NCBI GenBank assembly: GCA_028875055.1
Contig: JAPPGG010000066.1
Location: 1-64,000 of the forward strand
From: Chloroflexota bacterium
GTDB taxonomy: Bacteria; Chloroflexota; Dehalococcoidia; Lucifugimonadales; UBA3495
Direction: 5' to 3'
DNA: 64,000 bases
Shown here: piece by piece, positions 1-64,000 of the stretch
Layout of the letters: the number at the start of each line of letters is the position of its first letter
Position numbering within the stretch: position 1 is the stretch's first letter
Program-made: the position numbers and the translations under genes
Notes under the pieces: generated by a model
Told to the model about the DNA's origin: nothing
Seen by the model: only the letters and a program-made list of their open reading frames with translations
The model's database searches: none

Positions 1-53
1 AGAACCAAACTCCGCAGGCTATACCCTGACACTACAACTGTGACTCAGTACTA

Positions 54-161
54 GAATCCTTCCCCACGGCCTCGCTACGGGTCCGAAAGCCAGTTGGTGG
101 GGAGGATTAGATTCTTCGGCAAGCGCAGAATGACAATTTACTCGCTAATGCGATAGCCCTG
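54..161 (-). repeat. Truncated copy of 197-bp MITE family B
   Basis: This stretch matches, in reverse orientation, the first ~108 bp of the elements at 10965-11161 and 37588-37784. It includes the terminal AGGGC-ATCGCAT box at its right end and the shared block around CTTTCGGACCCGTAG. Homology stops near position 54, so the other terminus is missing or replaced. The rest of 1-271 holds no gene I can support; whatever lies upstream of the window end is unknown. Confidence 0.75.
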
Positions 162-271
162 GGGAGACAGTGCCTGAACTAGACCCGCGAAAGAGGGGAT
201 GTTAAACTGCCCGTGCCTTACACTGGGGCGCAGTGGGCCAGACATTAGTGGCAATGGCAGGAGTTCCAGCG

Positions 272-1045
272 ATGTCCGACAAGGTGGTAATTTTCGAGCG
301 GGTTGACAACGTGGCGGTCCTGTCCCTGAACAACCCTTCCCGCCACCATGCGCTGTCCAGCGAAGTGCTGGCGGCGCTGAAGGACCGGCTGGGTCAGATC
401 CGGGATGACTCCACCATCAAGGCGGTGGTGCTGAAGTCGGATGGGCCCGTATTCAGTTCGGGCCACGATCTGCGGGAAATGGTGGGATCCGACGAGGAAT
501 CCTACACCTGCATTTTTGCGGAATGCACCGAAGTTATGGAAGCCATCCGTTTGCTGCCCCAGCCAGTTATAGCGCAGGTGCAGGGTTTGGCCACGGCGGC
601 GGGCTGCCAGCTGGTTGCCACCTGCGACCTGGCGGTAGCGTCGGAGGACGCGGGCTTCTGCACTCCTGGCGTGCAGATCGGCCTGTTCTGTTCCACGCCG
701 GCGGTGGCGCTGTCCCGCGCGGTAAGCGCCAAGCATGCCATGGAAATGCTGCTGACCGGCATTCCCATTACGGCCAGGACGGCGCTGGACTGGGGACTGG
801 TCAACCGGGTTGTCCCGGCGGAGGAACTGGCCGAGACGACTATGCAACTGGCCCGGCACATTGCCCGCGCCAGTTCCTATACGCTGGCCATTGGCAAGCA
901 GGCGTTCTACCGGCAGCTGCAGGTGGACCGGCCCGAGGCGTACGACATGGCGCAGCGCACCATGGTGGAAAACCTTCTGGCCCAGGATGCGCAAGAGGGG
1001 ATTTCCGCTTTCCTGGAGAAGCGCGAACCCCAGTGGACCAACTAG
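272..1045 (+). CDS. Enoyl-CoA hydratase/isomerase family protein
   Basis: The protein is about 257 residues, the normal length for a single-domain crotonase-fold enzyme, a family that hydrates or isomerises acyl-CoA thioesters. The oxyanion-hole segment SSGHDLREM and the second conserved segment QGLATAAGCQLVATCDLA are both present. The usual catalytic glutamates are not obvious, since the second region reads TPGVQIGLFCSTP, so the exact reaction cannot be assigned. I chose the ATG at 272 because AGGAG lies 8 nt upstream at 259-263; an in-frame start at 233 lacks this signal. It is followed by the MetE-like gene in the same direction. Confidence 0.88.
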   Translation: MSDKVVIFERVDNVAVLSLNNPSRHHALSSEVLAALKDRLGQIRDDSTIKAVVLKSDGPVFSSGHDLREMVGSDEESYTCIFAECTEVMEAIRLLPQPVIAQVQGLATAAGCQLVATCDLAVASEDAGFCTPGVQIGLFCSTPAVALSRAVSAKHAMEMLLTGIPITARTALDWGLVNRVVPAEELAETTMQLARHIARASSYTLAIGKQAFYRQLQVDRPEAYDMAQRTMVENLLAQDAQEGISAFLEKREPQWTN

Positions 1046-1118
1046 ACGGCTCCCCCGGGGGCGATTCTGAGCCCAGTTAGCCAAGATAGTACGAATTCAA
1101 TCTGATCTGGAGGAAACA

Positions 1119-2282
1119 ATGGCAGACGCTCCCCTGTTTCCGGTGACCGTTGTGGGAAGCTGGCCCAGGCCGCCGGAACTGATTCAGGCCCTCCGCCGTC
1201 GGCAGGCCGACGAAATAACTGAGGACGAATTCAATGCCGTAGCTGACAGGGCGGTGCTGCAGGCCCTCAAGGAGCAGGACGAGGCTGGCACCGACATCAT
1301 CAGCGACGGCGAGCAGCGGCGGGACAACTTTTACTCCTATGTTGTCGGCAAGATTGCCGGAATGCAGCTGATGAAGGTGTCGGACCTGCTCGACTATGCC
1401 AGGGACCGCGCCCGCCTGGAAGAACAGCTGCGCGCGCTCGACGTTCCCGCCTTCGCCATCAAGAGCCCCATAGTCACGGAGAAGATTTCCTGCCAGGAGG
1501 GGCTGTCCCTGGACGAACTGGCCTTCCTGAAGCAACATACCGACAAGCCCATCAAGATTCCCCTGCCCGGGCCCTACATGCTCACCCGTTCCAGCTGGTT
1601 TGAAGGGCTGTCGGACAAGATATACCCAACCCCGGAGGATCTGGCCAGGGACGTGGTGGAAATTCTGCGGGAAGAGACCATCAAGCTCAGGGACCAGGGA
1701 TGTGATTTCATCCAGTATGACGAGCCCATCCTGACCCAGGTAGTACTGGGGGAAGAGTCCAGCGAAACATTCATGTGCGCTTCGCTGCCCCAGCGCCGGG
1801 ACCCCACCACCGAGCTGGAGTTTGCACTGCGGCTGATGAACGAGGTAGCCGAGGGTATCGAGGGAATCAAGCTGGGGGTCCACGTTTGTCGCGGCAACTG
1901 GAGCCGGAAGGAAGAGGTGCTGCTGACCGGCAATTACGGTCCGCTGCTCCCCTACCTGGTGCAGATGAACATCGACCAGTTGGTGCTTGAGTGCGCCACC
2001 CCCCGCGCCGGCGAGATGGAGGTATTCAAGGAATACGCCAACGAGAAGGAAATCGGACTGGGGGTGGTCAACCCCCGCACCGATGACCTGGAATCCCCGG
2101 ACCAGGTGGTGGAGCGGGTCAGGGAGATGCTGCAGTACTTTGATGCTGACAAGATCTACCTCAACCCTGACTGCGGTTTCGGGACCTTCGCCGAGCGGAA
2201 CATCAACACCTCGGAAGGCGCATTCCACAAGATGCGGGTAATCGGCGAGGCGGCCCAAAAGCTTCGGGCCGAATTCGGCTAG
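1119..2282 (+). CDS. Cobalamin-independent methionine synthase (MetE C-terminal domain) family protein
   Basis: This 387-residue protein corresponds to the C-terminal catalytic barrel of MetE without the N-terminal half. The four zinc ligands of the family are visible: His255 and Cys257 in GVHVCRGN, Glu291 in LECATPRAGE, and Cys352 in NPDCGFGT. A QYDEP segment lies at 199-203. Stand-alone proteins of this type are thiol methyltransferases or betaine/other methyl-donor enzymes as often as true methionine synthases, so the methyl donor is unknown. The start is supported by GGAGGAAACA immediately upstream. It probably shares a transcript with the downstream OsmC gene 56 bp away. Confidence 0.9.
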   Translation: MADAPLFPVTVVGSWPRPPELIQALRRRQADEITEDEFNAVADRAVLQALKEQDEAGTDIISDGEQRRDNFYSYVVGKIAGMQLMKVSDLLDYARDRARLEEQLRALDVPAFAIKSPIVTEKISCQEGLSLDELAFLKQHTDKPIKIPLPGPYMLTRSSWFEGLSDKIYPTPEDLARDVVEILREETIKLRDQGCDFIQYDEPILTQVVLGEESSETFMCASLPQRRDPTTELEFALRLMNEVAEGIEGIKLGVHVCRGNWSRKEEVLLTGNYGPLLPYLVQMNIDQLVLECATPRAGEMEVFKEYANEKEIGLGVVNPRTDDLESPDQVVERVREMLQYFDADKIYLNPDCGFGTFAERNINTSEGAFHKMRVIGEAAQKLRAEFG

Positions 2283-2338
2283 GCCTCCGCCATCCCGTCA
2301 TGGATGGAGTCTATTCGAGAGATTAAAAGGAGAAGGAT

Positions 2339-2875
2339 ATGGCGGAAGAAGTACGCGATCTGAATGGCCTTCCCCGGGAGAAACTGACCCAGGTCCTGGA
2401 GTCCTTCAAGGACCCGGACGTATTCAACGCCGTTACCGGCCCCTGGAAATCCCGAATTGCCTGGCAGGGCGGAATGCGGGCGCGGGCCTACATGCGCAAC
2501 CACCAGGTTGACATGGACGAACCGGGCGACCTGACCGCCACCGACGTGGCGGCCAGCGCCCACGAGCAGCTGCTGTCGGCTATTGGCAGCTGCATGACGG
2601 TGGGGTTCGTCGTCAACGCCACCAAGCAGGGCGTCCGCATCCACGACCTGGAAGTGGCCGTGGAGGGTTACTTTGACAACATCCGCAAGTGGGCGGGCGT
2701 CGAGGACCAGGGCAACCCCGGCTACGGCCGCATTTCCGCCAAGTGTTTCGTTCGCGCGGACGCGGACGAGGCCACCCTGCGGGAGATCTGGCGACTGGCG
2801 GTGGAGGGCTCTCCCGTGACCCAGTCAGTAGCCAATCCCACATCGGTGGAAACCGACTTCGAAATGGTCGGCTAG
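2339..2875 (+). CDS. OsmC family protein lacking the second redox cysteine
   Basis: OsmC/Ohr proteins reduce organic peroxides with two cysteines about 65-75 residues apart. The first is present here as Cys85 in SAIGSCMTVGF, at the start of the central helix. The place of the second, normally in a G-C-P-V segment, is Ser158 in VEGSPVTQSV. The protein is 178 residues, somewhat long because of an N-terminal extension of about 35 residues. Without the second cysteine it may not be a standard thiol peroxidase. The start has AAAAGGAGAAGG upstream. A hairpin terminator follows at 2907-2937. Confidence 0.88.
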   Translation: MAEEVRDLNGLPREKLTQVLESFKDPDVFNAVTGPWKSRIAWQGGMRARAYMRNHQVDMDEPGDLTATDVAASAHEQLLSAIGSCMTVGFVVNATKQGVRIHDLEVAVEGYFDNIRKWAGVEDQGNPGYGRISAKCFVRADADEATLREIWRLAVEGSPVTQSVANPTSVETDFEMVG

Positions 2876-2906
2876 CGGCCGCTTTTTCGCCGAAGGACAG
2901 TTAAAG

Positions 2907-2945
2907 GCACGAAGGGTCGGAGGACGACTCTTCGTGCTAATTTTG
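2907..2945 (+). terminator. Intrinsic terminator after the OsmC gene
   Basis: A 13-bp stem (GCACGAAGGGTCG with CGACTCTTCGTGC, one G-T wobble) has a 5-nt loop and is followed by TAATTTTG. It lies 32 bp after the OsmC stop codon and before the rhodanese gene. Confidence 0.65.
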
Positions 2946-2981
2946 TGCCGTCAATTACAACACCTCCAGGAGCAATGGATC

Positions 2982-3791
2982 ATGGTCGAGTTCGTTTCCG
3001 CCGACTGGGTTGAATCCCAACTAGGGTCCCCCGACTTTCTGTTGATTGACCCCCGCGGTCCCATGCGTTACATGCAGGGACACCTGCGGGGCGCCGTCAA
3101 CCTTCCTGCCGTGCGGCTTTTTGGCCGGGACAACAGGCTCCTGTCGGTTTATGAAATGGCGGAATATTTCGGTTCGGTGGGCGTGGGAAACGATACCCCG
3201 GTAACCTTCTACGATGGGGGAGACGGGCGAAACGCCGCTATGGCAACCTGGGCCCTGGAATACCTGGGACACTCAGACATTCGCATTATGGACACCTTTT
3301 TCGAGTCCTGGTCGGCCCAGGGTCGCGAAAAACTGTACCGGCCCGTGAGACCCACAGCCAACCAGTTTGAGCCCAGACTCAATCCGGCGGTCCGGGCCAC
3401 ACTGGAGGAGGCAGCCGAGGCATCCAACTCCCAACCCAGTGGGGACGCTACTGCGCTGCTGGACCTGCGGAGCCAGGACGAATTTGGCGGGTTGCCGGAG
3501 GTGGACGAACGCCCGGGCCACATTCCTGGCGCCGTTAACCTGGTCTGGCAATACTTGGTGGACGGGAACGACAGCTACCTGGTTCCAGAAGAGAACCTGA
3601 AGGATATGCTGGCCGCCCGGGGCATAAGTGAGGGCCAGCCGGTAATCGCCTACTGCCGCAGCGGCATAAGGGCTGCAGTGGGCTACCTGGCCCTGAGCCA
3701 CCTGGGGTACGACGTGAAACTCTACGACGGCTCCTACCTGGAATGGATGAGCCAGGGCATGCCGGTAGAGGCAACGGAAAAGGGGGAGTAA
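2982..3791 (+). CDS. Two-domain rhodanese-type sulfurtransferase
   Basis: The 269-residue protein has two rhodanese domains, as in thiosulfate or 3-mercaptopyruvate sulfurtransferases. The N-terminal domain (about 1-120) has DGGDGRNA where an active site would be and is therefore structural. The C-terminal domain carries the catalytic loop CRSGIRA with Cys225. The six-residue loop resembles that of thiosulfate sulfurtransferases (CRxGxR/T); substrate preference cannot be fixed from sequence. I chose the ATG at 2982 because AGGAG sits 9 nt upstream at 2968-2972; an upstream in-frame start at 2934 would lie inside the preceding terminator. Confidence 0.92.
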   Translation: MVEFVSADWVESQLGSPDFLLIDPRGPMRYMQGHLRGAVNLPAVRLFGRDNRLLSVYEMAEYFGSVGVGNDTPVTFYDGGDGRNAAMATWALEYLGHSDIRIMDTFFESWSAQGREKLYRPVRPTANQFEPRLNPAVRATLEEAAEASNSQPSGDATALLDLRSQDEFGGLPEVDERPGHIPGAVNLVWQYLVDGNDSYLVPEENLKDMLAARGISEGQPVIAYCRSGIRAAVGYLALSHLGYDVKLYDGSYLEWMSQGMPVEATEKGE

Positions 3792-3809
3792 ACAAAGAAG
3801 GGAGAGAAC

Positions 3810-3884
3810 TGGAGCGGCAGATGGGATTCGAACCCACGACCCTCTCCTTGGCAAGGAGATGCTCTACCACTGAGCCACTGCCGC
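3810..3884 (-). tRNA. trnG: tRNA-Gly (anticodon GCC)
   Basis: On the minus strand a cloverleaf starts with GCGGCAG, which pairs perfectly with CTGCCGC. The D-arm GCTCAGTGGTAGAGC, the anticodon stem TCTCC/GGAGA around loop TTGCCAA, and the T-arm with GGTTCGAATCC are all visible. The anticodon is GCC. The discriminator base is T and a 3' CCA is encoded in the DNA (3810-3812). Confidence 0.97.
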
Positions 3885-3934
3885 CCAAACAGTTTTCTAA
3901 TTATATTTAGCCTTGGGGCGGTTGTCTATAGGCA

Positions 3935-3962
3935 TTGACCCTATCCGCCCAGTCGCTATAAT
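3935..3962 (+). promoter_or_regulatory. Sigma-70-type promoter for the MaoC-like gene pair
   Basis: A -35 box TTGACC (3935-3940) and a perfect -10 box TATAAT (3957-3962) are separated by 16 bp. They end 33 bp before the ATG of the first MaoC-like gene, which is preceded by AAGGAG. This is the clearest housekeeping promoter in the window. Confidence 0.7.
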
Positions 3963-3995
3963 TGCTTTCAAGCTAAGAATTAAGGAGCTCGTTCA

Positions 3996-4421
3996 ATGGC
4001 TGACGAGGAGCTGAAACTCTTTAACTACGACAACATCGAGATAGGGGAGGATCTGGGGTCCTACGAGTATATCCTGACCCAGGAAATGCTGGACAACTTC
4101 AGGGCTTCGGTTCAGGACCCTGACGCCTGCTTCCCCACCCTGGCGGTAAAGCACGACGCCACTGCCCTGAACATGGTTTACGACGACCAGACGGGTGGAG
4201 TGAACGCCGGGAACGAAGTGGAGTTCTTCAACCCTCCCATAGTTGGGAAGAAGATCTTCGTCAAGGGCAGAATCCACGACAAGTACCTGCGGCGGGACAA
4301 GCCATACATGGTCATCGAGGCTACCGCCGTGGACGAGGACGGGCGCATGCTGGAGCGGCTGCGCACGTACCAGATGAAAAAACCTGATGAGGTGGGCAAG
4401 AAATGGCATCCCCAATCGTAG
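3996..4421 (+). CDS. MaoC-like N-terminal (hot-dog) dehydratase subunit
   Basis: The 141-residue protein looks like the FAS1-like/MaoC N-terminal hot-dog domain that usually pairs with a catalytic MaoC domain to hydrate enoyl-CoA. The C-terminal segment GKKIFVKGRIHDKYLRRDKPYMVIEA resembles the beta-sheet of this fold. It overlaps the next gene by 19 bp, which implies coupled translation and a heteromeric complex. Many homologues act on unusual or branched acyl-CoAs; the substrate here is unknown. AAGGAG precedes the ATG, and a clear promoter lies just upstream. Confidence 0.8.
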   Translation: MADEELKLFNYDNIEIGEDLGSYEYILTQEMLDNFRASVQDPDACFPTLAVKHDATALNMVYDDQTGGVNAGNEVEFFNPPIVGKKIFVKGRIHDKYLRRDKPYMVIEATAVDEDGRMLERLRTYQMKKPDEVGKKWHPQS

Positions 4422-4822
4422 ATAACGCGCAAATCCCCACGCTGACCAAGTCCATAACCGAGGAGAGCATCCTCCAGTTCGAGTCCTGCGGTATCCTGGA
4501 CCGGCAGAACATCCACAACAACTATGAACTGGCCGCCCAGCGCCTGGGAACCACCTACACGCTGGCTTCGGGTCGAATGTCCATCACCTTCGCCTCCGAG
4601 GCCCTGCGCCGGTTCTTCGGCCCGGAGGTGTTCAACCACACAGGCAGCGTTAACCTGAAGTTCCTGCGGCCGGTGAAGAAGGGCGACACCATTACTGTTT
4701 CCGGTTCGGTTGTCCAGCAGGACCAGGTGGAGAATGGCACCCAGGTCACCGTCCAGGTCGAATGCCACAACCAGAACGGCGACACGACAGCGGTGGGCCA
4801 GGGCTTCGCCGTCGTATCCTAG
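4403..4822 (+). CDS. MaoC-like (R-hydratase type) hot-dog protein
   Basis: This 139-residue partner of the preceding gene has the second hot-dog domain. The segment DRQNIHNNYELAAQ (residues 33-46) sits where catalytic MaoC proteins carry D-x4-H; Asp33 and His38 keep that spacing, so it is the likely catalytic subunit. The later segment GSVNLKFLRPVKKGDTITVSGSV is typical of the fold. It begins inside the upstream gene and ends 10 bp before a strong hairpin, so the two genes form a closed two-gene operon. Confidence 0.8.
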   Translation: MASPIVDNAQIPTLTKSITEESILQFESCGILDRQNIHNNYELAAQRLGTTYTLASGRMSITFASEALRRFFGPEVFNHTGSVNLKFLRPVKKGDTITVSGSVVQQDQVENGTQVTVQVECHNQNGDTTAVGQGFAVVS

Positions 4823-4832
4823 GCAAACTTCG

Positions 4833-4860
4833 GGGCGGGTCTGCGGGACCCGCCCTTGCT
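4833..4860 (+). terminator. Intrinsic terminator of the MaoC operon
   Basis: A 9-bp perfect G+C stem (GGGCGGGTC with GACCCGCCC, loop TGCGG) at 4833-4855 is followed by TTGCTTAT, 10 bp after the stop codon. Confidence 0.7.
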
Positions 4861-4966
4861 TATCCATCTAACTCGGGCCACTCTCCAGCTTCCGATGCCA
4901 GGCGGCTGGGCCCGGTTTCCTTTTTGCCTCACCCTGGAGGGGATAGCAATAGCCTATTCGCGTCGG

Positions 4967-5077
4967 TTAGAGTCCGCCCCCGCTGAGCCGGAACAGGAAA
5001 AAATAGACCAGGAACACCACCCCCAGCAGTACCCCCAGTACAAGGCAACCATACCTGGCCACTCGGTTACGCTCCAT
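4967..5077 (-). CDS. Predicted 36-residue single-pass membrane peptide
   Basis: A very short reading frame on the minus strand encodes a basic N-terminus (MERNRVARYG) and one hydrophobic helix of about 20 residues (LVLGVLLGVVFLVYFFLF), ending in RLSGGGL. The ATG is preceded by AAGGGAA at close spacing, and it starts 5 nt after the stop of the 60-residue frame upstream. It reads as the last cistron of a SRAP-hypothetical-peptide operon. I do not recognise the family; the charge and hydrophobic pattern are the only support. Confidence 0.5.
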   Translation of the reverse strand: MERNRVARYGCLVLGVLLGVVFLVYFFLFRLSGGGL

Positions 5078-5082
5078 TTCCC

Positions 5083-5265
5083 TTACCCAGCATCGGACGG
5101 GCCCTTGTCCCATTGCCTGGCAGCCACTTCGAATTTGCTTCCCTCCTGAATGGAGAAGGCCGAGACCGGGATAACCTCATTCCGGAAGTGGGCTTCAAAT
5201 ACAGCTGCCAACCTTCGAATGATTTGTGAAACGGCTTGCTTCCAGCCAAACAGTCCCTTAGCCAA
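5083..5265 (-). CDS. Small hypothetical protein (60 aa), coupled to the SRAP gene
   Basis: A TTG-initiated frame overlaps the stop codon of the SRAP gene by 8 bp and ends 5 nt before the membrane peptide gene. The product contains an amphipathic stretch (AVSQIIRRLAAVFEAHF) and a short acidic/aromatic tail. There is no recognisable domain. The overlap with SRAP and the tight spacing to the next cistron suggest translation by coupling, but a non-coding 3' region remains possible. Confidence 0.4.
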   Translation of the reverse strand: MAKGLFGWKQAVSQIIRRLAAVFEAHFRNEVIPVSAFSIQEGSKFEVAARQWDKGPSDAG

Positions 5266-5938
5266 ATAACCCCTGGGGGGCGGGAACTATCAGGTCCGGA
5301 CTATTGTTGGTGGCCTTGTTGACCAGGGAAGAAACCTCGTAAGCCTCCACCGATTCGTCGGGATAGGAGAGGAGCACATCCGTCAGGGCGGCCGGGTCAG
5401 TTACATCGCCGTCCAGCCAGAACTCTTCCATTTCCCGTGGAAGGATTACGGGCATCCGCTCGTGGATGGGACGCAGCACGTCGTTAGCCTGGGTGGTAAC
5501 AATGGTGCAGGAGCGGACCGCCTCTCCTTCCGGGTTGCGCCAGGACTCCCAAAGGCCGGCGAAGGCGAAGGGTTCGCGAGACTTCAGCACGATGCGCATG
5601 GGCCGCTTGGCCTTGCCCACCTTCTGCCATTCGTAAAAGCCGTCGGCCAGCACCAGGCACCGGCGCCGCTGGAGGGCGTTGCGGAAGCTGGGCTTTTCGG
5701 CCACGGTTTCGCCCCGGGCGTTGATCATCCGGTTGCCAATGGAGGCATCCTTGGCCCAGGAGGGAATCAGTCCCCAGCGCATGAATTCGCCCTTTCGACC
5801 TTCCCGGTTGGTTACGGTGAGCACCGACTGGGTGGGCGCGACATTGTACCTGGGTTCGTGAACGAATCCCGTTCCGTCAAACTCAAACTGGCGGGCCAGT
5901 TCCTGGATATCGGCGATGAGGCTGTATCTTCCGCACAT
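5258..5938 (-). CDS. SRAP (SOS response-associated peptidase) family protein, YedK/HMCES type
   Basis: SRAP proteins form a thiazolidine DNA-protein crosslink with abasic sites in single-stranded DNA and so protect stalled forks. The catalytic Cys2 exposed after removal of Met1 (MCGRY), Asn32 in RYNVAPTQ, Glu103 in DGFYEW and His159 in PIHERMPVIL are all in place. The length of 226 residues is normal. It stands next to the SOS-controlled imuB-dnaE2 genes, separated by a mobile element, which fits a DNA-damage island. I saw no LexA box directly in front of it. Confidence 0.93.
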   Translation of the reverse strand: MCGRYSLIADIQELARQFEFDGTGFVHEPRYNVAPTQSVLTVTNREGRKGEFMRWGLIPSWAKDASIGNRMINARGETVAEKPSFRNALQRRRCLVLADGFYEWQKVGKAKRPMRIVLKSREPFAFAGLWESWRNPEGEAVRSCTIVTTQANDVLRPIHERMPVILPREMEEFWLDGDVTDPAALTDVLLSYPDESVEAYEVSSLVNKATNNSPDLIVPAPQGLFG

Positions 5939-6026
5939 GGTGGTGATTCCTGACTTCAGATTGCCGATTGTTGCGAAGGTATTTTAGCATCCCGGCGTGC
6001 AGCGGGACGATGGCAACCTGGGCCTC

Positions 6027-6169
6027 GGGTGTCCGTCAAGATTTTGGTAGAGCAACTGGATAGGGGCAGATATCGAAAGCTAAGGTAGGGGCGCAGGGCC
6101 CTGCGCCCCTACAGCGACGGCCTGCAACGGGGCCCCACCAGGCATTCCCCAAAAATTTGACGGACACCC
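6027..6169 (+). mobile_element. MITE family A, copy 1 (143 bp)
   Basis: The element begins GGGTGTCCGTCAA and ends with the inverse of that box; the 21-bp termini match at 19 positions. It is flanked on both sides by the 9-bp direct repeat CTGGGCCTC (6018-6026 and 6170-6178), a target-site duplication. A 28-bp perfect palindrome sits at 6085-6112. It has no coding capacity. An identical copy in opposite orientation lies at 12447-12589. It fills most of the 312-bp gap between the SRAP and dnaE2 genes. Confidence 0.92.
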
Positions 6170-6250
6170 CTGGGCCTCGGCCGGTGGCAAGTCGAGAGAA
6201 GGGAGGTTTCAATGGCCTCCCCCGAGGACCAGGCGTGTAGTCACGTCCCC

Positions 6251-9200
6251 TTAATGCCAGTCATGCCCGTCGGGCATAGAGACACGCGGGTCTATGGCCT
6301 TAACGTCGGAGACTATGACGTTGGCGGTGCCGTCCCACCGGGACACCGTGCCCCGGGCCAGGATTACCTGGCTGCTGAGCTGCCGCTTGCAACGCTCGAA
6401 GACCGGCGGCCAGACGATCAGCTGGGTGTCCCCCTCTTCGTCCTCGATGGTCACGAACACCGTGCCGTGACGTCCCCGGGGGTGCTGGCGGGCCACGGGC
6501 CAGCCGGCCACCAGTACCTCCGTGCCGTCTTCCAGGAACTCGATAGCCGTTGTGGGCAGCACCCGCGGGTCCAGCCCGGGCCGGACAAACTGCATCAGGT
6601 GGCCGCCGGGATAGATGCCCATTACCCGGTATTCGCCAGCCATGCGCTCAAAGTCGGTGAAGTCGGGCAGTTGGGGGGCCTGGTCCGAGGTGGTAAGGGG
6701 CAGGGCCGGCTGCCCGTTACGACCCGGGCGCACGTCCAGCCCGGAGTTCCACAGGGCCTGGCGCCGGTTAGACTCCAGGCTGTCGAAGGCCCCGGCCTGC
6801 ACCAGTGACTGGATGGCCTGGGATTTCAGGCCGGTACGCCGCACCAAATCGGACGGACTGAGGTACAGGCCGCCTCGTTTCCGTTCCGTCACAATCATTT
6901 CCGCTCCGCGGGCGCCCACGTCCTTGATGAATTCCAGGCCCATACGCACCGACCCGTCCTCGGGGCGACAGCGTTCCAGGCTGCGGTTGACGCAGGGATT
7001 CAGGAAAGGCACCCCAAAACGGCGGGCGTCCTGTTTGAGAGTTTCTCTGGGATAGAACCCCATGGGCTGGTTGTTCATCAGGGACACGAAGAACTCCACC
7101 GGATGGTAGCGCTTCAGCCACGCGGCCTGGTAGGCGGTTACGGCGAAGGCGTGGGAGTGGGACTCCGGGAACATATACTGGCCGTTGAGCTTGGCGAAGA
7201 TTTTGGCGGCGGTCTCGCCCGGTACGCCCCGCTCCCGCGCTCCTTCCAGGAACCGCTGCCAGTGTTCCTCAATGAGGTGCTTGTTATTGGGACGGGCGAA
7301 GGCCCGCCGCATCTCGTCGGCCTGGGCGGCGGTGAGGCCAGCCACGTCCATCACCAGTTGCACCACCTGCTCCTGCCAGACAATTATGCCGCAACCCCGC
7401 TCCAGGGCCCGCTTTTCCAGGGGGTGGTCAAAGTCCCAGGAGGCCCCGTACCGATAGCGTTCCACGAACTGGGATACGGCGCTGCCCTGGACACCCACCC
7501 CCGGCCGGATGAGGGCCACCTGGTAGGCCAGGTCCAGCAGGCAGCGCGACTTGAGCCGCTGGCCCATGTTGAGCTGGGCTGGCGACTGCAGCAGGAATAT
7601 ACCCTTGGCTTTGCCCTGGTTAATCAGGTCGTACACCTGAGGGTCTTCAGGGTCTATGCGGCTGATGTCGGGGCGGTGGCCGTCCCGCGCCTCAATCAGG
7701 TCCAGGGCCTCTTCCAGCTGGTCCAGCACCGGCAGGGACAGCAGGTCAATCTTGGCGAAACCGGCATCGGCCACACTGTCCTTGTTCCAGTCCATAATGT
7801 AGCGGCCCTCCATGGCCCCGGCCCGGATGGGCACCATTTCCGGGATGGGAGAACTGCTGAGAATCATTCCCCCCACATGCTGGCTCAGCAGCTTGGGCGC
7901 GCCCATAAGCTGGGGAGCCAGCCGTACCAGGTCACGCCAGCCGGGCGCGTCGGCCTTGTCCCGGAAGGCCGGCAATTCCCGCATTTCCTGGTCCAGGTCC
8001 TCGGCCTTGTAGGAATAGAGCTGCTTCGACAGCAGGGCAAGCTCTTCCCGGGGCAGCCCCAGGGCCTTGCCCACATCCTGCAGAATACCCCGGACGGTGT
8101 AGGTGGATATGGCCCCGGTGAGGATGGCGTATTCCTTGCCGAAACGCTGGTGCACCCTGGTAATGAGTTCATCCCGCAGGTTGCGGGGGAAATCCAGGTC
8201 AATGTCCGGCAGCAGGCTGGTATCCTCGGAAATAAAGCGTTCCAGGGTGAGGCCCCACTTCAGCGGGTCCACATGGCTGATGCCGATGAGGTAGCCTACC
8301 AGCAGGGCCACCGAGGAGCCGCGACCCCGACCCGGCGGGCGCTCTTCCAGGGGTGTTTCCGGGTGAGACAGTCCCCGCTCCTCCATGATGTTCTGGGCCA
8401 GCAAGACGATCTCGCGATAAAGAAGCAGGAACCCGGCCAGGCCGTGCAGGCCGATCAGCTTGAACTCTTCCTGCAGCCGCGCTTCCACCTCCCTGGTCAC
8501 CGAACCGTAGCGGCGCTGGGCCCCCTCCCGGCACAATTGCTCCAGGTAGCTGTCCGGGGTGTAGCCCGGCGGCACTTCAGGTTCGGGCAGGGTATAGCCC
8601 AGGTCAACACTGAGATCGAAACGGCATTCCTCGGCGATGCGCCGGGAATTGGCAACCGCCTCCGGGTATTCCTCGAAGAGCTGCTCCATACCCTGGGGCG
8701 ATTTCAGGGACAGGTGCCGGTTGGGATGGATGAAGGGCAGCGCCTGGTCTATGGTGGTGTTATGTTTAGCGGCCACCAGGGCATGCTGCAGACGGTACCG
8801 TTCCGGGGAATGGTAATGGACGTCGTTGGTTGCCACCATCCCGACTCCTGCCTGGGATGCCAGGCTGGCCAGTTCCCGGTTGCGGGCGGCGTCGCCCTGC
8901 AGGAAGTTCTGCTGCAGTTCCACGAACACCGAGCCGGAACCAAACCAGTCCAGATAGTCTCGCAGCAGGGCCAGGGCTTCAGGGCGGCGGTTCTCAGCCA
9001 TCAGGCAGTCCAGCGGCCCGCCCCGGCCGCCGGTGAGCAGGACAACCCCGGAGGCGTGCTGGGACAAGTACTGGGGGTCCAGCCTCGGCTCCCGCCGGTC
9101 CGCGGCGTTGGCCAGGGTGAAGAGCCTGGAGATGTTGGCGTAACCCTCCCGAGTCCGGGCCAGCAGGACCAGGCGGCTGCCGTCGGCAAGGCTCAGTTCG

Positions 9201-9397
9201 CCGCCGGTTATGGGCCGAACGCCCAGGCTGACGGCCAGGCGGGCAAACTCCAGGGCCCCGCAGAGGTTGGTGTCGGTCAGGGCCAGGGTGTCGTAGCCAT
9301 ACTCCCGGGCTCGGGCAAGCAATTCATGGACGTGCGATGCCCCCAACCCGAAGGAAAAGAAGCTCTTGGCATGGAGTTCCACGTACTCGCCGGACAT
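6251..9397 (-). CDS. dnaE2: Error-prone DNA polymerase III alpha subunit DnaE2
   Basis: The 1048-residue protein is a C-family polymerase of DnaE2 length. It has an N-terminal PHP domain (about 1-200), the palm motif PDIDLDF at about 397-403 with catalytic aspartates, and a C-terminal OB fold (TVFVTIEDEEGDTQLIVWP). The PHP metal motif is degenerate: the usual H-x-H reads HAK (His9, Lys11). DnaE2 performs translesion synthesis after DNA damage together with ImuB. It lies 29 bp downstream of imuB in one operon whose promoter region carries a LexA box. ImuA, the usual third member, is not next to it. Confidence 0.95.
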   Translation of the reverse strand: MSGEYVELHAKSFFSFGLGASHVHELLARAREYGYDTLALTDTNLCGALEFARLAVSLGVRPITGGELSLADGSRLVLLARTREGYANISRLFTLANAADRREPRLDPQYLSQHASGVVLLTGGRGGPLDCLMAENRRPEALALLRDYLDWFGSGSVFVELQQNFLQGDAARNRELASLASQAGVGMVATNDVHYHSPERYRLQHALVAAKHNTTIDQALPFIHPNRHLSLKSPQGMEQLFEEYPEAVANSRRIAEECRFDLSVDLGYTLPEPEVPPGYTPDSYLEQLCREGAQRRYGSVTREVEARLQEEFKLIGLHGLAGFLLLYREIVLLAQNIMEERGLSHPETPLEERPPGRGRGSSVALLVGYLIGISHVDPLKWGLTLERFISEDTSLLPDIDLDFPRNLRDELITRVHQRFGKEYAILTGAISTYTVRGILQDVGKALGLPREELALLSKQLYSYKAEDLDQEMRELPAFRDKADAPGWRDLVRLAPQLMGAPKLLSQHVGGMILSSSPIPEMVPIRAGAMEGRYIMDWNKDSVADAGFAKIDLLSLPVLDQLEEALDLIEARDGHRPDISRIDPEDPQVYDLINQGKAKGIFLLQSPAQLNMGQRLKSRCLLDLAYQVALIRPGVGVQGSAVSQFVERYRYGASWDFDHPLEKRALERGCGIIVWQEQVVQLVMDVAGLTAAQADEMRRAFARPNNKHLIEEHWQRFLEGARERGVPGETAAKIFAKLNGQYMFPESHSHAFAVTAYQAAWLKRYHPVEFFVSLMNNQPMGFYPRETLKQDARRFGVPFLNPCVNRSLERCRPEDGSVRMGLEFIKDVGARGAEMIVTERKRGGLYLSPSDLVRRTGLKSQAIQSLVQAGAFDSLESNRRQALWNSGLDVRPGRNGQPALPLTTSDQAPQLPDFTDFERMAGEYRVMGIYPGGHLMQFVRPGLDPRVLPTTAIEFLEDGTEVLVAGWPVARQHPRGRHGTVFVTIEDEEGDTQLIVWPPVFERCKRQLSSQVILARGTVSRWDGTANVIVSDVKAIDPRVSMPDGHDWH

Positions 9398-9426
9398 TGC
9401 CTTTTACCACCCTGGTCCGGCGTACT

Positions 9427-10872
9427 CTAATGCCCCTGTTGATACCAGCGGTCTTCCCGCTGGTCCCGGAACAGGACAACCTGTCTCCCATCCTCGCGGT
9501 CCACCCGGTAGTAGGTCCTGGTGAGGGGTTTGGGCAGCCACCAGAGGTCAAAGCTCCACCGCTCGGCGATGCGGTCCACCCGGCGCCACTGGCTGCCCTG
9601 CCGGACGGCCGCCGGGCGGTGGTCCGGGTGTTCCCGCACCAGCACCGGTACCGGGGCCAGCAGGGGCCGGATGCCGCCGGTTCCCGACTGGTCCAGGGGG
9701 GCCTGAACCGCCCGCATTTCCGGCGCCGGATGCCAGGGCGCCACGTTGACCACCCGGTAAAGAGCCGAGTCTCCGGGAGCGCGGGTCTGCAACCGGCGCT
9801 CCACCTCCACCAGTTGCTGCTGCCGGGTCTCCCGCACTTCCGGCATCAGCCCCAGCTGGGACCCGGATTCCCCGGTAAAGTCGGCCAGGGTCAGGGTCAG
9901 GTCGTCAATGGGCGACTGGGGAGGTTCGGCCTCCAGGCGGCTTCGGACGATGAAGGAGGCCCGTTCCCACCGGTTTACTCCTTCCTGAAAGGCAACGGAC
10001 TTCTGCCAGGGGGCGGCGCGAAAGACAGCGCATTCCAGCAGGACTTTGCCGACGTACCGTCCGCGTATTTCCGGACGGGCGTAGGCCCGGCGCAGCAGGG
10101 TATCCACCGCCACCAGCAGCAGTTCCAGGGATGTGGAGGAAAAGGGCAGCGAGGTGCGTTCTACCACCGTCTCCTCGTGCTTGATGAGGACCAGGGGACT
10201 GTCGTCGTTGCCATTGGCCAGGGTCCAGGCCTGCCATCCCTCGTGACCGAAACGGTCCACCAGCAGGTCGGATGGCATGGCGGCAATCTGGCCCAGGGTA
10301 TGGAGGCCAAAGCGGTGCAGGGCCTCCCGGGTGCCTGCCGACATGGGCAGCAGGTCAATGGAATGGGGAGCAAGAAAGGCTACCGGATGCGGAGGGACTC
10401 GGGACGCGCTCAGGGGCCGGCTGTCGCGGGCGGCCACCAAGGCCGGGAACTTGCCCTCGCCAACGCCGATGCGGGGGTTCAGCCACCGGGGAACAGCGTT
10501 CAGCAGGGTGGTGACCAGCCGGGCTTCACCGCCGTACATTGATTCCAGCCCGTCTATGCCCACGTAGGCAGTGCCCAGGTCGGCTGCCTCCACCCGGTCA
10601 CTGACTTCCATGAGGGCGGTAAGGACTCGCCCGAACACCCGGCGGTAGTGGGAGTCATCCGCTTCCAGCACCATTGCCCCGGGGCACAACGCCAGGGCCT
10701 GTTCCAGGGTGCCCCCCGGCGCCAACGCCGCCTCTCCCTGGGAACTGTCAATCACCAGGGGACGGGAGTAATTTCGGTCAACTATAATGACCGGGACTCC
10801 CTCAAGATGGGGATTCCGCTTGACCTCAGCCTTGACCCGCAGGTGGGTAATCAGCGCACAGGCGACCTTCAT
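9427..10872 (-). CDS. imuB: ImuB-like inactive Y-family DNA polymerase
   Basis: The 481-residue protein has the Y-family fold but lacks the catalytic acids. The N-terminal Asp motif is replaced by ALITHLRVKAE, and the SIDE motif reads GIDGLESM (Asp107 kept, Glu replaced by Gly108). This loss defines ImuB, which recruits DnaE2 to the sliding clamp in the mutasome. The C-terminal half (about 330-481) includes a WWLPKPLTRTYYRVDREDGRQ-type segment typical of ImuB tails. It is the first gene of the imuB-dnaE2 operon, 51 bp from a LexA box, with its ribosome site partly inside a hairpin. Confidence 0.9.
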   Translation of the reverse strand: MKVACALITHLRVKAEVKRNPHLEGVPVIIVDRNYSRPLVIDSSQGEAALAPGGTLEQALALCPGAMVLEADDSHYRRVFGRVLTALMEVSDRVEAADLGTAYVGIDGLESMYGGEARLVTTLLNAVPRWLNPRIGVGEGKFPALVAARDSRPLSASRVPPHPVAFLAPHSIDLLPMSAGTREALHRFGLHTLGQIAAMPSDLLVDRFGHEGWQAWTLANGNDDSPLVLIKHEETVVERTSLPFSSTSLELLLVAVDTLLRRAYARPEIRGRYVGKVLLECAVFRAAPWQKSVAFQEGVNRWERASFIVRSRLEAEPPQSPIDDLTLTLADFTGESGSQLGLMPEVRETRQQQLVEVERRLQTRAPGDSALYRVVNVAPWHPAPEMRAVQAPLDQSGTGGIRPLLAPVPVLVREHPDHRPAAVRQGSQWRRVDRIAERWSFDLWWLPKPLTRTYYRVDREDGRQVVLFRDQREDRWYQQGH

Positions 10873-10877
10873 TTCTT

Positions 10878-10913
10878 CCCGGCAACGCCCAATATTGGGG
10901 CTGCGTTGCCGGG
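10878..10913 (-). promoter_or_regulatory. Hairpin overlapping the imuB ribosome-binding site
   Basis: An 11-bp perfect stem (CCCGGCAACGC with GCGTTGCCGGG) in the imuB leader ends 5 nt before the ATG. The GGG of the presumed Shine-Dalgarno sequence GGGAAG is the last part of the stem. The inner part CCCAATATTGGG is itself palindromic. The position fits control of translation or transcript processing, which is inference. Confidence 0.55.
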
Positions 10914-10922
10914 ATTAGTTTA

Positions 10923-10936
10923 CGAACTTATGTTCT
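10923..10936 (-). promoter_or_regulatory. LexA (SOS) operator of the imuB-dnaE2 operon
   Basis: The site CGAACTTATGTTCT contains the perfect GAAC-N4-GTTC core of the Gram-positive-type LexA box. It lies 51-64 bp upstream of the imuB start, exactly where an operator for an SOS-induced mutasome is expected. I found no second such site in the window, including upstream of uvrA. Confidence 0.82.
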
Positions 10937-10964
10937 AAAAGTCAATGTCTGGAAAGATTAGTGC

Positions 10965-11161
10965 TAGGGCAATCGCATGAGTGAGTAAGTTGTCATTCTG
11001 AGCTTGCCGAAGAATCTAAAATCCTCCCCACCAACTGGCTTTCGGACCCGTAGCCAGGCCGTGGGGAAGGCTTTCAGGCCCTTCGGCAAGCTCAGGGCGA
11101 CATTGCTTTGCCTTGTGGATATTTGCCGGCTATAGGACGAATCTCTCATGCGATAGCCCTG
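10965..11161 (+). mobile_element. MITE family B, copy 2 (197 bp)
   Basis: The termini are inverted repeats: TAGGGCAATCGCATGAG against CAGGGCTATCGCATGAG. The element is bracketed by a perfect 10-bp duplication AGATTAGTGC (10955-10964 and 11162-11171). A 15-bp internal inverted repeat (10998-11012 with 11081-11095) would fold into a long hairpin. It does not encode a protein. The copy at 37588-37784 has the same length and orientation. Confidence 0.9.
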
Positions 11162-11276
11162 AGATTAGTGCAGCTATGACAGGATTTTGGAGTTACTGAC
11201 AGAAGCCGGTTTGAAACTGATTTCACCTGGGGTTTAATGGAGGAAAACAGAGAAAGAAGGCTCTATGGGGAGGGCA

Positions 11277-11651
11277 ATGACCAAACTTACTGAGCAACAA
11301 AAGGCCGAACTAAAGGCTTTAGCAGAAATGTCCGACGATGAAATAGATCTCTCGGATATACCCGAGAGGGATGTCGACTGGTCCACGGCTAGACGCGGGC
11401 TCTTTTACCGGCCCGTTAAACAAGAGGCAACCATCACCCTGGACAAGTATGTCCTCGACTGGTTCGAAGAACAGGAGGTGGACGAGAAAGCCCGCCACGA
11501 GGCCATAAACGAAGTCCTCATCGAATACATCCTGGACCAGAAATTCCCCAACCGGGACAAGAACAGCCCCGAATGGGCGTGGAAACGCAACGGGGAACGC
11601 CCGGTACACCCACTGGCGCAAAAGAATCTACCCACGAATAGGAGCGAGTAG
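11277..11651 (+). CDS. BrnA-like antitoxin (DUF4415 family)
   Basis: The sequence has the BrnA layout: an acidic segment DDEIDLSDIPE, then ARRGLFYRPVKQEATITLDKYVLDWFEEQ, which resembles the ribbon-helix-helix DNA-binding portion. BrnA normally represses and neutralises the ribonuclease toxin BrnT, encoded just upstream. No BrnT gene is present here: upstream lies a MITE and downstream a terminator, so this is an orphan. The ATG at 11277 follows GGGGAGGG; an in-frame ATG at 11265 with AGAAGG upstream is also possible. The C-terminal tail after residue 95 is longer than in typical BrnA. Confidence 0.75.
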   Translation: MTKLTEQQKAELKALAEMSDDEIDLSDIPERDVDWSTARRGLFYRPVKQEATITLDKYVLDWFEEQEVDEKARHEAINEVLIEYILDQKFPNRDKNSPEWAWKRNGERPVHPLAQKNLPTNRSE

Positions 11652-11702
11652 GTTCTATTGTAACGTTATGAAATTCGTGCCCGTTCGTGGATGAGACAAA
11701 AG

Positions 11703-11740
11703 ACCGGCCCACCTGCTGTTGAACACGCAGGTGGGCCGGT
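11703..11740. terminator. Bidirectional intrinsic terminator
   Basis: A 14-bp perfect stem (ACCGGCCCACCTGC with GCAGGTGGGCCGGT) and a 10-nt loop lie between two convergent genes. TTTA follows on the plus strand, and the minus-strand transcript would read TCTTTTG after the stem, so it can serve both. Confidence 0.75.
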
Positions 11741-11787
11741 TTAATGTCCGCCGGTTCGGGCGACGGAACCGGGTAGCCGTGAAGCGG

Positions 11788-12360
11788 TTACCGGTCCATT
11801 ACCTTCATCGTATTTTCATCCGGGTTGTACTGGTAGCGGACCAGCCGGTCCAGCTTCTGGGACTCCAGGCGCACCACCAGGGCGCGGCCGCCCGTGACGT
11901 TGCGGGTGTTGTGAATTTCGCCGGGCAGAAAGAAGGCCACCGAGCCGGCGCCCTGCACAAACTGGCCGGTCTCCTTGAGCTGCAGGCGGTCAACACCCTC
12001 GCCGGGATAGAACCACCGCCACTTGGTCTGCTCGATGGAACCGTCATACACGCCATAGACCACCCAGGCATTGCCGTGGTCGTGAGGCAGGTTGTCCCGG
12101 CCGTCTTCCTGGACCGAGGCCATCAGCCAGAAACCGGGCTTGGGGTGGCCGGCTTCCTCTTCCAGGTGCAGGCTCTTGGGGCCGTAGCCGCCCTCTTCCG
12201 GCAGGTCCAGCATTTCCTCAAGCCAGCCCGGCGTGTTAATCAGGGTCTTCAGGTTGTTGGCCACGGCCTGGGCCTGGGCCATCGGGTCGTCGGTGGTGGC
12301 AAAGGTGTCACGGACGTCATCCAGAAAGGCGTCCATCGTGTAAGTGGGAGCCATAGTCAT
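11788..12360 (-). CDS. Cupin-fold protein of the cysteine dioxygenase type
   Basis: The protein (190 residues from the preferred start) has the two cupin motifs: HDHGNAWVVYGVYDG, with two metal-binding histidines, and FFLPGEIHNTRNV, with the third. The overall pattern recalls cysteine dioxygenase-like thiol dioxygenases, but the substrate is not evident. I chose the ATG at 12360 because AGGAGGT lies 5 nt upstream. A candidate promoter lies between the gene and the neighbouring MITE copy. Confidence 0.78.
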   Translation of the reverse strand: MTMAPTYTMDAFLDDVRDTFATTDDPMAQAQAVANNLKTLINTPGWLEEMLDLPEEGGYGPKSLHLEEEAGHPKPGFWLMASVQEDGRDNLPHDHGNAWVVYGVYDGSIEQTKWRWFYPGEGVDRLQLKETGQFVQGAGSVAFFLPGEIHNTRNVTGGRALVVRLESQKLDRLVRYQYNPDENTMKVMDR

Positions 12361-12401
12361 AACCGACCTCCTGATCATTCTATATATCGCATCTGTTTAT
12401 A

Positions 12402-12430
12402 ATTTTCATAGAATCTCAGACCGGTGTCAA
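12402..12430 (-). promoter_or_regulatory. Candidate promoter of the cupin gene
   Basis: A perfect -35 TTGACA (12425-12430, minus strand) is 17 bp from GAAAAT (12402-12407), a 4/6 match to the -10 consensus. The MITE insertion at 12447 lies just upstream of it and so has not disrupted it. Confidence 0.35.
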
Positions 12431-12446
12431 TTCCTGCTGAACTCGG

Positions 12447-12589
12447 GGGTGTCCGTCAAATTTTTGGGGAATGCCTGGTGGGGCCCCGTTGCAGGCCGTC
12501 GCTGTAGGGGCGCAGGGCCCTGCGCCCCTACCTTAGCTTTCGATATCTGCCCCTATCCAGTTGCTCTACCAAAATCTTGACGGACACCC
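12447..12589 (-). mobile_element. MITE family A, copy 2 (143 bp)
   Basis: By eye this is identical over all 143 positions to the reverse complement of 6027-6169. It is flanked by its own perfect 9-bp target duplication TGAACTCGG (12438-12446 and 12590-12598), so it is an independent insertion and not a duplicated block. The identity indicates recent movement. It occupies most of the gap between the cupin and ornithine cyclodeaminase-like genes. Confidence 0.93.
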
Positions 12590-12616
12590 TGAACTCGGCG
12601 CCAGTCTGAAAGGCCG

Positions 12617-13570
12617 TCAGAAGGGCAGTTCCTGCCCAATGCCCTGTTTCCGCGCCTTGTTGTAAACCAGCTGGGCCGCGGCAATGTCTTCCAGGGCCAC
12701 GCCCATGGACTCAAAAAGCGTTACGGCCTGGTCGTCGGGGCGTCCGGCCACCCGACCGGCAACCACGTCCTGCAGCTCGCACACCATGTCCCAGCGGAAC
12801 TCGCCCCGGGCCTCGGGCCACATCAGGTCGCCACATTCAATCTTGGCCTGGTCCAGGTCGTCCACCGCGATGACGGCGGACCGGAGGACGGTAGCCTCAT
12901 CCACCTCGCGTCGCATCCAGTGGTTGCCGCCGGCGGCGTTGACGTGGGTGCCGGGGGCCAGCCATTCCCCTTCAACGACCGGGTCGCGGGCGGAGGTAAT
13001 GGTTATAGCTACTGCCACGTCGGTCACACATTCCTGGGCGCTGTCCACGGGCGTCACTTCAATGTTCAACTGGTCGCTCATGCGCTGGGCGAAGGCTTCC
13101 CGCCGTTCCTGCCGGCGGCTGTAAACCTTGGCGCGCTTGATGTCCCGCACGGCGCACACGGCTTCCAACTGGGTTCGGGCCTGGAATCCGGAGCCAATAA
13201 CCCCCACGCTGTCGGCATCGGCCCGGGCCATGTAGCGGCTGGCCAGACCCGAGGCGGCGCCGGTCCGTATCTGTCCCAGGCGGCCGCCCTCCATGCATGA
13301 AAGCAGCTCGCCGGAGTTGTAGTCGTAGAGCATCACAATCATTTTCGCACCGCCGGCGAAGGAGGGATAGGCCTTGTAGCCGAATACCTGGTGGTCGGCA
13401 TCGGCGGCGGCCATAAAATGGAAGAAACCGCCGGGCATACGGATTCGCGAGCGGGGCTTGATGTCCACCTTGCCCGCTCCGGCGTGGGCAAAGGCCTCGT
13501 CGAGCACATCCACGCACTCGGCCATCGGCAGCAATTGCGCCACTTCTTGTTCGTTCAAAAACAGGGCCAT
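12617..13570 (-). CDS. Ornithine cyclodeaminase/mu-crystallin family protein
   Basis: The 317-residue protein has the family layout, with an N-terminal dimerisation domain and a Rossmann domain containing VGVIGSGFQARTQLEAV near residues 125-140. Members include ornithine cyclodeaminase, alanine dehydrogenase and ketimine reductases. Conserved SFAGGAKMIVMLYD and GRLGQIRTGAASGLA segments are present. The exact amino acid substrate is unknown. The start at 13570 is supported by GGAGGATAT directly upstream; a longer frame to 13705 has no signal. Confidence 0.88.
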   Translation of the reverse strand: MALFLNEQEVAQLLPMAECVDVLDEAFAHAGAGKVDIKPRSRIRMPGGFFHFMAAADADHQVFGYKAYPSFAGGAKMIVMLYDYNSGELLSCMEGGRLGQIRTGAASGLASRYMARADADSVGVIGSGFQARTQLEAVCAVRDIKRAKVYSRRQERREAFAQRMSDQLNIEVTPVDSAQECVTDVAVAITITSARDPVVEGEWLAPGTHVNAAGGNHWMRREVDEATVLRSAVIAVDDLDQAKIECGDLMWPEARGEFRWDMVCELQDVVAGRVAGRPDDQAVTLFESMGVALEDIAAAQLVYNKARKQGIGQELPF

Positions 13571-13785
13571 ATATCCTCCAGGAGATTCGGGTTTTGGGCG
13601 TTGGCCGCCGCAATCGGGGGAAAGTATAGCACCAGGAACGACAATGCTGGAGGCAATCCCGCCTTTATGGGCCCATACTCCTTCCGAATCTGTGACAAAC
13701 CCCATATGCCTTTGTTAAGATTTATTTAAGAGAGTTAATTTATACCGGGCCGACCGGCCAATCCAACGACTTTCAGGTGCATGAA

Positions 13786-14781
13786 GTGAATGTTAAACCC
13801 CGCGTTTTCGTTACCCGCGAAATCACGCAGGAGGCCCTGGACCTGATTGACCAGCATGCCGACATGGAGGTGTGGCCCGATGAAGAGCCGCCGTCTCCGG
13901 AGATGCTGCGAGAAAAGGTCGCCAATACCCAGGGTGTGCTGACCAATATTATGGACCGGGTTGACGCCAAGCTGCTGGACGCCGCCCCGGGACTGAAGGT
14001 AGTCAGCCAGTTGGCGGTGGGGCTGGACAACGTGGACGTTGCCGGGGCCACCGCTCGAGGCATTCCGGTGGGGTACACGCCCGGCGTGCTGGCCAAGGCC
14101 ACCGCGGACGTGGGATTTGCCCTGCTTATGTCCGCCGCCCGGCGAATCGGCGAGAGCGACCGCTGGGTGCGTGACGGCCAATGGACCCTGGCCTTTCATC
14201 CCATGCGGTGGCTGGGGGTGGACATTCACGAAAAGACCCTGGGCATCGTCGGCCTGGGCCAGATCGGCCTGGAGATGGCCCGTCGAGGTCGCGGCTTCGA
14301 CATGCGGATCGTCTACTACTCCCGCACTCGCCGGCCGGAGCTGGAGGCCGAGTACGGCCTGGAATACGTGGACCTGCCAACCCTGCTGGCCGAGGCGGAC
14401 TTTGTTTCCCTGCACGTCCCGCTGACCGCCGAGACTCGCCATTACATCGGGGAGGCGGAGTTGCGGCAGATGAAGCCCACGTCGGTCCTGATAAACGTGG
14501 CCCGCGGGCCTGTGGTGGATTCGGCGGCGCTGTACACCGCCCTGAAGGAACGGTGGATCTATGCCGCAGGCCTGGACGTTACGGACCCAGAACCCATACC
14601 GGCCAACGACCCGCTGCTGACCCTGCCAAACGTGGTCATTTCGCCGCATGTGGGCAGCGCTTCGCTGGTTTCCCGGGGAGCGATGTGCATGCTGGCGGCG
14701 CGCAACCTGGTGGCGGGACTGGAGGGACGGCCACTGGACCGGTGCGCCAATCCCGAGGTTTATGAAATGAAGAAGAGCTGA
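13786..14781 (+). CDS. D-2-hydroxyacid dehydrogenase (glyoxylate/hydroxypyruvate reductase-like)
   Basis: This NAD(P)-dependent dehydrogenase has the dinucleotide motif GLGQIG. The catalytic triad is present as Arg in NVARGPVVD, Glu in DPEPIP and His in ISPHVGSA. The length, about 331 residues, is typical. The family interconverts 2-ketoacids and D-2-hydroxyacids; the VGLDNVD and GYTPGVLAKATAD segments resemble glyoxylate reductases. A GTG at 13786 has AGGTG six nt upstream and is preferred over the GTG at 13777. The DM13 gene follows 42 bp downstream. Confidence 0.9.
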   Translation: MNVKPRVFVTREITQEALDLIDQHADMEVWPDEEPPSPEMLREKVANTQGVLTNIMDRVDAKLLDAAPGLKVVSQLAVGLDNVDVAGATARGIPVGYTPGVLAKATADVGFALLMSAARRIGESDRWVRDGQWTLAFHPMRWLGVDIHEKTLGIVGLGQIGLEMARRGRGFDMRIVYYSRTRRPELEAEYGLEYVDLPTLLAEADFVSLHVPLTAETRHYIGEAELRQMKPTSVLINVARGPVVDSAALYTALKERWIYAAGLDVTDPEPIPANDPLLTLPNVVISPHVGSASLVSRGAMCMLAARNLVAGLEGRPLDRCANPEVYEMKKS

Positions 14782-14823
14782 GTGCGCTGAACCACTCCGA
14801 AGTTCAATACAGGGAGCCCGCGA

Positions 14824-15420
14824 ATGCGAAAGAAAAACATCATAATTATCGCTGCAATAGTTGTTCTGGTACCCGTTGCGGCCTTTGCCTGGTGGCTGCT
14901 GTCGCCCCTGTTCCTGAGCACCACGGTGGACGAAGAGTTCCCCTTTGCCGCCACGGCTGAAATTCCTGCCGATATGACCATGGCCGAAGTGGAAATGGTT
15001 ATGGAGACCATGGCAAAGATGGACCAGGAGCCAATGGTCGAGCCGATGCCTGAGATGACCGTCCAGCCCGTGGCCCTGGCTTCGGGCAGCTTCAGGGACG
15101 CCGATTCTTTCCACCGGGGCAGCGGCACGGCTACTATCTATCAAGTCCCGGACGGTGGACACGTTCTGAGATTTGAGGACTTTATGGTAACCAACGGGCC
15201 GGACCTGCGGGTGCTTTTAGCAGAACCCGGGGATCCCATGAGCCGGGATGAGCTGCAGTCCGGAGGTTATACCCACCTGGCCAAGCTGAAGGGCAACATC
15301 GGCAACCAGAATTACGAAATCCCGGCGGACATAGACCTGTCGGAGCAGAACAGCGTGATAATCTACTGCATGCCCTTCCATGTGATATTCAGCGTGGCTC
15401 CGCTGGAAAAGGCCGGGTAG
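14824..15420 (+). CDS. Membrane-anchored DM13-domain protein
   Basis: Residues 5-28 form a signal anchor. A Met/Glu-rich linker follows (about 45-80), and then a DM13 domain from about residue 85 with SGSFRDADSFHRGSGTA, TNGPDLRVLL, KGNIGNQNYEIP and the cysteine-containing YCMPFHVIFS. DM13 domains are thought to act in extracytoplasmic redox or electron transfer, possibly through that cysteine. The protein should face the cell exterior. A hairpin lies after the gene at 15465-15497. Confidence 0.85.
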   Translation: MRKKNIIIIAAIVVLVPVAAFAWWLLSPLFLSTTVDEEFPFAATAEIPADMTMAEVEMVMETMAKMDQEPMVEPMPEMTVQPVALASGSFRDADSFHRGSGTATIYQVPDGGHVLRFEDFMVTNGPDLRVLLAEPGDPMSRDELQSGGYTHLAKLKGNIGNQNYEIPADIDLSEQNSVIIYCMPFHVIFSVAPLEKAG

Positions 15421-15464
15421 TTTATCCTCGAACAAACGGGTACGGGGAAAGACCAGCGGAATGC

Positions 15465-15497
15465 GAACCGGGGCAGATCTCTCAGCTGCCCCGGTTC
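15465..15497. terminator. Hairpin between convergent genes
   Basis: A 12-bp perfect stem (GAACCGGGGCAG with CTGCCCCGGTTC) lies between the DM13 gene and the oppositely oriented isochorismatase gene. There is no clear T-run on either side, so its role as a terminator is tentative. Confidence 0.45.
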
Positions 15498-15546
15498 CTG
15501 TTCCGCTCAATGGCTGATATTGGTGGCCGTTCGTGGAGCTTTCGGG

Positions 15547-16281
15547 TCAGGCTTGGGCCTTTTCGAACCTGCCTTCTGCCAGCCACTCCAGCACGTCGGC
15601 CAGGGGCAGGACATCGGCATACTTCTGGTGCATGTCAAAGAGGTTTATGGCGTGGGTGGCCTGGTGGCGGTCAAAAACGCACTCTTCCACCACAATCATG
15701 CGGTAGCGGTTGGTGCAGCCATCAACCACGCTGGCCCTCACGCAGCCGCTGGTGCTTTCGCCGCAGGTGATGAGGGTATCAATGCCCAGGCGGGTGAGGT
15801 GCCCGGTCAGGGGAGTTCCCCAAAAGGCGCTGGGTGAGGTCTTGTACAGGACCGCCTCGCCCTCTGCCGGGGCGCACTGTTCGATTATGTCAAAGCGGCG
15901 GCGCTGCCGGTCCAGGGCAGCTTCGTCGGCCACATCCGCCTTTCGGTCGGAATTGCCGGCCGGTTGCTTCAGGGAACTCCAGGACTCCACGCCGGAACCA
16001 CTGAGACCGGTAACGTGCACCACGGGTATTCCCGCCCGGCGGCAGGCGTCCAGCAGGGTCTGGATGTGGGGTATGGCGTCCCAGGCGGCCAGACCACAGC
16101 TGCCCGGCCAGTCCTCCACGGCTTCCAGCAGGGGCTGGGGTTCGTCCCCGAATACCCACCGGTACAGGTCCACCAGCAACAGCGCCGGTCTCCGGCCAAA
16201 ACCGATCTCTTTGGGCGATGACATTGCCAGGTGCGCCCGGTCCTGTTCGGTCAGATAGGGTTCCCAAACACGTTCCGGCAT
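15547..16281 (-). CDS. Isochorismatase-like cysteine hydrolase
   Basis: The 244-residue protein belongs to the cysteine hydrolase fold of isochorismatase, N-carbamoylsarcosine amidase and nicotinamidase. The triad is Asp38 (LLLVDLY), Lys147 (LYKTSPSAF) and Cys180 (ESTSGCVRAS). The last segment most resembles N-carbamoylsarcosine amidohydrolases, so amide or ureido hydrolysis is likely. The ATG at 16281 has GGAGGT seven nt upstream. It is preceded on the same strand by the GlcD-like gene, 65 bp away. Confidence 0.88.
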   Translation of the reverse strand: MPERVWEPYLTEQDRAHLAMSSPKEIGFGRRPALLLVDLYRWVFGDEPQPLLEAVEDWPGSCGLAAWDAIPHIQTLLDACRRAGIPVVHVTGLSGSGVESWSSLKQPAGNSDRKADVADEAALDRQRRRFDIIEQCAPAEGEAVLYKTSPSAFWGTPLTGHLTRLGIDTLITCGESTSGCVRASVVDGCTNRYRMIVVEECVFDRHQATHAINLFDMHQKYADVLPLADVLEWLAEGRFEKAQA

Positions 16282-16346
16282 GTTGTTGACCTCCAACGAA
16301 GGCAGCGATGTGCCCGGGTCTATTACCGATTCCTACATTCCCATAA

Positions 16347-17741
16347 CTACAGTCCCAGCTTGCCTGGGTTCATGATGCCCGAGGGGTCCAGGACATCCTT
16401 GATCTGCCGCATCACGTCGTGGCTAACGCCCATTTCCCGGGCGAGCAGGTGATTCAGCTTCATTCCAACCCCGTGACAGTACTCCATGATTCCGCCCATA
16501 TCCTGGGCCAGCATCAGCACGTCCTCCACCGCTTCCGCCAGGTTGGCGCGGAAGGACTCGCCCTCGCCCGATGCGTCTTCCGGCACCACCATCATTGAGA
16601 ACAGCTCGGGGCGGCTCCAGATGGCGTATTCCACTATTCGAATGCCCCGGGCCGACAGAATCTCCTCGCACCGCCGGCGGTAGTCCAGCACCCTGGAAAT
16701 CGGCAGGGCCATGTGCAAATAGTCGAAGCTGCGACCCCACTGGCGATTCCAACGCTCCTCACGGGGCCGGTCCAGCGCATTCCGCTTGTAGCGATAGCCT
16801 GAATCGTGGCGACCCCCCCAATAGTCCAGCGTGTCGTCCGGACCGGTGTCCACCCCGCCGAACTGGGCGCAAATGTCCATCGCCCGCTTGTGACGAGCCT
16901 CCACGCCTTCGCGGTAGCCCTCAAAGAGGAGGAACATGCGGACCAGCCCGTCCTCCTCCGTGAGGTCAAGCAGGGTCGGATGGAGGTCCAGGGCCTTCAT
17001 TTCCGAGGCGGCGGCGAAGCCCTGCTCAAAACTGTCAAAGGCAGCTGTGGCAAAGACCTGGGCCTCGGGAATGCGGAACACCTTGATGGTGGCCCTGGTA
17101 ATAATGCCAAATACGCCCTCTCCCCCAATGAACAGGTGATTGAAGTTGGGCGCGGAGGAATACTTGGGAACCGAGCGCGTATCCAGGATGCGGCCATCGG
17201 GCAGCACCACCTGCAGCGACACCACCTGCTGGCCCATTGGCCCGAAGGCGCTGGCCCGGTAGCCTACCCCGTTGGTGGAAATGGTACCCGCCACGGTGGC
17301 GATGGGTACGCTGTAAGGATCGTGGCCAATCATCAGATTGTGCTCAGCCAGGGCATCAGCCAAGTCCTGGAGGACCACACCGGGGCCGACGGTGGCGGTC
17401 ATATCCTGGGGGTTGATTTCGAAGACCTGGTTGAGGCGCTTGACATCCACCACCACGCCGCCGTTGACCGGCAGCACTCCCCCCATAACGCCGGTGCCGC
17501 CGCCATAGGGAACCAGGGAAATTCTCTCACGGGTCGCCAGGGCAGCGATTTGTGACACTTCCTCGACGGAGCCGGGGAGGACCACCAGGTCTGCCAGTTG
17601 TTCAAAGGCGTAGCCGGCGCGGTAGGCGCGAAAGGGCGTCAGGGCATCGGCCGAATAGCGGTCAAGGTCGTATGGGGTCGCCAGAAGGTTGTCTTCGCCT
17701 ACGATTCGGGAAAGAGACTCAACTATGGAAGTAGCAATCAT
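16347..17741 (-). CDS. FAD-binding oxidoreductase, GlcD/D-lactate dehydrogenase type
   Basis: The protein has an FAD_binding_4 (PCMH-type) domain with LVPYGGGTGVMGG and VGPGVVLQDLADALAEHNLMIGHDP, and a C-terminal FAD-oxidase cap ending in IMNPGKLGL. Such flavoenzymes oxidise 2-hydroxyacids such as glycolate or D-lactate and pass electrons to quinone or an Fe-S partner. No GlcE/F partner is adjacent. The frame is open to 17978; I prefer the ATG at 17741 (464 residues), where family similarity begins, but no strong ribosome site marks it. Confidence 0.85.
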   Translation of the reverse strand: MIATSIVESLSRIVGEDNLLATPYDLDRYSADALTPFRAYRAGYAFEQLADLVVLPGSVEEVSQIAALATRERISLVPYGGGTGVMGGVLPVNGGVVVDVKRLNQVFEINPQDMTATVGPGVVLQDLADALAEHNLMIGHDPYSVPIATVAGTISTNGVGYRASAFGPMGQQVVSLQVVLPDGRILDTRSVPKYSSAPNFNHLFIGGEGVFGIITRATIKVFRIPEAQVFATAAFDSFEQGFAAASEMKALDLHPTLLDLTEEDGLVRMFLLFEGYREGVEARHKRAMDICAQFGGVDTGPDDTLDYWGGRHDSGYRYKRNALDRPREERWNRQWGRSFDYLHMALPISRVLDYRRRCEEILSARGIRIVEYAIWSRPELFSMMVVPEDASGEGESFRANLAEAVEDVLMLAQDMGGIMEYCHGVGMKLNHLLAREMGVSHDVMRQIKDVLDPSGIMNPGKLGL

Positions 17742-18167
17742 AAATGGACCGATTAATGCGGAAAAAATTGGGGCTTGCCTGTACGGGAACCAGGGTGGCA
17801 GGTTGCGCTCGTCCATTATGTCAAAGGGCCCTCCAAAGGGCAACCAGATTGCGATTACCGGGCCTGGTGGCGCTCTGGTTTTCCGCAGCCCCGGAATGCG
17901 GCGTCGTTTCAAAGGGTATCCACGGGCAGGACTGCTCCGACCCTCATTGGGTATCACGCGGCGGTCCTCCAGGAGCATGCAGGCTCTTCCCCGTTAGACC
18001 AAGCGGACAATATTTACCAAGGACAATGTTAATAGCAAACTTATTATCTGAATTGCATAATTCTTGACGCAAAATTTATTGACTCCTGGCAAGGCGACAA
18101 ATAGCCTTATTGAAAGGACTCTCAGGACCGGACATTCAAGGATGTCCAACTCGCAAGGAGGGAAGAG

Positions 18168-18638
18168 ATGGCTGCCAGTACTGAAGGAATGGAAGGAGGC
18201 TCCAGCGGAGGGGTCTTTGGCGGAATCCTGGCCAGGTACCTGGATGAGCTTTATCTGCTGTTTCGCCTGGTATTCGCCTTTCTCGTCGCGTTGCATGGGG
18301 CCCAGAAAGCCTTTCTGCTTTGGGGCTTTCCCGCGGAACACCCCCTGGGGTCCCTGGTTGATATCGCCGGATGGGTGGAGTTAATCGCCGCCTTCCTGGT
18401 AGGCCTGGGCATATTTACCCGACTGGGAGCGGGAGCCTTGTGCGTAACCATGGTTGTGGCCTATTTCCGAGTCCACGCTGACAACGGGGTGTGGCCGCAC
18501 ATCTACCCGCCGGGCGGCTACGGGGAGAACGGTGGAGAGGTCGCCATCCTGTGGTTTATCATCGCGGGACTCATCGGAGTTCTGGGCAGCCGCAAGTATG
18601 GCATCGAGCGGTGGTTCTTCAAGAAGGAAATCTTCTGA
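18168..18638 (+). CDS. DoxX-family membrane protein
   Basis: The 156-residue protein has a short polar N-terminus and four hydrophobic helices (LLFRLVFAFLVALHGAQK, IAGWVELIAAFLVGLGIF, LGAGALCVTMVVAYFRVH, ILWFIIAGLIGVLG), the DoxX layout. DoxX homologues are linked to thiosulfate:quinone oxidation in archaea and to redox stress complexes in bacteria; the function here is unknown. The start is preceded by AAGGAGGGAAGAG. The region 18001-18167 upstream is A+T-rich and probably holds divergent promoters. Confidence 0.85.
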   Translation: MAASTEGMEGGSSGGVFGGILARYLDELYLLFRLVFAFLVALHGAQKAFLLWGFPAEHPLGSLVDIAGWVELIAAFLVGLGIFTRLGAGALCVTMVVAYFRVHADNGVWPHIYPPGGYGENGGEVAILWFIIAGLIGVLGSRKYGIERWFFKKEIF

Positions 18639-18857
18639 ACTGAAAGCTTTTGGGGAATTGCGCCTGGCATTGACGGTCGCTCCGGCGCAGGCCGGAAACC
18701 AGGAGGGTCAGGAACCTGCCGGGGCAATCCAGGCCTGAAACCCTGGTCACCGGCGGTCGCCATCATGGCGGCGCCACCCCGGGAATCTCTGCAATTGCAG
18801 TTTTCAGCCTGGATTCAGTTCAGGACACCCCGTCCGACAAAATCCCCGCCAATAGAC

Positions 18858-18885
18858 TCGGGGCAGGTCATCTGGCCTGCCCCGA
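18858..18885 (-). terminator. Hairpin downstream of cysS
   Basis: A 10-bp perfect stem (TCGGGGCAGG with CCTGCCCCGA) with an 8-nt loop lies 28 bp past the cysS stop. The T-run is poor. The rest of 18639-18912 holds no gene I can support. Confidence 0.5.
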
Positions 18886-18912
18886 TACGGCTCCTTCCTT
18901 AGCAGCCTGGCG

Positions 18913-20304
18913 CTAGGCCCCTCTCTGGTACCGCCACACCGTTCCCTGCGCCGAGTCCTCCAGCACCACTCCCTGGGCCGCCAGTTCATCGCGGATGCGG
19001 TCTGCCAGGGTAAACTGGCGCGCCTGGCGGAGCTCGGTGCGGGTGTTTACCAGCAAGTCTATGAAGGGCTTTGCCGCCAGATCGTCGCCGCCGACAGCGG
19101 GTTCCTCAAAGGTAAGGCCCAGCACGCCACCCAGTTCCCTCAGGGTCCGCTGGGCTTCCGCCGTTGAATGGCCGCTATCCCGCTCCCGGTTAATATCGCG
19201 TGCCAGGTCGAAGAGGGCCGCAATGGCCTGGGGAGTGTTCAGATCGTCGTCCATGGCGCCCAGGAATCGCTGGCGGAAAGGCAGTGCGTCCAGACAGCCT
19301 TCTCCACCGGTGGCTGTCGCTTCATGCTCGGAGGGCCGCAAGGCATGATAAAACCGGTCCATGCTGCGTTCCATGGCCGCGGAACCCTCGTCGGTGTACT
19401 GGAGAGGGCTTCGGTAATGGGAGCTGAGGAAATAGAGGCGGAGGGCGTCTGCGCTGTAACTCTTCAGGGCCTCTTCGACTGAAACCAGGTTCCCGAGGGA
19501 CTTGCTCATCTTGTCTTCACCCAGCTGCAGCAGGCCATTGTGCACCCAGTGATGGGCGAAGGGCGCTATGCCGGTGTGGGCCTCGCTCTGGGCGATCTCA
19601 TTTTCGTGGTGAGGGAAGATGAGGTCCTGGCCGCCACCGTGAATGTCCAGGGGGAAATCCAGGTAGCGAAGGGACATGGCAGTGCATTCGATATGCCAGC
19701 CCGGACGCCCCGGCCCCCAGGGACTCTCCCACGAAGGTTCACCGGGCTTGGCGCCTTTCCAAAGGACGAAGTCCATGGGATGTTCCTTGTCTTCGTCAAC
19801 CTGGATGCGGGCGCCGGCGATCATACCTTCAAGAGTGCGATGGCTCAGCTTGCCATAGTCGTCCTTTCGATTAACGCGGAAATAAACATCTCCATTGGCC
19901 GGATAGGCAAAGCCCTTGTCCACCAAACTCTGAATGGTGTCAAGTATGGATTCTATTTCCTGGGTTGCCCGGGGGTAAATGTCGGCGCGGCGAATATTCA
20001 GCGCATCCATCGTGCGGAAGAAGTCGTCGATGTACTGGGCGGTCAGGGCATCTTCGCTGATACCGGCTTCCTGGGCCCTCTGGATAATCTTGTCGTCCAC
20101 ATCAGTGAAGTTCTGAATGTGCCTGACCTCGTAGCCCTGGTATTCCAGGTATCGACGGAGGGTGTCGAATACTACATAGCTGAGGGCATGGCCCACGTGC
20201 GTGGATGAGTAGGGAGTAACGCCGCAGACATACATCTTTACGGTCTTGCCGTCGGCAGGGACAAACTCCTTCTCTTCTCCGGTCAGCGTGTTATACAGAC
20301 GCAT
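18913..20304 (-). CDS. cysS: Cysteinyl-tRNA synthetase
   Basis: This class I synthetase charges tRNA-Cys. The HIGH box reads HVGH (36-39), KMSKS is at 265-269, and zinc ligands include Cys27 in VCGVT and the IECTAM and HHENE segments. The length of 463 residues is typical. I start at the ATG at 20304, where the canonical MRLYNTLTG begins; the frame is open to 20367 without a better start. It is the last gene of yacL-ispD-ispF-cysS, an order resembling that of Bacillus. Confidence 0.96.
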   Translation of the reverse strand: MRLYNTLTGEEKEFVPADGKTVKMYVCGVTPYSSTHVGHALSYVVFDTLRRYLEYQGYEVRHIQNFTDVDDKIIQRAQEAGISEDALTAQYIDDFFRTMDALNIRRADIYPRATQEIESILDTIQSLVDKGFAYPANGDVYFRVNRKDDYGKLSHRTLEGMIAGARIQVDEDKEHPMDFVLWKGAKPGEPSWESPWGPGRPGWHIECTAMSLRYLDFPLDIHGGGQDLIFPHHENEIAQSEAHTGIAPFAHHWVHNGLLQLGEDKMSKSLGNLVSVEEALKSYSADALRLYFLSSHYRSPLQYTDEGSAAMERSMDRFYHALRPSEHEATATGGEGCLDALPFRQRFLGAMDDDLNTPQAIAALFDLARDINRERDSGHSTAEAQRTLRELGGVLGLTFEEPAVGGDDLAAKPFIDLLVNTRTELRQARQFTLADRIRDELAAQGVVLEDSAQGTVWRYQRGA

Positions 20305-20391
20305 AGCCTTGCCGCGAGTCCCTTCTCGCCCCTGCGAATCCCCCGGGAAAGTAGCCCTCTGGCCCATTAATCCGAAGAGGGTAAATGAGAA

Positions 20392-20883
20392 TTACTCATC
20401 CTGATGGAAAATTGTGGCAATCGCCACGGCTGCGATGCCCTCTTCACGGCCCGTGAAACCCAGGTAATCAGTGGTCGTGACCTTGATGCTGATTCGGCCC
20501 GGAACGGTTTCCAGCGTATCTGAAATCAGGGTCCTCATTTCCGGAATGAAAGGCCCCAAACGGGGCCTCTGGGCCAACATTGTAGCATCTACGTTAGCTA
20601 TGCGCCAACCGCCGACGACTACCTGTTCCTTGACCTGCGCCAGCAATTTCAGGCTGTCAATATCGCGGTATTTTTCGTCGGAAGAAGGAAAGTGCTGGCC
20701 CTTGTCGCCCAGGGCGGCAGCGCCCAGAAGGGCGTCCATAATGGCATGGGTCAAGACATCCCCATCGCTGTGACCCTCCAGGCCGCGGTCGTGGGGAATC
20801 GTCACGCCTCCCAGGACCAGGCGTCGCTCAGGAGCCAGGGCATGGGAGTCAAAGCCAATGCCGGTGCGGATGTCGGGGATCAC
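20392..20883 (-). CDS. ispF: 2-C-methyl-D-erythritol 2,4-cyclodiphosphate synthase
   Basis: IspF makes MEcPP in the non-mevalonate isoprenoid pathway. The metal ligands are visible in GFDSHAL and in EGHSDGDVLTHAIMDALLGAAALGD, with HFPSSDEKYRDIDS and the C-terminal TTDYLGFTGREEGIAA region conserved. The length of 163 residues is typical. The start codon is GTG. It lies between ispD (128 bp upstream) and cysS on the same strand. Confidence 0.96.
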   Translation of the reverse strand: MIPDIRTGIGFDSHALAPERRLVLGGVTIPHDRGLEGHSDGDVLTHAIMDALLGAAALGDKGQHFPSSDEKYRDIDSLKLLAQVKEQVVVGGWRIANVDATMLAQRPRLGPFIPEMRTLISDTLETVPGRISIKVTTTDYLGFTGREEGIAAVAIATIFHQDE

Positions 20884-21011
20884 TGCGGCCGTCTTGCCAT
20901 CCTGGTCGGGTATTCAAACACGCATGGGCTGGCTAAACGGCAGGAAGGGGCAATGCTCAGCTTTGGCTGTTCCACTTGCATTCGCTGCTCCACCTGGCAG
21001 AAATTGCCACG

Positions 21012-21707
21012 TCAGGCCACAGCCCGCCCGTGCAGTATGGCTTCCATCACCACCAGGTCCTCCGGCGTGGTTACCTTCAGGTTCTCGTAGGAACCGGGGA
21101 ATACGGTCACCTGGTAACCCAGGGATTCCACCATCATCGCATCGTCGGTGGCGTCGCCCCGGAAGCGGGCATGGACCTGGCAAAGCAAGTCGTAAGCGAA
21201 TATTTGGGGAGTCTGGGCAGCCCACAGGGACTCCCGGGGTGGCGTGCCGGTTACCAGGCCAGCGGCGTCAACCGTCTTGATGGTGTCCTTGACGGGAACG
21301 CCGGCAATGGCCGCGCCATGCGGTGAATCCTCTGCGGCCGACAACGCCCGTTCCAGCAGCGCAGCATCCAGGCCGGGACGGGCCCCGTCGTGGATCATTA
21401 CCCAGCGGCAGGGTTTCAGGGCATCAAGCCCCGCTTTCACCGAGTCCTGCCGGCGTTTTCCGCCGGCCACAACGTGAGATATCTTCTCGTACCCCCGCTC
21501 CCTTACCAGTGACCGACCGAACTCTACGGAGTCGGCGGAGAGCGCCACGGTTACCTGGGTAATCTTTGAACACTCTTCCAGACGGTCCAGGGCATGCGTA
21601 ATGAGAGGACGGCCCAGCAAGGGTGCGAATGTCTTGTCCACACCCCCCATACGGGTACTGCTGCCGGCGGCAACCACCACCGCACCTGCTTTCTCTTCCC
21701 GGTTCAA
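21012..21707 (-). CDS. ispD: 2-C-methyl-D-erythritol 4-phosphate cytidylyltransferase
   Basis: IspD couples CTP to MEP, two steps before IspF. The nucleotide-binding segment VVVAAGSSTRMGGVDK (residues 10-25), the HDGARP segment and the C-terminal VTTPEDLVVMEAIL are present. The length of 231 residues is normal. The start codon is TTG with GGGGA upstream. It follows yacL by 118 bp. Confidence 0.95.
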   Translation of the reverse strand: MNREEKAGAVVVAAGSSTRMGGVDKTFAPLLGRPLITHALDRLEECSKITQVTVALSADSVEFGRSLVRERGYEKISHVVAGGKRRQDSVKAGLDALKPCRWVMIHDGARPGLDAALLERALSAAEDSPHGAAIAGVPVKDTIKTVDAAGLVTGTPPRESLWAAQTPQIFAYDLLCQVHARFRGDATDDAMMVESLGYQVTVFPGSYENLKVTTPEDLVVMEAILHGRAVA

Positions 21708-21825
21708 GCCACAAGTCCCCAGGGCGTCTCTCTTGCAAACATCAGGGGCGCGGGGCTCACGGGAGCAACCAGGTTACTCAACGTCGCCACCGCGCCCTGT
21801 CGGTTGCCGGTTCCTGGCCCGTAGG

Positions 21826-22884
21826 TCAGTTATTCTTCGACTGGGCGAAAATTATGCGCCCGGCCGCAGTCTGCAGCACCCTGGTTACGGTCACGTCGTG
21901 GAAGGCGTTGATGTACCGCTTGCCTCCCTCAACCACCACCATGGTGCCGTCGTCCAGGTAGGCGACGCCCTGTCCCAGTTCCTTGCCCTCCTGGACAATG
22001 TTCACGCGCATTTCCTCGCCCGGGAGGACAATGGACTTCAGGGCGTTGGCCAGTTCGTTTACGTTGAGTACCTGTACCCCCTGGAATTCCGCCACCCGAT
22101 TCAGGTTGTAGTCGGTGGTCAGGATGGGGCACTTCATTGTGCGGGCCATCTGTACCAGCATCGAGTCCACTTCGTCGCCGTTGGAGATTCCCACATCCAG
22201 GATGTCCAGCGTGATGCTGTCATCCCTCCTCAAGCGACCGAGGACCTCCAGGCCCCGCCGACCGCGATTGCGGCGCAGGGGGTCGCTGGAATCGGCAATG
22301 TGCCGGAGTTCATCCAGGATGAACCGGGGAACAACCAGGGTACCCTCCAGGAAACCGGTACCGGTAAGGTCGGCAATGCGGCCATCGATGATGACGCTGG
22401 TATCCACCAGGATTTTACCGTTGCGCCCCGCTTCGGCCACCCCGTTGGTGTGAGCCGAATATTCCAGGGACGGGAATACGGCCTGAACGTCCCTGCCTCG
22501 CAGCCCTCCCAGCAGGAGGCCAAAGGAACCCAGGGTGAGGCTCACGATTATGGGTATGCCCCAGGCCATCCACCCGTTGATGTTGTAAAAGGGAATAGAA
22601 ATCAGGGCGGCAAAGACAAGACCGATCAGCGCGCCAAAAGCCGAAGAAAGAAGGGTACTGCCGGGGACCGAATTGATATAAGCGACCGTCTTGCGCCAGG
22701 GACGGAGAAATAGGTAAGGGGTGACCAATGCGCCAACCGGTATGCCGACGATGGCCAGTACTATGCCCCAGGGGATTATCTGCTTGCTGTCGGTTGGCAG
22801 GTCTGGAACATAGGGCCCAAGGCGCCACCCCAGGACGCCAAGGCCGCCGGCGCCAATGATTCTCAGGGTCCAAACATCGAACAC
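21826..22884 (-). CDS. YacL-type PIN-TRAM membrane protein
   Basis: Four hydrophobic helices occupy the first ~150 residues, followed by a PIN ribonuclease-type domain (ILVDTSVIIDGRIADL, LTTDYNLNRVAE) and a C-terminal TRAM RNA-binding domain (GEEMRVNIVQEGKELGQGVAYLDDGTMVVVE). The acidic PIN residues are intact, so nuclease activity is plausible. The layout and the position next to ispD match Bacillus YacL. The preferred start is GTG at 22884 (352 residues) with GGAG 8 nt upstream; the frame is open to 23010. Confidence 0.9.
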   Translation of the reverse strand: MFDVWTLRIIGAGGLGVLGWRLGPYVPDLPTDSKQIIPWGIVLAIVGIPVGALVTPYLFLRPWRKTVAYINSVPGSTLLSSAFGALIGLVFAALISIPFYNINGWMAWGIPIIVSLTLGSFGLLLGGLRGRDVQAVFPSLEYSAHTNGVAEAGRNGKILVDTSVIIDGRIADLTGTGFLEGTLVVPRFILDELRHIADSSDPLRRNRGRRGLEVLGRLRRDDSITLDILDVGISNGDEVDSMLVQMARTMKCPILTTDYNLNRVAEFQGVQVLNVNELANALKSIVLPGEEMRVNIVQEGKELGQGVAYLDDGTMVVVEGGKRYINAFHDVTVTRVLQTAAGRIIFAQSKNN

Positions 22885-23234
22885 GAACACTACTCCTTTC
22901 CCTGCGTTCGACGCCTCTATCGGTAGCTGCTCAAGGGCAACACCCTGGCTGCCTCCCCACCTCTTCACCAACACTCGTCCACCGCAACCACGGCGCTGCT
23001 CCGGCGGCAAACGCAGAACAAATAAGAAAATTAGGACAAAACGCTGGCAACGGAACGCTGCGCGCTACCAAATAAACATCAATGAGGACCACAGGGCAAC
23101 GTTCGTGCCAGGCCCAATATAAGAGCCGAGTCTGGGCGAGTTGAGCATAACATAAAGAGCAGGGTTTCGGAAGATTTCACGCCCGGTCGGCAGCGTATGG
23201 CGAAAGACGTAACTTTCAGAAGCCAAAGGCTCAC

Positions 23235-23268
23235 AAAAATCGGCGATACGTACCCGCATCGCCGATTT
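23235..23268 (-). terminator. Intrinsic terminator of the Sec-OsmC gene
   Basis: On the minus strand an 11-bp perfect stem (AAATCGGCGAT with ATCGCCGATTT, 23237-23268) is followed by TTTTTG. It lies 40 bp after the TAG at 23308, so the transcript covers the reading frame beyond the internal TGA. The rest of 22885-23307 shows no gene. Confidence 0.72.
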
Positions 23269-23307
23269 GCAGCCATCTGCAATTTCTCCCAGTTCCGGAA
23301 AGTGTTG

Positions 23308-23757
23308 CTAGTGGTGAGCTTCTGCAAAAACCTCGGCAGAAACGCTGGTAGTAGGGGTCGCCACGGCGACCGAACCATAAAGGGGTCAACGACGCTTCCA
23401 TTGGTCCACCAGGTACTGCCCCTGGTCGTCATCCAGCCCCCACAGCTGGAAGTGAACCTTGATGTCGTCATATACGGAAACGGCGCCCTCGTTGGCGATG
23501 GCGGCGCGGTCCGGGTCGCGGAAGGCCTCAATGCTGACGTCCATCCAGTTGAGGGGAATTTCCTCGCCCGTAGCAATGCGCTCCACCATGTTCACCGCGC
23601 ACGCAGTGATGCCGGACAGGAACAACTCGCCGGCTCCGACTTCCTCTCCACCGGAACCGTCGGCCACCCAGTGGTGGTTGCGGGTGTTGCAAATGGCGCG
23701 CCCAGGGGTCCCGGTGCTATAGCTTCTTACCCGATATGCGAGGGCTAGTTCTGCCAT
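23308..23757 (-). CDS. OsmC-like protein, predicted selenoprotein (in-frame TGA = Sec124)
   Basis: The frame begins at ATG 23757 behind a perfect AGGAGGT, and meets TGA at 23386-23388 after KRR. It continues in the same frame as PLYGSVAVATPTTSV and stops at TAG 23308, giving 149 residues. In OsmC-like proteins a cysteine followed by P-L/V-Y-G/S occupies exactly that TGA position, the second redox cysteine. The first is Cys53 in SGITACAVNM, 71 residues earlier, a normal spacing. A hairpin with a GU-containing loop follows the TGA at bacterial SECIS distance. Peroxide or thiol redox chemistry is likely. If TGA is read as stop, the product is 123 residues and lacks the second redox residue. Confidence 0.85.
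23356..23388 (-). promoter_or_regulatory. Candidate bacterial SECIS element with UGA codon (OsmC-like)
   Basis: The UGA is at 23386-23388. A 6-bp perfect stem GGUCGC/GCGACC (23366-23371 with 23356-23361) encloses loop CGUG, which begins 20 nt after the UGA. Counting the U of UGA as 1, the loop G-U is at 25-26; in E. coli fdhF the G-U essential for SelB binding is at 23-24. The stem is fully within coding sequence, as in bacterial selenoprotein mRNAs. Confidence 0.72.
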
Positions 23758-23976
23758 ACTCTCGACCTCCTTTCGTCTCCTGCTTCCGACTGGTGGCTTA
23801 TATTAACTACATTCACTCGCGAAAGGCAACCACAAGAGTGCAACCGCTGATCACGTCAGCCCAGTCCGCGGCCCGCCAGCAGGGCAACCTCCCTGCTTCC
23901 ACCGGGGCTGTGGTATATTTACCAACCAAGGTCATCCCCCTTTGAACGGCAACAGTCCCACTTCGGAGGATTAGCT

Positions 23977-24996
23977 ATGAAACTGGTTACCTACAATACG
24001 GGGACCGGACCCCGATGCGGGGTCCTGCAGGAGGACTCAGTAATTGACGTCACTACCCTTTTGGGGGCTCCCCAGACCCTGCGTGACGTTCAGGCCCTGC
24101 TGGAAACCGGCAGCGATGCCGTGGCCCAATTACAGACAGCCCTGGCCCAGGGCAACCCTTCGGCGCCCGTTTTCGCCCTGGAAGACGTTCAACTCCAGTC
24201 GCCCATTCTGCGGCCCCCCACCATTCGGGACTTCATGATTTTCGAGGAACACGCCACCCAGCAGGGCACCCGCGAGCGGGAAGAAGCCTGGTATCGCATG
24301 CCTATTTTCTACTTCTCCAATCCCCTCTGCGTGTACGGCCCGGAGGATACCGTCCCTCACCCTTCGGCCTCAAATATGCTGGACTATGAACTGGAAATCG
24401 GCTGCGTCATCGGCAGAGAGGGCTCCAACGTCGCCGAAGCCGACGCGCTGGACTACATCGCCGGGTTCCTGATATTCAATGACTGGAGCGCCCGGGACCT
24501 GCAGCGGGACGAAAGCGCGGTGGGCCTGGGCCCCGCCAAGGGCAAGGACACCGCATCTTCCCTGGGCCCCTGCCTCGTGACCACCGACGAACTGGCCCCC
24601 CTGATTCGTGACGGTCGCCTTCACGTCAAATGCTCCGCCCGGGTCAACGGTGTTCCCTGGGTCGAAGACAGCGACGGCAGCCTCTCCTATCACACCTGGG
24701 GCGCAATGGTGGAGCGCGCGTCCAGGGACAGCCGGGTAGCCGTGGGCGACGTCCTGGGCTGCGGCACCGTGGGCGGCGGCTCCATTGGCGAGGCCATCCG
24801 CAAGGGGTACGAAGCGCGCTGGCTGCAACCAGGCGACGTGGTGGAATTTGAGGTGGAAGGCATTGGCACTCTTCGCAACACCGTCGGCCCCAAGGTGGAC
24901 GAGGACCCGAACTACCGGTATGGCGTGGGTATTGAAATTGAAGCGCCGGTTCCAGGCATCGCCACAGGCTACGTGTACGAGTTGAAACTTCCCTAG
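23977..24996 (+). CDS. Fumarylacetoacetate hydrolase family protein
   Basis: The 339-residue protein has a FAH-type C-terminal domain with metal ligands in DYELEIGCVIGREG and FNDWSARDLQRDE. A segment EHATQQGTREREEAWYRMPIFYFSNP is typical of the family that also includes acylpyruvases, oxaloacetate decarboxylases and ring-cleavage hydrolases. It should cleave a C-C bond in a beta-diketo acid, in aromatic or amino acid catabolism. The start is preceded by GGAGGATTAGCT. It is followed 68 bp later by a small ferredoxin-fold gene. Confidence 0.9.
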   Translation: MKLVTYNTGTGPRCGVLQEDSVIDVTTLLGAPQTLRDVQALLETGSDAVAQLQTALAQGNPSAPVFALEDVQLQSPILRPPTIRDFMIFEEHATQQGTREREEAWYRMPIFYFSNPLCVYGPEDTVPHPSASNMLDYELEIGCVIGREGSNVAEADALDYIAGFLIFNDWSARDLQRDESAVGLGPAKGKDTASSLGPCLVTTDELAPLIRDGRLHVKCSARVNGVPWVEDSDGSLSYHTWGAMVERASRDSRVAVGDVLGCGTVGGGSIGEAIRKGYEARWLQPGDVVEFEVEGIGTLRNTVGPKVDEDPNYRYGVGIEIEAPVPGIATGYVYELKLP

Positions 24997-25064
24997 CGCG
25001 CCAACCCAGGAACAGACCTCCCATATCTGCCCGGTAATCAGCGGGCCAATCAGGAGCAGCAAGT

Positions 25065-25724
25065 ATGCCAGACAAGAAAGGGACCGGATTGCTGATGGTC
25101 TGGGCCGATGTGCCCGCCGACAAGGAGGACGATTTCAACGCCTGGTACAACGAGGAACACATTCCCGAACTGCTGGCCCTGCCCGGCGTTTTGAATGCCG
25201 CCCGCTACGAGGCGGTCAAGAGTGGACCCAAGCACCTCGCCTGCTACGAGCTGGAAAGTGTGGCGGCCGTGGAAACCGAAGCCTTCAAGAATCGGCCCCG
25301 GTCGGAGTGGGCGCAAAGGGCTTCCGCCCCCGCCATAGCAACCACCTTGATCAGCAACGTCTATCAGATGATTCACCCCACCGAGCTGACGCCGGCAATC
25401 GCCGGCAGCGATATGGCTCCCGCCCTTCAGATTGGCCGCATGGACGTGGGGCCGGAGAACGAGGACGAATGGAATCGCTGGTACAGCGGCATATACGTCC
25501 CCAACTACGAGAAGGTTCCTGGCGTCATTCGGGGACGGCGCTACAAGTCGGTGCGGGGCACGCCCATGTACGCCACCGTGTATGAATTCGAGCATGAGCG
25601 TGTTTCCGAGAGCGAGGAGTGGGACCGGCAAAGGGACATAGACCCCTCCACCGAACGCATCCGGCCCATGATGAACCACGCCCCCGGCTCTCCCGGTGTA
25701 TGGAAGAAGACGTTCCAGATTTAG
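25065..25724 (+). CDS. Tandem dimeric alpha/beta-barrel (ferredoxin-like) protein
   Basis: The 219-residue protein has two similar halves, each beginning with D-x-F/W-N-x-W-Y: DDFNAWYNEEHIPELLALPGV (about residue 23) and DEWNRWYSGIYVPNYEKVPGV (about residue 136). This is the pattern of EthD/DUF4286-like stress-responsive dimeric barrels fused in tandem. Such proteins often bind small aromatic or aldehyde metabolites, and the neighbouring FAA hydrolase fits a catabolic role. The exact function is unknown. Confidence 0.7.
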   Translation: MPDKKGTGLLMVWADVPADKEDDFNAWYNEEHIPELLALPGVLNAARYEAVKSGPKHLACYELESVAAVETEAFKNRPRSEWAQRASAPAIATTLISNVYQMIHPTELTPAIAGSDMAPALQIGRMDVGPENEDEWNRWYSGIYVPNYEKVPGVIRGRRYKSVRGTPMYATVYEFEHERVSESEEWDRQRDIDPSTERIRPMMNHAPGSPGVWKKTFQI

Positions 25725-26203
25725 CGCCAGGTCTTGGTCATTGCCGTGCTTCTCTGCCGGGGGCCTATGTCCCGATCCTCTGGGAGACCCAAGTCCCCGG
25801 CTGTGGGTATGATTGACCAACCGCCGCCGCCCAATCTGGTAAACTGGAGTGGCCTGATTTCCCAGCGGTACTGCCGGTACGGTTGGCACGTGCCAGCCGG
25901 GGACAGGCCGGTCTCTCTCCCATCCACTTTGGAGGCTGGATTGGCTTACCACCTTTCCGAAGGTCACAAACAAAGCCGCCACTGCACCAACCGCGGGACG
26001 TCCATGACCTCGACGGCGCTGGCCGGCTCTCTACCGCCGGCCGACGTGCCGGGTGACCTCCCCTTCAACGGCCGGCCATTGCGGGAGGATGCCGCCAGTT
26101 CCGTGACCGGCGCCGCTTCCCCTCGGCTCGTCCCGCTCGCATTTCGGATAGAGAAGCGCTTCACTGCATTCAACCGCGCCCTTGGCTTTCGAGGATTTTG
26201 GCC
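25725..26203 (+). other. 479-bp region without a supported gene
   Basis: A 157-residue open frame (25734-26207) runs through here but shows low-complexity, Pro/Arg-rich composition without a recognisable domain, so I do not call it. A stem formed by GCCGGGG and CCCCGGC near 25756-25801 could end the upstream operon. The segment GCCACTG near 25977 recalls a B12-riboswitch box, but the other conserved boxes are absent. Confidence 0.4.
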
Positions 26204-26788
26204 TTGACCCTCCGCAGATTTCTTACGTTTATTTCCCTCGTGGCAGCCGTTTTCCTGGCCCCTCTCCTGGGAGTCGCTCCCGTTCTTGCCCAGGACGCAG
26301 GCCAGTCGGACAACAATGCCGGACCCGTCAGGATTGACCGCAGCGTGATTGCCGGAGGCTATCAACTGTACGTGGAAGCGGAGGCGTCCAAATTGTCCCT
26401 CGGCAGCGCGCTGGTGAGCGTTGCCGTCCTCAACGCCGTAACCGGCGAACCGGTCCCGGGAGCGCGCGTCGTCGTCCATACCAGGCACGACGGGTATGGA
26501 GAGACCGGCTGGGCAACCGCTTTGCCGGTGCCGGAAAGGCCCGAAATCTACCGCGCACGCATGAAGCTGGAGTTGGACGGTCCCTGGGACATGAGCGTAG
26601 AGGTTGATGGCCCCTTGGGCCAGGTCCAGGCTCATGTGGGCACCGTGACTATTCCGCCGCCCCGCCAGTACTGGGTGGGGTCCGCCGTATTCGCCGGCAT
26701 GTCCGTAGTCCTCCTGGGGGGCCTGGCCTACGTAGGCTGGACCATCCGCCGGGCCCAGAAACAAAGGCAGGCGGCCAATGCCTCGTAA
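26204..26788 (+). CDS. Secreted/anchored YtkA-like protein preceding CtaG
   Basis: A signal peptide (hydrophobic residues about 8-28, ending in PVLAQDAG) is followed by a beta-rich domain with GYQLYVEAEASKLSLGSALVSVAVL and a C-terminal membrane helix (SAVFAGMSVVLLGGLAYVGW). This layout resembles YtkA/FixH-like proteins found near cytochrome oxidase assembly genes. The stop overlaps the start of the CtaG gene, so the two are coupled. The start codon is TTG, with GAGG 9 nt upstream; a TTG at 26198 is an alternative. A role in copper delivery to oxidase is inference from context. Confidence 0.65.
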   Translation: MTLRRFLTFISLVAAVFLAPLLGVAPVLAQDAGQSDNNAGPVRIDRSVIAGGYQLYVEAEASKLSLGSALVSVAVLNAVTGEPVPGARVVVHTRHDGYGETGWATALPVPERPEIYRARMKLELDGPWDMSVEVDGPLGQVQAHVGTVTIPPPRQYWVGSAVFAGMSVVLLGGLAYVGWTIRRAQKQRQAANAS

Positions 26789-27854
26789 ACCGGGCTCAAC
26801 CACACGCCATTTCTTTTCTTCCGGTTCCGGAATTTCCAGGAAAGCCGGGCCCGGCGCCGGCGCATGGATCAGGATCCGGACACCCAGGCCGAACTGCCTC
26901 AATTTCTGGCTGCTGCTGGGAATGGGAGTGGCTGTGCTCTGGCATCTTCTGGCCGGCGCGCCGTCAGCATACGCCCACGGTGGGGTGGACCCCGGCGATA
27001 ACATATGGCTCGCGTGGAACACGGAGAATCCCCTGCCCACCCTGTTCCTCTTTGCGGCCGCGTACCTCTACGTGAATGGCCTGGGAAAGTGGGACAGGCC
27101 CAGCCATCCGGTGACGGCATGGCACAAGGTCTCCTTTTTCTCGGGACTGCTGGTTCTTTTCCTGGCCCTGCAGTCCCCCATCGATCCCCTCGCCGAGCAC
27201 TACTTCTCAATCCACCAGGTGCAGCACCTGATGATCCGTATGATCGGGCCCATGCTGGTGCTGCTGGGCGCGCCCCTGACCCCAATGCTCCGGGGCCTGC
27301 CGCTGTGGGTCCTGCAGGGCGGCGTCCGCAGCCTGGTCCGGCAATCCTGGGTGCGGCGGGCCTACCACCGCCTGACCAACCCTGTGGTGGCTGTCGGCAT
27401 CTTTCTGGGGGCGCTCTACCTGTGGCAGGTCCCGTTCATGCACGACCCTGCCGTGCGGAACGACTACGTGCACGAACTGATGCATTTTTCCATGCTGTTT
27501 TCCGGTTTCCTGTTCTGGTGGCTGGTGATTGACCCCAAACCTCACCGCTCGAGAATGCACTATGGTTTGCGGGTGCTGTACCTGGGGCTGATCGTATTGC
27601 CCAATACCGTGCTGGGCGCGGCCATAACCTTCTCCCGCGGCCTGTTGTACCAGTCATACACCGAGTTTCCCCAGCCCTTCCCGCTGGACCCAATCATCGA
27701 CCAGCAGCTGGGAGGCCTGCTCCTGTGGGTGGTGGGAGATATGATGAGCATAATTGCGGCAGGCATCGTTATGATAATGTGGTACCAGCAGGAACAGGAA
27801 AAGGACCGGCTGGAGGCAGCCCAAAGGGCGGCGCGCCGGGAAGCAGAGAACTAG
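26778..27854 (+). CDS. CtaG-family cytochrome c oxidase assembly protein (caa3 type)
   Basis: This integral membrane protein of 358 residues has about seven helices and conserved histidines in HQVQHLMIRMIGPMLVLLGAP and in MHDPAVRNDYVHELMHFSMLFSG, the hallmarks of Caa3_CtaG. The family assembles the CuA/CuB centres of caa3-type oxidases. The first ~40 residues are basic, and translation may start later than the ATG overlapping the upstream stop. No oxidase subunit genes are in the window. Confidence 0.85.
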   Translation: MPRKPGSTTRHFFSSGSGISRKAGPGAGAWIRIRTPRPNCLNFWLLLGMGVAVLWHLLAGAPSAYAHGGVDPGDNIWLAWNTENPLPTLFLFAAAYLYVNGLGKWDRPSHPVTAWHKVSFFSGLLVLFLALQSPIDPLAEHYFSIHQVQHLMIRMIGPMLVLLGAPLTPMLRGLPLWVLQGGVRSLVRQSWVRRAYHRLTNPVVAVGIFLGALYLWQVPFMHDPAVRNDYVHELMHFSMLFSGFLFWWLVIDPKPHRSRMHYGLRVLYLGLIVLPNTVLGAAITFSRGLLYQSYTEFPQPFPLDPIIDQQLGGLLLWVVGDMMSIIAAGIVMIMWYQQEQEKDRLEAAQRAARREAEN

Positions 27855-27978
27855 GCCGCGCCTGGCGGCGTAAAGGGTTTAGTTCCGGCCACTCACACCA
27901 GGGCCTTCTTCCCGTAGAACGTGGACTTCAGCACAAGCCTTTACATCAATAGCCGATGTCTGACCTGACTGGGACGGA

Positions 27979-30900
27979 ATGATCTGGATTAGCTCACTGC
28001 TATGGCTGCTGCCCCGGCGCCTGCGATCTTCGTGGGCGCTTCTCGCCATTACCGGGTTCGGCGTCCTTGCCTCGGTAACCCTGATGTCCCTGGGCGCCGT
28101 TTACACTCGCGCCCTGGCCGAAGCCGGCCTTCAGCACAGCATAGCCTCAACCAGTCGCCAGATTCTGAACACCCACATCATCTCCCAGAACCGCCCCCTG
28201 GGCCCCGCCGATTACGACAAAATGCGCTCCACCATGGAAGAAATCGTGGAGAATCGGCTGGGTTTCATGATTCGCGATATCCAGCGCTATGGACGCCCCC
28301 AACCTGAAATACTCCTGGTGAAGGAACCCTTCCAGTCCTCTCAGCTGCTGGGAGCCCCATCGGCGCGCCCCTTCTTCCTGACAGACTTTCAGGAACACGC
28401 CAGGTTGATTGACGGTAAATGGCCCTCGCCAGTCCCGGGAGACAGCGACGGCCGGCTCTCCATAGAAGTCGCGGTTGGCGAAGACACGGCTTCCGTAATG
28501 TTTTGGGAACTCGGGTCTGAAGCGGTGATACTCCCCTACCGAACGGACCTGGAGCAGCAAATTCACGTGAAGGTTGTGGGCCTCATCGAACCCATCGACC
28601 CCTCGGAAGAGTACTGGATGGGTTTCTACGATTATTTCGGCCCGCAGGAAGCCGGCGAAATCGTCCTGATGCCCCTGTACGTGCCCGAAGAGCTTTTCTT
28701 CAACGGCATCGGCGCCAGGTTTCCCACCCTGGTGGGCGACTTCGGATGGTACCTGTACCTGGACACCGACGTGCTCGACGCGGACCTGGTGCAGCCCACC
28801 CGGGAAGCCTTTCAGGGGATGGAGTCCGACATCAACAAGAATGTTCCCCGCTCGCTCATCCTGACCCGCCTGGAGAACAGCAGGGACACGGGCTTGCTCG
28901 CCAGCTACCAGCGCGCCGTGACTCGCGCCCGCGCGCCCATTTACCTGTTCATATCTCTCGTGGTGGTGGTGATACTCTACTTCCTGATTCTGGTGACGGG
29001 CCTGCTGGCCAAGTCCCGCAGCGAGGAAGCGGGTTTGCTGCGCAGTCGCGGCGCCAGCATGCTGCAGGTCGGGACGGTCATTACGCTGGCCGAGGCCATC
29101 CTCGTCGCCGCGGCAACCCTGGCGGGGCCTCTCCTGGCCCTGCTGATTTTCCGCCTGGCCCTTTTTGGCACCATCGACCCCAAGGGTGGCACAGAGACCC
29201 TGGAAGTCGGGTTGCGGGCCGATATGTTCCTGCTGGGAGCCGTCGGCGGCCTGATGAGCCTGGCCGTGCTGGCTGCCGCCAACTTCAACCTGGCCAGAAT
29301 CGGCCTGCTGGACTTTCTGAGGGAAAGGGCCCGCCCCCCCACCATTCCCTACCTGCAGCGATACTACATCGACCTGCTGGTAGTGGTAGCCCTGGGCCTG
29401 GTCTGGTGGCAGGTCGAGCAGCGCGGCAGCTTCCTGGAGCGTACCCTGACCCGCGGATACTCGGAACTGGACGTCAGCCTGTTGCTGGCTCCCTCCCTGG
29501 CATTGCTTACCGCCGCCTTTCTGGTCCTGCGAGTTCTGCCGCTGGCGGTCAGGACGCTGGCCTGGGGGGCCCGCCTGGCGGCCCCTGCGTGGGCCGCCTT
29601 TGCCCTGTCCCGAGTGGCTCGAGACCCGCTGCCCTACGGGTCGCTGACCGTGATTGTAATGCTGGCCGCTGCCCTGGGGGTATTTGGCGCTTCCTTCCAG
29701 GCAACCCTTGGGCGCAGCCAGGAGGACCAGGCCCTCTACCGGTCCGGCGGTGAGCTGGAGGTCCACATTATCGCCCCAACCAGCGACACCGAGGACAACC
29801 TGGCCTCTCTGCCGTCCGTCCATACATTTACGCCGGTAAAGCGTGAGGGAGTAACCCTTCTTGACGTTGATCCGGGCTCTTCCGCCGTACTTCTGGGGGT
29901 TGACCCGGTTGCCCTGGTGGATGTGGCCTGGTTCCGGGAGGACTTTTCCACGTCCGGCAAGACCCTTTCCGAGCTGGTGACTCCCCTGCGGCGGGGCCAG
30001 TCCAGGCTCCCGGACCTCAGCGGAAACCTTGCGTCCGGTATCGCTATTCCAGAGGACGCCGAGAGCATCGGCGCCTGGGTCAGCAACAAGACTTTTGCCG
30101 AAAGCACGGTGCAGCAGTCGCTTAATCTGTGGCTAAGGGTTGCCGACTCTGATGGAAGTTACGAGAACCTGGACCTGGGGACGATCCAGCTTTCCCACGG
30201 CGGCCTGCAACGGACCGACGCCAGGGGAGAATGGACCTATTTCGAGGCCCCCATGCCGGAAGAAAAGGTGTGGCTGGACCCGCCGTTCAACGTGGTCGCC
30301 CTCTTCTTCGTGGGACGGTCCCTGTACCGCATGCCGCCCGGTTCCATTTACGTTGACGACATCAGCGTGAAACTGAAGACGCCGGCCGCCGGATCAAATC
30401 CCGACGCCGGCGGGCGGCAGGTAATTGAGAATTTTGACGATGTCGGCCGCTGGGTCGCGCTTCCTCACCACGGCGAATCGCCGGACAGCGCCCTGGTCAG
30501 CCGCCGGGCCGGCCGGGACGAAGGCTGGGGCATGGAGTTCACCTGGCAAGACCCATTGCTGCAGGAGCCTCGCGGCGTGTTTATCCCCCCCGGCGACTTC
30601 CCCCTGGCCGCCGTGGGCAGCCCCGACCTGGCCGGGGCCCAGTTCCTGAGGGCGGATACCGGGACCCAGTTGGTGCCCTTCGCGGTTCAGGAGACCGTTT
30701 CCCACTTCCCAACCATATTGCGCCGCGAGCAGTCTTTCCTCCTGGTGTCCCTGAAGTCCTTCGAGGACTACACCAGGCGGCTGCCCAGGGGCATTCCCAC
30801 GCCCCCCAGGGAGTACTGGCTGGCCCTGGAGGAAGGGGAAGACCGGGCCCAGGCGATACGCTCGGTACGTGAAGCCACCTCCGTGTCCGCAAACATTCGG

Positions 30901-31374
30901 GACCGGGCCGGCCTGGTGGAACGCTACGCCCAGGACCCCCTTGCCGGCGGCGGCTGGAACGGCCTGACTCTTCTGGGACTGGGAGCCCTCACCCTGGTGG
31001 TCACCCTGGCCCTGTCCACCCACGCCATCGTTGCCGTGAACGGCAGCCGGGTCGAGTTGACGGTCACCCGCGCTCTCGGGTTCTCCCGTAGCCAACTCCT
31101 GGGCCTCCTGGTCCTGGAAAGACTGCTGGTGGCCGCCGTAGGGCTGGCGGCCGGCGCCATTATCGGCTATTACCTTGGCCGCTGGACCCTGGGCTACCTG
31201 GGCATAACCCCCGGGGGACTGCCCATCGTTCCGCCCATGGTCCTGACGGTCCAGACCTGGCTGGTCACCCTGGTAATCGTGAATCTGGCAATTGCCGCGG
31301 CCCTGTCCATCATTGTTGCCGCGGTCGCGGTGGGAAGGCTGAAACCCTCTGATATACTGCGGAACAGGGGCTAG
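27979..31374 (+). CDS. Large ABC transporter permease with two FtsX domains (first)
   Basis: The 1131-residue protein starts with a membrane helix (about 18-42), then a ~270-residue extracytoplasmic region. A first FtsX block follows with helices around APIYLFISLVVVVILYFLIL and a coupling segment SRSEEAGLLRSRGAS. A second extracytoplasmic region (about 590-990) contains a lectin-like beta segment (GSYENLDLGTIQLSHGG). A C-terminal FtsX block has ELTVTRALGFSRSQLLGL. This is the MacB/LolC-like mechanotransmission type, not an importer. It pairs with the paralogue at 31572 and two ATPases, probably acting on lipoproteins, peptides or the cell envelope. Confidence 0.85.
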   Translation: MIWISSLLWLLPRRLRSSWALLAITGFGVLASVTLMSLGAVYTRALAEAGLQHSIASTSRQILNTHIISQNRPLGPADYDKMRSTMEEIVENRLGFMIRDIQRYGRPQPEILLVKEPFQSSQLLGAPSARPFFLTDFQEHARLIDGKWPSPVPGDSDGRLSIEVAVGEDTASVMFWELGSEAVILPYRTDLEQQIHVKVVGLIEPIDPSEEYWMGFYDYFGPQEAGEIVLMPLYVPEELFFNGIGARFPTLVGDFGWYLYLDTDVLDADLVQPTREAFQGMESDINKNVPRSLILTRLENSRDTGLLASYQRAVTRARAPIYLFISLVVVVILYFLILVTGLLAKSRSEEAGLLRSRGASMLQVGTVITLAEAILVAAATLAGPLLALLIFRLALFGTIDPKGGTETLEVGLRADMFLLGAVGGLMSLAVLAAANFNLARIGLLDFLRERARPPTIPYLQRYYIDLLVVVALGLVWWQVEQRGSFLERTLTRGYSELDVSLLLAPSLALLTAAFLVLRVLPLAVRTLAWGARLAAPAWAAFALSRVARDPLPYGSLTVIVMLAAALGVFGASFQATLGRSQEDQALYRSGGELEVHIIAPTSDTEDNLASLPSVHTFTPVKREGVTLLDVDPGSSAVLLGVDPVALVDVAWFREDFSTSGKTLSELVTPLRRGQSRLPDLSGNLASGIAIPEDAESIGAWVSNKTFAESTVQQSLNLWLRVADSDGSYENLDLGTIQLSHGGLQRTDARGEWTYFEAPMPEEKVWLDPPFNVVALFFVGRSLYRMPPGSIYVDDISVKLKTPAAGSNPDAGGRQVIENFDDVGRWVALPHHGESPDSALVSRRAGRDEGWGMEFTWQDPLLQEPRGVFIPPGDFPLAAVGSPDLAGAQFLRADTGTQLVPFAVQETVSHFPTILRREQSFLLVSLKSFEDYTRRLPRGIPTPPREYWLALEEGEDRAQAIRSVREATSVSANIRDRAGLVERYAQDPLAGGGWNGLTLLGLGALTLVVTLALSTHAIVAVNGSRVELTVTRALGFSRSQLLGLLVLERLLVAAVGLAAGAIIGYYLGRWTLGYLGITPGGLPIVPPMVLTVQTWLVTLVIVNLAIAAALSIIVAAVAVGRLKPSDILRNRG

Positions 31375-31571
31375 GAATGGGCGCAATGCGTCGCAGCCTG
31401 CGGGTGTGACTCTTGATTGAAACCATTGCGACCTATTTTCTCCCTTGCCGGGAATGGTCAGGCAGGGGCGAGCCGCAAAAGGGCTCACTCCTGGATATAG
31501 TTGCCAGCGCCCTGGATGGTTCGTAGGCGGATTCTAAAGGAGTTATCACAAAAGGGGCCGCCCACTCAAGA

Positions 31572-34500
31572 ATGTCCTTTCTTCAACTGGCATACACGAT
31601 AGCTCGAAGGCGAATCGCCACGGCGTGGCGGCTGGAACTTGTGCTGTTCATGGGCATCCTGCTTTCGGTGGCGCTTCTCTCCAGCAGCGTAGTCTTTTCG
31701 GACCTGCTGGCGGAGGCCGCCCTGCGCCGCGCATTGCGCGAGGCCCCGGCCAATGAGGCCAACTTCTGGGTTCGCATCTTCCTCAACCTCGAAGAACCCT
31801 CCATCGCCGAAAGCCGTCCTTCGGTTTACCAGACCAGCACGGAATTTGTGGACGACCGGGTTACGGGCGTCTTCGAGCCCTACGTGGAGGACCACGCCCG
31901 GCTGCTGGAAACATCCACCTTCTTCTTCACTGGCGACCCCAGGTTCAGCGTAGAACAGGACACCCGCCCTCGCGGGCGCATTCAGCACATGACCCGCCTG
32001 TTCGACGAGGACCGGAGCGTACTCCTGGAAGGTCGCTGGCCCAGGGACGCCACTGCCGCCGGCGGAGACATGCTGGAGGTCGCAGTAGAAGAGAACGGGG
32101 CCCAAATGGTGGGCTTGAACCTGGGCGACACCCTGTCGGTCCATCCTGCCACCGGCAACACGGAAACCAAAATTATTGACGTCCGCATTGTGGGCATTTT
32201 CGAAAGAATCGACCCCGAGGACGATTTCTGGTTCGGGCGCGACCACAACTTCAGCAATCACAACGGTGAATGGCCCACCATTCCCATGTTCACCACCGAG
32301 TCGGCCATCTTGCAGCGGGTTGGCACGGAATACCCCGGCATTTACTCCAACGTTACCTGGATCTACGACCTGGACCGGCAAGGCTTCAGCTTTGACCAGG
32401 TGGATGAAATACAGCAGTCCATCCGGAACATGCGTTACCAACTGGTCTCCCGCCTGGATAATTCCACCGTATCGCTGAAGCTGGACCGGCTGCTGGACGA
32501 ATACTCGGAACAGCTCATCCTGTCTCGAATCCCCCTTTACCTGATGGTTTTCCTGGTGGTGGGCATCCTTGCCTACTACCTGGCCCTCGTGTCAGCTTTG
32601 ACCATCCGCTCCCGCAGCGCCGAAATCGCCATGCTCAAGAGCCGGGGCACCACCACCCTCCAGGTGGCGCTGATGATATTCGTGGAAGGCTTGTTGCTTG
32701 CGATTCCCGCCCTGATCGTCGGCACGCTCCTGGCCGCTCCCGTGGCAAGCCTGCTGGGCAGCCTCTTCTTCGACGTGCAGCGGGACGGAATCATAATCGC
32801 CCTGTCCGGGCGCGCCTTCCTCCTTGGCGCGGCTGGCGCCCTCCTCGCCGTTGTTGTGCTGACCCTGGCCACCCTGGTGGCGGCCAGGCAGGGCATTGTG
32901 GAATTCAGGCAGGCCGGCGCCCGGCCCGCCCGCGCTCCCCTGTTGCACCGCTACTACCTCGACTTTCTGCTCCTGGCTCTCATCGCATTCATCTGGTGGC
33001 AAATCCAAAGCCGCAGCTCCTTCCTGCTCCGGCCCGTAGGGCGGGGCGCGCTGGAAATTGACTTCACCCTGCTCCTGGGGCCCGTCCTGGCGCTGCTGGC
33101 CCTGGGACTGATAGTACTGCGGTTCTTCCCCCTGGCCGTCGCCCTGTTGGCCCGGGTAATAGAACCCATCGGCCCAGTGTGGATGGTCCAGGGCATGCGC
33201 CGCGTCGGCAGGGACCCCATCGCCCCGGGCAGCCTGGTGGTGCTGCTGATGCTGGCCACCGCGCTGGGCGTAATCGGCAGCGCCTTTGGGTCCACCCTGG
33301 AACGCAGCCAGGAAGACCGGGCCCGCTACCAGGTGGGCGCAGACGTCCGGGTCCAGCATGCCGGGCATCGGCTGCGGGTATCTTCCCTGGGCCTCGACCA
33401 GGTCCATACCAGTGATATCCCGGTCCTGCGGATAGCGGAAGTGTCCCGCATGACGGGCAACCTGCTTACCCAGGGATTCAGCAGCCAGCGCTTCGACCTG
33501 CTGGCGGTGGACAGTTCAAGGTTCGCCCAGGTCGCCTGGTTCCGTCCTGATTTTGTCGAGGGTCAGACGCTGGGTTCCCTGATGCGGTCAATCCAGACGC
33601 CTCCCGGACTTTCCAGCGACCAGCAGCCCGCCGAACTCCAGATTTCGCGGGCAATACTGCCAGGCGTGGGCAGCGGCATACCCCTGCCCGAAGGGACCAC
33701 TGCCCTGTCCCTGTGGGCCAACCCGGGCCAGCCAAGAGCCCGCCTGGGTATCGGGGCCAGAATTCGGGACGGACGGGGCTACACCTTCGATGCCCTCATA
33801 GGAGAACCCGGCGAGGCTGGCTGGCAGAAGGTCTCGGGCGAACTCCAGCCCCGCCCAACCCGGGGCGGCAGGCAGCCCATTGTAGTGGAGCCTCCCTTTA
33901 CCCTGGTGAATCTGCAGGTGTTCAGCCGGTTCGGCCTTAGCGACCCGGGCGTGGTCTTCCTGGATGACCTCGCGGCTGTCACTCCCGAGGGCGAAGTTTC
34001 CATCGCCGACTTCCAGTCCCTGGACAACTGGCAAGTGGTGGAAGACTACACCCGCCCCGGGCTGTATGCGCTGGAATCCAGTGAAGCGGTGGGCCGCGAG
34101 CCCGGGCGCCGGTCTGCGGCGTACAGCTGGGCCCCCGGCGGGGTAAGTCTGAGAGCAATTCGGCCCGGCCCCTCGGACACGCCCCTGGCCGCCATCGTTT
34201 CCCCTCAGATTCTTGAAGCCGCCGATGCCCGGTTGAACGACGTCATCAGCGTGGGCACCTCGAATGCCGCCTTTCCCGTCAAAATCGTCGCGGTGGCCGA
34301 GTACTTCCCCACCCTGGACCCACGCTCCCAGCCCTTCATGGTGATCGACCAGGCCGCCTTCAACCTGTACGGCGACCGGCTGGGCCGGCGGCCCGGCTCC
34401 GGCCCCAACGAAGTATGGGCGTCCGCCGAGGATGAGCAGGGCGCGGCAGACTTTCTTACCGCCGTCCTGGAGGACATGGGAGTGCCCGTGGAGAGCTCCT

Positions 34501-34982
34501 CCACCGCTTCGGAGGAAATCCGGCAGCGGGTGGAACAGCCCCTGGCCAATGCCAGTTGGGGCGGTCTTCTGGCCCTGATGTTCCTGGCCCTGGTGCTGGC
34601 CAGCGCTTCCGGGGTGGTCCTCTTTTCCTACGTGGACACCGGGGAACGCCGCACCGAATTCGCCCTGCTGCGCACCCTCGGTTCTTCAACCACGCAGTTG
34701 AACGGCATGGTATGGTTTAACCTGCTGTTGATGGTGGTTTGCGGCGTCGTACTGGGAACCTGGGCCGGTCAGCAGATCGGCGCCACCCTGCTGCCGGTGC
34801 TGGAAGTGTCGGAAGGCGGAGTCCGGGTAACGCCGCCCATGGCCCTGGAAACCAACTGGATTACCCTCGGGGTGGCCTACCTTGCCCTGGCGGCGGTGGC
34901 CGTCAGCAATATTGTATGGCTGGCCTGGTTCACGGGCAGGCTGAACATTCAGCAGGTCTTGCGGGCTGGCGAGGCCGGATAA
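31572..34982 (+). CDS. Large ABC transporter permease with two FtsX domains (second)
   Basis: This 1136-residue paralogue of the preceding gene has the same order: N-terminal helix, extracytoplasmic domain (~50-310), FtsX block with SRSAEIAMLKSRGTT, second extracytoplasmic domain with a beta-rich segment near 710-860, and C-terminal FtsX block with ERRTEFALLRTLGSS. The two permeases share domain order but have diverged strongly, so a heterodimer is likely. The ATG lies 198 bp after the first permease. An ATPase gene follows 32 bp downstream. Confidence 0.85.
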   Translation: MSFLQLAYTIARRRIATAWRLELVLFMGILLSVALLSSSVVFSDLLAEAALRRALREAPANEANFWVRIFLNLEEPSIAESRPSVYQTSTEFVDDRVTGVFEPYVEDHARLLETSTFFFTGDPRFSVEQDTRPRGRIQHMTRLFDEDRSVLLEGRWPRDATAAGGDMLEVAVEENGAQMVGLNLGDTLSVHPATGNTETKIIDVRIVGIFERIDPEDDFWFGRDHNFSNHNGEWPTIPMFTTESAILQRVGTEYPGIYSNVTWIYDLDRQGFSFDQVDEIQQSIRNMRYQLVSRLDNSTVSLKLDRLLDEYSEQLILSRIPLYLMVFLVVGILAYYLALVSALTIRSRSAEIAMLKSRGTTTLQVALMIFVEGLLLAIPALIVGTLLAAPVASLLGSLFFDVQRDGIIIALSGRAFLLGAAGALLAVVVLTLATLVAARQGIVEFRQAGARPARAPLLHRYYLDFLLLALIAFIWWQIQSRSSFLLRPVGRGALEIDFTLLLGPVLALLALGLIVLRFFPLAVALLARVIEPIGPVWMVQGMRRVGRDPIAPGSLVVLLMLATALGVIGSAFGSTLERSQEDRARYQVGADVRVQHAGHRLRVSSLGLDQVHTSDIPVLRIAEVSRMTGNLLTQGFSSQRFDLLAVDSSRFAQVAWFRPDFVEGQTLGSLMRSIQTPPGLSSDQQPAELQISRAILPGVGSGIPLPEGTTALSLWANPGQPRARLGIGARIRDGRGYTFDALIGEPGEAGWQKVSGELQPRPTRGGRQPIVVEPPFTLVNLQVFSRFGLSDPGVVFLDDLAAVTPEGEVSIADFQSLDNWQVVEDYTRPGLYALESSEAVGREPGRRSAAYSWAPGGVSLRAIRPGPSDTPLAAIVSPQILEAADARLNDVISVGTSNAAFPVKIVAVAEYFPTLDPRSQPFMVIDQAAFNLYGDRLGRRPGSGPNEVWASAEDEQGAADFLTAVLEDMGVPVESSSTASEEIRQRVEQPLANASWGGLLALMFLALVLASASGVVLFSYVDTGERRTEFALLRTLGSSTTQLNGMVWFNLLLMVVCGVVLGTWAGQQIGATLLPVLEVSEGGVRVTPPMALETNWITLGVAYLALAAVAVSNIVWLAWFTGRLNIQQVLRAGEAG

Positions 34983-35013
34983 CTCAATATGAGAGACCAA
35001 CACTTTCAGGACT

Positions 35014-36156
35014 GTGCAAATGGCAATTGATACACCGGGAAGTCCGACTGCCGGTCCGGCGGCTTTTGCCGCCGCCATTGGTTCGGATGGACACCCGCTT
35101 CCCTATGTGGAATGCCGGGACCTCTTCAAGATTTTCAAGCTCGCGGAACTGGAGGTCGTAGCCCTGCGGGGCGTTGACCTGGAAGTTACCCCGGGAGAGG
35201 TTACCGCCATTGTGGGAGCCAGCGGCAGCGGCAAGACCACCCTGCTCAATATCTTGGCCGGGCTGGAACGCCCGTCAGCCGGCCAGGTGCGGGTCGGCGA
35301 CCGGGACCTGCTCAACATTTCGGACCGGGAACTGGTCATCTATCGCCGGCAGGAAGTGGGCTTCGTCTGGCAGTCCACATCCCGAAACCTGGTGCCCTAC
35401 CTGAACGTTCGCGACAACATTGAACTGCCCATGGCCATTGCCAGGGTTCCCAAGGTCCAGCGCCGCCAGCGCAGCGGCGAATTGCTGGAAGCCATGCACA
35501 TGGAGGACATGGCCCAGCGATTCCCCGACCAGCTGTCCGGCGGAGAACAGCAGCGCGTGGCCATCGGCGTGGCCCTGGCCAACCGTCCTCCCCTCCTCCT
35601 GGCCGACGAACCCACCGGTGAGCTGGACACCCAGATGGCCGACGAAATCTTCGATCTCCTCCGGCAGATGAACCAGGCCCTGGGCGTAACCGTCCTGGTT
35701 GTCACCCACTACCCCGGGGTGGCCCGGCACGTGAACCGGGTGGTGCACATTCGGGATGGCCGTATCAGCGCGGAAAGTTTCATGCAGACCACCTACCGCC
35801 GCCGGGGCGACCTGGTCCAGCAGGAATACCTGGTAGTGGACCGGGTGGGCCGTCTTCAGCTTCCTCCGGAACAGGTGGAGCAGTTGCGGCGCAATGGGCT
35901 GTCGGGACTGGCCGCCGCCGATTACCTGGATGGTCGCGTAACCATCAGTCCCGCCGGGAGACCCGACTCAATACCCTCTCCGGTGCAGTCCCAGGAGGAC
36001 CTGGTACCGCCACCGGCGGCGGAAGCTCCTCAGGAGTCGGAAGCTCCACAGGAGCTGGAACCCGAACCGGAGGTTGCCGCCGCGGCTGAAGCTCCCCCGC
36101 CGGACCCACACGCCATGTTCCGCAGGCCGCAGCAGGAAGCACGGGAAGGGGAATAG
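35014..36156 (+). CDS. ABC transporter ATP-binding protein (MacB/LolD type) with C-terminal extension
   Basis: Walker [10 protein letters not shown] is at 68-76, the signature LSGGEQQ at 171-177 and Walker B LLLADE at 191-196. The core ends near residue 255. A ~120-residue extension follows, containing a [26 protein letters not shown] segment and a Pro/Glu-rich tail, which is unusual for LolD-like ATPases. The start is GTG at 35014 or ATG at 35020. It is placed directly behind the second permease and should energise the permease pair. Confidence 0.9.
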
Positions 36157-36243
36157 CCTGCAATGCCACGTTGCCATATTGGTTGCAGTTCTTGACTTAA
36201 CCTGCTGGAAGACCCAGGCAGAATCCCCAGGAGAATTTGGGAA

Positions 36244-36990
36244 ATGAACCGACCCGCTTTCCGAACATCCCAGGCGCCCCCGGACACCCGGGGAGCAGTC
36301 CCCGCGTCCAGCATCATTTCCGCCCGCGGTCTCTTCAAGACTTTCGGATCCGGAACCCAGGCCGTCACTGCCGTCAACGGAGTTGACCTGGATATCGCGC
36401 AGGGGGAGTTCCTGGCCATCACCGGCCGCTCGGGCTCCGGCAAGACTACCCTGCTGAACCTCCTGGCCGGGCTGGATCAACCCAGTTCCGGCGGAATCAG
36501 CTTTGAGGGTCGCAACCTGGCGGAGTTTTCGGAGGCCCAACTCGTTGACCTTCGCCGGACGCGCATCGGGTTCGTTTTTCAGTCCTTTGGCCTGATACCC
36601 CTGCTTTCCGCTTTTGAGAACGTGGAGTTGCCCCTGCATATCGGGGGTTCTGGCTGGCGGGAACGGCGTCAGAAGGCCGCCGAGGCCCTGGACCTGGTGG
36701 GGCTCGGCTCCCGAACCGGCCACCGCCCCTACGAACTCTCCGGCGGCGAGCAGCAGAGGGTGGCCATTGCCCGCGCCCTCGTCACCGGCCCCGCCGTGCT
36801 TTTCGCTGACGAACCCACCGGCGAGCTGGACAGTGTCACCGGCATTACCATCGCCTCCATACTGAGGGACATCGCTCGCGACCGGGGAGTTACAGTCATC
36901 ACCGCAACCCACGATCTGGCGCTGGCCGGCATGTGCACCCGCCGCCTGGAAATGGCCGACGGCTCCTTTGTCCAGCAGGACGAGAAGTGA
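36244..36990 (+). CDS. ABC transporter ATP-binding protein (MacB/LolD type)
   Basis: This 248-residue ATPase has Walker A GRSGSGKTT (61-69), the signature LSGGEQQ (165-171) and Walker B VLFADE (185-190), with the EPTGELD sequence typical of the MacB/LolD family. It ends the four-gene transporter cluster. Two different ATPases beside two different permeases suggest either a heterotetramer or two systems sharing parts. Confidence 0.92.
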   Translation: MNRPAFRTSQAPPDTRGAVPASSIISARGLFKTFGSGTQAVTAVNGVDLDIAQGEFLAITGRSGSGKTTLLNLLAGLDQPSSGGISFEGRNLAEFSEAQLVDLRRTRIGFVFQSFGLIPLLSAFENVELPLHIGGSGWRERRQKAAEALDLVGLGSRTGHRPYELSGGEQQRVAIARALVTGPAVLFADEPTGELDSVTGITIASILRDIARDRGVTVITATHDLALAGMCTRRLEMADGSFVQQDEK

Positions 36991-37172
36991 GGAAATTCAC
37001 CCTGCCTCGCCATTGGCATTAACGTTTCACTGGCCCGCCCCTTTGAGGGACGCTGCCCTCGGTCGCGGCAGCGTTCTGCCCGGCGCTTCACAAATTGCCG
37101 ACGCCACAGCGCTGCTCAATCCTTCTGTCGGTACCAGTTCAGAGTTGGTGGGATTTTTCGGCCAGCCAGTTC

Positions 37173-37269
37173 CGTCATACCGGCTTTCGCCGGTATCCAG
37201 GATTCCTTGCTGCGCTTGACCTGTATTCACTGTCGGCCTTGCTGGATTCTGGCCTGCGCCAGAATGACG
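37173..37269. repeat. Imperfect inverted-repeat element (97 bp)
   Basis: Two 28-bp arms (37173-37200 and 37242-37269) match at about two-thirds of positions as inverted repeats, both of the form CGTCAT...GGC...GCC...ATCCAG. The left arm contains ACCGGCTTTCGCCGGT, a perfect small palindrome. It looks like a dispersed REP/MITE-type sequence. It lies in the 880-bp gene-free region 36991-37870, which otherwise holds only the MITE B copy. Confidence 0.6.
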
Positions 37270-37587
37270 AGTTCCAGACTACCGTAAACATCAACCCGGA
37301 GCTGTTAATTCTGTCACCACCCACTTGTCACCCTGCGTTGCCCTCGCCTACCATGGAACAAATTGACTACTACGCTCGGGCTCCCTTCAATCGCCGTCCA
37401 TAAGCATTCTGGTCTGGAGATTTTCGGGAGACCTCATCTGTTACCATATTCTTGAAAATTTCCGGCAACCAGGCGGAATTCTCGAGATACAAAATGAGGT
37501 CAAATGAGATCAGGTGAGGCCAAGAACGCATTTTTCCCCGACGTCGCCGGTCCGGCAATCTGGCGCGATTCCCCTGTCCCCAGCGCC

Positions 37588-37784
37588 CAGGGCAATCGCA
37601 TGAGCGAGTAAATTGTCATTCTGAGCTTGCCGAAGAATCTAAACTCCTCCCCACCAACTGGCTTTCGGACCCGTAGCGAGGCCGTGGGGAAGGATTTCAG
37701 GCCCTTCGGCAAGCTCAGGGCGACATAGCTTTGCCTTGTGGACATTGGCCGGCTGTAGGACGAATCTTTCATGCAATTCCCCTG
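37588..37784 (+). mobile_element. MITE family B, copy 3 (197 bp)
   Basis: This is the same length and orientation as the copy at 10965-11161, with the internal CTGAGCTTGCCGAAG/CTTCGGCAAGCTCAG inverted repeat intact. Its right terminus has diverged (GCAATTCCCCTG instead of GCGATAGCCCTG). The flanks CCCCAGCGCC and CCCCGGCGCC match at 9 of 10 positions, an aged target duplication. Confidence 0.88.
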
Positions 37785-37870
37785 CCCCGGCGCCGCTTCT
37801 CCTTGCCCGCTATTGTCCCGTATGGTACATTATCGACAATCACAACTCACCAATGGCAAAGGAGTATTGA

Positions 37871-38056
37871 ATGGCCTTTGTAACTCCCCGTGAAGGCGAA
37901 AGCCCCGAGAGCCTGGTAAACCGTTTCCGCGCTTCAGTCCAGCATGCTGGCATCCTGCGCGAATTGAAAGACCGCCGGTTCTTCCGGTCCAAGGCCCAGA
38001 AAGAGCGGCTGGCCGCCCAGCGCGCCGCCCGCCGACGCCGCCGACAGCGCCGCTAG
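37871..38056 (+). CDS. rpsU: Small ribosomal subunit protein bS21
   Basis: The 61-residue, very basic protein has the bS21 pattern ESPESLVNRFRASVQHAGILRELKDRRFF, ending in an Arg-rich helix. bS21 sits near the anti-Shine-Dalgarno region of 16S rRNA and helps initiation. The ATG is preceded by AAAGGAG. A terminator follows at 38093. Confidence 0.93.
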   Translation: MAFVTPREGESPESLVNRFRASVQHAGILRELKDRRFFRSKAQKERLAAQRAARRRRRQRR

Positions 38057-38092
38057 GCTGCTCCGGCCCTGCGCCTCTTTCCCCAATGGAAT

Positions 38093-38121
38093 GGCCCGTT
38101 TTGCGGGCCGTTTTCTCTTTT
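38093..38121 (+). terminator. Intrinsic terminator of rpsU
   Basis: The stem GGCCCG/CGGGCC (38093-38109) with a 5-nt loop is followed by GTTTTCTCTTTT, 36 bp after the rpsU stop. Confidence 0.8.
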
Positions 38122-38156
38122 AGCCTTCGGAAAATACCCGCCAGGGAGAGCCTCTT

Positions 38157-39353
38157 ATGACACAGCCCCCACGCCCGGTCCACGACACGCTGAACGCCTT
38201 CTGTCCTGGCGATGATACCTTCCTGCCTGGAGGTGAAGGCCCCCTGTCCGGCCTTGCCTTTGCTTCCAAGGACATCTTTGACGTGGCGGGAAGGGTCACC
38301 GGCGCGGGCAATCCAACCTGGCGGGCCACTCACTCCCCTGCGGAAACCCACGCCTGGGTCGTGCGGCAGTTGATTGCCGCCGGCGCGGAGCTGGCCGGAA
38401 AGACCATCACGGACGAACTTACCCGGGGCATCTTCGGGGAAAACGTTCACTACGGGACTCCCACCAATCCCCGCGCGCCCGGGCGGGTGCCTGGAGGTTC
38501 GTCCAGCGGATCGGCCGCGGCTGTGGCAGGGGAACTGGTGGACTTTGCGCTCGGGTCCGATACCGGCGGGTCGGTTCGGGTTCCCGCCAGCTTTTGCGGC
38601 CTCTTCGGCCTCCGGCCCACCCACGGCCGAATCCCCCGGGGAGGTATGCTGCTGCAGGCCCCCAGCTACGACACCATCGGCTGGTTCGCCCGGGATGCCA
38701 TCACCTTCCAGCGGGTAGGTAACGTCCTGCTGCAATCGGACGCTTCACCCGCGTTGCCGACCCAGCTGATTGTTGCTGAGGACGCCTTCGACCTGGCCGA
38801 ACCCGAGACCCGCGCCACCCTGATGGAGGCGAAGGACCGGATAAGTTCCCTCTTCGAGACCAATACGGAAGTCCGGCTGTCCCCCAGCAGCCTGACCGAC
38901 TGGTCCAACCAGCAGCAGATACTCCAGAGCCGTGAAGCCTGGGAGTCGGTGCGGGAATGGATTGACCGGTATAACCCGGCCTTCAGCTTTGAAGTGTCAG
39001 ACCGCTACGTGCTCGCCCGGGCGGTTACGGACGATCAGGTTGCGGCGGCCCAGTTGCGGCGCGAAGACATCGTGGCCAGGGTGAATGAGGTCTTTGGCGG
39101 CGGAAACAAGGTTGTATGCTTGCCTTCCACCATCAGCCCCGCTCCCCCCACGGGCCAGGCCGTTTCGCAGCGCCACGAACTGCGGCTGCGCAATAGCGCG
39201 CTGACCTCCATTGCCGGAAACACGGGAAGGCCGCAAATATCCCTGCCGCTGGCCCAGGTGGATGGGCTGCCCGTGGGGCTTTCCCTGCTGGGAGACAGGG
39301 GCGCGGACGAGGCACTGATGGCGCTGGCCGTCAAAATTGCGGAGCAGTCCTGA
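38157..39353 (+). CDS. Amidase (amidase signature family)
   Basis: The 398-residue protein has the Ser-cisSer-Lys triad of the amidase signature family: Lys38 in ASKDIFD, the cis-serine in GGSSSGSAAA (113-122) and the nucleophile Ser139 in DTGGSVRVPAS. Members hydrolyse amides, including Gln-tRNA transamidation (GatA), but at this length and without gatB/C nearby it is more likely a catabolic amidase. The gene stands alone between rpsU and a small membrane protein gene. Confidence 0.92.
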   Translation: MTQPPRPVHDTLNAFCPGDDTFLPGGEGPLSGLAFASKDIFDVAGRVTGAGNPTWRATHSPAETHAWVVRQLIAAGAELAGKTITDELTRGIFGENVHYGTPTNPRAPGRVPGGSSSGSAAAVAGELVDFALGSDTGGSVRVPASFCGLFGLRPTHGRIPRGGMLLQAPSYDTIGWFARDAITFQRVGNVLLQSDASPALPTQLIVAEDAFDLAEPETRATLMEAKDRISSLFETNTEVRLSPSSLTDWSNQQQILQSREAWESVREWIDRYNPAFSFEVSDRYVLARAVTDDQVAAAQLRREDIVARVNEVFGGGNKVVCLPSTISPAPPTGQAVSQRHELRLRNSALTSIAGNTGRPQISLPLAQVDGLPVGLSLLGDRGADEALMALAVKIAEQS

Positions 39354-39490
39354 CGAAAAGCCGGCGGGGACTTGCTGTCCCCGTCACCTTGTTATCCCCT
39401 TACGGGGAAAGGCCGGAACGGGGGTAACGTCCGCCGGGTTGGGTGTCCAGACCCAGTCGCCGCTCCCGCTAAGCGGTCTTGGAACGACCT

Positions 39491-39745
39491 CTAGAAGGTA
39501 TGGTCATGCCGGTCGCCCAGGAAGGCGGACTGGTCTCCCCGTTGTGCGGCGTCAGCTTCGGCCCGGGACACCGCGTCCCACCTCCGTTGCGACGGTCCCG
39601 CCGACACGATCAAAACGACTATCAGGGCCACCGCAGCCACACCCAGGGCGATCAACATAGGGACGAAAAGGAACGCCAACGCCGCCACCAGCAGTGCGCC
39701 AACGCTCGCCAACGAAACGGCTATGAGCTTCTTTCTGCCGCGCAT
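39491..39745 (-). CDS. Small two-helix membrane protein (84 aa)
   Basis: The product has a basic N-terminus (MRGRKK), a long hydrophobic stretch of about 45 residues that can form two helices, and a polar C-terminus (RRWDAVSRAEADAAQRGDQ). The ATG is preceded by GGGAGGAACTC, a strong ribosome site. I do not recognise the family. Between its start and fmdB (39746-40013) I see no other gene. Confidence 0.65.
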   Translation of the reverse strand: MRGRKKLIAVSLASVGALLVAALAFLFVPMLIALGVAAVALIVVLIVSAGPSQRRWDAVSRAEADAAQRGDQSAFLGDRHDHTF

Positions 39746-40013
39746 GAGTTCCTCCCACCTTGCGTTTCCAAACTTGCCTTGGTTCAGGATGATATAGATT
39801 CAATGCCCCAATAACAAGCGTGTGAAGGGCCTCCTGGCCCTGATTCCCGAATTAACTGAATCCTGCGAGGACGGGGTGAAAACCGTCCCAGTCGTATTTG
39901 ACACCGTCCTTTCCCAATGATAGATTGTTGGTGAAATTATTAACAAAGTGAATGATTGCGCTAGTGACAAGCCAACCGGCGTTGGCCGGGCGCAGTTCCT
40001 CAGGAGGAATAAA

Positions 40014-40331
40014 TTGCCCCGCTACGATTATCAGTGCACCAGTTGCGACCACACGTTTGAGCTAGTCCAGAGTTTCAAGGAAGCCGGTTCCGGGGCTTGT
40101 CCTCTCTGTGCCGGTGAGGGACGCCGGGTATTCCACGCCGTGCCCGTAATATATAAGGGCTCGGGTTTCTACACCACCGACTATGGTCGGCCCAAGTCTC
40201 CACCCCCGGAAACCAAGGAGAAGGAGAATTCTTCGTCCTCGGAGAGCAAGTCCTCCGATTCGTCCAACGGGTCCTCATCCTCCGATTCCAGGAGCGAGTC
40301 CACCACGGCCCCGGCGGAAACCACCGCATAG
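40014..40331 (+). CDS. FmdB-family zinc-ribbon protein
   Basis: The protein of 105 residues starts at TTG 40014, which has AGGAGGAATAAA directly upstream. The N-terminal PRYDYQCTSCDHTFE and CPLCAGEGRRVF give the two CxxC knuckles of the FmdB zinc ribbon, followed by VIYKGSGFYTTDY. The last ~45 residues are an acidic, serine-rich low-complexity tail. FmdB proteins are often called regulators, but the function is not established. Confidence 0.9.
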   Translation: MPRYDYQCTSCDHTFELVQSFKEAGSGACPLCAGEGRRVFHAVPVIYKGSGFYTTDYGRPKSPPPETKEKENSSSSESKSSDSSNGSSSSDSRSESTTAPAETTA

Positions 40332-40360
40332 GACAGCAAACTCTTAAAGCGCTTGCGTCG

Positions 40361-40396
40361 AGGGCCCAGAGCGAGTTCTGGGCCCTTCGTATTGTT
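40361..40396 (+). terminator. Hairpin after fmdB
   Basis: A 10-bp perfect stem AGGGCCCAGA/TCTGGGCCCT with a 6-nt loop is followed by TCGTATTGTTG. It lies 30 bp after the fmdB stop and before dtd. Confidence 0.6.
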
Positions 40397-40433
40397 GGGC
40401 TCAAGACTCTTGGTCACAACGGGGGTACGGAAA

Positions 40434-40895
40434 TTGAGGGCCTTGATTCAGCGGGTTAGCCGGGCTACTGTCAGCGTGGACGGCCGGGAGATGGGCGCTA
40501 TCGGAGCCGGACTAGTGGCGCTGGTGGGGGTCTCCAGGGAAGACGATGAAACCGATGCACAGTACCTGGTGGACAAGACAGTCAACCTGAGAATATTCGC
40601 CGACGACCAGAACCGCTTCAATCTGTCAGCATTGGATACCGGCGCCGGACTCCTGGTAGTCAGCCAGTTCACCCTCTACGGCGACACACGGAAGGGCCGG
40701 AGGCCCGACTTCACCAGCGCCGCCCCTCCGGAGCACGCTGAACGCCTCTACCAGCACATCGTGGCCCTTTTCGAGGCCACTGGGCTGCCCGTGGCTACCG
40801 GGGTCTTCCAGGAGTACATGCAGGTGTCCCTGGAAAACGACGGTCCGGTAACCATTATGCTGGACAGCGCAAACCGTCACCGGCCCAGAAGGTAG
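40434..40895 (+). CDS. dtd: D-aminoacyl-tRNA deacylase
   Basis: Dtd removes D-amino acids (and glycine from tRNA-Ala) from mischarged tRNAs. Both active-site motifs are present: SQFTL (77-81) and GPVT (137-140), which supplies the Gly-cisPro. The length of 153 residues is typical. The preferred start is TTG at 40434, with GGGGG 8 nt upstream, giving the canonical MRALIQRVSRATVSV; the frame is open upstream through the terminator. Confidence 0.94.
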   Translation: MRALIQRVSRATVSVDGREMGAIGAGLVALVGVSREDDETDAQYLVDKTVNLRIFADDQNRFNLSALDTGAGLLVVSQFTLYGDTRKGRRPDFTSAAPPEHAERLYQHIVALFEATGLPVATGVFQEYMQVSLENDGPVTIMLDSANRHRPRR

Positions 40896-41097
40896 TTCAC
40901 CAGGAAATCAGCTCAAAGACACCCTCCCCTTGGACAGAAAGGATGGGTGGGGGTGAACAGGTTGCCAGGAAAGCCTATTGTTACGCAACCTCCCAGTAGC
41001 GAGAGGGTTTCAAGCAGGAAGTAGAGGGCCGAGGTTTGGGGCTTTCCTGTAATTGCCCAAAAACGCCCGCACGGCAGCCTAAGCTTTTAACTCAGAT

Positions 41098-41628
41098 CTA
41101 CCTGGGATACCAGCCCATTCCCTGGTAGTAGCCCCTCAGGTAAGCGATCTGTCCGCCGTGGGCCACGTTGTCCCAGGTCCGCTGGCCAATGGCCGAACCC
41201 ACCGACCGCGGCTCCGTGACGGGAGGGATGATGATCGGCTTCTCCAGGTCGTCCTGGGATACGGAAGCCAGGTACTGGGCGGCCTGGGCCTTCACTGCTT
41301 CGTAGTAGCCCAGTTGCACTTCCACGGGCGGCGGCGTCCAGCGGGCCACCTGATCGGCGGTCCAGCCAACCCCTCTTTCCTCCGGGTCGGCGGGCATGCC
41401 GTACTTTTCGTGCCAGCCGTCCTGTATCCAGAGCTGGGGAGTATCCAGCAGCCACGTGTTGAGCAAGGCGTCCCAGACCCGGTTCATGTGCCACAAGATC
41501 CACGACACCGAGTTGGACGAATCGTTGGGACGCCGGGCCATGGTCTCGTAGTCCATTCCCCGCAGGGCCTGATCAACCATATCCCAGTTGCGTTCCAGCG
41601 CGGTAATGATTCCATCAGTAACGGGCAT
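41098..41628 (-). CDS. DinB-like four-helix metal-binding protein
   Basis: The 176-residue protein is a DinB/YfiT-type helical bundle with metal-binding histidines in SWILWHMNRVWD (about residue 47) and in WDNVAHGGQIAYLRG (about residue 157). The family includes thiol transferases using bacillithiol or mycothiol; most members are uncharacterised. AGGAG precedes the start. Despite the family name there is no LexA box here. The preceding 200 bp (40896-41097) are empty. Confidence 0.82.
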   Translation of the reverse strand: MPVTDGIITALERNWDMVDQALRGMDYETMARRPNDSSNSVSWILWHMNRVWDALLNTWLLDTPQLWIQDGWHEKYGMPADPEERGVGWTADQVARWTPPPVEVQLGYYEAVKAQAAQYLASVSQDDLEKPIIIPPVTEPRSVGSAIGQRTWDNVAHGGQIAYLRGYYQGMGWYPR

Positions 41629-41765
41629 GATTGCACTCCTGGCGCAGGCTGCGGGTTATCCCAGCGGACCCTGGCTGGCCACCCGGTTAACCCTCTGGCA
41701 ACTTCCGGGCTGTTGCCATTTCATCCTGCCGCCTCGATGGTGAGGAAGGAAGGAATTTAACGCTC

Positions 41766-42314
41766 TCAGTCAACTATCTCGGCCTTGGCCCCTTCCGGAA
41801 GCTCAACCTCGAAGGCTGTCAGAATCTGGCCCACCAGCAGGTAGTGGCCGATCAGACCGGTGATATCAACGGTGTTCTGGGTTCCAAAGCGTTCCATCAC
41901 GGCGCTGAAGGTCCCGTCGCTGATCTTGCGGTTCTGCAGCAGCTCCTGAACGTAGCGCACCACCAGGGCCTCGTCGCCGGTCAGTCCATCGGGGGCGGTT
42001 CCCCGGGCAATGGCTCCGATGGTCTCCTCGGTGACCCCGTGGCCCCTGGCCAGTCGCGCGTGGGCTGCGAACTCGTACTGGTTGCGAATCTCCCGGGCCG
42101 TAGCGATGATTATGACCTCTTTCAAGGCTTCGGGGATATCAAAGTCAAAGCGGACGTAGGTGCCGGTGTGGGCCACCCGCGCCGCCAGCTTGGGACTGTG
42201 CAGCAGCACCCCGTAGGGTCCGCGAACGCTGCCCCGGCTTCCTACAATTTCATCAAAAAAGTGCTGATCCTCCGCCGAAAGTTCTTCCCTGGTTACGTTT
42301 TGTAGTCGAGCCAT
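41766..42314 (-). CDS. Carboxymuconolactone decarboxylase/AhpD-like protein
   Basis: The 182-residue protein has the AhpD-like helical fold with EVIIIATAREIRNQYEFAAHARLARGHGV, matching the CMD core. The redox CxxC of AhpD proper is absent, so it is of the decarboxylase/hydrolase-like branch. AAGGAGAGG precedes the ATG. Its substrate is unknown. Confidence 0.85.
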   Translation of the reverse strand: MARLQNVTREELSAEDQHFFDEIVGSRGSVRGPYGVLLHSPKLAARVAHTGTYVRFDFDIPEALKEVIIIATAREIRNQYEFAAHARLARGHGVTEETIGAIARGTAPDGLTGDEALVVRYVQELLQNRKISDGTFSAVMERFGTQNTVDITGLIGHYLLVGQILTAFEVELPEGAKAEIVD

Positions 42315-42422
42315 TTTAATTCCTCTCCTTCAGTTCAATCTATAGCAAAATTATGTCGGTTGCCAGGCCTCTGGTGGGGAATTGAAACTCCCTGAAGATG
42401 GCCTGGCCGGCACAAAGTTATC

Positions 42423-43277
42423 CTATGGAAATTCCAGGTCAAGACTGATGTCCAGGGCCTGGGTAGAGTGGGTCAGGCCACCGATGGAAATCAGGTGAAC
42501 GCCCGTTTCCGCCACCGCCCGAACTGTGTCCATATTAATTCCCCCCGAGGCTTCCACCACGGCCCTGTCGCCGATAATGTCCATAGCCTCCTGCATCAGG
42601 GGAACGGGCATGTTGTCCAGCATTATTATGTGGGCTCCGGCATCGAGGGCTTCCCGAACACCATCCAGCGACTCCACCTCCACTTCCACCTTGATGGTGT
42701 GGGAGGCCCTTTCCAGGGCCAACTGGACAACTTCTCCCAGACCCAGTTCGCGGGACGCCAGGGCCTCAATATGATTGTCCTTTATCAATATACCATCAGC
42801 CAGGTTCAGGCGGTGGTTGTGACCGCCCCCCATGCGCACGGAGTACTTGTCCAGGTACCGATGCCCGGGCGCCGTCTTGCGGGTATCTACGATGCGGGCG
42901 CGGCACCCGTCGATGGCTTGCACGTACCGGCTGGTGTCGCTGGCAATACCGCTCATGCGCTGCATAAAGTTAAGCGCAATACGTTCCGCCCGCAGTATGC
43001 TGCCCGCGGAACCCTCTACCCGCGCGATATCGGAACCTGGCGCGAGCTTGTCCCCATCAACCAGGATGGGAATATAGTCCAGGTCGAAATCCACCCGGCG
43101 AAATACGGCCGCAGCCACATCCTGACCCGCCAGAGTCCCCACCGCCTTGGCGCGCAGCATTCCCAGTCCGACAATTTCCGGGGGGATCAGCAGTCCGGTG
43201 GTCGGGTCGTTGAAGGTCTCGTCCTCGGAGAGGGCAGCGTCTATCAGGCTGAATACTTCCGGAGGAAGCTGGCTCAT
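42423..43277 (-). CDS. nadC: Nicotinate-nucleotide pyrophosphorylase (quinolinate phosphoribosyltransferase)
   Basis: NadC converts quinolinate and PRPP to nicotinate mononucleotide. Conserved segments RIVDTRKTAPGHRYLDKYSVRMGGG, HNHRLNLADGILIKDNHIEA and HIIMLDNM are present in 284 residues. The ATG at 43277 has AGGAGGT upstream and starts only 2 nt after the nadB stop, so nadB-nadC are coupled. nadA, which makes quinolinate from the NadB product, is not in the window. Confidence 0.95.
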   Translation of the reverse strand: MSQLPPEVFSLIDAALSEDETFNDPTTGLLIPPEIVGLGMLRAKAVGTLAGQDVAAAVFRRVDFDLDYIPILVDGDKLAPGSDIARVEGSAGSILRAERIALNFMQRMSGIASDTSRYVQAIDGCRARIVDTRKTAPGHRYLDKYSVRMGGGHNHRLNLADGILIKDNHIEALASRELGLGEVVQLALERASHTIKVEVEVESLDGVREALDAGAHIIMLDNMPVPLMQEAMDIIGDRAVVEASGGINMDTVRAVAETGVHLISIGGLTHSTQALDISLDLEFP

Positions 43278-43279
43278 GG

Positions 43280-44836
43280 TTATACCTCCTCTTGGATTAG
43301 CGCGACGTGCTTCTCCCACTCCGGCCTCGTTTCCGGAAAATCCTGCCGGAAATGGGAACCACGACTTTCCTGGCGCACCAGGGCAGATTCCACCATCAAC
43401 CGGGCCAGCAGTACCATGTTGCTGAGTTCCCAGGAAGCGCGGTCGTCAGGAGCCGGCATCATGCGCTGCCACAGGTTCAGGATGCGGGCAGTCAGCAGCA
43501 ATCGGGACCCGTTACGGTTGATGCCCACGTTCCGCCAGCATAGGTCCTGCAGGTTTTCGATGCTCGGCGAGGGCATGGTTGCGCACACCGGGCTCCGTTC
43601 GGGCAGCCGCCGAAGCAGCATGCTTTCATCGTCAAGTGGGTTGTCTTCAGGAGCCTGACCCAGGCTGCAGTCCACCAGTCTTCTGGCAAACACCAGTGTG
43701 TCCAGCAGTGAATTGCTGGCCAGCCGATTGGCTCCATGCACTGCGGAGCAGGCTGCCTCGCCGCAGGCATAGAGACCGGGGACACTGGTACGCCCCCAGG
43801 TGTCTATCTGAATGCCTCCCATCATGTAGTGGGCGGCAGGGGCAACGGGAGCGGGTTCCCTGGTTATGTCAATTCCTCGGTCCAGGCAAAAGTGGTAAAT
43901 GGTGGGAAACCTGCTCTGAATTACCTCGCTGGGGAGATGGGATACATCCAGGAACACCGACTCGCTATCCGTCTTTTCCATCTCGGTGGCAATGGCCCGG
44001 GAGACAACATCTCGGGGTGCGAGGTCTGCCAGCGGATGGTAATCGGACATAAAGGCGCGACCATATTTGTCCCTGAGGACCGCGCCCTCCCCGCGCATGG
44101 CCTCGGAAAGCAGGAATGTCGGGGCGCATTTCAGCCGCAGCGCCGTTGGGTGGAACTGGTAGAACTCCATGTCCATCACCCGTGCTCCGGCTCGGAAGGC
44201 CAGCGCCACGCCATCCCCGGTGGCTACTTCCGGGTTGGTCGTGTACTTGAAGAGTTGGCCTGCCCCACCCGTGCCAACCACGATATGGCTGCCCCGAAAA
44301 GTCTCCTGAACGCCGGTTTCGCAATTCAGGGTATCTACTGCCACCGCCCGTCCGTTTTCAACGACAATGCCGGTAGCAAGGGTGTAATCGAGGACGTCAA
44401 TATCCGACTCGGCAACGCGGGACACCAGGGCCAGTTCTATGTGCTGGCCGGTGGCATCACCACCGGCGTGCAGAATGCGGGGCCTGCTGTGGGCTCCCTC
44501 CATTCCCAGCGAAATCTCCCCGTGGCTGGTGTCAAAGGGGACACCCCAGCGTATCAGGTTGGCAATTCGCTGTGGTCCCTCATTGGTGAGGACTTCAACG
44601 GCCTCCCGGTTGCACAGCCCTGCCCCGGCGGAGAGGGTGTCCTGCATGTGGAGGTTGGGAGTATCACCGGTCCCAATGGCCGCCGCTATCCCGCCCTGGG
44701 CATATCGCGTGTTGCAGTCATCCACCTGGCCCTTGGTGAGTATGAGAGTGGACCCATTTTCCCGGGCCAGCAGCGCCGTGTTAAGTCCGGCGATACCACT
44801 GCCAATTATTATGTAATCGTACTGAGACCTGGGCAT
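43280..44836 (-). CDS. nadB: L-aspartate oxidase
   Basis: NadB oxidises L-aspartate to iminoaspartate in NAD synthesis. The FAD motif GSGIAGLNTALLA lies near residue 13. TKGQVDDCNTRYAQGGIAAA follows, and HAGGDATGQHIELALV and ANRLASNSLLDTLVFARR are conserved; the length is 518 residues. I start at ATG 44836, where MPRSQYDYIIIGSG begins; there is no clear ribosome site and the frame is open to 44950. It leads the nadB-nadC operon. Confidence 0.95.
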   Translation of the reverse strand: MPRSQYDYIIIGSGIAGLNTALLARENGSTLILTKGQVDDCNTRYAQGGIAAAIGTGDTPNLHMQDTLSAGAGLCNREAVEVLTNEGPQRIANLIRWGVPFDTSHGEISLGMEGAHSRPRILHAGGDATGQHIELALVSRVAESDIDVLDYTLATGIVVENGRAVAVDTLNCETGVQETFRGSHIVVGTGGAGQLFKYTTNPEVATGDGVALAFRAGARVMDMEFYQFHPTALRLKCAPTFLLSEAMRGEGAVLRDKYGRAFMSDYHPLADLAPRDVVSRAIATEMEKTDSESVFLDVSHLPSEVIQSRFPTIYHFCLDRGIDITREPAPVAPAAHYMMGGIQIDTWGRTSVPGLYACGEAACSAVHGANRLASNSLLDTLVFARRLVDCSLGQAPEDNPLDDESMLLRRLPERSPVCATMPSPSIENLQDLCWRNVGINRNGSRLLLTARILNLWQRMMPAPDDRASWELSNMVLLARLMVESALVRQESRGSHFRQDFPETRPEWEKHVALIQEEV

Positions 44837-45312
44837 GAATTGACGATGTAAGACGCCGGTTTTCGATTGCCCAACCGGCCTCCGCCTGAGTTTCGCCCTA
44901 CTATACTGCCAGCTTGGGTAAAAGCCAAGCATACCCCATCGATAGGTCACGTTCCCAGGCAGGTGTTTAACATGGGGGGCGGGCGCGAAACTTGCCCCTG
45001 GCGGCTATAAACCACCTGAATAGCAACGCTACCCCTACCAATGAATTGAATCGGCCGCAGCCCAGCAGGAATCCTCCTGGCGCAATCCACCAGAAATTCC
45101 TGGGCTTCGCAGCTTGAGGCATTGGCGCGGAAAAGCTTTTGCCCTGGGTCCCTCCGGCTTCAGGAGAAAGTGTCCAAGTACAAAACGAGCTTAAATGGGA
45201 TCAGATTGCAGGAAGACAGCCTTTCTTCCCTTCTCAGCAGGCAGGGTAAATTGTGCGGCCACCCAGCCCACGGGGGGCCAGTCCCACACGGATTCTCCGG
45301 ACCGCGGGCCCA
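44837..45312. other. ~475-bp intergenic region
   Basis: Between the start of nadB and the terminator of the PAC2 gene I see no convincing gene on either strand. It must contain the nadB promoter on the minus strand, but I could not pick out clear -35/-10 boxes. Confidence 0.5.
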
Positions 45313-45344
45313 CAAAAAGGGCCCGGCGTTGGAATGCCGGGCCC
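45313..45344 (-). terminator. Intrinsic terminator of the PAC2-family gene
   Basis: On the minus strand a 9-bp perfect stem (GGGCCCGGC with GCCGGGCCC, loop of 8) is followed by TTTTTGTG. It lies about 70 bp after the PAC2 stop codon. Confidence 0.8.
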
Positions 45345-45414
45345 GGTGGCGTCTGGATAAAGCTGGTAGGAGGGCGCTCAGGCAGCCTGGTCCGCTGCCC
45401 TGGCTTTGCGGGTG

Positions 45415-46305
45415 TTAATTTTCTTCCGGCCGGTCAAAGCCAATATCCAGGTCTCGCAGAAACTCTTCTATGTTGGCGGACAGTGGCGGGGGAGCGGGAT
45501 CGTCCTGGCGCTGTTCCCGATCATAATGTTCTTCCAGCTGACCCAACAAAGAGGAAACATCCTCGCCTTCACTGGTCACCATCTCGGCAATGGAGTCGTA
45601 CTGTTCCTTCCCTCTGTCCGGTTCAATCAGCCGGTCCGGCAGGCTGTACTGGGCGCAGAGTATCTCCATCAGCCGGGAGGCGCCCATCAGGTCCTCATCA
45701 ACCTGGTAGTACTGGGGCAGGTGGACCACGAAGGTTCTGGTTTCTATACCCTCCCTGGCCGCCTCCTGGGGAATCAGATAGGTAATCGTGGAAGGGCCCT
45801 CGTAGTCGCTGGTCTTAACCCGACACTGGCGCTGCTCCTCCTCCAGGTCGCCGCCAACTCCGGAACCGGACACCAGCAGAGGCCGGGTGTGGGGAACCAT
45901 GTCATACATAGCTCCCACCAGCGAGTATCGCTTAACGCCCATGTGGCGCACCAGCTCCAGCATGGCGTCGGAATAGTCTTCACCGTAAAGATGGGGCTCC
46001 AGGAGGTGCGCCAGCAGCAGGTCCTGGCCTTCATCCCTCTGCACATAGCGGATAATGGTATTGGGAATGGAAACTTCCCGTTTGCCCTGGTTGAAATAGG
46101 ACCGGGGGCGGTAACGAGTGAAGTCGTAAAACAGGCCGGGCCGGTGCAGGCGACCCAGTTCCTTGGCACGCATGTGCCGTTCTATCCGGCCCAGGCTGAG
46201 GCTGCCAACTCGGCCCACATCAATCCAGGGACGCAGCACCGCTACCAGGTGGGGGTCCTTAAGTTCAGGAAGGGGTTCGTTGAGTTCAAATTCACCAAGT
46301 CTCAT
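45415..46305 (-). CDS. PAC2-family protein
   Basis: The protein of 296 residues resembles the PAC2 (proteasome assembly chaperone 2-like) family: an ELKDPHLVAVLRPWIDVGRVGSLSLGRIERHM start and a later HMGVKRYSLVGAMYDMVPHTRP segment. Bacterial members are widespread and of unknown function. The C-terminal ~60 residues are acidic and may be disordered, ending in an EEFLRDLDIGFDRPEEN helix. I prefer ATG 46305; a start at 46335 is possible. Confidence 0.8.
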   Translation of the reverse strand: MRLGEFELNEPLPELKDPHLVAVLRPWIDVGRVGSLSLGRIERHMRAKELGRLHRPGLFYDFTRYRPRSYFNQGKREVSIPNTIIRYVQRDEGQDLLLAHLLEPHLYGEDYSDAMLELVRHMGVKRYSLVGAMYDMVPHTRPLLVSGSGVGGDLEEEQRQCRVKTSDYEGPSTITYLIPQEAAREGIETRTFVVHLPQYYQVDEDLMGASRLMEILCAQYSLPDRLIEPDRGKEQYDSIAEMVTSEGEDVSSLLGQLEEHYDREQRQDDPAPPPLSANIEEFLRDLDIGFDRPEEN

Positions 46306-46736
46306 GCACCATAGTTTGACAGCGGTAGCCCTCATTTACAAGACCAATATGAACCTCCCAGGCTGCTGCATAAGGTCCCTCTCATCGGCTCCTTTCTCTC
46401 TTTCAGTTGAGTGACATCCGCCCTCGGTAAACGAGGCAACCCTGTCCTGCTATGGCGTGGCCAGATATTGCTTCTGTCTCGGCGGCGCCCAGGCAAAGAC
46501 AACTGTTCTTCGCCATTTCGCGTTCGCCGGAAGTATCCCAGCCAGCAGCTGTGACCAGCTTCACCCAACTGATGGATTAAACCTGGCTCTCGCCGGCGGA
46601 TGATGCTTCCGGTTGGACCCTGGACACTTTCGCCAGTCCAAAAGGGACCGGAGGAAATTACTCCATCCTGGACCCGGTTATTGCTGAATGGAACGGCTGA
46701 TGGGATACTGTACCCCTTTGCGAAAGGAGCCTTGAC
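46306..46736. other. 431-bp divergent intergenic region
   Basis: No gene is evident here. The region separates the divergent PAC2 and ACMSD-like genes and presumably carries both promoters; no consensus promoter stands out. Confidence 0.45.
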
Positions 46737-47738
46737 ATGAAAGTCATAGATGTTCACAGCCACATAGTCCCGGACTGCTTCTGGAGGGCCAACGATCAGG
46801 ACGGCAACTGGTACGGCGCCAGCCTCTTTGTGCGTGACGGTATCCAGTACATCAATGCCATGAATCGGGTGGCAGGCCCCATTGACGAAAAGTGGCAGTT
46901 CACGCCGGACGAACGCCTGGCCTTTATGGACCAGCAGGGCGTTGACGTGCATGTCCTGTCCGTAGCTCCCTACCTGACCAACTATCACCTGGAGCCCGCC
47001 GAGGGATTGGAGTCAGCCAGGGAACTGAACGATGGCACGGCGGAGTTCGCCCGCAGTAATCCAGACCGCTTTATCGGCCTGGCCACGGTGCCCATGCAGG
47101 ACACGGCGGCCGCCGCGGAGGAGCTGGAACGCTCCATGCAGGAACTGGGGCTGGCTGGCGTCGAACTCAACACCAACATGGAGGGTCATAACTGGGACGA
47201 GGAACGGTTCCTGCCCTTCTTCCAGGCGGCGGAGCGCCTCGGCGCCTTCGTTTTTTTCCACCCCCACAACCCGGCCGGTTCCGACCGCGCCACCCGCTAC
47301 TACCTGTCCAACCTGATTAACTTTCCGCTGGACACCACCATCGCCATTGCGTCGTTTATCTTCGGGGGCGTCCTGGACAAGTGCCCGGACTTGAAGCTCT
47401 GTTTCGCCCACGGCGGCGGGTACGCATGCTTCGGCATCGGCCGCATGGACTTCGGAGCGGGAGTGCGGCCCGAGCCCAAGGTGAACGAGATCCAGCACAT
47501 GCCCAGCGACTACCTGCAACGCCTCTACTACGACAGCATCACCCACAGCGATGAAGGCCTCAAGTACCTGGTGGACCGGGTTGGAGTAAACCGGGTCATG
47601 CTTGGCGACGACTTCCCCTTCGACATGGGCCCCACGGACCCGGTGGGATGGCTGAAGTCCCTCCACCATTTGAATGACTACGAAAAGCGCCGTATTCTGG
47701 GGGAAAACGCGCAGGAGGTCTTCGGCATAGAAGGGTAG
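46737..47738 (+). CDS. Amidohydrolase 2 (ACMSD-like) family metal-dependent hydrolase/decarboxylase
   Basis: The 333-residue TIM-barrel protein begins MKVIDVHSHIVP with the metal-binding H-x-H (His7, His9). It has FFHPHNPAGSDR, FAHGGGYACFGIGRMD and the C-terminal MLGDDFPFD aspartate. This is the pattern of 2-amino-3-carboxymuconate-6-semialdehyde decarboxylase and related gamma-resorcylate decarboxylases. The substrate is likely an aromatic breakdown product. GAAAGGAG precedes the ATG. Confidence 0.88.
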   Translation: MKVIDVHSHIVPDCFWRANDQDGNWYGASLFVRDGIQYINAMNRVAGPIDEKWQFTPDERLAFMDQQGVDVHVLSVAPYLTNYHLEPAEGLESARELNDGTAEFARSNPDRFIGLATVPMQDTAAAAEELERSMQELGLAGVELNTNMEGHNWDEERFLPFFQAAERLGAFVFFHPHNPAGSDRATRYYLSNLINFPLDTTIAIASFIFGGVLDKCPDLKLCFAHGGGYACFGIGRMDFGAGVRPEPKVNEIQHMPSDYLQRLYYDSITHSDEGLKYLVDRVGVNRVMLGDDFPFDMGPTDPVGWLKSLHHLNDYEKRRILGENAQEVFGIEG

Positions 47739-47834
47739 AGGGCCTTACTGGAAAAGCGTATGTCCGGGAGGCCGTAGTAAAATGAAACAAATCACGGTCT
47801 GCCGTTTGTTATAACACCCGCCGCGAAGGCTCCA

Positions 47835-48248
47835 GTGACGACGCCGTTGGAATTGGAAGGACTACGAGGAGCCATAGACTCTTGTGAAGGCGCGTTGCGT
47901 TGGGCAACCAACCCCCAGTTCATGGATAGTCTTCCAGAGGACGCGCGAAACATTTTCCGCAGCGGCGTCATTCAGTGCTTTGACGTGGCATATGATGAAT
48001 GCCGCAAGGCAATTCACAAGTGGTTGCGTGAATCTGACATTCCGGTCAGGGGCAATTTGTTCAGAGATGCGGGCTCCGCGGAGTTGCTCGACAACGTTGA
48101 AAAATGGATGGAGTTCAGAGTGGCACGAATCAGGACCAGCCACTTTTAGAGCATTGGCTTCGCTGAGCAAACCTTTGGGATAATCACTGACTTTCTCCCC
48201 ATCGCAAGGGATTTATTGAATAACCTGGAGGAAAGAGGTGGACGTTGA
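47835..48248 (+). pseudogene. HEPN toxin (HepT/HI0074-like) interrupted by an in-frame TAG
   Basis: A GTG-initiated frame gives 104 residues ending RIRTSHF, then TAG at 48147-48149. The same frame then continues SIGFAEQTF, GIITDFLPIARDLLNN and LEERGGR to TGA 48246-48248, which matches the normal C-terminus of HI0074-type HEPN proteins. The HEPN active motif R-X4-H-X-Y is R98-X4-H103-X, with the amber codon standing exactly at the tyrosine. In characterised HepT/MntA pairs that tyrosine is AMPylated by the antitoxin. The frame overlaps the MNT gene by 11 bp. I read this as a toxin inactivated by one nonsense change (TAC/TAT to TAG), unless it is a sequencing error. Confidence 0.82.
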
Positions 48249-48546
48249 CATCAGTCCTGTCCATTTCAATACCCTGGCATCCATCCTCGCACAACAGGTT
48301 CCCGACTGCGAGGTCAGAGCTTTTGGATCCCGGGTAAAGGGTACCGCACGCAAGTATTCTGACCTGGACCTGGTGGTGGTGGGGAAGGGGCCACTGGATT
48401 TGAGCCGTTACTCGAAGCTGACCACGGCCCTGGAGGAATCCAGCCTTCCTTTCAATGTTGACGTACTGGACTGGCACTCTATCCCGGAAACCTTTCGCCA
48501 GGGCATAGAAAGGCAGTACATTGTGCTTCAGCAGACCGGGATGTAG
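48238..48546 (+). CDS. MNT-type nucleotidyltransferase antitoxin (MntA-like)
   Basis: The 102-residue protein has the minimal nucleotidyltransferase motif G-S-X10-D-X-D complete: Gly30-Ser31 in FGSRVKG and Asp42, Asp44 in SDLDLVVV, with a third acidic residue Asp75 in FNVDVLDW. In MNT/HEPN type VII systems this enzyme transfers AMP to the toxin tyrosine. It starts with GTG behind GGAGGAAAGAG inside the toxin 3' end. It is intact although its partner is not. Confidence 0.88.
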   Translation: MDVDISPVHFNTLASILAQQVPDCEVRAFGSRVKGTARKYSDLDLVVVGKGPLDLSRYSKLTTALEESSLPFNVDVLDWHSIPETFRQGIERQYIVLQQTGM

Positions 48547-48578
48547 GCAGCGATGGCGCGCTTGAGATTATCAAGCGA

Positions 48579-50759
48579 TTACTCCTGCCGCCGATAAACC
48601 TGGGTGTCGGGGTAGAAGGAATACCAGCCGAACCAATAGGCGTTGTGGGTGGGTATTCGGGGCAGGCGAACTGATGAATCATCCTCTCTCACCAGGGCAT
48701 CCTCTTCCACCCGCCACAGTTGACCGGAGCTGTCAGCGATGGCGTCGCCCGCCCTCTCTTCGCCCTCAGCCACACTGAAGGACTCCTCCCCTCGCTGGTA
48801 GGCCCGGCTTCCCAGGTGTCCCGTGGTTACGACAACCAGGGACTGGCCGCCCAGCTCGTCATTTACCACGGTGTTCTTCCGCAAGTCCTCAAGGGGGTAG
48901 GCCTTGGTCTCACCGTTGATTTTCAGTCCAATCAACTGGCCCTTGGTGGTGAGGGCGTCGTTCTTTCGCCAGACGGGGAACATGGTCCGGGGACTTTCCC
49001 GATACCCGAAGTAGATGGACCTTTCGTCCCACTCCGATTCATAGAAGCGGCCGGGGTAGATGCCGGTTTCCCGGTCGAGGACCGTTGTATCGGGGTGGGC
49101 CTTCAGCCATTCCTCCCACGTTGTGGTGACCACCGGCAGCAACTCCAGCCGGATTTCAGCGCCCGCCAGGGGCCCCGCTGCGGGCACGCCGGTAAACTGG
49201 TTCCACAGGGTATGGGTCTTGCGGTCATACATCAGCTTGTTGCTGCGGTAGAGCATGCCCGAAGTGCCAAATTCTACCCTCTCGCCGTCCAGGTTGGTGG
49301 AATACACGATTCCAGCTCCGCAGAGGGTTCAATATGCCAGGGCAAAGGGCACGCCTCCTACCACATCGTTCGCCATTTCGTGTGCGTTGATGATGCGATG
49401 AGGGTAAGCCCGGTGTTCGCCATTGAAGGAGACGCCAAATACCCGGTCTGCGGGATCAAGATAGTCAGCATCGGCGCCGTCGATTACTGGCGCGTCCGTC
49501 AGATCAGGTATGCCATCCTTCTCGACGCCGCCCCACACTATCTCTTCTACCCGGATGTTTGACCGCATTCCATCGTAGAGGAAGGCACCCATATTGGGGT
49601 CCACCAACTTTGAAAACAGGCGGCCTTTCCAGCCGGAGAACCCCGGGGGTGGCCATATCTCGGGGTGAAGCCCGAGCCACACGACCCAGCGGGACCACTC
49701 GTCCGTCTGCGCGATGGTTTCCGCGTCGGAAAGGCCCGGGTTCTGTTCCACTATCCTGTCCAGGGACTCGTACAGGGCCAGTTCCACCTCGCGTTCGATA
49801 TGCCACCAGGGGAACCTCATCATTTCCATCAAAACGGGTATGAATGCGGGGTCGCCCGAGTCTCCAATCCTGACAATGTCCCAGTTGTCTCCCCCCAGAG
49901 CCGAATCCAGGGCATCGTGCATTAACTGAGTTGCAGCGGCGGGCAGGGCGCTGGGGCTATTTCCCGGCATCTTCCAGCGCGCCAGGTGCCGCTGTCCTGC
50001 AGTGCAGTCAACGAGAAGCAGGTCCCGGCGCAGGTGGGACTGTCCACCCGCCGGCTCGCCATCACCAGGGGCTACTGCGAGGCATAGGGTTCCGTCTGCA
50101 GTACGCACCGTACCGTCTGGCCCCAGATCGAATCGCTGGGTTAGAGCATCGGTGCAGGGGCGGACATATACCGACTCCCCGTCCGAATCCATGCACAGGT
50201 CATAGGCCGGCATGGAAATCTGTCCGTCCCCGGGGCGATCAAACAGGAACAGTTCATCATCGGCGCCAGGCTTGCAAGTATGAGCCTGCAGGGAACGCTC
50301 CGTGTCCAAGCTGGACCCAAATCCCCGTACATCGACACAATAGGACTCGGGTTCATCCAGGAGGTCGATCAGCTGAATCAGCGTTGTACCTTCGGGGTAA
50401 AGGGCGCTCAGCGCCTCCTGGTCTGAAGAGGGAGACGCCACAGGGGTTACATGGGAAATTTCCGCTCGCGCCGGGATTGAAGTAATGGAGTCGGGCGGGG
50501 TTGTCGGCTTCTGCGTCGCCGCCACGGATTGCTCCGCAATTGCGATGGCGGAAGAACCGGAAGACCTGGCCGGAGAGGTGGGACTGCTGGTGGACGCAGA
50601 GGGGTCTCCAGCATTTGTTGAGCTTATGGAAGCGGTGGGGGTAGCAATCGAGGTTGGGTCCGCCAACGGGACCACTGGATCCGACTGGCTGCACGCCAGG
50701 TTGACTGCCACCAGGGCAGCCAACGATACGACAACTCCCCAGCGTCCAGGGTTCAGCAA
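48579..50759 (-). CDS. DUF3179 lipoprotein with ricin-type domain, predicted selenoprotein (in-frame TGA = Sec477)
   Basis: One continuous frame of 727 codons is interrupted only by TGA at 49329-49331. Before it the DUF3179 core reads HRIINAHEMANDVVGGVPFALAY and after it TLCGAGIVYSTNLDG; family members have Y-C-P-L-C-G there, so TGA replaces the first cysteine and gives U477-T-L-C480, a UxxC redox pair. A hairpin with a GU loop follows at SECIS distance. Residues 1-23 are a lipoprotein-like signal (AVNLACSQ). A beta-trefoil lectin-like domain lies at about 135-270 (CVDVRGF, QRFDLGPDGTV), then a helical region, then DUF3179 to the end. The start is TTG, overlapping the amidohydrolase stop by 3 bp. 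Confidence 0.85.
49298..49331 (-). promoter_or_regulatory. Candidate bacterial SECIS element with UGA codon (DUF3179)
   Basis: The UGA is at 49329-49331. A 6-bp perfect stem UGGAAU/AUUCCA (49309-49314 with 49298-49303) encloses loop CGUGU. The loop begins 20 nt after the UGA, the same distance as in the OsmC-like gene, with G-U at positions 25-26 counted from the U of UGA. The two hairpins share loop and distance but not stem sequence. Confidence 0.74.
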
Positions 50760-51934
50760 GGTCCCATCTCGGTCAGCTTGCCTTCACGCCAGGCTACGGC
50801 CCCATTACGCACCGTAAGAAAGGTGTCCAGTCTGACTTTGCCCTCGACCTTGTTGCGGGCCATGTCATGCCAGACAAACCGGCCCTCGCGCAGGTCATAG
50901 ACCGCCGCATCTCCGGCCATCCCGGGCGCCAGGGACCCCAATTGAGCTTCCAGACCAAGCACCTGTGCGGGACGCGATGTGCTGGCCGAGACGGCATCCT
51001 CCAGGGACATACCCATGGCATGAAACTTGCTGATCAAATCGTTCATCAAATAGACCCTACGACCGGGCGGGGGCAAGTGGATGTCGGTGCTAAGGGTATC
51101 CGGGGGCAGCCCCTGCTGGATGGCTGCCTGGGCCACCTGGACGTCGCAATGGATTCCGGCATGACCCAAATCCATGATGACACCTCTTTCCGAGGCCTCC
51201 CATACCTCGGGACGAATGCGGTCCTGTTTGTCAAGGATACCTTCATGGTTTCCATTAAATGCGTGGGTAACTATATCCCCGGGCCCCATGAACCCGAGAA
51301 TCTGCGGCAGGGGAATAGGGGTGCCGCTGACGTGCACCATCAATTTGCCACCGGACTTGTCCGCGGCCGCCCTGGCCAGACGCATGGCTTCCGGAGCGTC
51401 CCAATGAGACACCGCATTCAGTTCCATTCGCACCTTGATGCCAAAGAGAAAGCCGGGATTATCCTTGACGGCGTCGGCCGTCTGGTCAACATCTATGATG
51501 CGCAGGTCCTGCAGGCCACCGCCCAGCACACGGTTGGCCGCCAGTCCCACAGCTCCAATGTGGAGGAATGCCAGCAAGCGAGTGCGGTGGGCCGGAAAAA
51601 CGTAATCACGCATCGCGCCCAGGTTCAGAAATCCTGAACTTCCGGCATCTACGCCGGTGGTTACCCCCGAGGCCAGGCAATTTTGGTCGGCGTGAACCGC
51701 GCTGCCGGTACCGCCGTGGTAAAAGTGGCCGTGCAAGTCTATCAGGCCCGGCGTCACCACCTTGCCCGCAATGTCCACCACGTTAGCGGCCTGTTCAGGG
51801 ACGATGTCTTCCGCCACCTCCGCTACCAGACCGTTTTGGAAGGCTATATCGCGTCGGTCGTGGATGTTCTGACCAGGGTCAAGCAGAGTGCCCCCCTTAA
51901 GCAACAGATCGTAGGTCGCAGTTGCTGTGGTCAT
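50753..51934 (-). CDS. Amidohydrolase/deacetylase family metalloprotein
   Basis: The 393-residue protein has the dihydroorotase-like layout: a beta-sandwich start (YDLLLKGGTLLDPGQNIHDRRDIAFQNGLV), the metal motif LIDLHGHFYHGG, MVHVSG and DIVTHAFNG histidines, and a final aspartate region ISTDIHLPPPG-like (LSTDIHLP). Members act on D-amino acid derivatives or N-acyl groups. GGAGG precedes the ATG. Its stop overlaps the TTG start of the DUF3179 gene, so the two are cotranscribed. Confidence 0.88.
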   Translation of the reverse strand: MTTATATYDLLLKGGTLLDPGQNIHDRRDIAFQNGLVAEVAEDIVPEQAANVVDIAGKVVTPGLIDLHGHFYHGGTGSAVHADQNCLASGVTTGVDAGSSGFLNLGAMRDYVFPAHRTRLLAFLHIGAVGLAANRVLGGGLQDLRIIDVDQTADAVKDNPGFLFGIKVRMELNAVSHWDAPEAMRLARAAADKSGGKLMVHVSGTPIPLPQILGFMGPGDIVTHAFNGNHEGILDKQDRIRPEVWEASERGVIMDLGHAGIHCDVQVAQAAIQQGLPPDTLSTDIHLPPPGRRVYLMNDLISKFHAMGMSLEDAVSASTSRPAQVLGLEAQLGSLAPGMAGDAAVYDLREGRFVWHDMARNKVEGKVRLDTFLTVRNGAVAWREGKLTEMGPC

Positions 51935-52046
51935 TTCATCCTCCTGACATCAAACAGTTGGGCGTCACTTAACGGAAGCTTTGCGCGCGATGTCGGTTGA
52001 ACAACTTCTGAAGGGAATCCGACAAGTTCGACACCGCAATAAGTAT

Positions 52047-52493
52047 CTAGTTCTCCCCGCCGGGAGGTTCGGTGAACTGGAGGCGGCGCAAGCGGGGATA
52101 GACCAGTTCCTTGGGGTTTCGCAGGTCTGCGTCGGAGATCTCCTCTGACGTGACCAACTCGCGGGCCCGCCACTTCTCTACGGCCTGCCTAATCAGTCGG
52201 TTCACGATCTGGGGAGACCTGCCCTCCAGTCGCCCCACCTGGTAGGCGAGGGTTACCGCCAGCTGGCCTCCCGTAATGCGTTCAAAGGCTGAAGCGTCCG
52301 AAAGGTCCTCAGGCATTCCCCCGCACTGGTCAAGGAAATCGTCCAGCACCTGGCCCATAATGTCGGTCAGGCCACCCAGCTCAATCTCAGTCATGTAGTG
52401 GGTAAGCTGGTCGGTAAGGTCTTCTACCCCCTCTGCGGGAAGCACAAGCTCGTGAACATCAGGAGTTTCCTCGTCACTGTGACCGCTCGCCAT
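52047..52493 (-). CDS. Hypothetical protein (148 aa)
   Basis: I do not recognise this family. The N-terminus is acidic, the middle helical (TDQLTHYMTEIELGGLTDIMGQVLDDFLDQCGG), and a basic segment QIVNRLIRQAVEKWRARELV follows. It is not membrane-bound. The ATG at 52493 has GGGAGGT upstream. It diverges from the ybeY-dnaX operon. Confidence 0.6.
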   Translation of the reverse strand: MASGHSDEETPDVHELVLPAEGVEDLTDQLTHYMTEIELGGLTDIMGQVLDDFLDQCGGMPEDLSDASAFERITGGQLAVTLAYQVGRLEGRSPQIVNRLIRQAVEKWRARELVTSEEISDADLRNPKELVYPRLRRLQFTEPPGGEN

Positions 52494-52641
52494 AGGTATT
52501 GGAACCTCCCAATAACGCTGCTTTTCCGGCCATTGTAGCACGATACGGGAGCCCGCCTTGTGCTTGACGCCCGGTTTTGACGCCGTGCTAATATGGGGTT
52601 CCACCCCAACGTTGTTCCTGTCTCTGGAGCAGGTCCCACCC

Positions 52642-53205
52642 TTGATTTCTCAGCCCGAACGGGAGATTTCTATCACAGTGGCCAAGGAGTTCCGGCCGGA
52701 TGTCTCAGAAGCCTGGCTGGAAGGCGCTCTTGCGGCAGCTTTGGACTTTGCGCTCCTCCCGCATGAGCCTGCACAGGTAAGCCTGGCTTTGACTGACGAC
52801 GCAACGGTGCGGAACCTGAACCGCGAATACCGGGGGCTGGACGAGGTGACTGACGTTCTTTCCTTTTCGGCAACCCACGCCGGCCAGTGGGAAGGTGAAG
52901 AAGCTCCTTCCGCAGGGCCTGCAGCCTTCCTCGGCCTTGACGGAGAAGAAACTTTACCCGGATTCGTACTGCCCCCTGACGAACTCCCCCCTCTGGGCGA
53001 GATCATAGTTTCCTACCCGCAAACATGCCGCCAGGCGGTTGCACAGGGAAAGCCGGTGGAGCATGAACTTGCCCTGCTGATTGCTCACGGCGCGCTGCAC
53101 CTGGTTGGACACGACCACGTTGAACCAGAAGAGACCGCCGCGATGCAGGCGCTGGAGCGAAGAGCCCTTGCCCGCATCTTTGGTGACGGGGAGTACGCAC
53201 CGTGA
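52642..53205 (+). CDS. ybeY: Endoribonuclease YbeY
   Basis: YbeY is a zinc endoribonuclease in 16S rRNA maturation and ribosome quality control. The three zinc histidines are in HGALHLVGHDHVEPEE near residue 153. LNREYRGLDEVTDVLSF is the second conserved segment. An insertion of about 35 residues (THAGQWEGEEAPSAGPAAFLG) separates it from GEIIVSYPQ, making the protein 188 residues, a little long. The start is probably TTG 52642. Its stop overlaps the dnaX start by 4 bp. Confidence 0.92.
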   Translation: MISQPEREISITVAKEFRPDVSEAWLEGALAAALDFALLPHEPAQVSLALTDDATVRNLNREYRGLDEVTDVLSFSATHAGQWEGEEAPSAGPAAFLGLDGEETLPGFVLPPDELPPLGEIIVSYPQTCRQAVAQGKPVEHELALLIAHGALHLVGHDHVEPEETAAMQALERRALARIFGDGEYAP

Positions 53206-54887
53206 CCTCCCAGGTCTATTACCGGAAGTGGCGGCCCGGCTGCTTTGCCGACCTGGTTGGGCAGGAGCACGTGGCCAATACCCTGCGCCAGGCCATCAGG
53301 CAGGGAAGAGTGTCCCATTCTTACCTGTTTTGCGGGCCGCGGGGAACGGGCAAGACCACCACAGCGCGTATCGTTGCCAAGGCGGTCAATTGCCTTGATC
53401 CGCAAGAAGGCGACCCGTGCAACCGATGCGCCATTTGCGTGTCCTTCAACGAAGAGCGGTTCATGGACACCATTGAAATGGATGCCGCCAGCAACCGCGG
53501 CATTGAGGACATTCGGGAAATCAGGGACAAGGTGAACTTCGCTCCCGCGGAAGGACGGCGAAAGGTCTATATCATCGACGAAGCCCACATGCTTACCGAC
53601 CAGGCCTCGAACGCCTTCCTGAAGACGCTGGAGGAGCCGCCGGCCCACGTCATTTTCATCCTGTGCACAACGGAAGCCAACCGAATTCTGCCTACCATTG
53701 TCTCCCGGTGCCAGCGGTTTGATTTTCGGCGGCTGCCCTCGGAGCGCATTTACCAGCGGTTGGCGGAGATCACGGAAGGCGAGGGAGTTTCAGTGGCCCC
53801 TGACGCACTCCGGCTGGTGGCACGGTATGCCGCCGGCAGCCTGAGGGACGCCGAGAATCTGCTGGAACAACTGGTAGTGTCCTTCGGGGACGAAATAACC
53901 CTGGTGCAGCTGGAGGAACTGCTGGGCCTGGGCAACGGAGACCGCTGGCTGGACCTCGTCAAATATCTGCTGATGGGTAATACATCCGCCTCCCTGGAGA
54001 CAGTCAACCAGGCCGCATGGGATGGGGTTGACCTGCGGCAGATGCACCGCCAGACCCTGGAATTGCTGCGAGCTTCCATGCTGCTGGAATGGGGCGCCGC
54101 CGGGGCGCTGGAATTGCCGGAGCACGTTACCGGGCAGCTGGCGGACCTGGCAAAGAACCTCCCACACTGGCGCATCGTAAGGGCCCTGAAAATATGGGGC
54201 CAGGTAAACATGCGGTACGACGCTCCTTCCACCCTCCCGCTGGAACTGGCGATAGTGGAAATCTGCAGTGATGACATAGCGCCACCGTCAGAGGAGGTCC
54301 AGGGCGCGCCAGCAAGTCGCCCCCCGACTACCCAATCAAACCGGCGGTCTTCACCCGGCACTGCTCCGCCGGCCGCGAATGCCTCGACCGGCCCAGGTCC
54401 TGAAGTGCGGGACCGCCCATTCACCCAGCCCGAGCGCTCTCGTCCAGCGCCGGTACGGCCCTCAGCCTCACAGTCGCAGCCGAATGGCCCAGCCAGTCCG
54501 CCTGACTCGGGCGACGGAGGCATACCTGAGATGTGGCAGGCTACGGTCAAAGCCCTGGGTCGCGCCACCGGGAAGAGGTACAACCTGGGCGCGCTGCTGC
54601 GTGACTGCAAGCCCAACACCATTTCTCTTGAAGGTGATACACTGTTAATACCCTTTGTGCATCGCCCCAACATGGAGCGAATGCAGGAAGAGCTGGAAGA
54701 CCCAAATTCTCGCCGCATGGTTACCGAGGCGGTCACCCGTTTCTTCGGGACACCGTACGACTTCCAGATAACCCTGTCGGGGCAGACCGACGAGGCTTCC
54801 CAATCCAGCCGGCCCAACCAGCACAGTCCGCTGGTGCGGACCGCAATGAATATGGGAGCCCGAATCGTGGAGGACACAATCGAATGA
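53202..54887 (+). CDS. dnaX: DNA polymerase III subunit gamma/tau
   Basis: This AAA+ clamp-loader subunit has Walker A GPRGTGKTT (45-52), four zinc cysteines (64, 73, 76, 79), IIDEAHMLTD and the arginine-finger region CTTEANRILPTIVSRCQRFDFRR. A Pro/Ser-rich linker (about 365-440) leads to a C-terminal domain for polymerase contact. The length of 561 residues is usual. It overlaps ybeY and ybaB by 4 bp on each side, a tight replication/repair operon. Confidence 0.96.
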   Translation: MTSQVYYRKWRPGCFADLVGQEHVANTLRQAIRQGRVSHSYLFCGPRGTGKTTTARIVAKAVNCLDPQEGDPCNRCAICVSFNEERFMDTIEMDAASNRGIEDIREIRDKVNFAPAEGRRKVYIIDEAHMLTDQASNAFLKTLEEPPAHVIFILCTTEANRILPTIVSRCQRFDFRRLPSERIYQRLAEITEGEGVSVAPDALRLVARYAAGSLRDAENLLEQLVVSFGDEITLVQLEELLGLGNGDRWLDLVKYLLMGNTSASLETVNQAAWDGVDLRQMHRQTLELLRASMLLEWGAAGALELPEHVTGQLADLAKNLPHWRIVRALKIWGQVNMRYDAPSTLPLELAIVEICSDDIAPPSEEVQGAPASRPPTTQSNRRSSPGTAPPAANASTGPGPEVRDRPFTQPERSRPAPVRPSASQSQPNGPASPPDSGDGGIPEMWQATVKALGRATGKRYNLGALLRDCKPNTISLEGDTLLIPFVHRPNMERMQEELEDPNSRRMVTEAVTRFFGTPYDFQITLSGQTDEASQSSRPNQHSPLVRTAMNMGARIVEDTIE

Positions 54888-55183
54888 ACCGGAACATGAT
54901 GCGTCAAGCCCAGCGGATGCAGGCCCAGTTGCAGAAGATTCAGGAAGAACTGGAGACCATGACCGTAGAGGGCAGCGCCGGTGGCGGAGTGGTCAAGGTA
55001 GTTATGACGGGGAAGCAGGTGGTGGAGTCGGTGTCGATAGAGCCTGAAGCCGCGGAAGATCTGGACCTGCTGCAAGACCTGGTAGCCGCCGCCGTCAATG
55101 ACGCCTCCGAAAAGACCCAGCAACTGGCCGCCAGCAAAATGAGCGTCATCACCGGTGGAATGAATATCCCTGGCTTGACCTGA
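54884..55183 (+). CDS. ybaB: YbaB/EbfC nucleoid-associated protein
   Basis: The 99-residue protein shows the family pattern: a helix MMRQAQRMQAQLQKIQEELETMTVEGSAGGGVVKV, a central sheet, and a C-terminal helix. It forms dimers that bind DNA. Its start overlaps the dnaX stop (ATGA). The dnaX-ybaB-recR order is conserved across many bacteria. Confidence 0.95.
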   Translation: MNRNMMRQAQRMQAQLQKIQEELETMTVEGSAGGGVVKVVMTGKQVVESVSIEPEAAEDLDLLQDLVAAAVNDASEKTQQLAASKMSVITGGMNIPGLT

Positions 55184-55270
55184 TCGACAGGCGGGAAGCA
55201 AGACCTGGCTCAAGCCTGCGTCGGAGAGTCTTAAGTCTCCACAGAATCACCGACTTCGCGAAGAATTGAT

Positions 55271-55888
55271 ATGACCCTGGAGCACCTGCCATCGGCCGCC
55301 CCGTCGCTGGCGCGCCTCGTACAGGAACTGAACAAACTTCCAGGCATTGGCCCCAAGAGCGCTCAACGCCTGGCCTACTTCATTATCCGCCTGCCCGATG
55401 AGGAAGCTTTCGACCTGGCCAACGCCATCAACGCCGTAAAGCAGAGCATAATGTTCTGCGGCCAGTGCCAGAATCTTACCGACTTGAGCCCGTGCTCGGT
55501 ATGTTCCAATTCCCAGCGCAACCGGGAGCAGATCTGCGTCGTAGAAGAGCCCCTGGATGTACTGGCCCTGGAGCGGACCCATTGTTACCGGGGCCTCTAC
55601 CACGTCCTGCATGGAGTACTTTCGCCACTTAACGGAATCGGCCCCGAGCAGCTCAAGCTTCGTGAGCTGTTTGCGCGCCTTTCCGACGGAGAGGCCAAGG
55701 AACTGGTCATTGCCACCAACCCTACCCTGGAAGGCGAGGCCACGGCTATGTACATTTCCAGGAACCTGGTCGGGACTGACGTGAAGGTGACCCACCTGGC
55801 CAGGGGCTTGCCGGTTGGCGGTTCGCTGGAATACACAGACGAATTAACCCTGAGCCGGGCATTTCAGGGCAGGCAGGCGCTGGAGTAG
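55271..55888 (+). CDS. recR: Recombination mediator RecR
   Basis: RecR loads RecA at gaps with RecF and RecO. The helix-hairpin-helix motif LPGIGPKSAQRL, the zinc cysteines 63, 66, 75 and 78, and the Toprim domain with CVVEEPLDVLALE are present in 205 residues. The start has a weak ribosome site. recO follows 58 bp downstream. Confidence 0.96.
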   Translation: MTLEHLPSAAPSLARLVQELNKLPGIGPKSAQRLAYFIIRLPDEEAFDLANAINAVKQSIMFCGQCQNLTDLSPCSVCSNSQRNREQICVVEEPLDVLALERTHCYRGLYHVLHGVLSPLNGIGPEQLKLRELFARLSDGEAKELVIATNPTLEGEATAMYISRNLVGTDVKVTHLARGLPVGGSLEYTDELTLSRAFQGRQALE

Positions 55889-55946
55889 CCCGTCGTTTCC
55901 TTTCACAGTTGACCAGGCTTACGGTCCCCCAGGATGAATCGCCGCT

Positions 55947-56723
55947 ATGCCCCCACCGCGAATGTACCGCGCCGAAGCGCTGGTGCTGAAAAATATGCCC
56001 CTGGGCGAAGCAGACCTGCTGGTAACGCTCTTTAGCAGAGAGGCTGGCAAGCTGCGGGCAATCGCCAAAGGAGCCCGCCGGTCCAACGCCAAGCTGGTGG
56101 GACACCTGGAACCCCTCACTCTCACGCGCCTGTCCCTGTCGAGAGGCCATACCCTGGACGTTATCAGCCAGGCGGAAACGCTGGAAAATTTCACCCCTCT
56201 CAAGAGCAGTTTGACCGCCATTGCCAGAGGTATGCAGGTGTCCGAGCTGGTGGATGGTTTTGGGTCGGAAGCCAGCGCCAACGAACCCCTCTACGATTTG
56301 GCCTGGTCCACCCTGGAATCAATTGGCAAGACACCTGAGTACGAGCTCCCGCTGTTTCATTTCCAGCTGCACTTGCTGGGCGTTTCGGGACTGATGCCGG
56401 AACTGTCGAATTGTGTGGAGTGCCGCCGGGATATAGAACCCGACCGGCATCGTTACAGCATCGACGGCGGCGGGGTCTTCTGTCCCGACTGCACCCCGGA
56501 TCGGGCGGGCCTGCGCCCCCTCTCACTCAGGGCCCTTAAGGTAATGCGCCTGCTGGCGCGCAGCGATGCCAGGGCATTGCCCACTCTGAATCTGGATGCT
56601 GCCCTGACCCAGGAACTCAGAGCAGTGCTATCGGGGACAGTGCAGTACTGGCTGGACCGGGAAATCCGCACCAACTCATTCATGAATCAACTGGCCCGCA
56701 CCGAGAGAGTCGGAAGGAATTAG
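55947..56723 (+). CDS. recO: DNA repair protein RecO
   Basis: RecO binds SSB and anneals or mediates RecA loading with RecR. It has an N-terminal OB fold (YRAEALVLKNMPLGEADLLVTLFSREAGKLRAIAKGARR) and a C-terminal zinc region with CVECRRD and FCPDC. The length of 258 residues is normal. Direct adjacency of recR and recO fits their joint function. Confidence 0.95.
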   Translation: MPPPRMYRAEALVLKNMPLGEADLLVTLFSREAGKLRAIAKGARRSNAKLVGHLEPLTLTRLSLSRGHTLDVISQAETLENFTPLKSSLTAIARGMQVSELVDGFGSEASANEPLYDLAWSTLESIGKTPEYELPLFHFQLHLLGVSGLMPELSNCVECRRDIEPDRHRYSIDGGGVFCPDCTPDRAGLRPLSLRALKVMRLLARSDARALPTLNLDAALTQELRAVLSGTVQYWLDREIRTNSFMNQLARTERVGRN

Positions 56724-56896
56724 AGCTTCATCGCGAATTTCCTTCCGCTGCTGTACCACCGAAACCCGTGAATCCCTGACCGAATAGGGCTTTTGCAATG
56801 CCTTGGGTGTTGCGCTACACTGGCCTTCCTGGAAAGGGGGAACGGGAAGTTCCCCGGCTGCCAGGACATTCAGGACACCGGGAAGCAGGCCAGATC

Positions 56897-57343
56897 GTGC
56901 CCACCTATCGGCTAAGAGTTGGAGACCAGTGGTTCACCGTAGAGGTGGGCGATGTCAGTCGCTCGCCGGTGGAAGTAAACGTTGATGGCCAGACCTACTA
57001 CGTTGAGTCAGAGTCTCCCCTGTCTGAATCGCCGCAGCCTCCCAGCAGGAGGGGAAGGCGGCCTCCCAGCCGCATTGCGCCACCTGCGCTGCCGAGGGTG
57101 AGCGGCGTTCCTCCAGCATTCGACCCGTCAGACAAAGTCCTGCGTGCGCCGATGCCGGGTCGAGTCTTGGCCATTCGTGTGCGTCCCGGTGACCGGGTTG
57201 CCGCGGGCGATGAAGTTTGCGTGGTAGAAGCTATGAAAATGGAGCAGAGCATCCGCGCAGCACAGGATGGCGTAGTAAAGGATATATACGTTCAACCCAT
57301 GGATTCCGTGGGCGCCAATGACGCGCTGATCGAGTTGGAATAG
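56897..57343 (+). CDS. Biotin carboxyl carrier-type protein
   Basis: The C-terminal biotinyl domain has the EAMKM motif (Lys114 in the 148-residue form) within APMPGRVLAIRVRPGDRVAAGDEVCVVEAMKM. A Pro/Arg-rich linker (about 45-75) separates it from an N-terminal beta domain like that of acyl-CoA or oxaloacetate decarboxylase carriers. The frame is open to 56798; GTG at 56897 with AGG upstream begins the recognisable domain. No carboxylase genes are adjacent. Confidence 0.85.
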   Translation: MPTYRLRVGDQWFTVEVGDVSRSPVEVNVDGQTYYVESESPLSESPQPPSRRGRRPPSRIAPPALPRVSGVPPAFDPSDKVLRAPMPGRVLAIRVRPGDRVAAGDEVCVVEAMKMEQSIRAAQDGVVKDIYVQPMDSVGANDALIELE

Positions 57344-57350
57344 TGTTGAG

Positions 57351-58139
57351 ATGCCACTACCTCTGCTCGCAATTCCAATTGCAGTTACGGTAGGCTCCGC
57401 CGCCGCCCAAATGGCCGGCAAGCTCAAGTCCCGCAAGGAACTGAACGACTTGAGGGCCAGGCTGGCCAACGCCAGGGAGCGTCACCGCCATTTGCTCACC
57501 GAGCATTACCTTCGCCAGCACTACCTCTGCCGGCAGCTGGGACTGGAGCCTCCCGAAAAGCCGGCGTCCCTCCTGCCACCCGAGCCGGTTGAAGAGAACG
57601 TTGAAGAAATCCGCCAGCCCAGGTGGAAGAAAGTCATCCGGCGCAAGGAAAAGACCACCCTTACCCAGGGGTCCACTGGATCTGCCAGGGTAATTGTTGG
57701 ACGTCACTCCTTCAGCGCAGTCAGTGGCGTAGTTTGGAAGACCACCTCCGCCAGCATAATGCGGGTGGTAGAGCCTGTAGGGTTGCGAGTCATCCAGCCG
57801 GTTGGCGCGAGAATAGTCCCCTATGCCCCGCGACTGCTAACGCTGGGGGGTGGAGCTTCTTCCACCGGAGGGTCCGTCGCCGCTTCAACCGCCGCCCGCG
57901 CGACCCTGGCCGGCATTTCAGGAGTGGGCCTGTTGCTGGGACCCGCCATAGCGGCCTGGACCATCGCCAGTGAGATCCGGAAGATCAAGAAAGCGCGTCG
58001 GGACTTGACAGTCCTCCTCGCAAACCAGGACATGGAACTGGCAGGATTCCGGGTACGAAACCGCCGACTGGAAGCCTGGCACGCCCAGGAGAGCCAGAAG
58101 GAGGCCGAAGTAAGGGAACTGGCGGCCATATCCAGCTAA
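57351..58139 (+). CDS. Hypothetical membrane-associated protein (262 aa)
   Basis: The start lies 8 bp after the biotin-carrier stop. An N-terminal hydrophobic stretch (LLAIPIAVTVGSAAAQMAG) precedes a charged coiled-coil region (about 25-60). A basic Pro/Lys segment follows, then valine-rich repeats and a Gly/Ala-rich hydrophobic stretch near 170-205, and a second charged helix at the C-terminus. No family is recognised. The pattern suggests a membrane-linked scaffold. Confidence 0.6.
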   Translation: MPLPLLAIPIAVTVGSAAAQMAGKLKSRKELNDLRARLANARERHRHLLTEHYLRQHYLCRQLGLEPPEKPASLLPPEPVEENVEEIRQPRWKKVIRRKEKTTLTQGSTGSARVIVGRHSFSAVSGVVWKTTSASIMRVVEPVGLRVIQPVGARIVPYAPRLLTLGGGASSTGGSVAASTAARATLAGISGVGLLLGPAIAAWTIASEIRKIKKARRDLTVLLANQDMELAGFRVRNRRLEAWHAQESQKEAEVRELAAISS

Positions 58140-58717
58140 TGGGCCGAAGTTGGCGGCTGTCCTTCGTCCGACCGAAAACCAACTGAAGCGAAAGCCCGCG
58201 TAGTTTGCAGGTTTGACGGAAGGCTCCAACAACCCAACGAGACCTCTTTCGCCCTTCCTGTCTTCAGTGTTCCGTATTAGGCTGTCCAGTCCAGGGCTGG
58301 CGGATAAACCGTATTCCCCGCAGTTTCATCTCATTTGATCCCACCTTTTGGGCACTTCTTCCTCACGGTCAACAGTTCTCCAGGCCAGGCGCTTTCCCGG
58401 CCCTAACCCGCAGGTTTTCGAATTCACGAAGAGTTGATGGACGCTCCCCTGAAACAACCCTTCTTCGTTTCTGTTGGTTTGCTTTTTGCCAGTCGAGAGC
58501 AATGTAGAAAGGGAAGGGCTGGATATCAGTCCTGCTGAACTCTGAAGGTTTGACCCTTCGTCAGGCTCAGGACGACATGACTCCTGCCTGCCGAATTTGT
58601 GACGCCAATAGTCCGACTCTATAGCGCGATTGGCCTGCACCGGTCATCGCTTTCCGTGCATTAGCTATTTCTGAATGTTAAAATCAGCCTTGACTTTTCC
58701 CCACAGGATGTTGGCCT
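58140..58717. other. 578-bp region upstream of uvrA
   Basis: No gene is supported. A fragment near 58553-58580 (CTTCGTCAGGCTCAGGACGACAT) resembles part of MITE family B but lacks both termini. TTGACT at about 58689 could be part of a uvrA promoter. There is no LexA-type box. Confidence 0.45.
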
Positions 58718-61700
58718 ATGCCTCAGGACTTTATCCACGTCAAGGGCGCCCGGGAGCATAACCTCAAGAACATTGAAGTGACCATCCCGCGGGACAAGCT
58801 GGTGGTCATTACCGGTGTCTCGGGTTCCGGCAAAAGCTCCCTGGCCTTCGATACCATTTACGCCGAGGGCCAGCGCCGGTATGTGGAATCCCTGTCCGCC
58901 TACGCCCGCCAGTTCCTGGGGCGCATGGACAAGCCCGACGTGGACTACATAGAGGGCCTTTCCCCCGCCATTTCCATTGACCAGAAAGGCGTCTCCCACA
59001 ACCCCCGCTCCACGGTTGGCACCGTTACTGAAATTTACGACTATCTGCGCCTGCTGTTTGCCCGGGTGGGGAAGCCCCATTGCCCCAAGTGCGGCCGCCC
59101 GGTGGAGCGTCAGACCATTCAACAGATTGTTGACGCCATTCTCTCCCTGCCTGAAGAGAGCCGCATCACCCTGCTGGCCCCCAAGATTCGCCGGAAGAAG
59201 GGCGAGCACAAGGACGTGTTCGAGGCCGCTCGAAGGGCAGGATTCGTTCGAATAAGGGTGAATGGCGAAATCCTGATGCTGGATGAGACTGACAACCTCA
59301 ATCTGGACAAACAGAAGTGGCATTACATAGAGCTGGTGGTGGACCGCATTATTGTCAGGCCGGACACGGAGCTAAGCCGTGTTTCAGAGTCGGTTGAAAC
59401 CGCCCTGCGCGAAGGCGAAGGTGTGCTTCAGGTGCTTCGCCAGCCACGGGAGGAAGGCGGCAAGGAAGAGGAGCTGGTCTTTTCCGAACAGTTCGCTTGC
59501 GTTCGCTGTGGTACCAGTCTGCCGGAGATTGAGCCCCGCACTTTCAGCTTCAACAGCCCCCATGGCGCCTGTCCCCAATGCACCGGTCTGGGATTCAAGC
59601 TTGAAGTTGACCCCAACCTGGTAATTCCAAACCGAAACCTGTCCCTCCTGGAAGGGGCGGTGGTGGCCTGGAACCGTACGGGAGCATCGTCGGGCTGGTA
59701 CATGAGCATGATGGAGTCGGTGGCCCGTGCCCACGACTTCTCCCCCCAGATGCCGATCAAGGACCTGGACGAAGGACATCTGAAAGTCATCCTCTACGGC
59801 GTCAAAGGCAAGAAGATCACGGTGCGGCACCGGACCCACAACGGGCGGACCTACAGCTGGGAGACCCGATTTGAGGGAGTGATTCCAAACCTGGAACGGC
59901 GCTATCGCGAGACGGACTCGGACCATACCAGGCAGGAAATCGAGCGGTATATGACCGCCCGCCCCTGCCAGGCGTGCAAGGGCCAGCGACTCAAGGCCGA
60001 GGCCCTGGGGGTCAAGGTGTGCGGGCTAAGCATTATGGACGTCACCGCGATGAACATTGCCCAGGGCGTGGAATGGGTTCGCGCCATCGACCCGGATGCT
60101 GACGGCAAGCACGCTGGAGAGGTGCTCTCCGGTCGAGACAAATCTATCGCCAACCAGATCCTCAAAGAAATAGACGGCAGATTGCGATTCCTTGACGGCA
60201 TCGGGCTGGACTACGTGACCATGAACCGCACCGCCCGTACCCTCTCCGGCGGCGAGGCACAGCGAGTGAGGCTGGCCACCCAGATTGGTTCCGGCCTGAC
60301 CGGCGTTCTGTATGTATGCGACGAGCCGACAGTGGGACTGCATCCCCACGACGACCACCGGCTGATAGACACCTTGACCCGCCTGCGGGACATGGGCAAC
60401 ACAGTCATAGTGGTCGAGCACGATGAAGCGATGATGCGCGCCGCCGATTTTATAGTTGACCTCGGCCCCGGGGCGGGGGAACACGGGGGTCACATAGTCG
60501 CCACGGGCAACATTGACCAGGTTATGGATAACGGCGGCTCGCTGACCGGGCAATACCTCAGCGGGGCCAGGGAAATTCCGCTTCCCGAAAGTCGGCGGTC
60601 CGGCAACGGCTCGCACATCACCGTTATGGGCGCCAGGGAGAACAACCTCAAGAACGTGGACGTTTCCATACCACTGGGGATGTTGACCTGCGTTACCGGG
60701 GTCTCGGGTTCGGGCAAGAGTACCCTGACCTACGACATTCTGTACAAGCGGCTGGCCCAGGAAATCAACAAAGCCCGCGATTACCCGGGAGACCATGACG
60801 ACGTTTCCGGTATGGATAACATCGACAAGGTCGTAAACATTGACCAGTCTCCCATAGGGCGGACACCCCGCAGCAATCCGGCCACCTATACCGGGGCGTT
60901 CACTCCCATCCGCGAGCTGTTTGCGTCGCTGCCAGAGGCAAGGGTGCGCGGTTACAAGCCCGGGCGCTTTTCATTCAACGTCAAGGGCGGGCGCTGCGAA
61001 GCCTGCCAGGGCGAGGGCTACAACCAGATAGAGATGCAGTTTCTGCCGGACGTTACCGTGCCGTGCGAGATCTGTCACGGCCGCCGGTACAACCGGGAAG
61101 CAATGGAAGTGACCCTGCGCGACAAGAGCATCGCCGACGTCCTGGAAATGACGGTGGAACAGGCCCTGGAGTTCTTTTACAACTTCCCCCGCATCAGGCC
61201 CAAGCTGGAAACCCTGCGGGACGTGGGGCTTGGGTACATTCGATTGGGGCAGCCTGCCACCACGCTTTCCGGTGGCGAGGCCCAGCGGGTAAAACTGGCC
61301 ACGGAACTGGCCAAGCGGGCCACGGGCAAGACGCTCTACCTGATGGACGAGCCCACCACCGGCCTGTCATTCGAAGACTGCGCCGCCCTTCTGCGAGTGC
61401 TGCACCGCCTGGTGGATAACCGGAACACCATTGTGCTGATCGAGCACAACCTGGACCTGATCAAGAACGCGGACTGGATAATTGACCTGGGACCGGGCGC
61501 CGGGGATCAGGGTGGCCAGCTGATCGCCACGGGAACTCCGGAGCAACTGGCCCAGCATCCCGACTCTCACACCGGCCGGTATTTGAAGCCCCTGCTCGAA
61601 GCCGGGGGAAGAACGCCTCTGCCCGTGGAGCCGGCTCCTGTACCCGCAGCGGACAAAGTTGATGAAGCTGCAGCCAAGCCCAGGAAAAAAGCAGCCAGGA

Positions 61701-61750
61701 AGGCTACTCGGCAGCGGGCCAAGGAACCTGTGGGCGTCGGGGATGACTAG
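58718..61750 (+). CDS. uvrA: Excinuclease ABC subunit UvrA
   Basis: UvrA is the damage-sensing ATPase of nucleotide excision repair. Two ABC modules carry Walker [11 protein letters not shown] (near 29) and [10 protein letters not shown] (near 663), each with LSGGEAQRV. The zinc modules include [20 protein letters not shown] and [11 protein letters not shown] with CEICHG. At 1010 residues it is longer than usual by about 50, owing to a Lys/Ala-rich tail ([19 protein letters not shown]) that may bind DNA. Confidence 0.97.
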
Positions 61751-61851
61751 CCAGCGATCCCCCAAAAGGCCTGGGGCCATGATCGGTCTTGCTGTTGACC
61801 AAAGAACAACATTTGCGCGGCCCATTGGACCGCAACGAGAGGAATTCCTGA

Positions 61852-63363
61852 ATGACCCAAACGAAAACCCTTCAGTATGACCTGTTGATTGATGGAGAGT
61901 GGAAGCCATCTGACAGTGGCGAATATTTCGACGTTGAAAATCCTGCTACCGGAGAGACGGTAGCCAGAATGGCCAATGCCAACGAGAAAGACGTGGCAGA
62001 GGCCATAGCCAGCGGCGAACGAGCCTTCAAGCACGGCCCCTGGTCAACAATGCCAGACTCGGATCGGGGCAAGATTCTATGGCGTATTGCCGACATCGTG
62101 GAGGAGCGGCGGATGGAACTGGGGCTGATGGAGTCCATCTCCAACGGCCGGCCCATTTCCGAGACCTCTTCCCAGATGCTGGTGGTGGCCAGTTACTTCC
62201 GGTATTTCGCGGGCTTCTGCGACAAAATCCAGGGTTCAACCGTCCCTACTGACCGAGGGCACCTGAACTATACCGTTCGCGTCCCCCTGGGCGTGGTTGG
62301 CCAGTTGACGCCCTGGAACCATCCCCTGATGATTGCGTCCAAGAAGCTGGCTCCCGCCCTGGCAGCGGGTTGCGTAGTTGTGCTGAAGCCTTCCGAGTGG
62401 GCGCCTTTGACTCCCACTGAAATCGGCAATATAGCCCTGGAAGCAGGACTGCCGCCCGGCGTATTGAACATCGTCAACGGCTTCGGACCCTCGGCCGGTA
62501 AGGCCCTGGCCGCGGACCGCCGGCTGGGCAAACTGGACCTCACGGGTGGTACTGAGACGGGGCGCGCTGTTGGGGAGGTGGTGGGACGCAACCTTATCCC
62601 CTTCCAGGCTGAGCTGGGGGGTAAGGCGCCTGTCATTGTGTTCCCCGACGCCAACCTGGACGACGCGGTCAACGGCTGCGCATTCGCGTCATTCGTGGCC
62701 TCAGGCCAAACCTGTATTCAAGGTTCCAGGGCCGTGGTACACCGTTCCATTTACGACCAGTTCGTGGAACAGTTGTCGGCTAAGGTGGCAGGCATTCGCA
62801 TAGGCGACCCCACCGAATTCGACACCCAGATGGGACCCGTCGTGTCCAAGCCGTCTTACAACCGCATCCTCGATTACGTAAATGGCGCCCGGGACGAGGG
62901 CGCCAGGGTGGCGCACGGCGGCAAGCATCCCGAGGGCAGCCAGTACGCCAAGGGCTATTTCATAGAACCGACGGTGCTGGCGGACGTCCGACCAAGGATG
63001 AAGGTAGCCCAGGAGGAGATTTTCGGGCCGGTGGTGTGTGTCATTCCCTTCGAAACCGAGGAGGAGGCTGTTGCCATTGCCAATGACATCCCCTACGGGC
63101 TGGGTTGTTCAATCTGGACGCGGGACGTGGCCCGTGCCCACCGGGTGGCGGGCGAAGTGGAAGCGGGAATAGTCTGGATCAACGACCACCACCGGCTGCA
63201 CCCCGGCATCCCCTGGGGCGGATTCAAGGACAGCGGTTACGGACGAGAGGGCAGCTTCGACTTCATTAACGAATATACCGCGCCCAAGTACGTTTGTGTG
63301 CGCGTGGAACCCCAGGGCTTTGACTGGTATGCCAATAGCGGCCCGGGACAGCGGCTGAACTGA
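61852..63363 (+). CDS. NAD(P)-dependent aldehyde dehydrogenase
   Basis: The 503-residue protein has the catalytic Glu254 in ELGGKAP and the nucleophile Cys288 in SGQTCIQGSR, with LTPWNHPL and FGPVVCVIPF segments. It resembles betaine aldehyde or 4-trimethylaminobutyraldehyde dehydrogenases, but the substrate is open. GAGAGGAA precedes the ATG and a terminator follows. It is probably a single-gene unit. Confidence 0.94.
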   Translation: MTQTKTLQYDLLIDGEWKPSDSGEYFDVENPATGETVARMANANEKDVAEAIASGERAFKHGPWSTMPDSDRGKILWRIADIVEERRMELGLMESISNGRPISETSSQMLVVASYFRYFAGFCDKIQGSTVPTDRGHLNYTVRVPLGVVGQLTPWNHPLMIASKKLAPALAAGCVVVLKPSEWAPLTPTEIGNIALEAGLPPGVLNIVNGFGPSAGKALAADRRLGKLDLTGGTETGRAVGEVVGRNLIPFQAELGGKAPVIVFPDANLDDAVNGCAFASFVASGQTCIQGSRAVVHRSIYDQFVEQLSAKVAGIRIGDPTEFDTQMGPVVSKPSYNRILDYVNGARDEGARVAHGGKHPEGSQYAKGYFIEPTVLADVRPRMKVAQEEIFGPVVCVIPFETEEEAVAIANDIPYGLGCSIWTRDVARAHRVAGEVEAGIVWINDHHRLHPGIPWGGFKDSGYGREGSFDFINEYTAPKYVCVRVEPQGFDWYANSGPGQRLN

Positions 63364-63428
63364 AGCCGTCCCCCGGTAAAAATACCGTCGAGTACTTGAA
63401 TGGACTTCAATGCATGGACGGGTTTGAG

Positions 63429-63449
63429 GGGCAGCCTCGTCGGCTGCCC
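63429..63449 (+). terminator. Intrinsic terminator of the aldehyde dehydrogenase gene
   Basis: The stem GGGCAGCC/GGCTGCCC with loop TCGTC is followed by TGTTCTTTTGC, 65 bp after the stop codon. Confidence 0.75.
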
Positions 63450-63564
63450 TGTTCTTTTGCCTTTCAGAGTGGAACAGCAGGCTTTCACGGTCGCGCTGGT
63501 CACCCCTTTCCCCATTTGCTAGAATAGCCCCGACAATAACCCCGATTTTGTGGGAGGAATTTTC

Positions 63565-64000
63565 ATGGACCTGCACTATGATGGCGAAGTGAAAATCGCC
63601 AGGATAAACATGGGCCCCTACGACAATAACGGATACATCGTGGTGTGCCCGGAGACCAACGAGGGCATCATCATCGACACCCCTGCCGAACCGGAAAAGC
63701 TGATAAACCAGGTTGGGGATGTCCAGATCAAGGCCATCCTGATTACCCACAAACACCAGGACCACCTGCATGGTTTCCACGAGATCACCGGCGCCATAGG
63801 CGCTCCGGTAGCGGTCCACGCCGACGACGTGGACGGCCTGCCCCGCGCGCCCGAGACCGTTTTAAACGACGGAGACAGCATCACCTTCGGCAACCGGACG
63901 GTCCAGGTTATTTTTACTCCGGGTCACACCGAAGGAGCGAGTTGTTTCCTGGTTGGCAACCACCTGTTCTCCGGCGACACCCTGTTCCCCGGCGGCCCCG
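63565..64000 (+). CDS. MBL-fold metallo-hydrolase, truncated by the window end
   Basis: The frame opens with ATG behind GGGAGGAATTTTC and runs to the window end without a stop (145 codons visible). It shows the metallo-beta-lactamase motif THKHQDHLHG, then TPGHTEGASCF and the SGDTLF aspartate. These are glyoxalase II-like hydrolase features. The C-terminal part lies outside the window. Confidence 0.9.
   Translation, partial: MDLHYDGEVKIARINMGPYDNNGYIVVCPETNEGIIIDTPAEPEKLINQVGDVQIKAILITHKHQDHLHGFHEITGAIGAPVAVHADDVDGLPRAPETVLNDGDSITFGNRTVQVIFTPGHTEGASCFLVGNHLFSGDTLFPGGP

Follow-up and report, generated by a model that had tools for sequence, protein, structure and literature searches.

A predicted OsmC-like selenoprotein group with selenocysteine at the second redox position in Chloroflexota and Alphaproteobacteria

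An OsmC-like gene of a SAR202-like Chloroflexota genome contains an in-frame TGA, which raises the question of whether its protein ends there or continues through a selenocysteine (Sec), and of what selenium would do at that place in the OsmC fold. The gene lies in a window of 64,000 nucleotides (positions 1 to 64,000 of contig JAPPGG010000066.1, assembly GCA_028875055.1; 3.75 Mb, 98.4% complete). Its relatives put the organism in the Chloroflexota, close to a SAR202 bin. A preliminary description of this DNA, made from the letters alone, had proposed that the TGA encodes Sec at the site of the second redox cysteine of OsmC-like proteins. The features considered here are:

23308..23757, minus strand: predicted OsmC-domain selenoprotein gene, 149 aa with UGA124 as Sec; ATG at 23757, TAG at 23308-23310
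23386..23388, minus strand: in-frame TGA, codon 124, predicted to be read as Sec; aligned with the second redox Cys of OsmC/Ohr proteins, where these have Cys-Pro (TGA in 62 sequences, TGC/TGT in 5)
23599..23601, minus strand: TGC at codon 53, encoding the first redox cysteine; no variation in a 13-sequence alignment
23765..23771, minus strand: Shine-Dalgarno AGGAGGT, 7-nt spacer before the ATG
23356..23371, minus strand: putative bacterial SECIS hairpin GGUCGC-CGUG-GCGACC, starting 14 nt after the UGA, with the loop beginning 20 nt after it
23235..23268, minus strand: intrinsic terminator hairpin AAATCGGCGAT...ATCGCCGATTTTT, past the TAG; fold z = -5.25

The reading frame and its relatives

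The gene layout given in the preliminary description was verified on the sequence. The OsmC-like frame meets the TGA directly after KRR and runs on through PLYGSVAVATPTTSVSAEVFAEAHH to the TAG, codon 124 lies 71 residues from Cys53, AGGAGGT stands ahead of the start and the terminator lies past the TAG. Cys53 is found in the context TACAVNM and the putative Sec in RUPLYGS (UPLY). The 149-residue read-through protein matched the Pfam OsmC profile (PF02566) with 39.5 bits, above the cut-off of 27.5, over residues 39-136, a span that includes the TGA, versus 27.6 bits for the 123-residue product. The OsmC fold was also supported by sequence profiles and by an AlphaFold2 model (pLDDT 81.8), to which Ohr/OsmC structures were similar with Z about 10-11.5. 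S-adenosylmethionine synthetases in the same fold list (Z about 9) were regarded as a partial resemblance and not as kin.

Sister genomes that end the gene at this position with TAA or TAG, or that carry an unrelated C-terminus, had been named as evidence that would overturn the proposal; in the homologues found, codon 124 is Cys or TGA and in no case TAA or TAG, and the sequence continues in the same way. Among ten loci from named genomes, codon 124 was TGA in nine (five from Chloroflexota, four from Alphaproteobacteria) and TGC in one proteobacterial locus. The gene was present in 30 of the 59 genomes nearest to that of the window, with exactly one internal TGA in each, and a phylum-wide scan of 400 genomes gave 28 matches, of which those re-read had TGA or Cys at codon 124. 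Removal of duplicates left 62 TGA sequences and five Cys sequences (TGC or TGT; L024, L032, L167, L170 and L172) from Chloroflexota, in the window genome's own class and beyond, and from Alphaproteobacteria. Since 62 distinct sequences carry TGA at the same codon and the downstream frame is conserved, chance is excluded. On a tree of the part upstream of codon 124, Sec/Cys changes numbered at least four. The Cys homologues resemble the rest of the group in keeping Cys53 and in having Cys-Pro at 124, but differ in the TGC or TGT codon and in a downstream hairpin that is not intact.

These relatives bear directly on the possibility that the UGA is a true stop and that a 123-residue OsmC protein is made. 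The standard code would have it so, and the shorter product does pass the Pfam OsmC cut-off, if barely (27.6 vs 27.5 bits). However, neither the second redox residue nor the final OsmC strand would be part of that product, the frame after the UGA (UPLYGSVAVAT) is conserved in two phyla, Cys takes the place of the UGA in five relatives, and a covarying hairpin lies 3' of the UGA in UGA copies only. We thus regard a true stop as very improbable. Standard annotation would nevertheless cut this gene short in dozens of genomes, and a selenocysteine of the active site would go unnoticed.

The ratio pN/pS was 0.57 after the UGA vs 0.35 before it, pointing to weaker constraint in a variable tail, although these ratios were given little weight because synonymous sites are near saturation. 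In one sequence, L169, the UGA is followed by Leu (TULLFG) where Pro is otherwise conserved, and the same hairpin is present. A second TGA in L155 turned out to be the terminal stop of that gene. The flanking genes are common to the window and a near relative (G734) and are not shared with four more distant genomes, so no partner gene is proposed.

A hairpin after the UGA and the selenocysteine machinery

The published distance from UGA to loop in bacterial SECIS elements is 16-37 nt (PMC10778597). The hairpin described here has a distance of 20 nt and a small loop with a G. Its 6-bp stem and NGUN loop were intact in all 62 UGA sequences, without a single broken pair, whereas each of the five Cys sequences had two or three broken pairs and had lost the loop GU. 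Pair 1 occurred as G-C, A-U or C-G (at least four changes on the tree), pair 4 as C-G or U-A (at least four) and the loop ends as C-G, A-U or G-C (at least seven), giving at least 15 changes, nearly all at third codon positions or synonymous, with complementarity kept throughout; one wobble change each was seen in pairs 2, 3 and 5. Codons 130-133, which form the hairpin, varied less at their third positions than any others in the gene (H 0.18 vs 0.75-1.83 for the other testable conserved degenerate codons). When the 59-nt stretch was folded alone, the hairpin was not its minimum-energy fold (z -0.13), and the case for it therefore rests on conservation and covariation. Retained wherever the codon is UGA and lost wherever it is Cys, the hairpin amounts to a clean natural experiment. 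Residue 132 is Val (GUN) in the Sec proteins vs Ala, Thr, Lys or Gln in the Cys relatives, for which reason it is probably the RNA loop that fixes Val132.

The absence of selB or selC, which the preliminary description had considered decisive against Sec, was not observed: the same assembly contains all four components, namely a tRNA-Sec with anticodon tca (UCA; 67.5 bits), selB (345 bits vs a cut-off of 242), selA (542 bits) and selD (385 bits). The selD gene has an in-frame TGA of its own. This locus (L019, G000:C49:5814-6737) is a probable Sec gene, in which the TGA lies in GGTTGAGCCGCCAAG and is followed by GGACCTGGTGCAGGTCC, a likely hairpin. Of 11 genomes that contain the gene or a close relative, 10 had a selB match exceeding the cut-off, the exception being the draft G396, and selA was found in 29 of the 30 carriers near the window's genome, with no match in G757 (87% complete); assembly gaps are the likely cause of both absences. 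Because nearly all genomes of the family have selA, its presence does not discriminate carriers from non-carriers.

A genome-wide change of code, with UGA read as Cys, Trp or Gly, would also leave the frame open, and nothing further was found for it; the presence of tRNA-Sec, SelA, SelB and SelD, the exact tracking of UGA by the hairpin, and the use of TGA as the terminal stop of the same gene in relatives L033, L036 and L118 make it extremely unlikely. Taken from sequence, the machinery, the TGA and Cys homologues and the covarying hairpin give strong support to the core proposal, that an OsmC-like protein carries Sec at its second redox cysteine. UGA124 is almost certainly decoded as Sec, yielding a 149-residue redox selenoprotein of the OsmC superfamily with a well-supported SECIS element. 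SelB, bound to the hairpin just past the UGA, would deliver Sec-tRNA-Sec, and translation would then carry on to the TAG.

Relation to the UxxT selenoproteins

That OsmC-like proteins are among the predicted bacterial selenoprotein families, as stated in the preliminary description, is correct insofar as one such family, with the motif UxxT, appears in the literature (Zhang 2005, PMC1088965; PMC2398784; PMC9312934; PMC13188914), but Sec there occupies the first cysteine and the gene of the window falls into a separate group. NCBIfam models an OsmC-related (seleno)protein as NF041052 (OsmC_like_Se), with a cut-off of 95 bits. In the class of the window genome, 20 loci exceeded this cut-off, each with one TGA, and those read as protein have the TGA at the first cysteine (AFULLTQ, LFUEMTQ, that is, UxxT) and Cys at the second. 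One of them belongs to the window genome itself (L079, 1456-1959 of that locus; G000:C68:116227-116643), where the TGA takes the place of the first redox Cys (LFUEMTQ) and the second is Cys. The two kinds of protein share the OsmC fold, bacterial Sec decoding and Sec at one of two redox positions, and the UxxT type is common in the same class. They differ in order, the UxxT proteins having Sec first and Cys second and the window protein Cys53 first and Sec second, in UPLY, and the two are 12% identical (alignment A3).

The window protein could be taken for a member of the described UxxT family on account of the common fold and a weak NF041052 match (20.7 bits), yet this score is far under 95 bits, the Sec and Cys positions are reversed and the motif is UPLY, so that membership is highly unlikely. 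The reversed order and the low score place the protein outside the NF041052 family as an OsmC selenoprotein. It apparently represents a previously undescribed group, the published UxxT motif being assigned to the first cysteine through the NF041052 loci and not through the accessions of the papers. Our search, which covered the open literature, turned up neither an account of Sec at the second OsmC position nor a paper pairing SAR202 with selenoproteins, or Chloroflexi with OsmC and selenoproteins.

Possible redox roles of Cys53 and Sec124

The residue of Ohr that attacks the peroxide is Cys61 and the resolving one Cys125, with Arg19 and Glu51 assisting (PMC5962072). A profile alignment placed Cys53 on Ohr Cys61 and Sec124 on Ohr Cys125, a correspondence that, together with the OsmC fold, links the window protein to Ohr (e.g. 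XfOhr, 4XX2). Arg20 and Arg26 were invariant in the 13-sequence alignment (A2, which takes in L105 and not L025); the loop of residues 27-37 had pLDDT under 50. Unlike the window protein, Ohr has no Sec. At its Glu51 position the proteins studied here have Gly or Ala and, one residue on, a Glu, and the NCBIfam HydprxOhrVib model gave the window protein 13 bits vs a cut-off of 240. With Gly/Ala at the position of Glu51, the chemistry of Ohr is not simply transferable.

Folding should bring Sec124 opposite Cys53 in the OsmC active site. By homology with Cys61/Cys125 of Ohr, the two are likely redox partners that would cycle via a selenenylsulfide while reducing a peroxide, a disulfide or another oxidised substrate. 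Selenocysteine usually replaces the attacking residue of an enzyme. As this is the place that Sec generally takes, and as the Ohr Glu is displaced, we lean slightly toward Sec124 as the first attacker and Cys53 as the resolver, a polarity reversed relative to Ohr. The same selenoprotein might instead work with Sec124 resolving, Cys53 attacking as in Ohr and Sec124 forming and quickly exchanging the selenenylsulfide. The invariance of Cys53, its alignment with peroxidatic Cys61 and that of position 124 with resolving Cys125 are consistent with this alternative, which we consider somewhat less probable given that the catalytic Glu of Ohr is not at the equivalent position and that in the related UxxT group, in keeping with the general habit of Sec, it is the first, attacking cysteine that Sec replaces. 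Under the preferred assignment, with Sec124 attacking, the group would be an undescribed one with Sec at the resolving-Cys site of Ohr, its roles swapped relative to all described OsmC/Ohr proteins and a mirror-image, Sec-first enzyme encoded in the same genome, a composite picture to which we give an even chance. The occurrence of Sec at one or the other cysteine of a single fold, and in a single genome at that, would allow a direct test of selenium at attacking vs resolving positions.

Other OsmC-like genes were noted. A third OsmC-domain gene of the genome, inside the window (L104, 2477-2863, plus strand), has Cys first and Ser second (GSPVTQS), without TGA. In one OsmC-like match (L099, G072:C65), the in-frame TGA falls at neither Cys position, and the frame has the look of a frameshifted or decayed copy, not of a selenoprotein. 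Six loci from the class (L097, L098, L100, L101, L102 and L103), all below the NF041052 cut-off, have their TGA in place of the first Cys (GTUTVITL, AUTVVTL, GULSVIL) and Cys-Pro second, and are possible additional OsmC selenoprotein groups.
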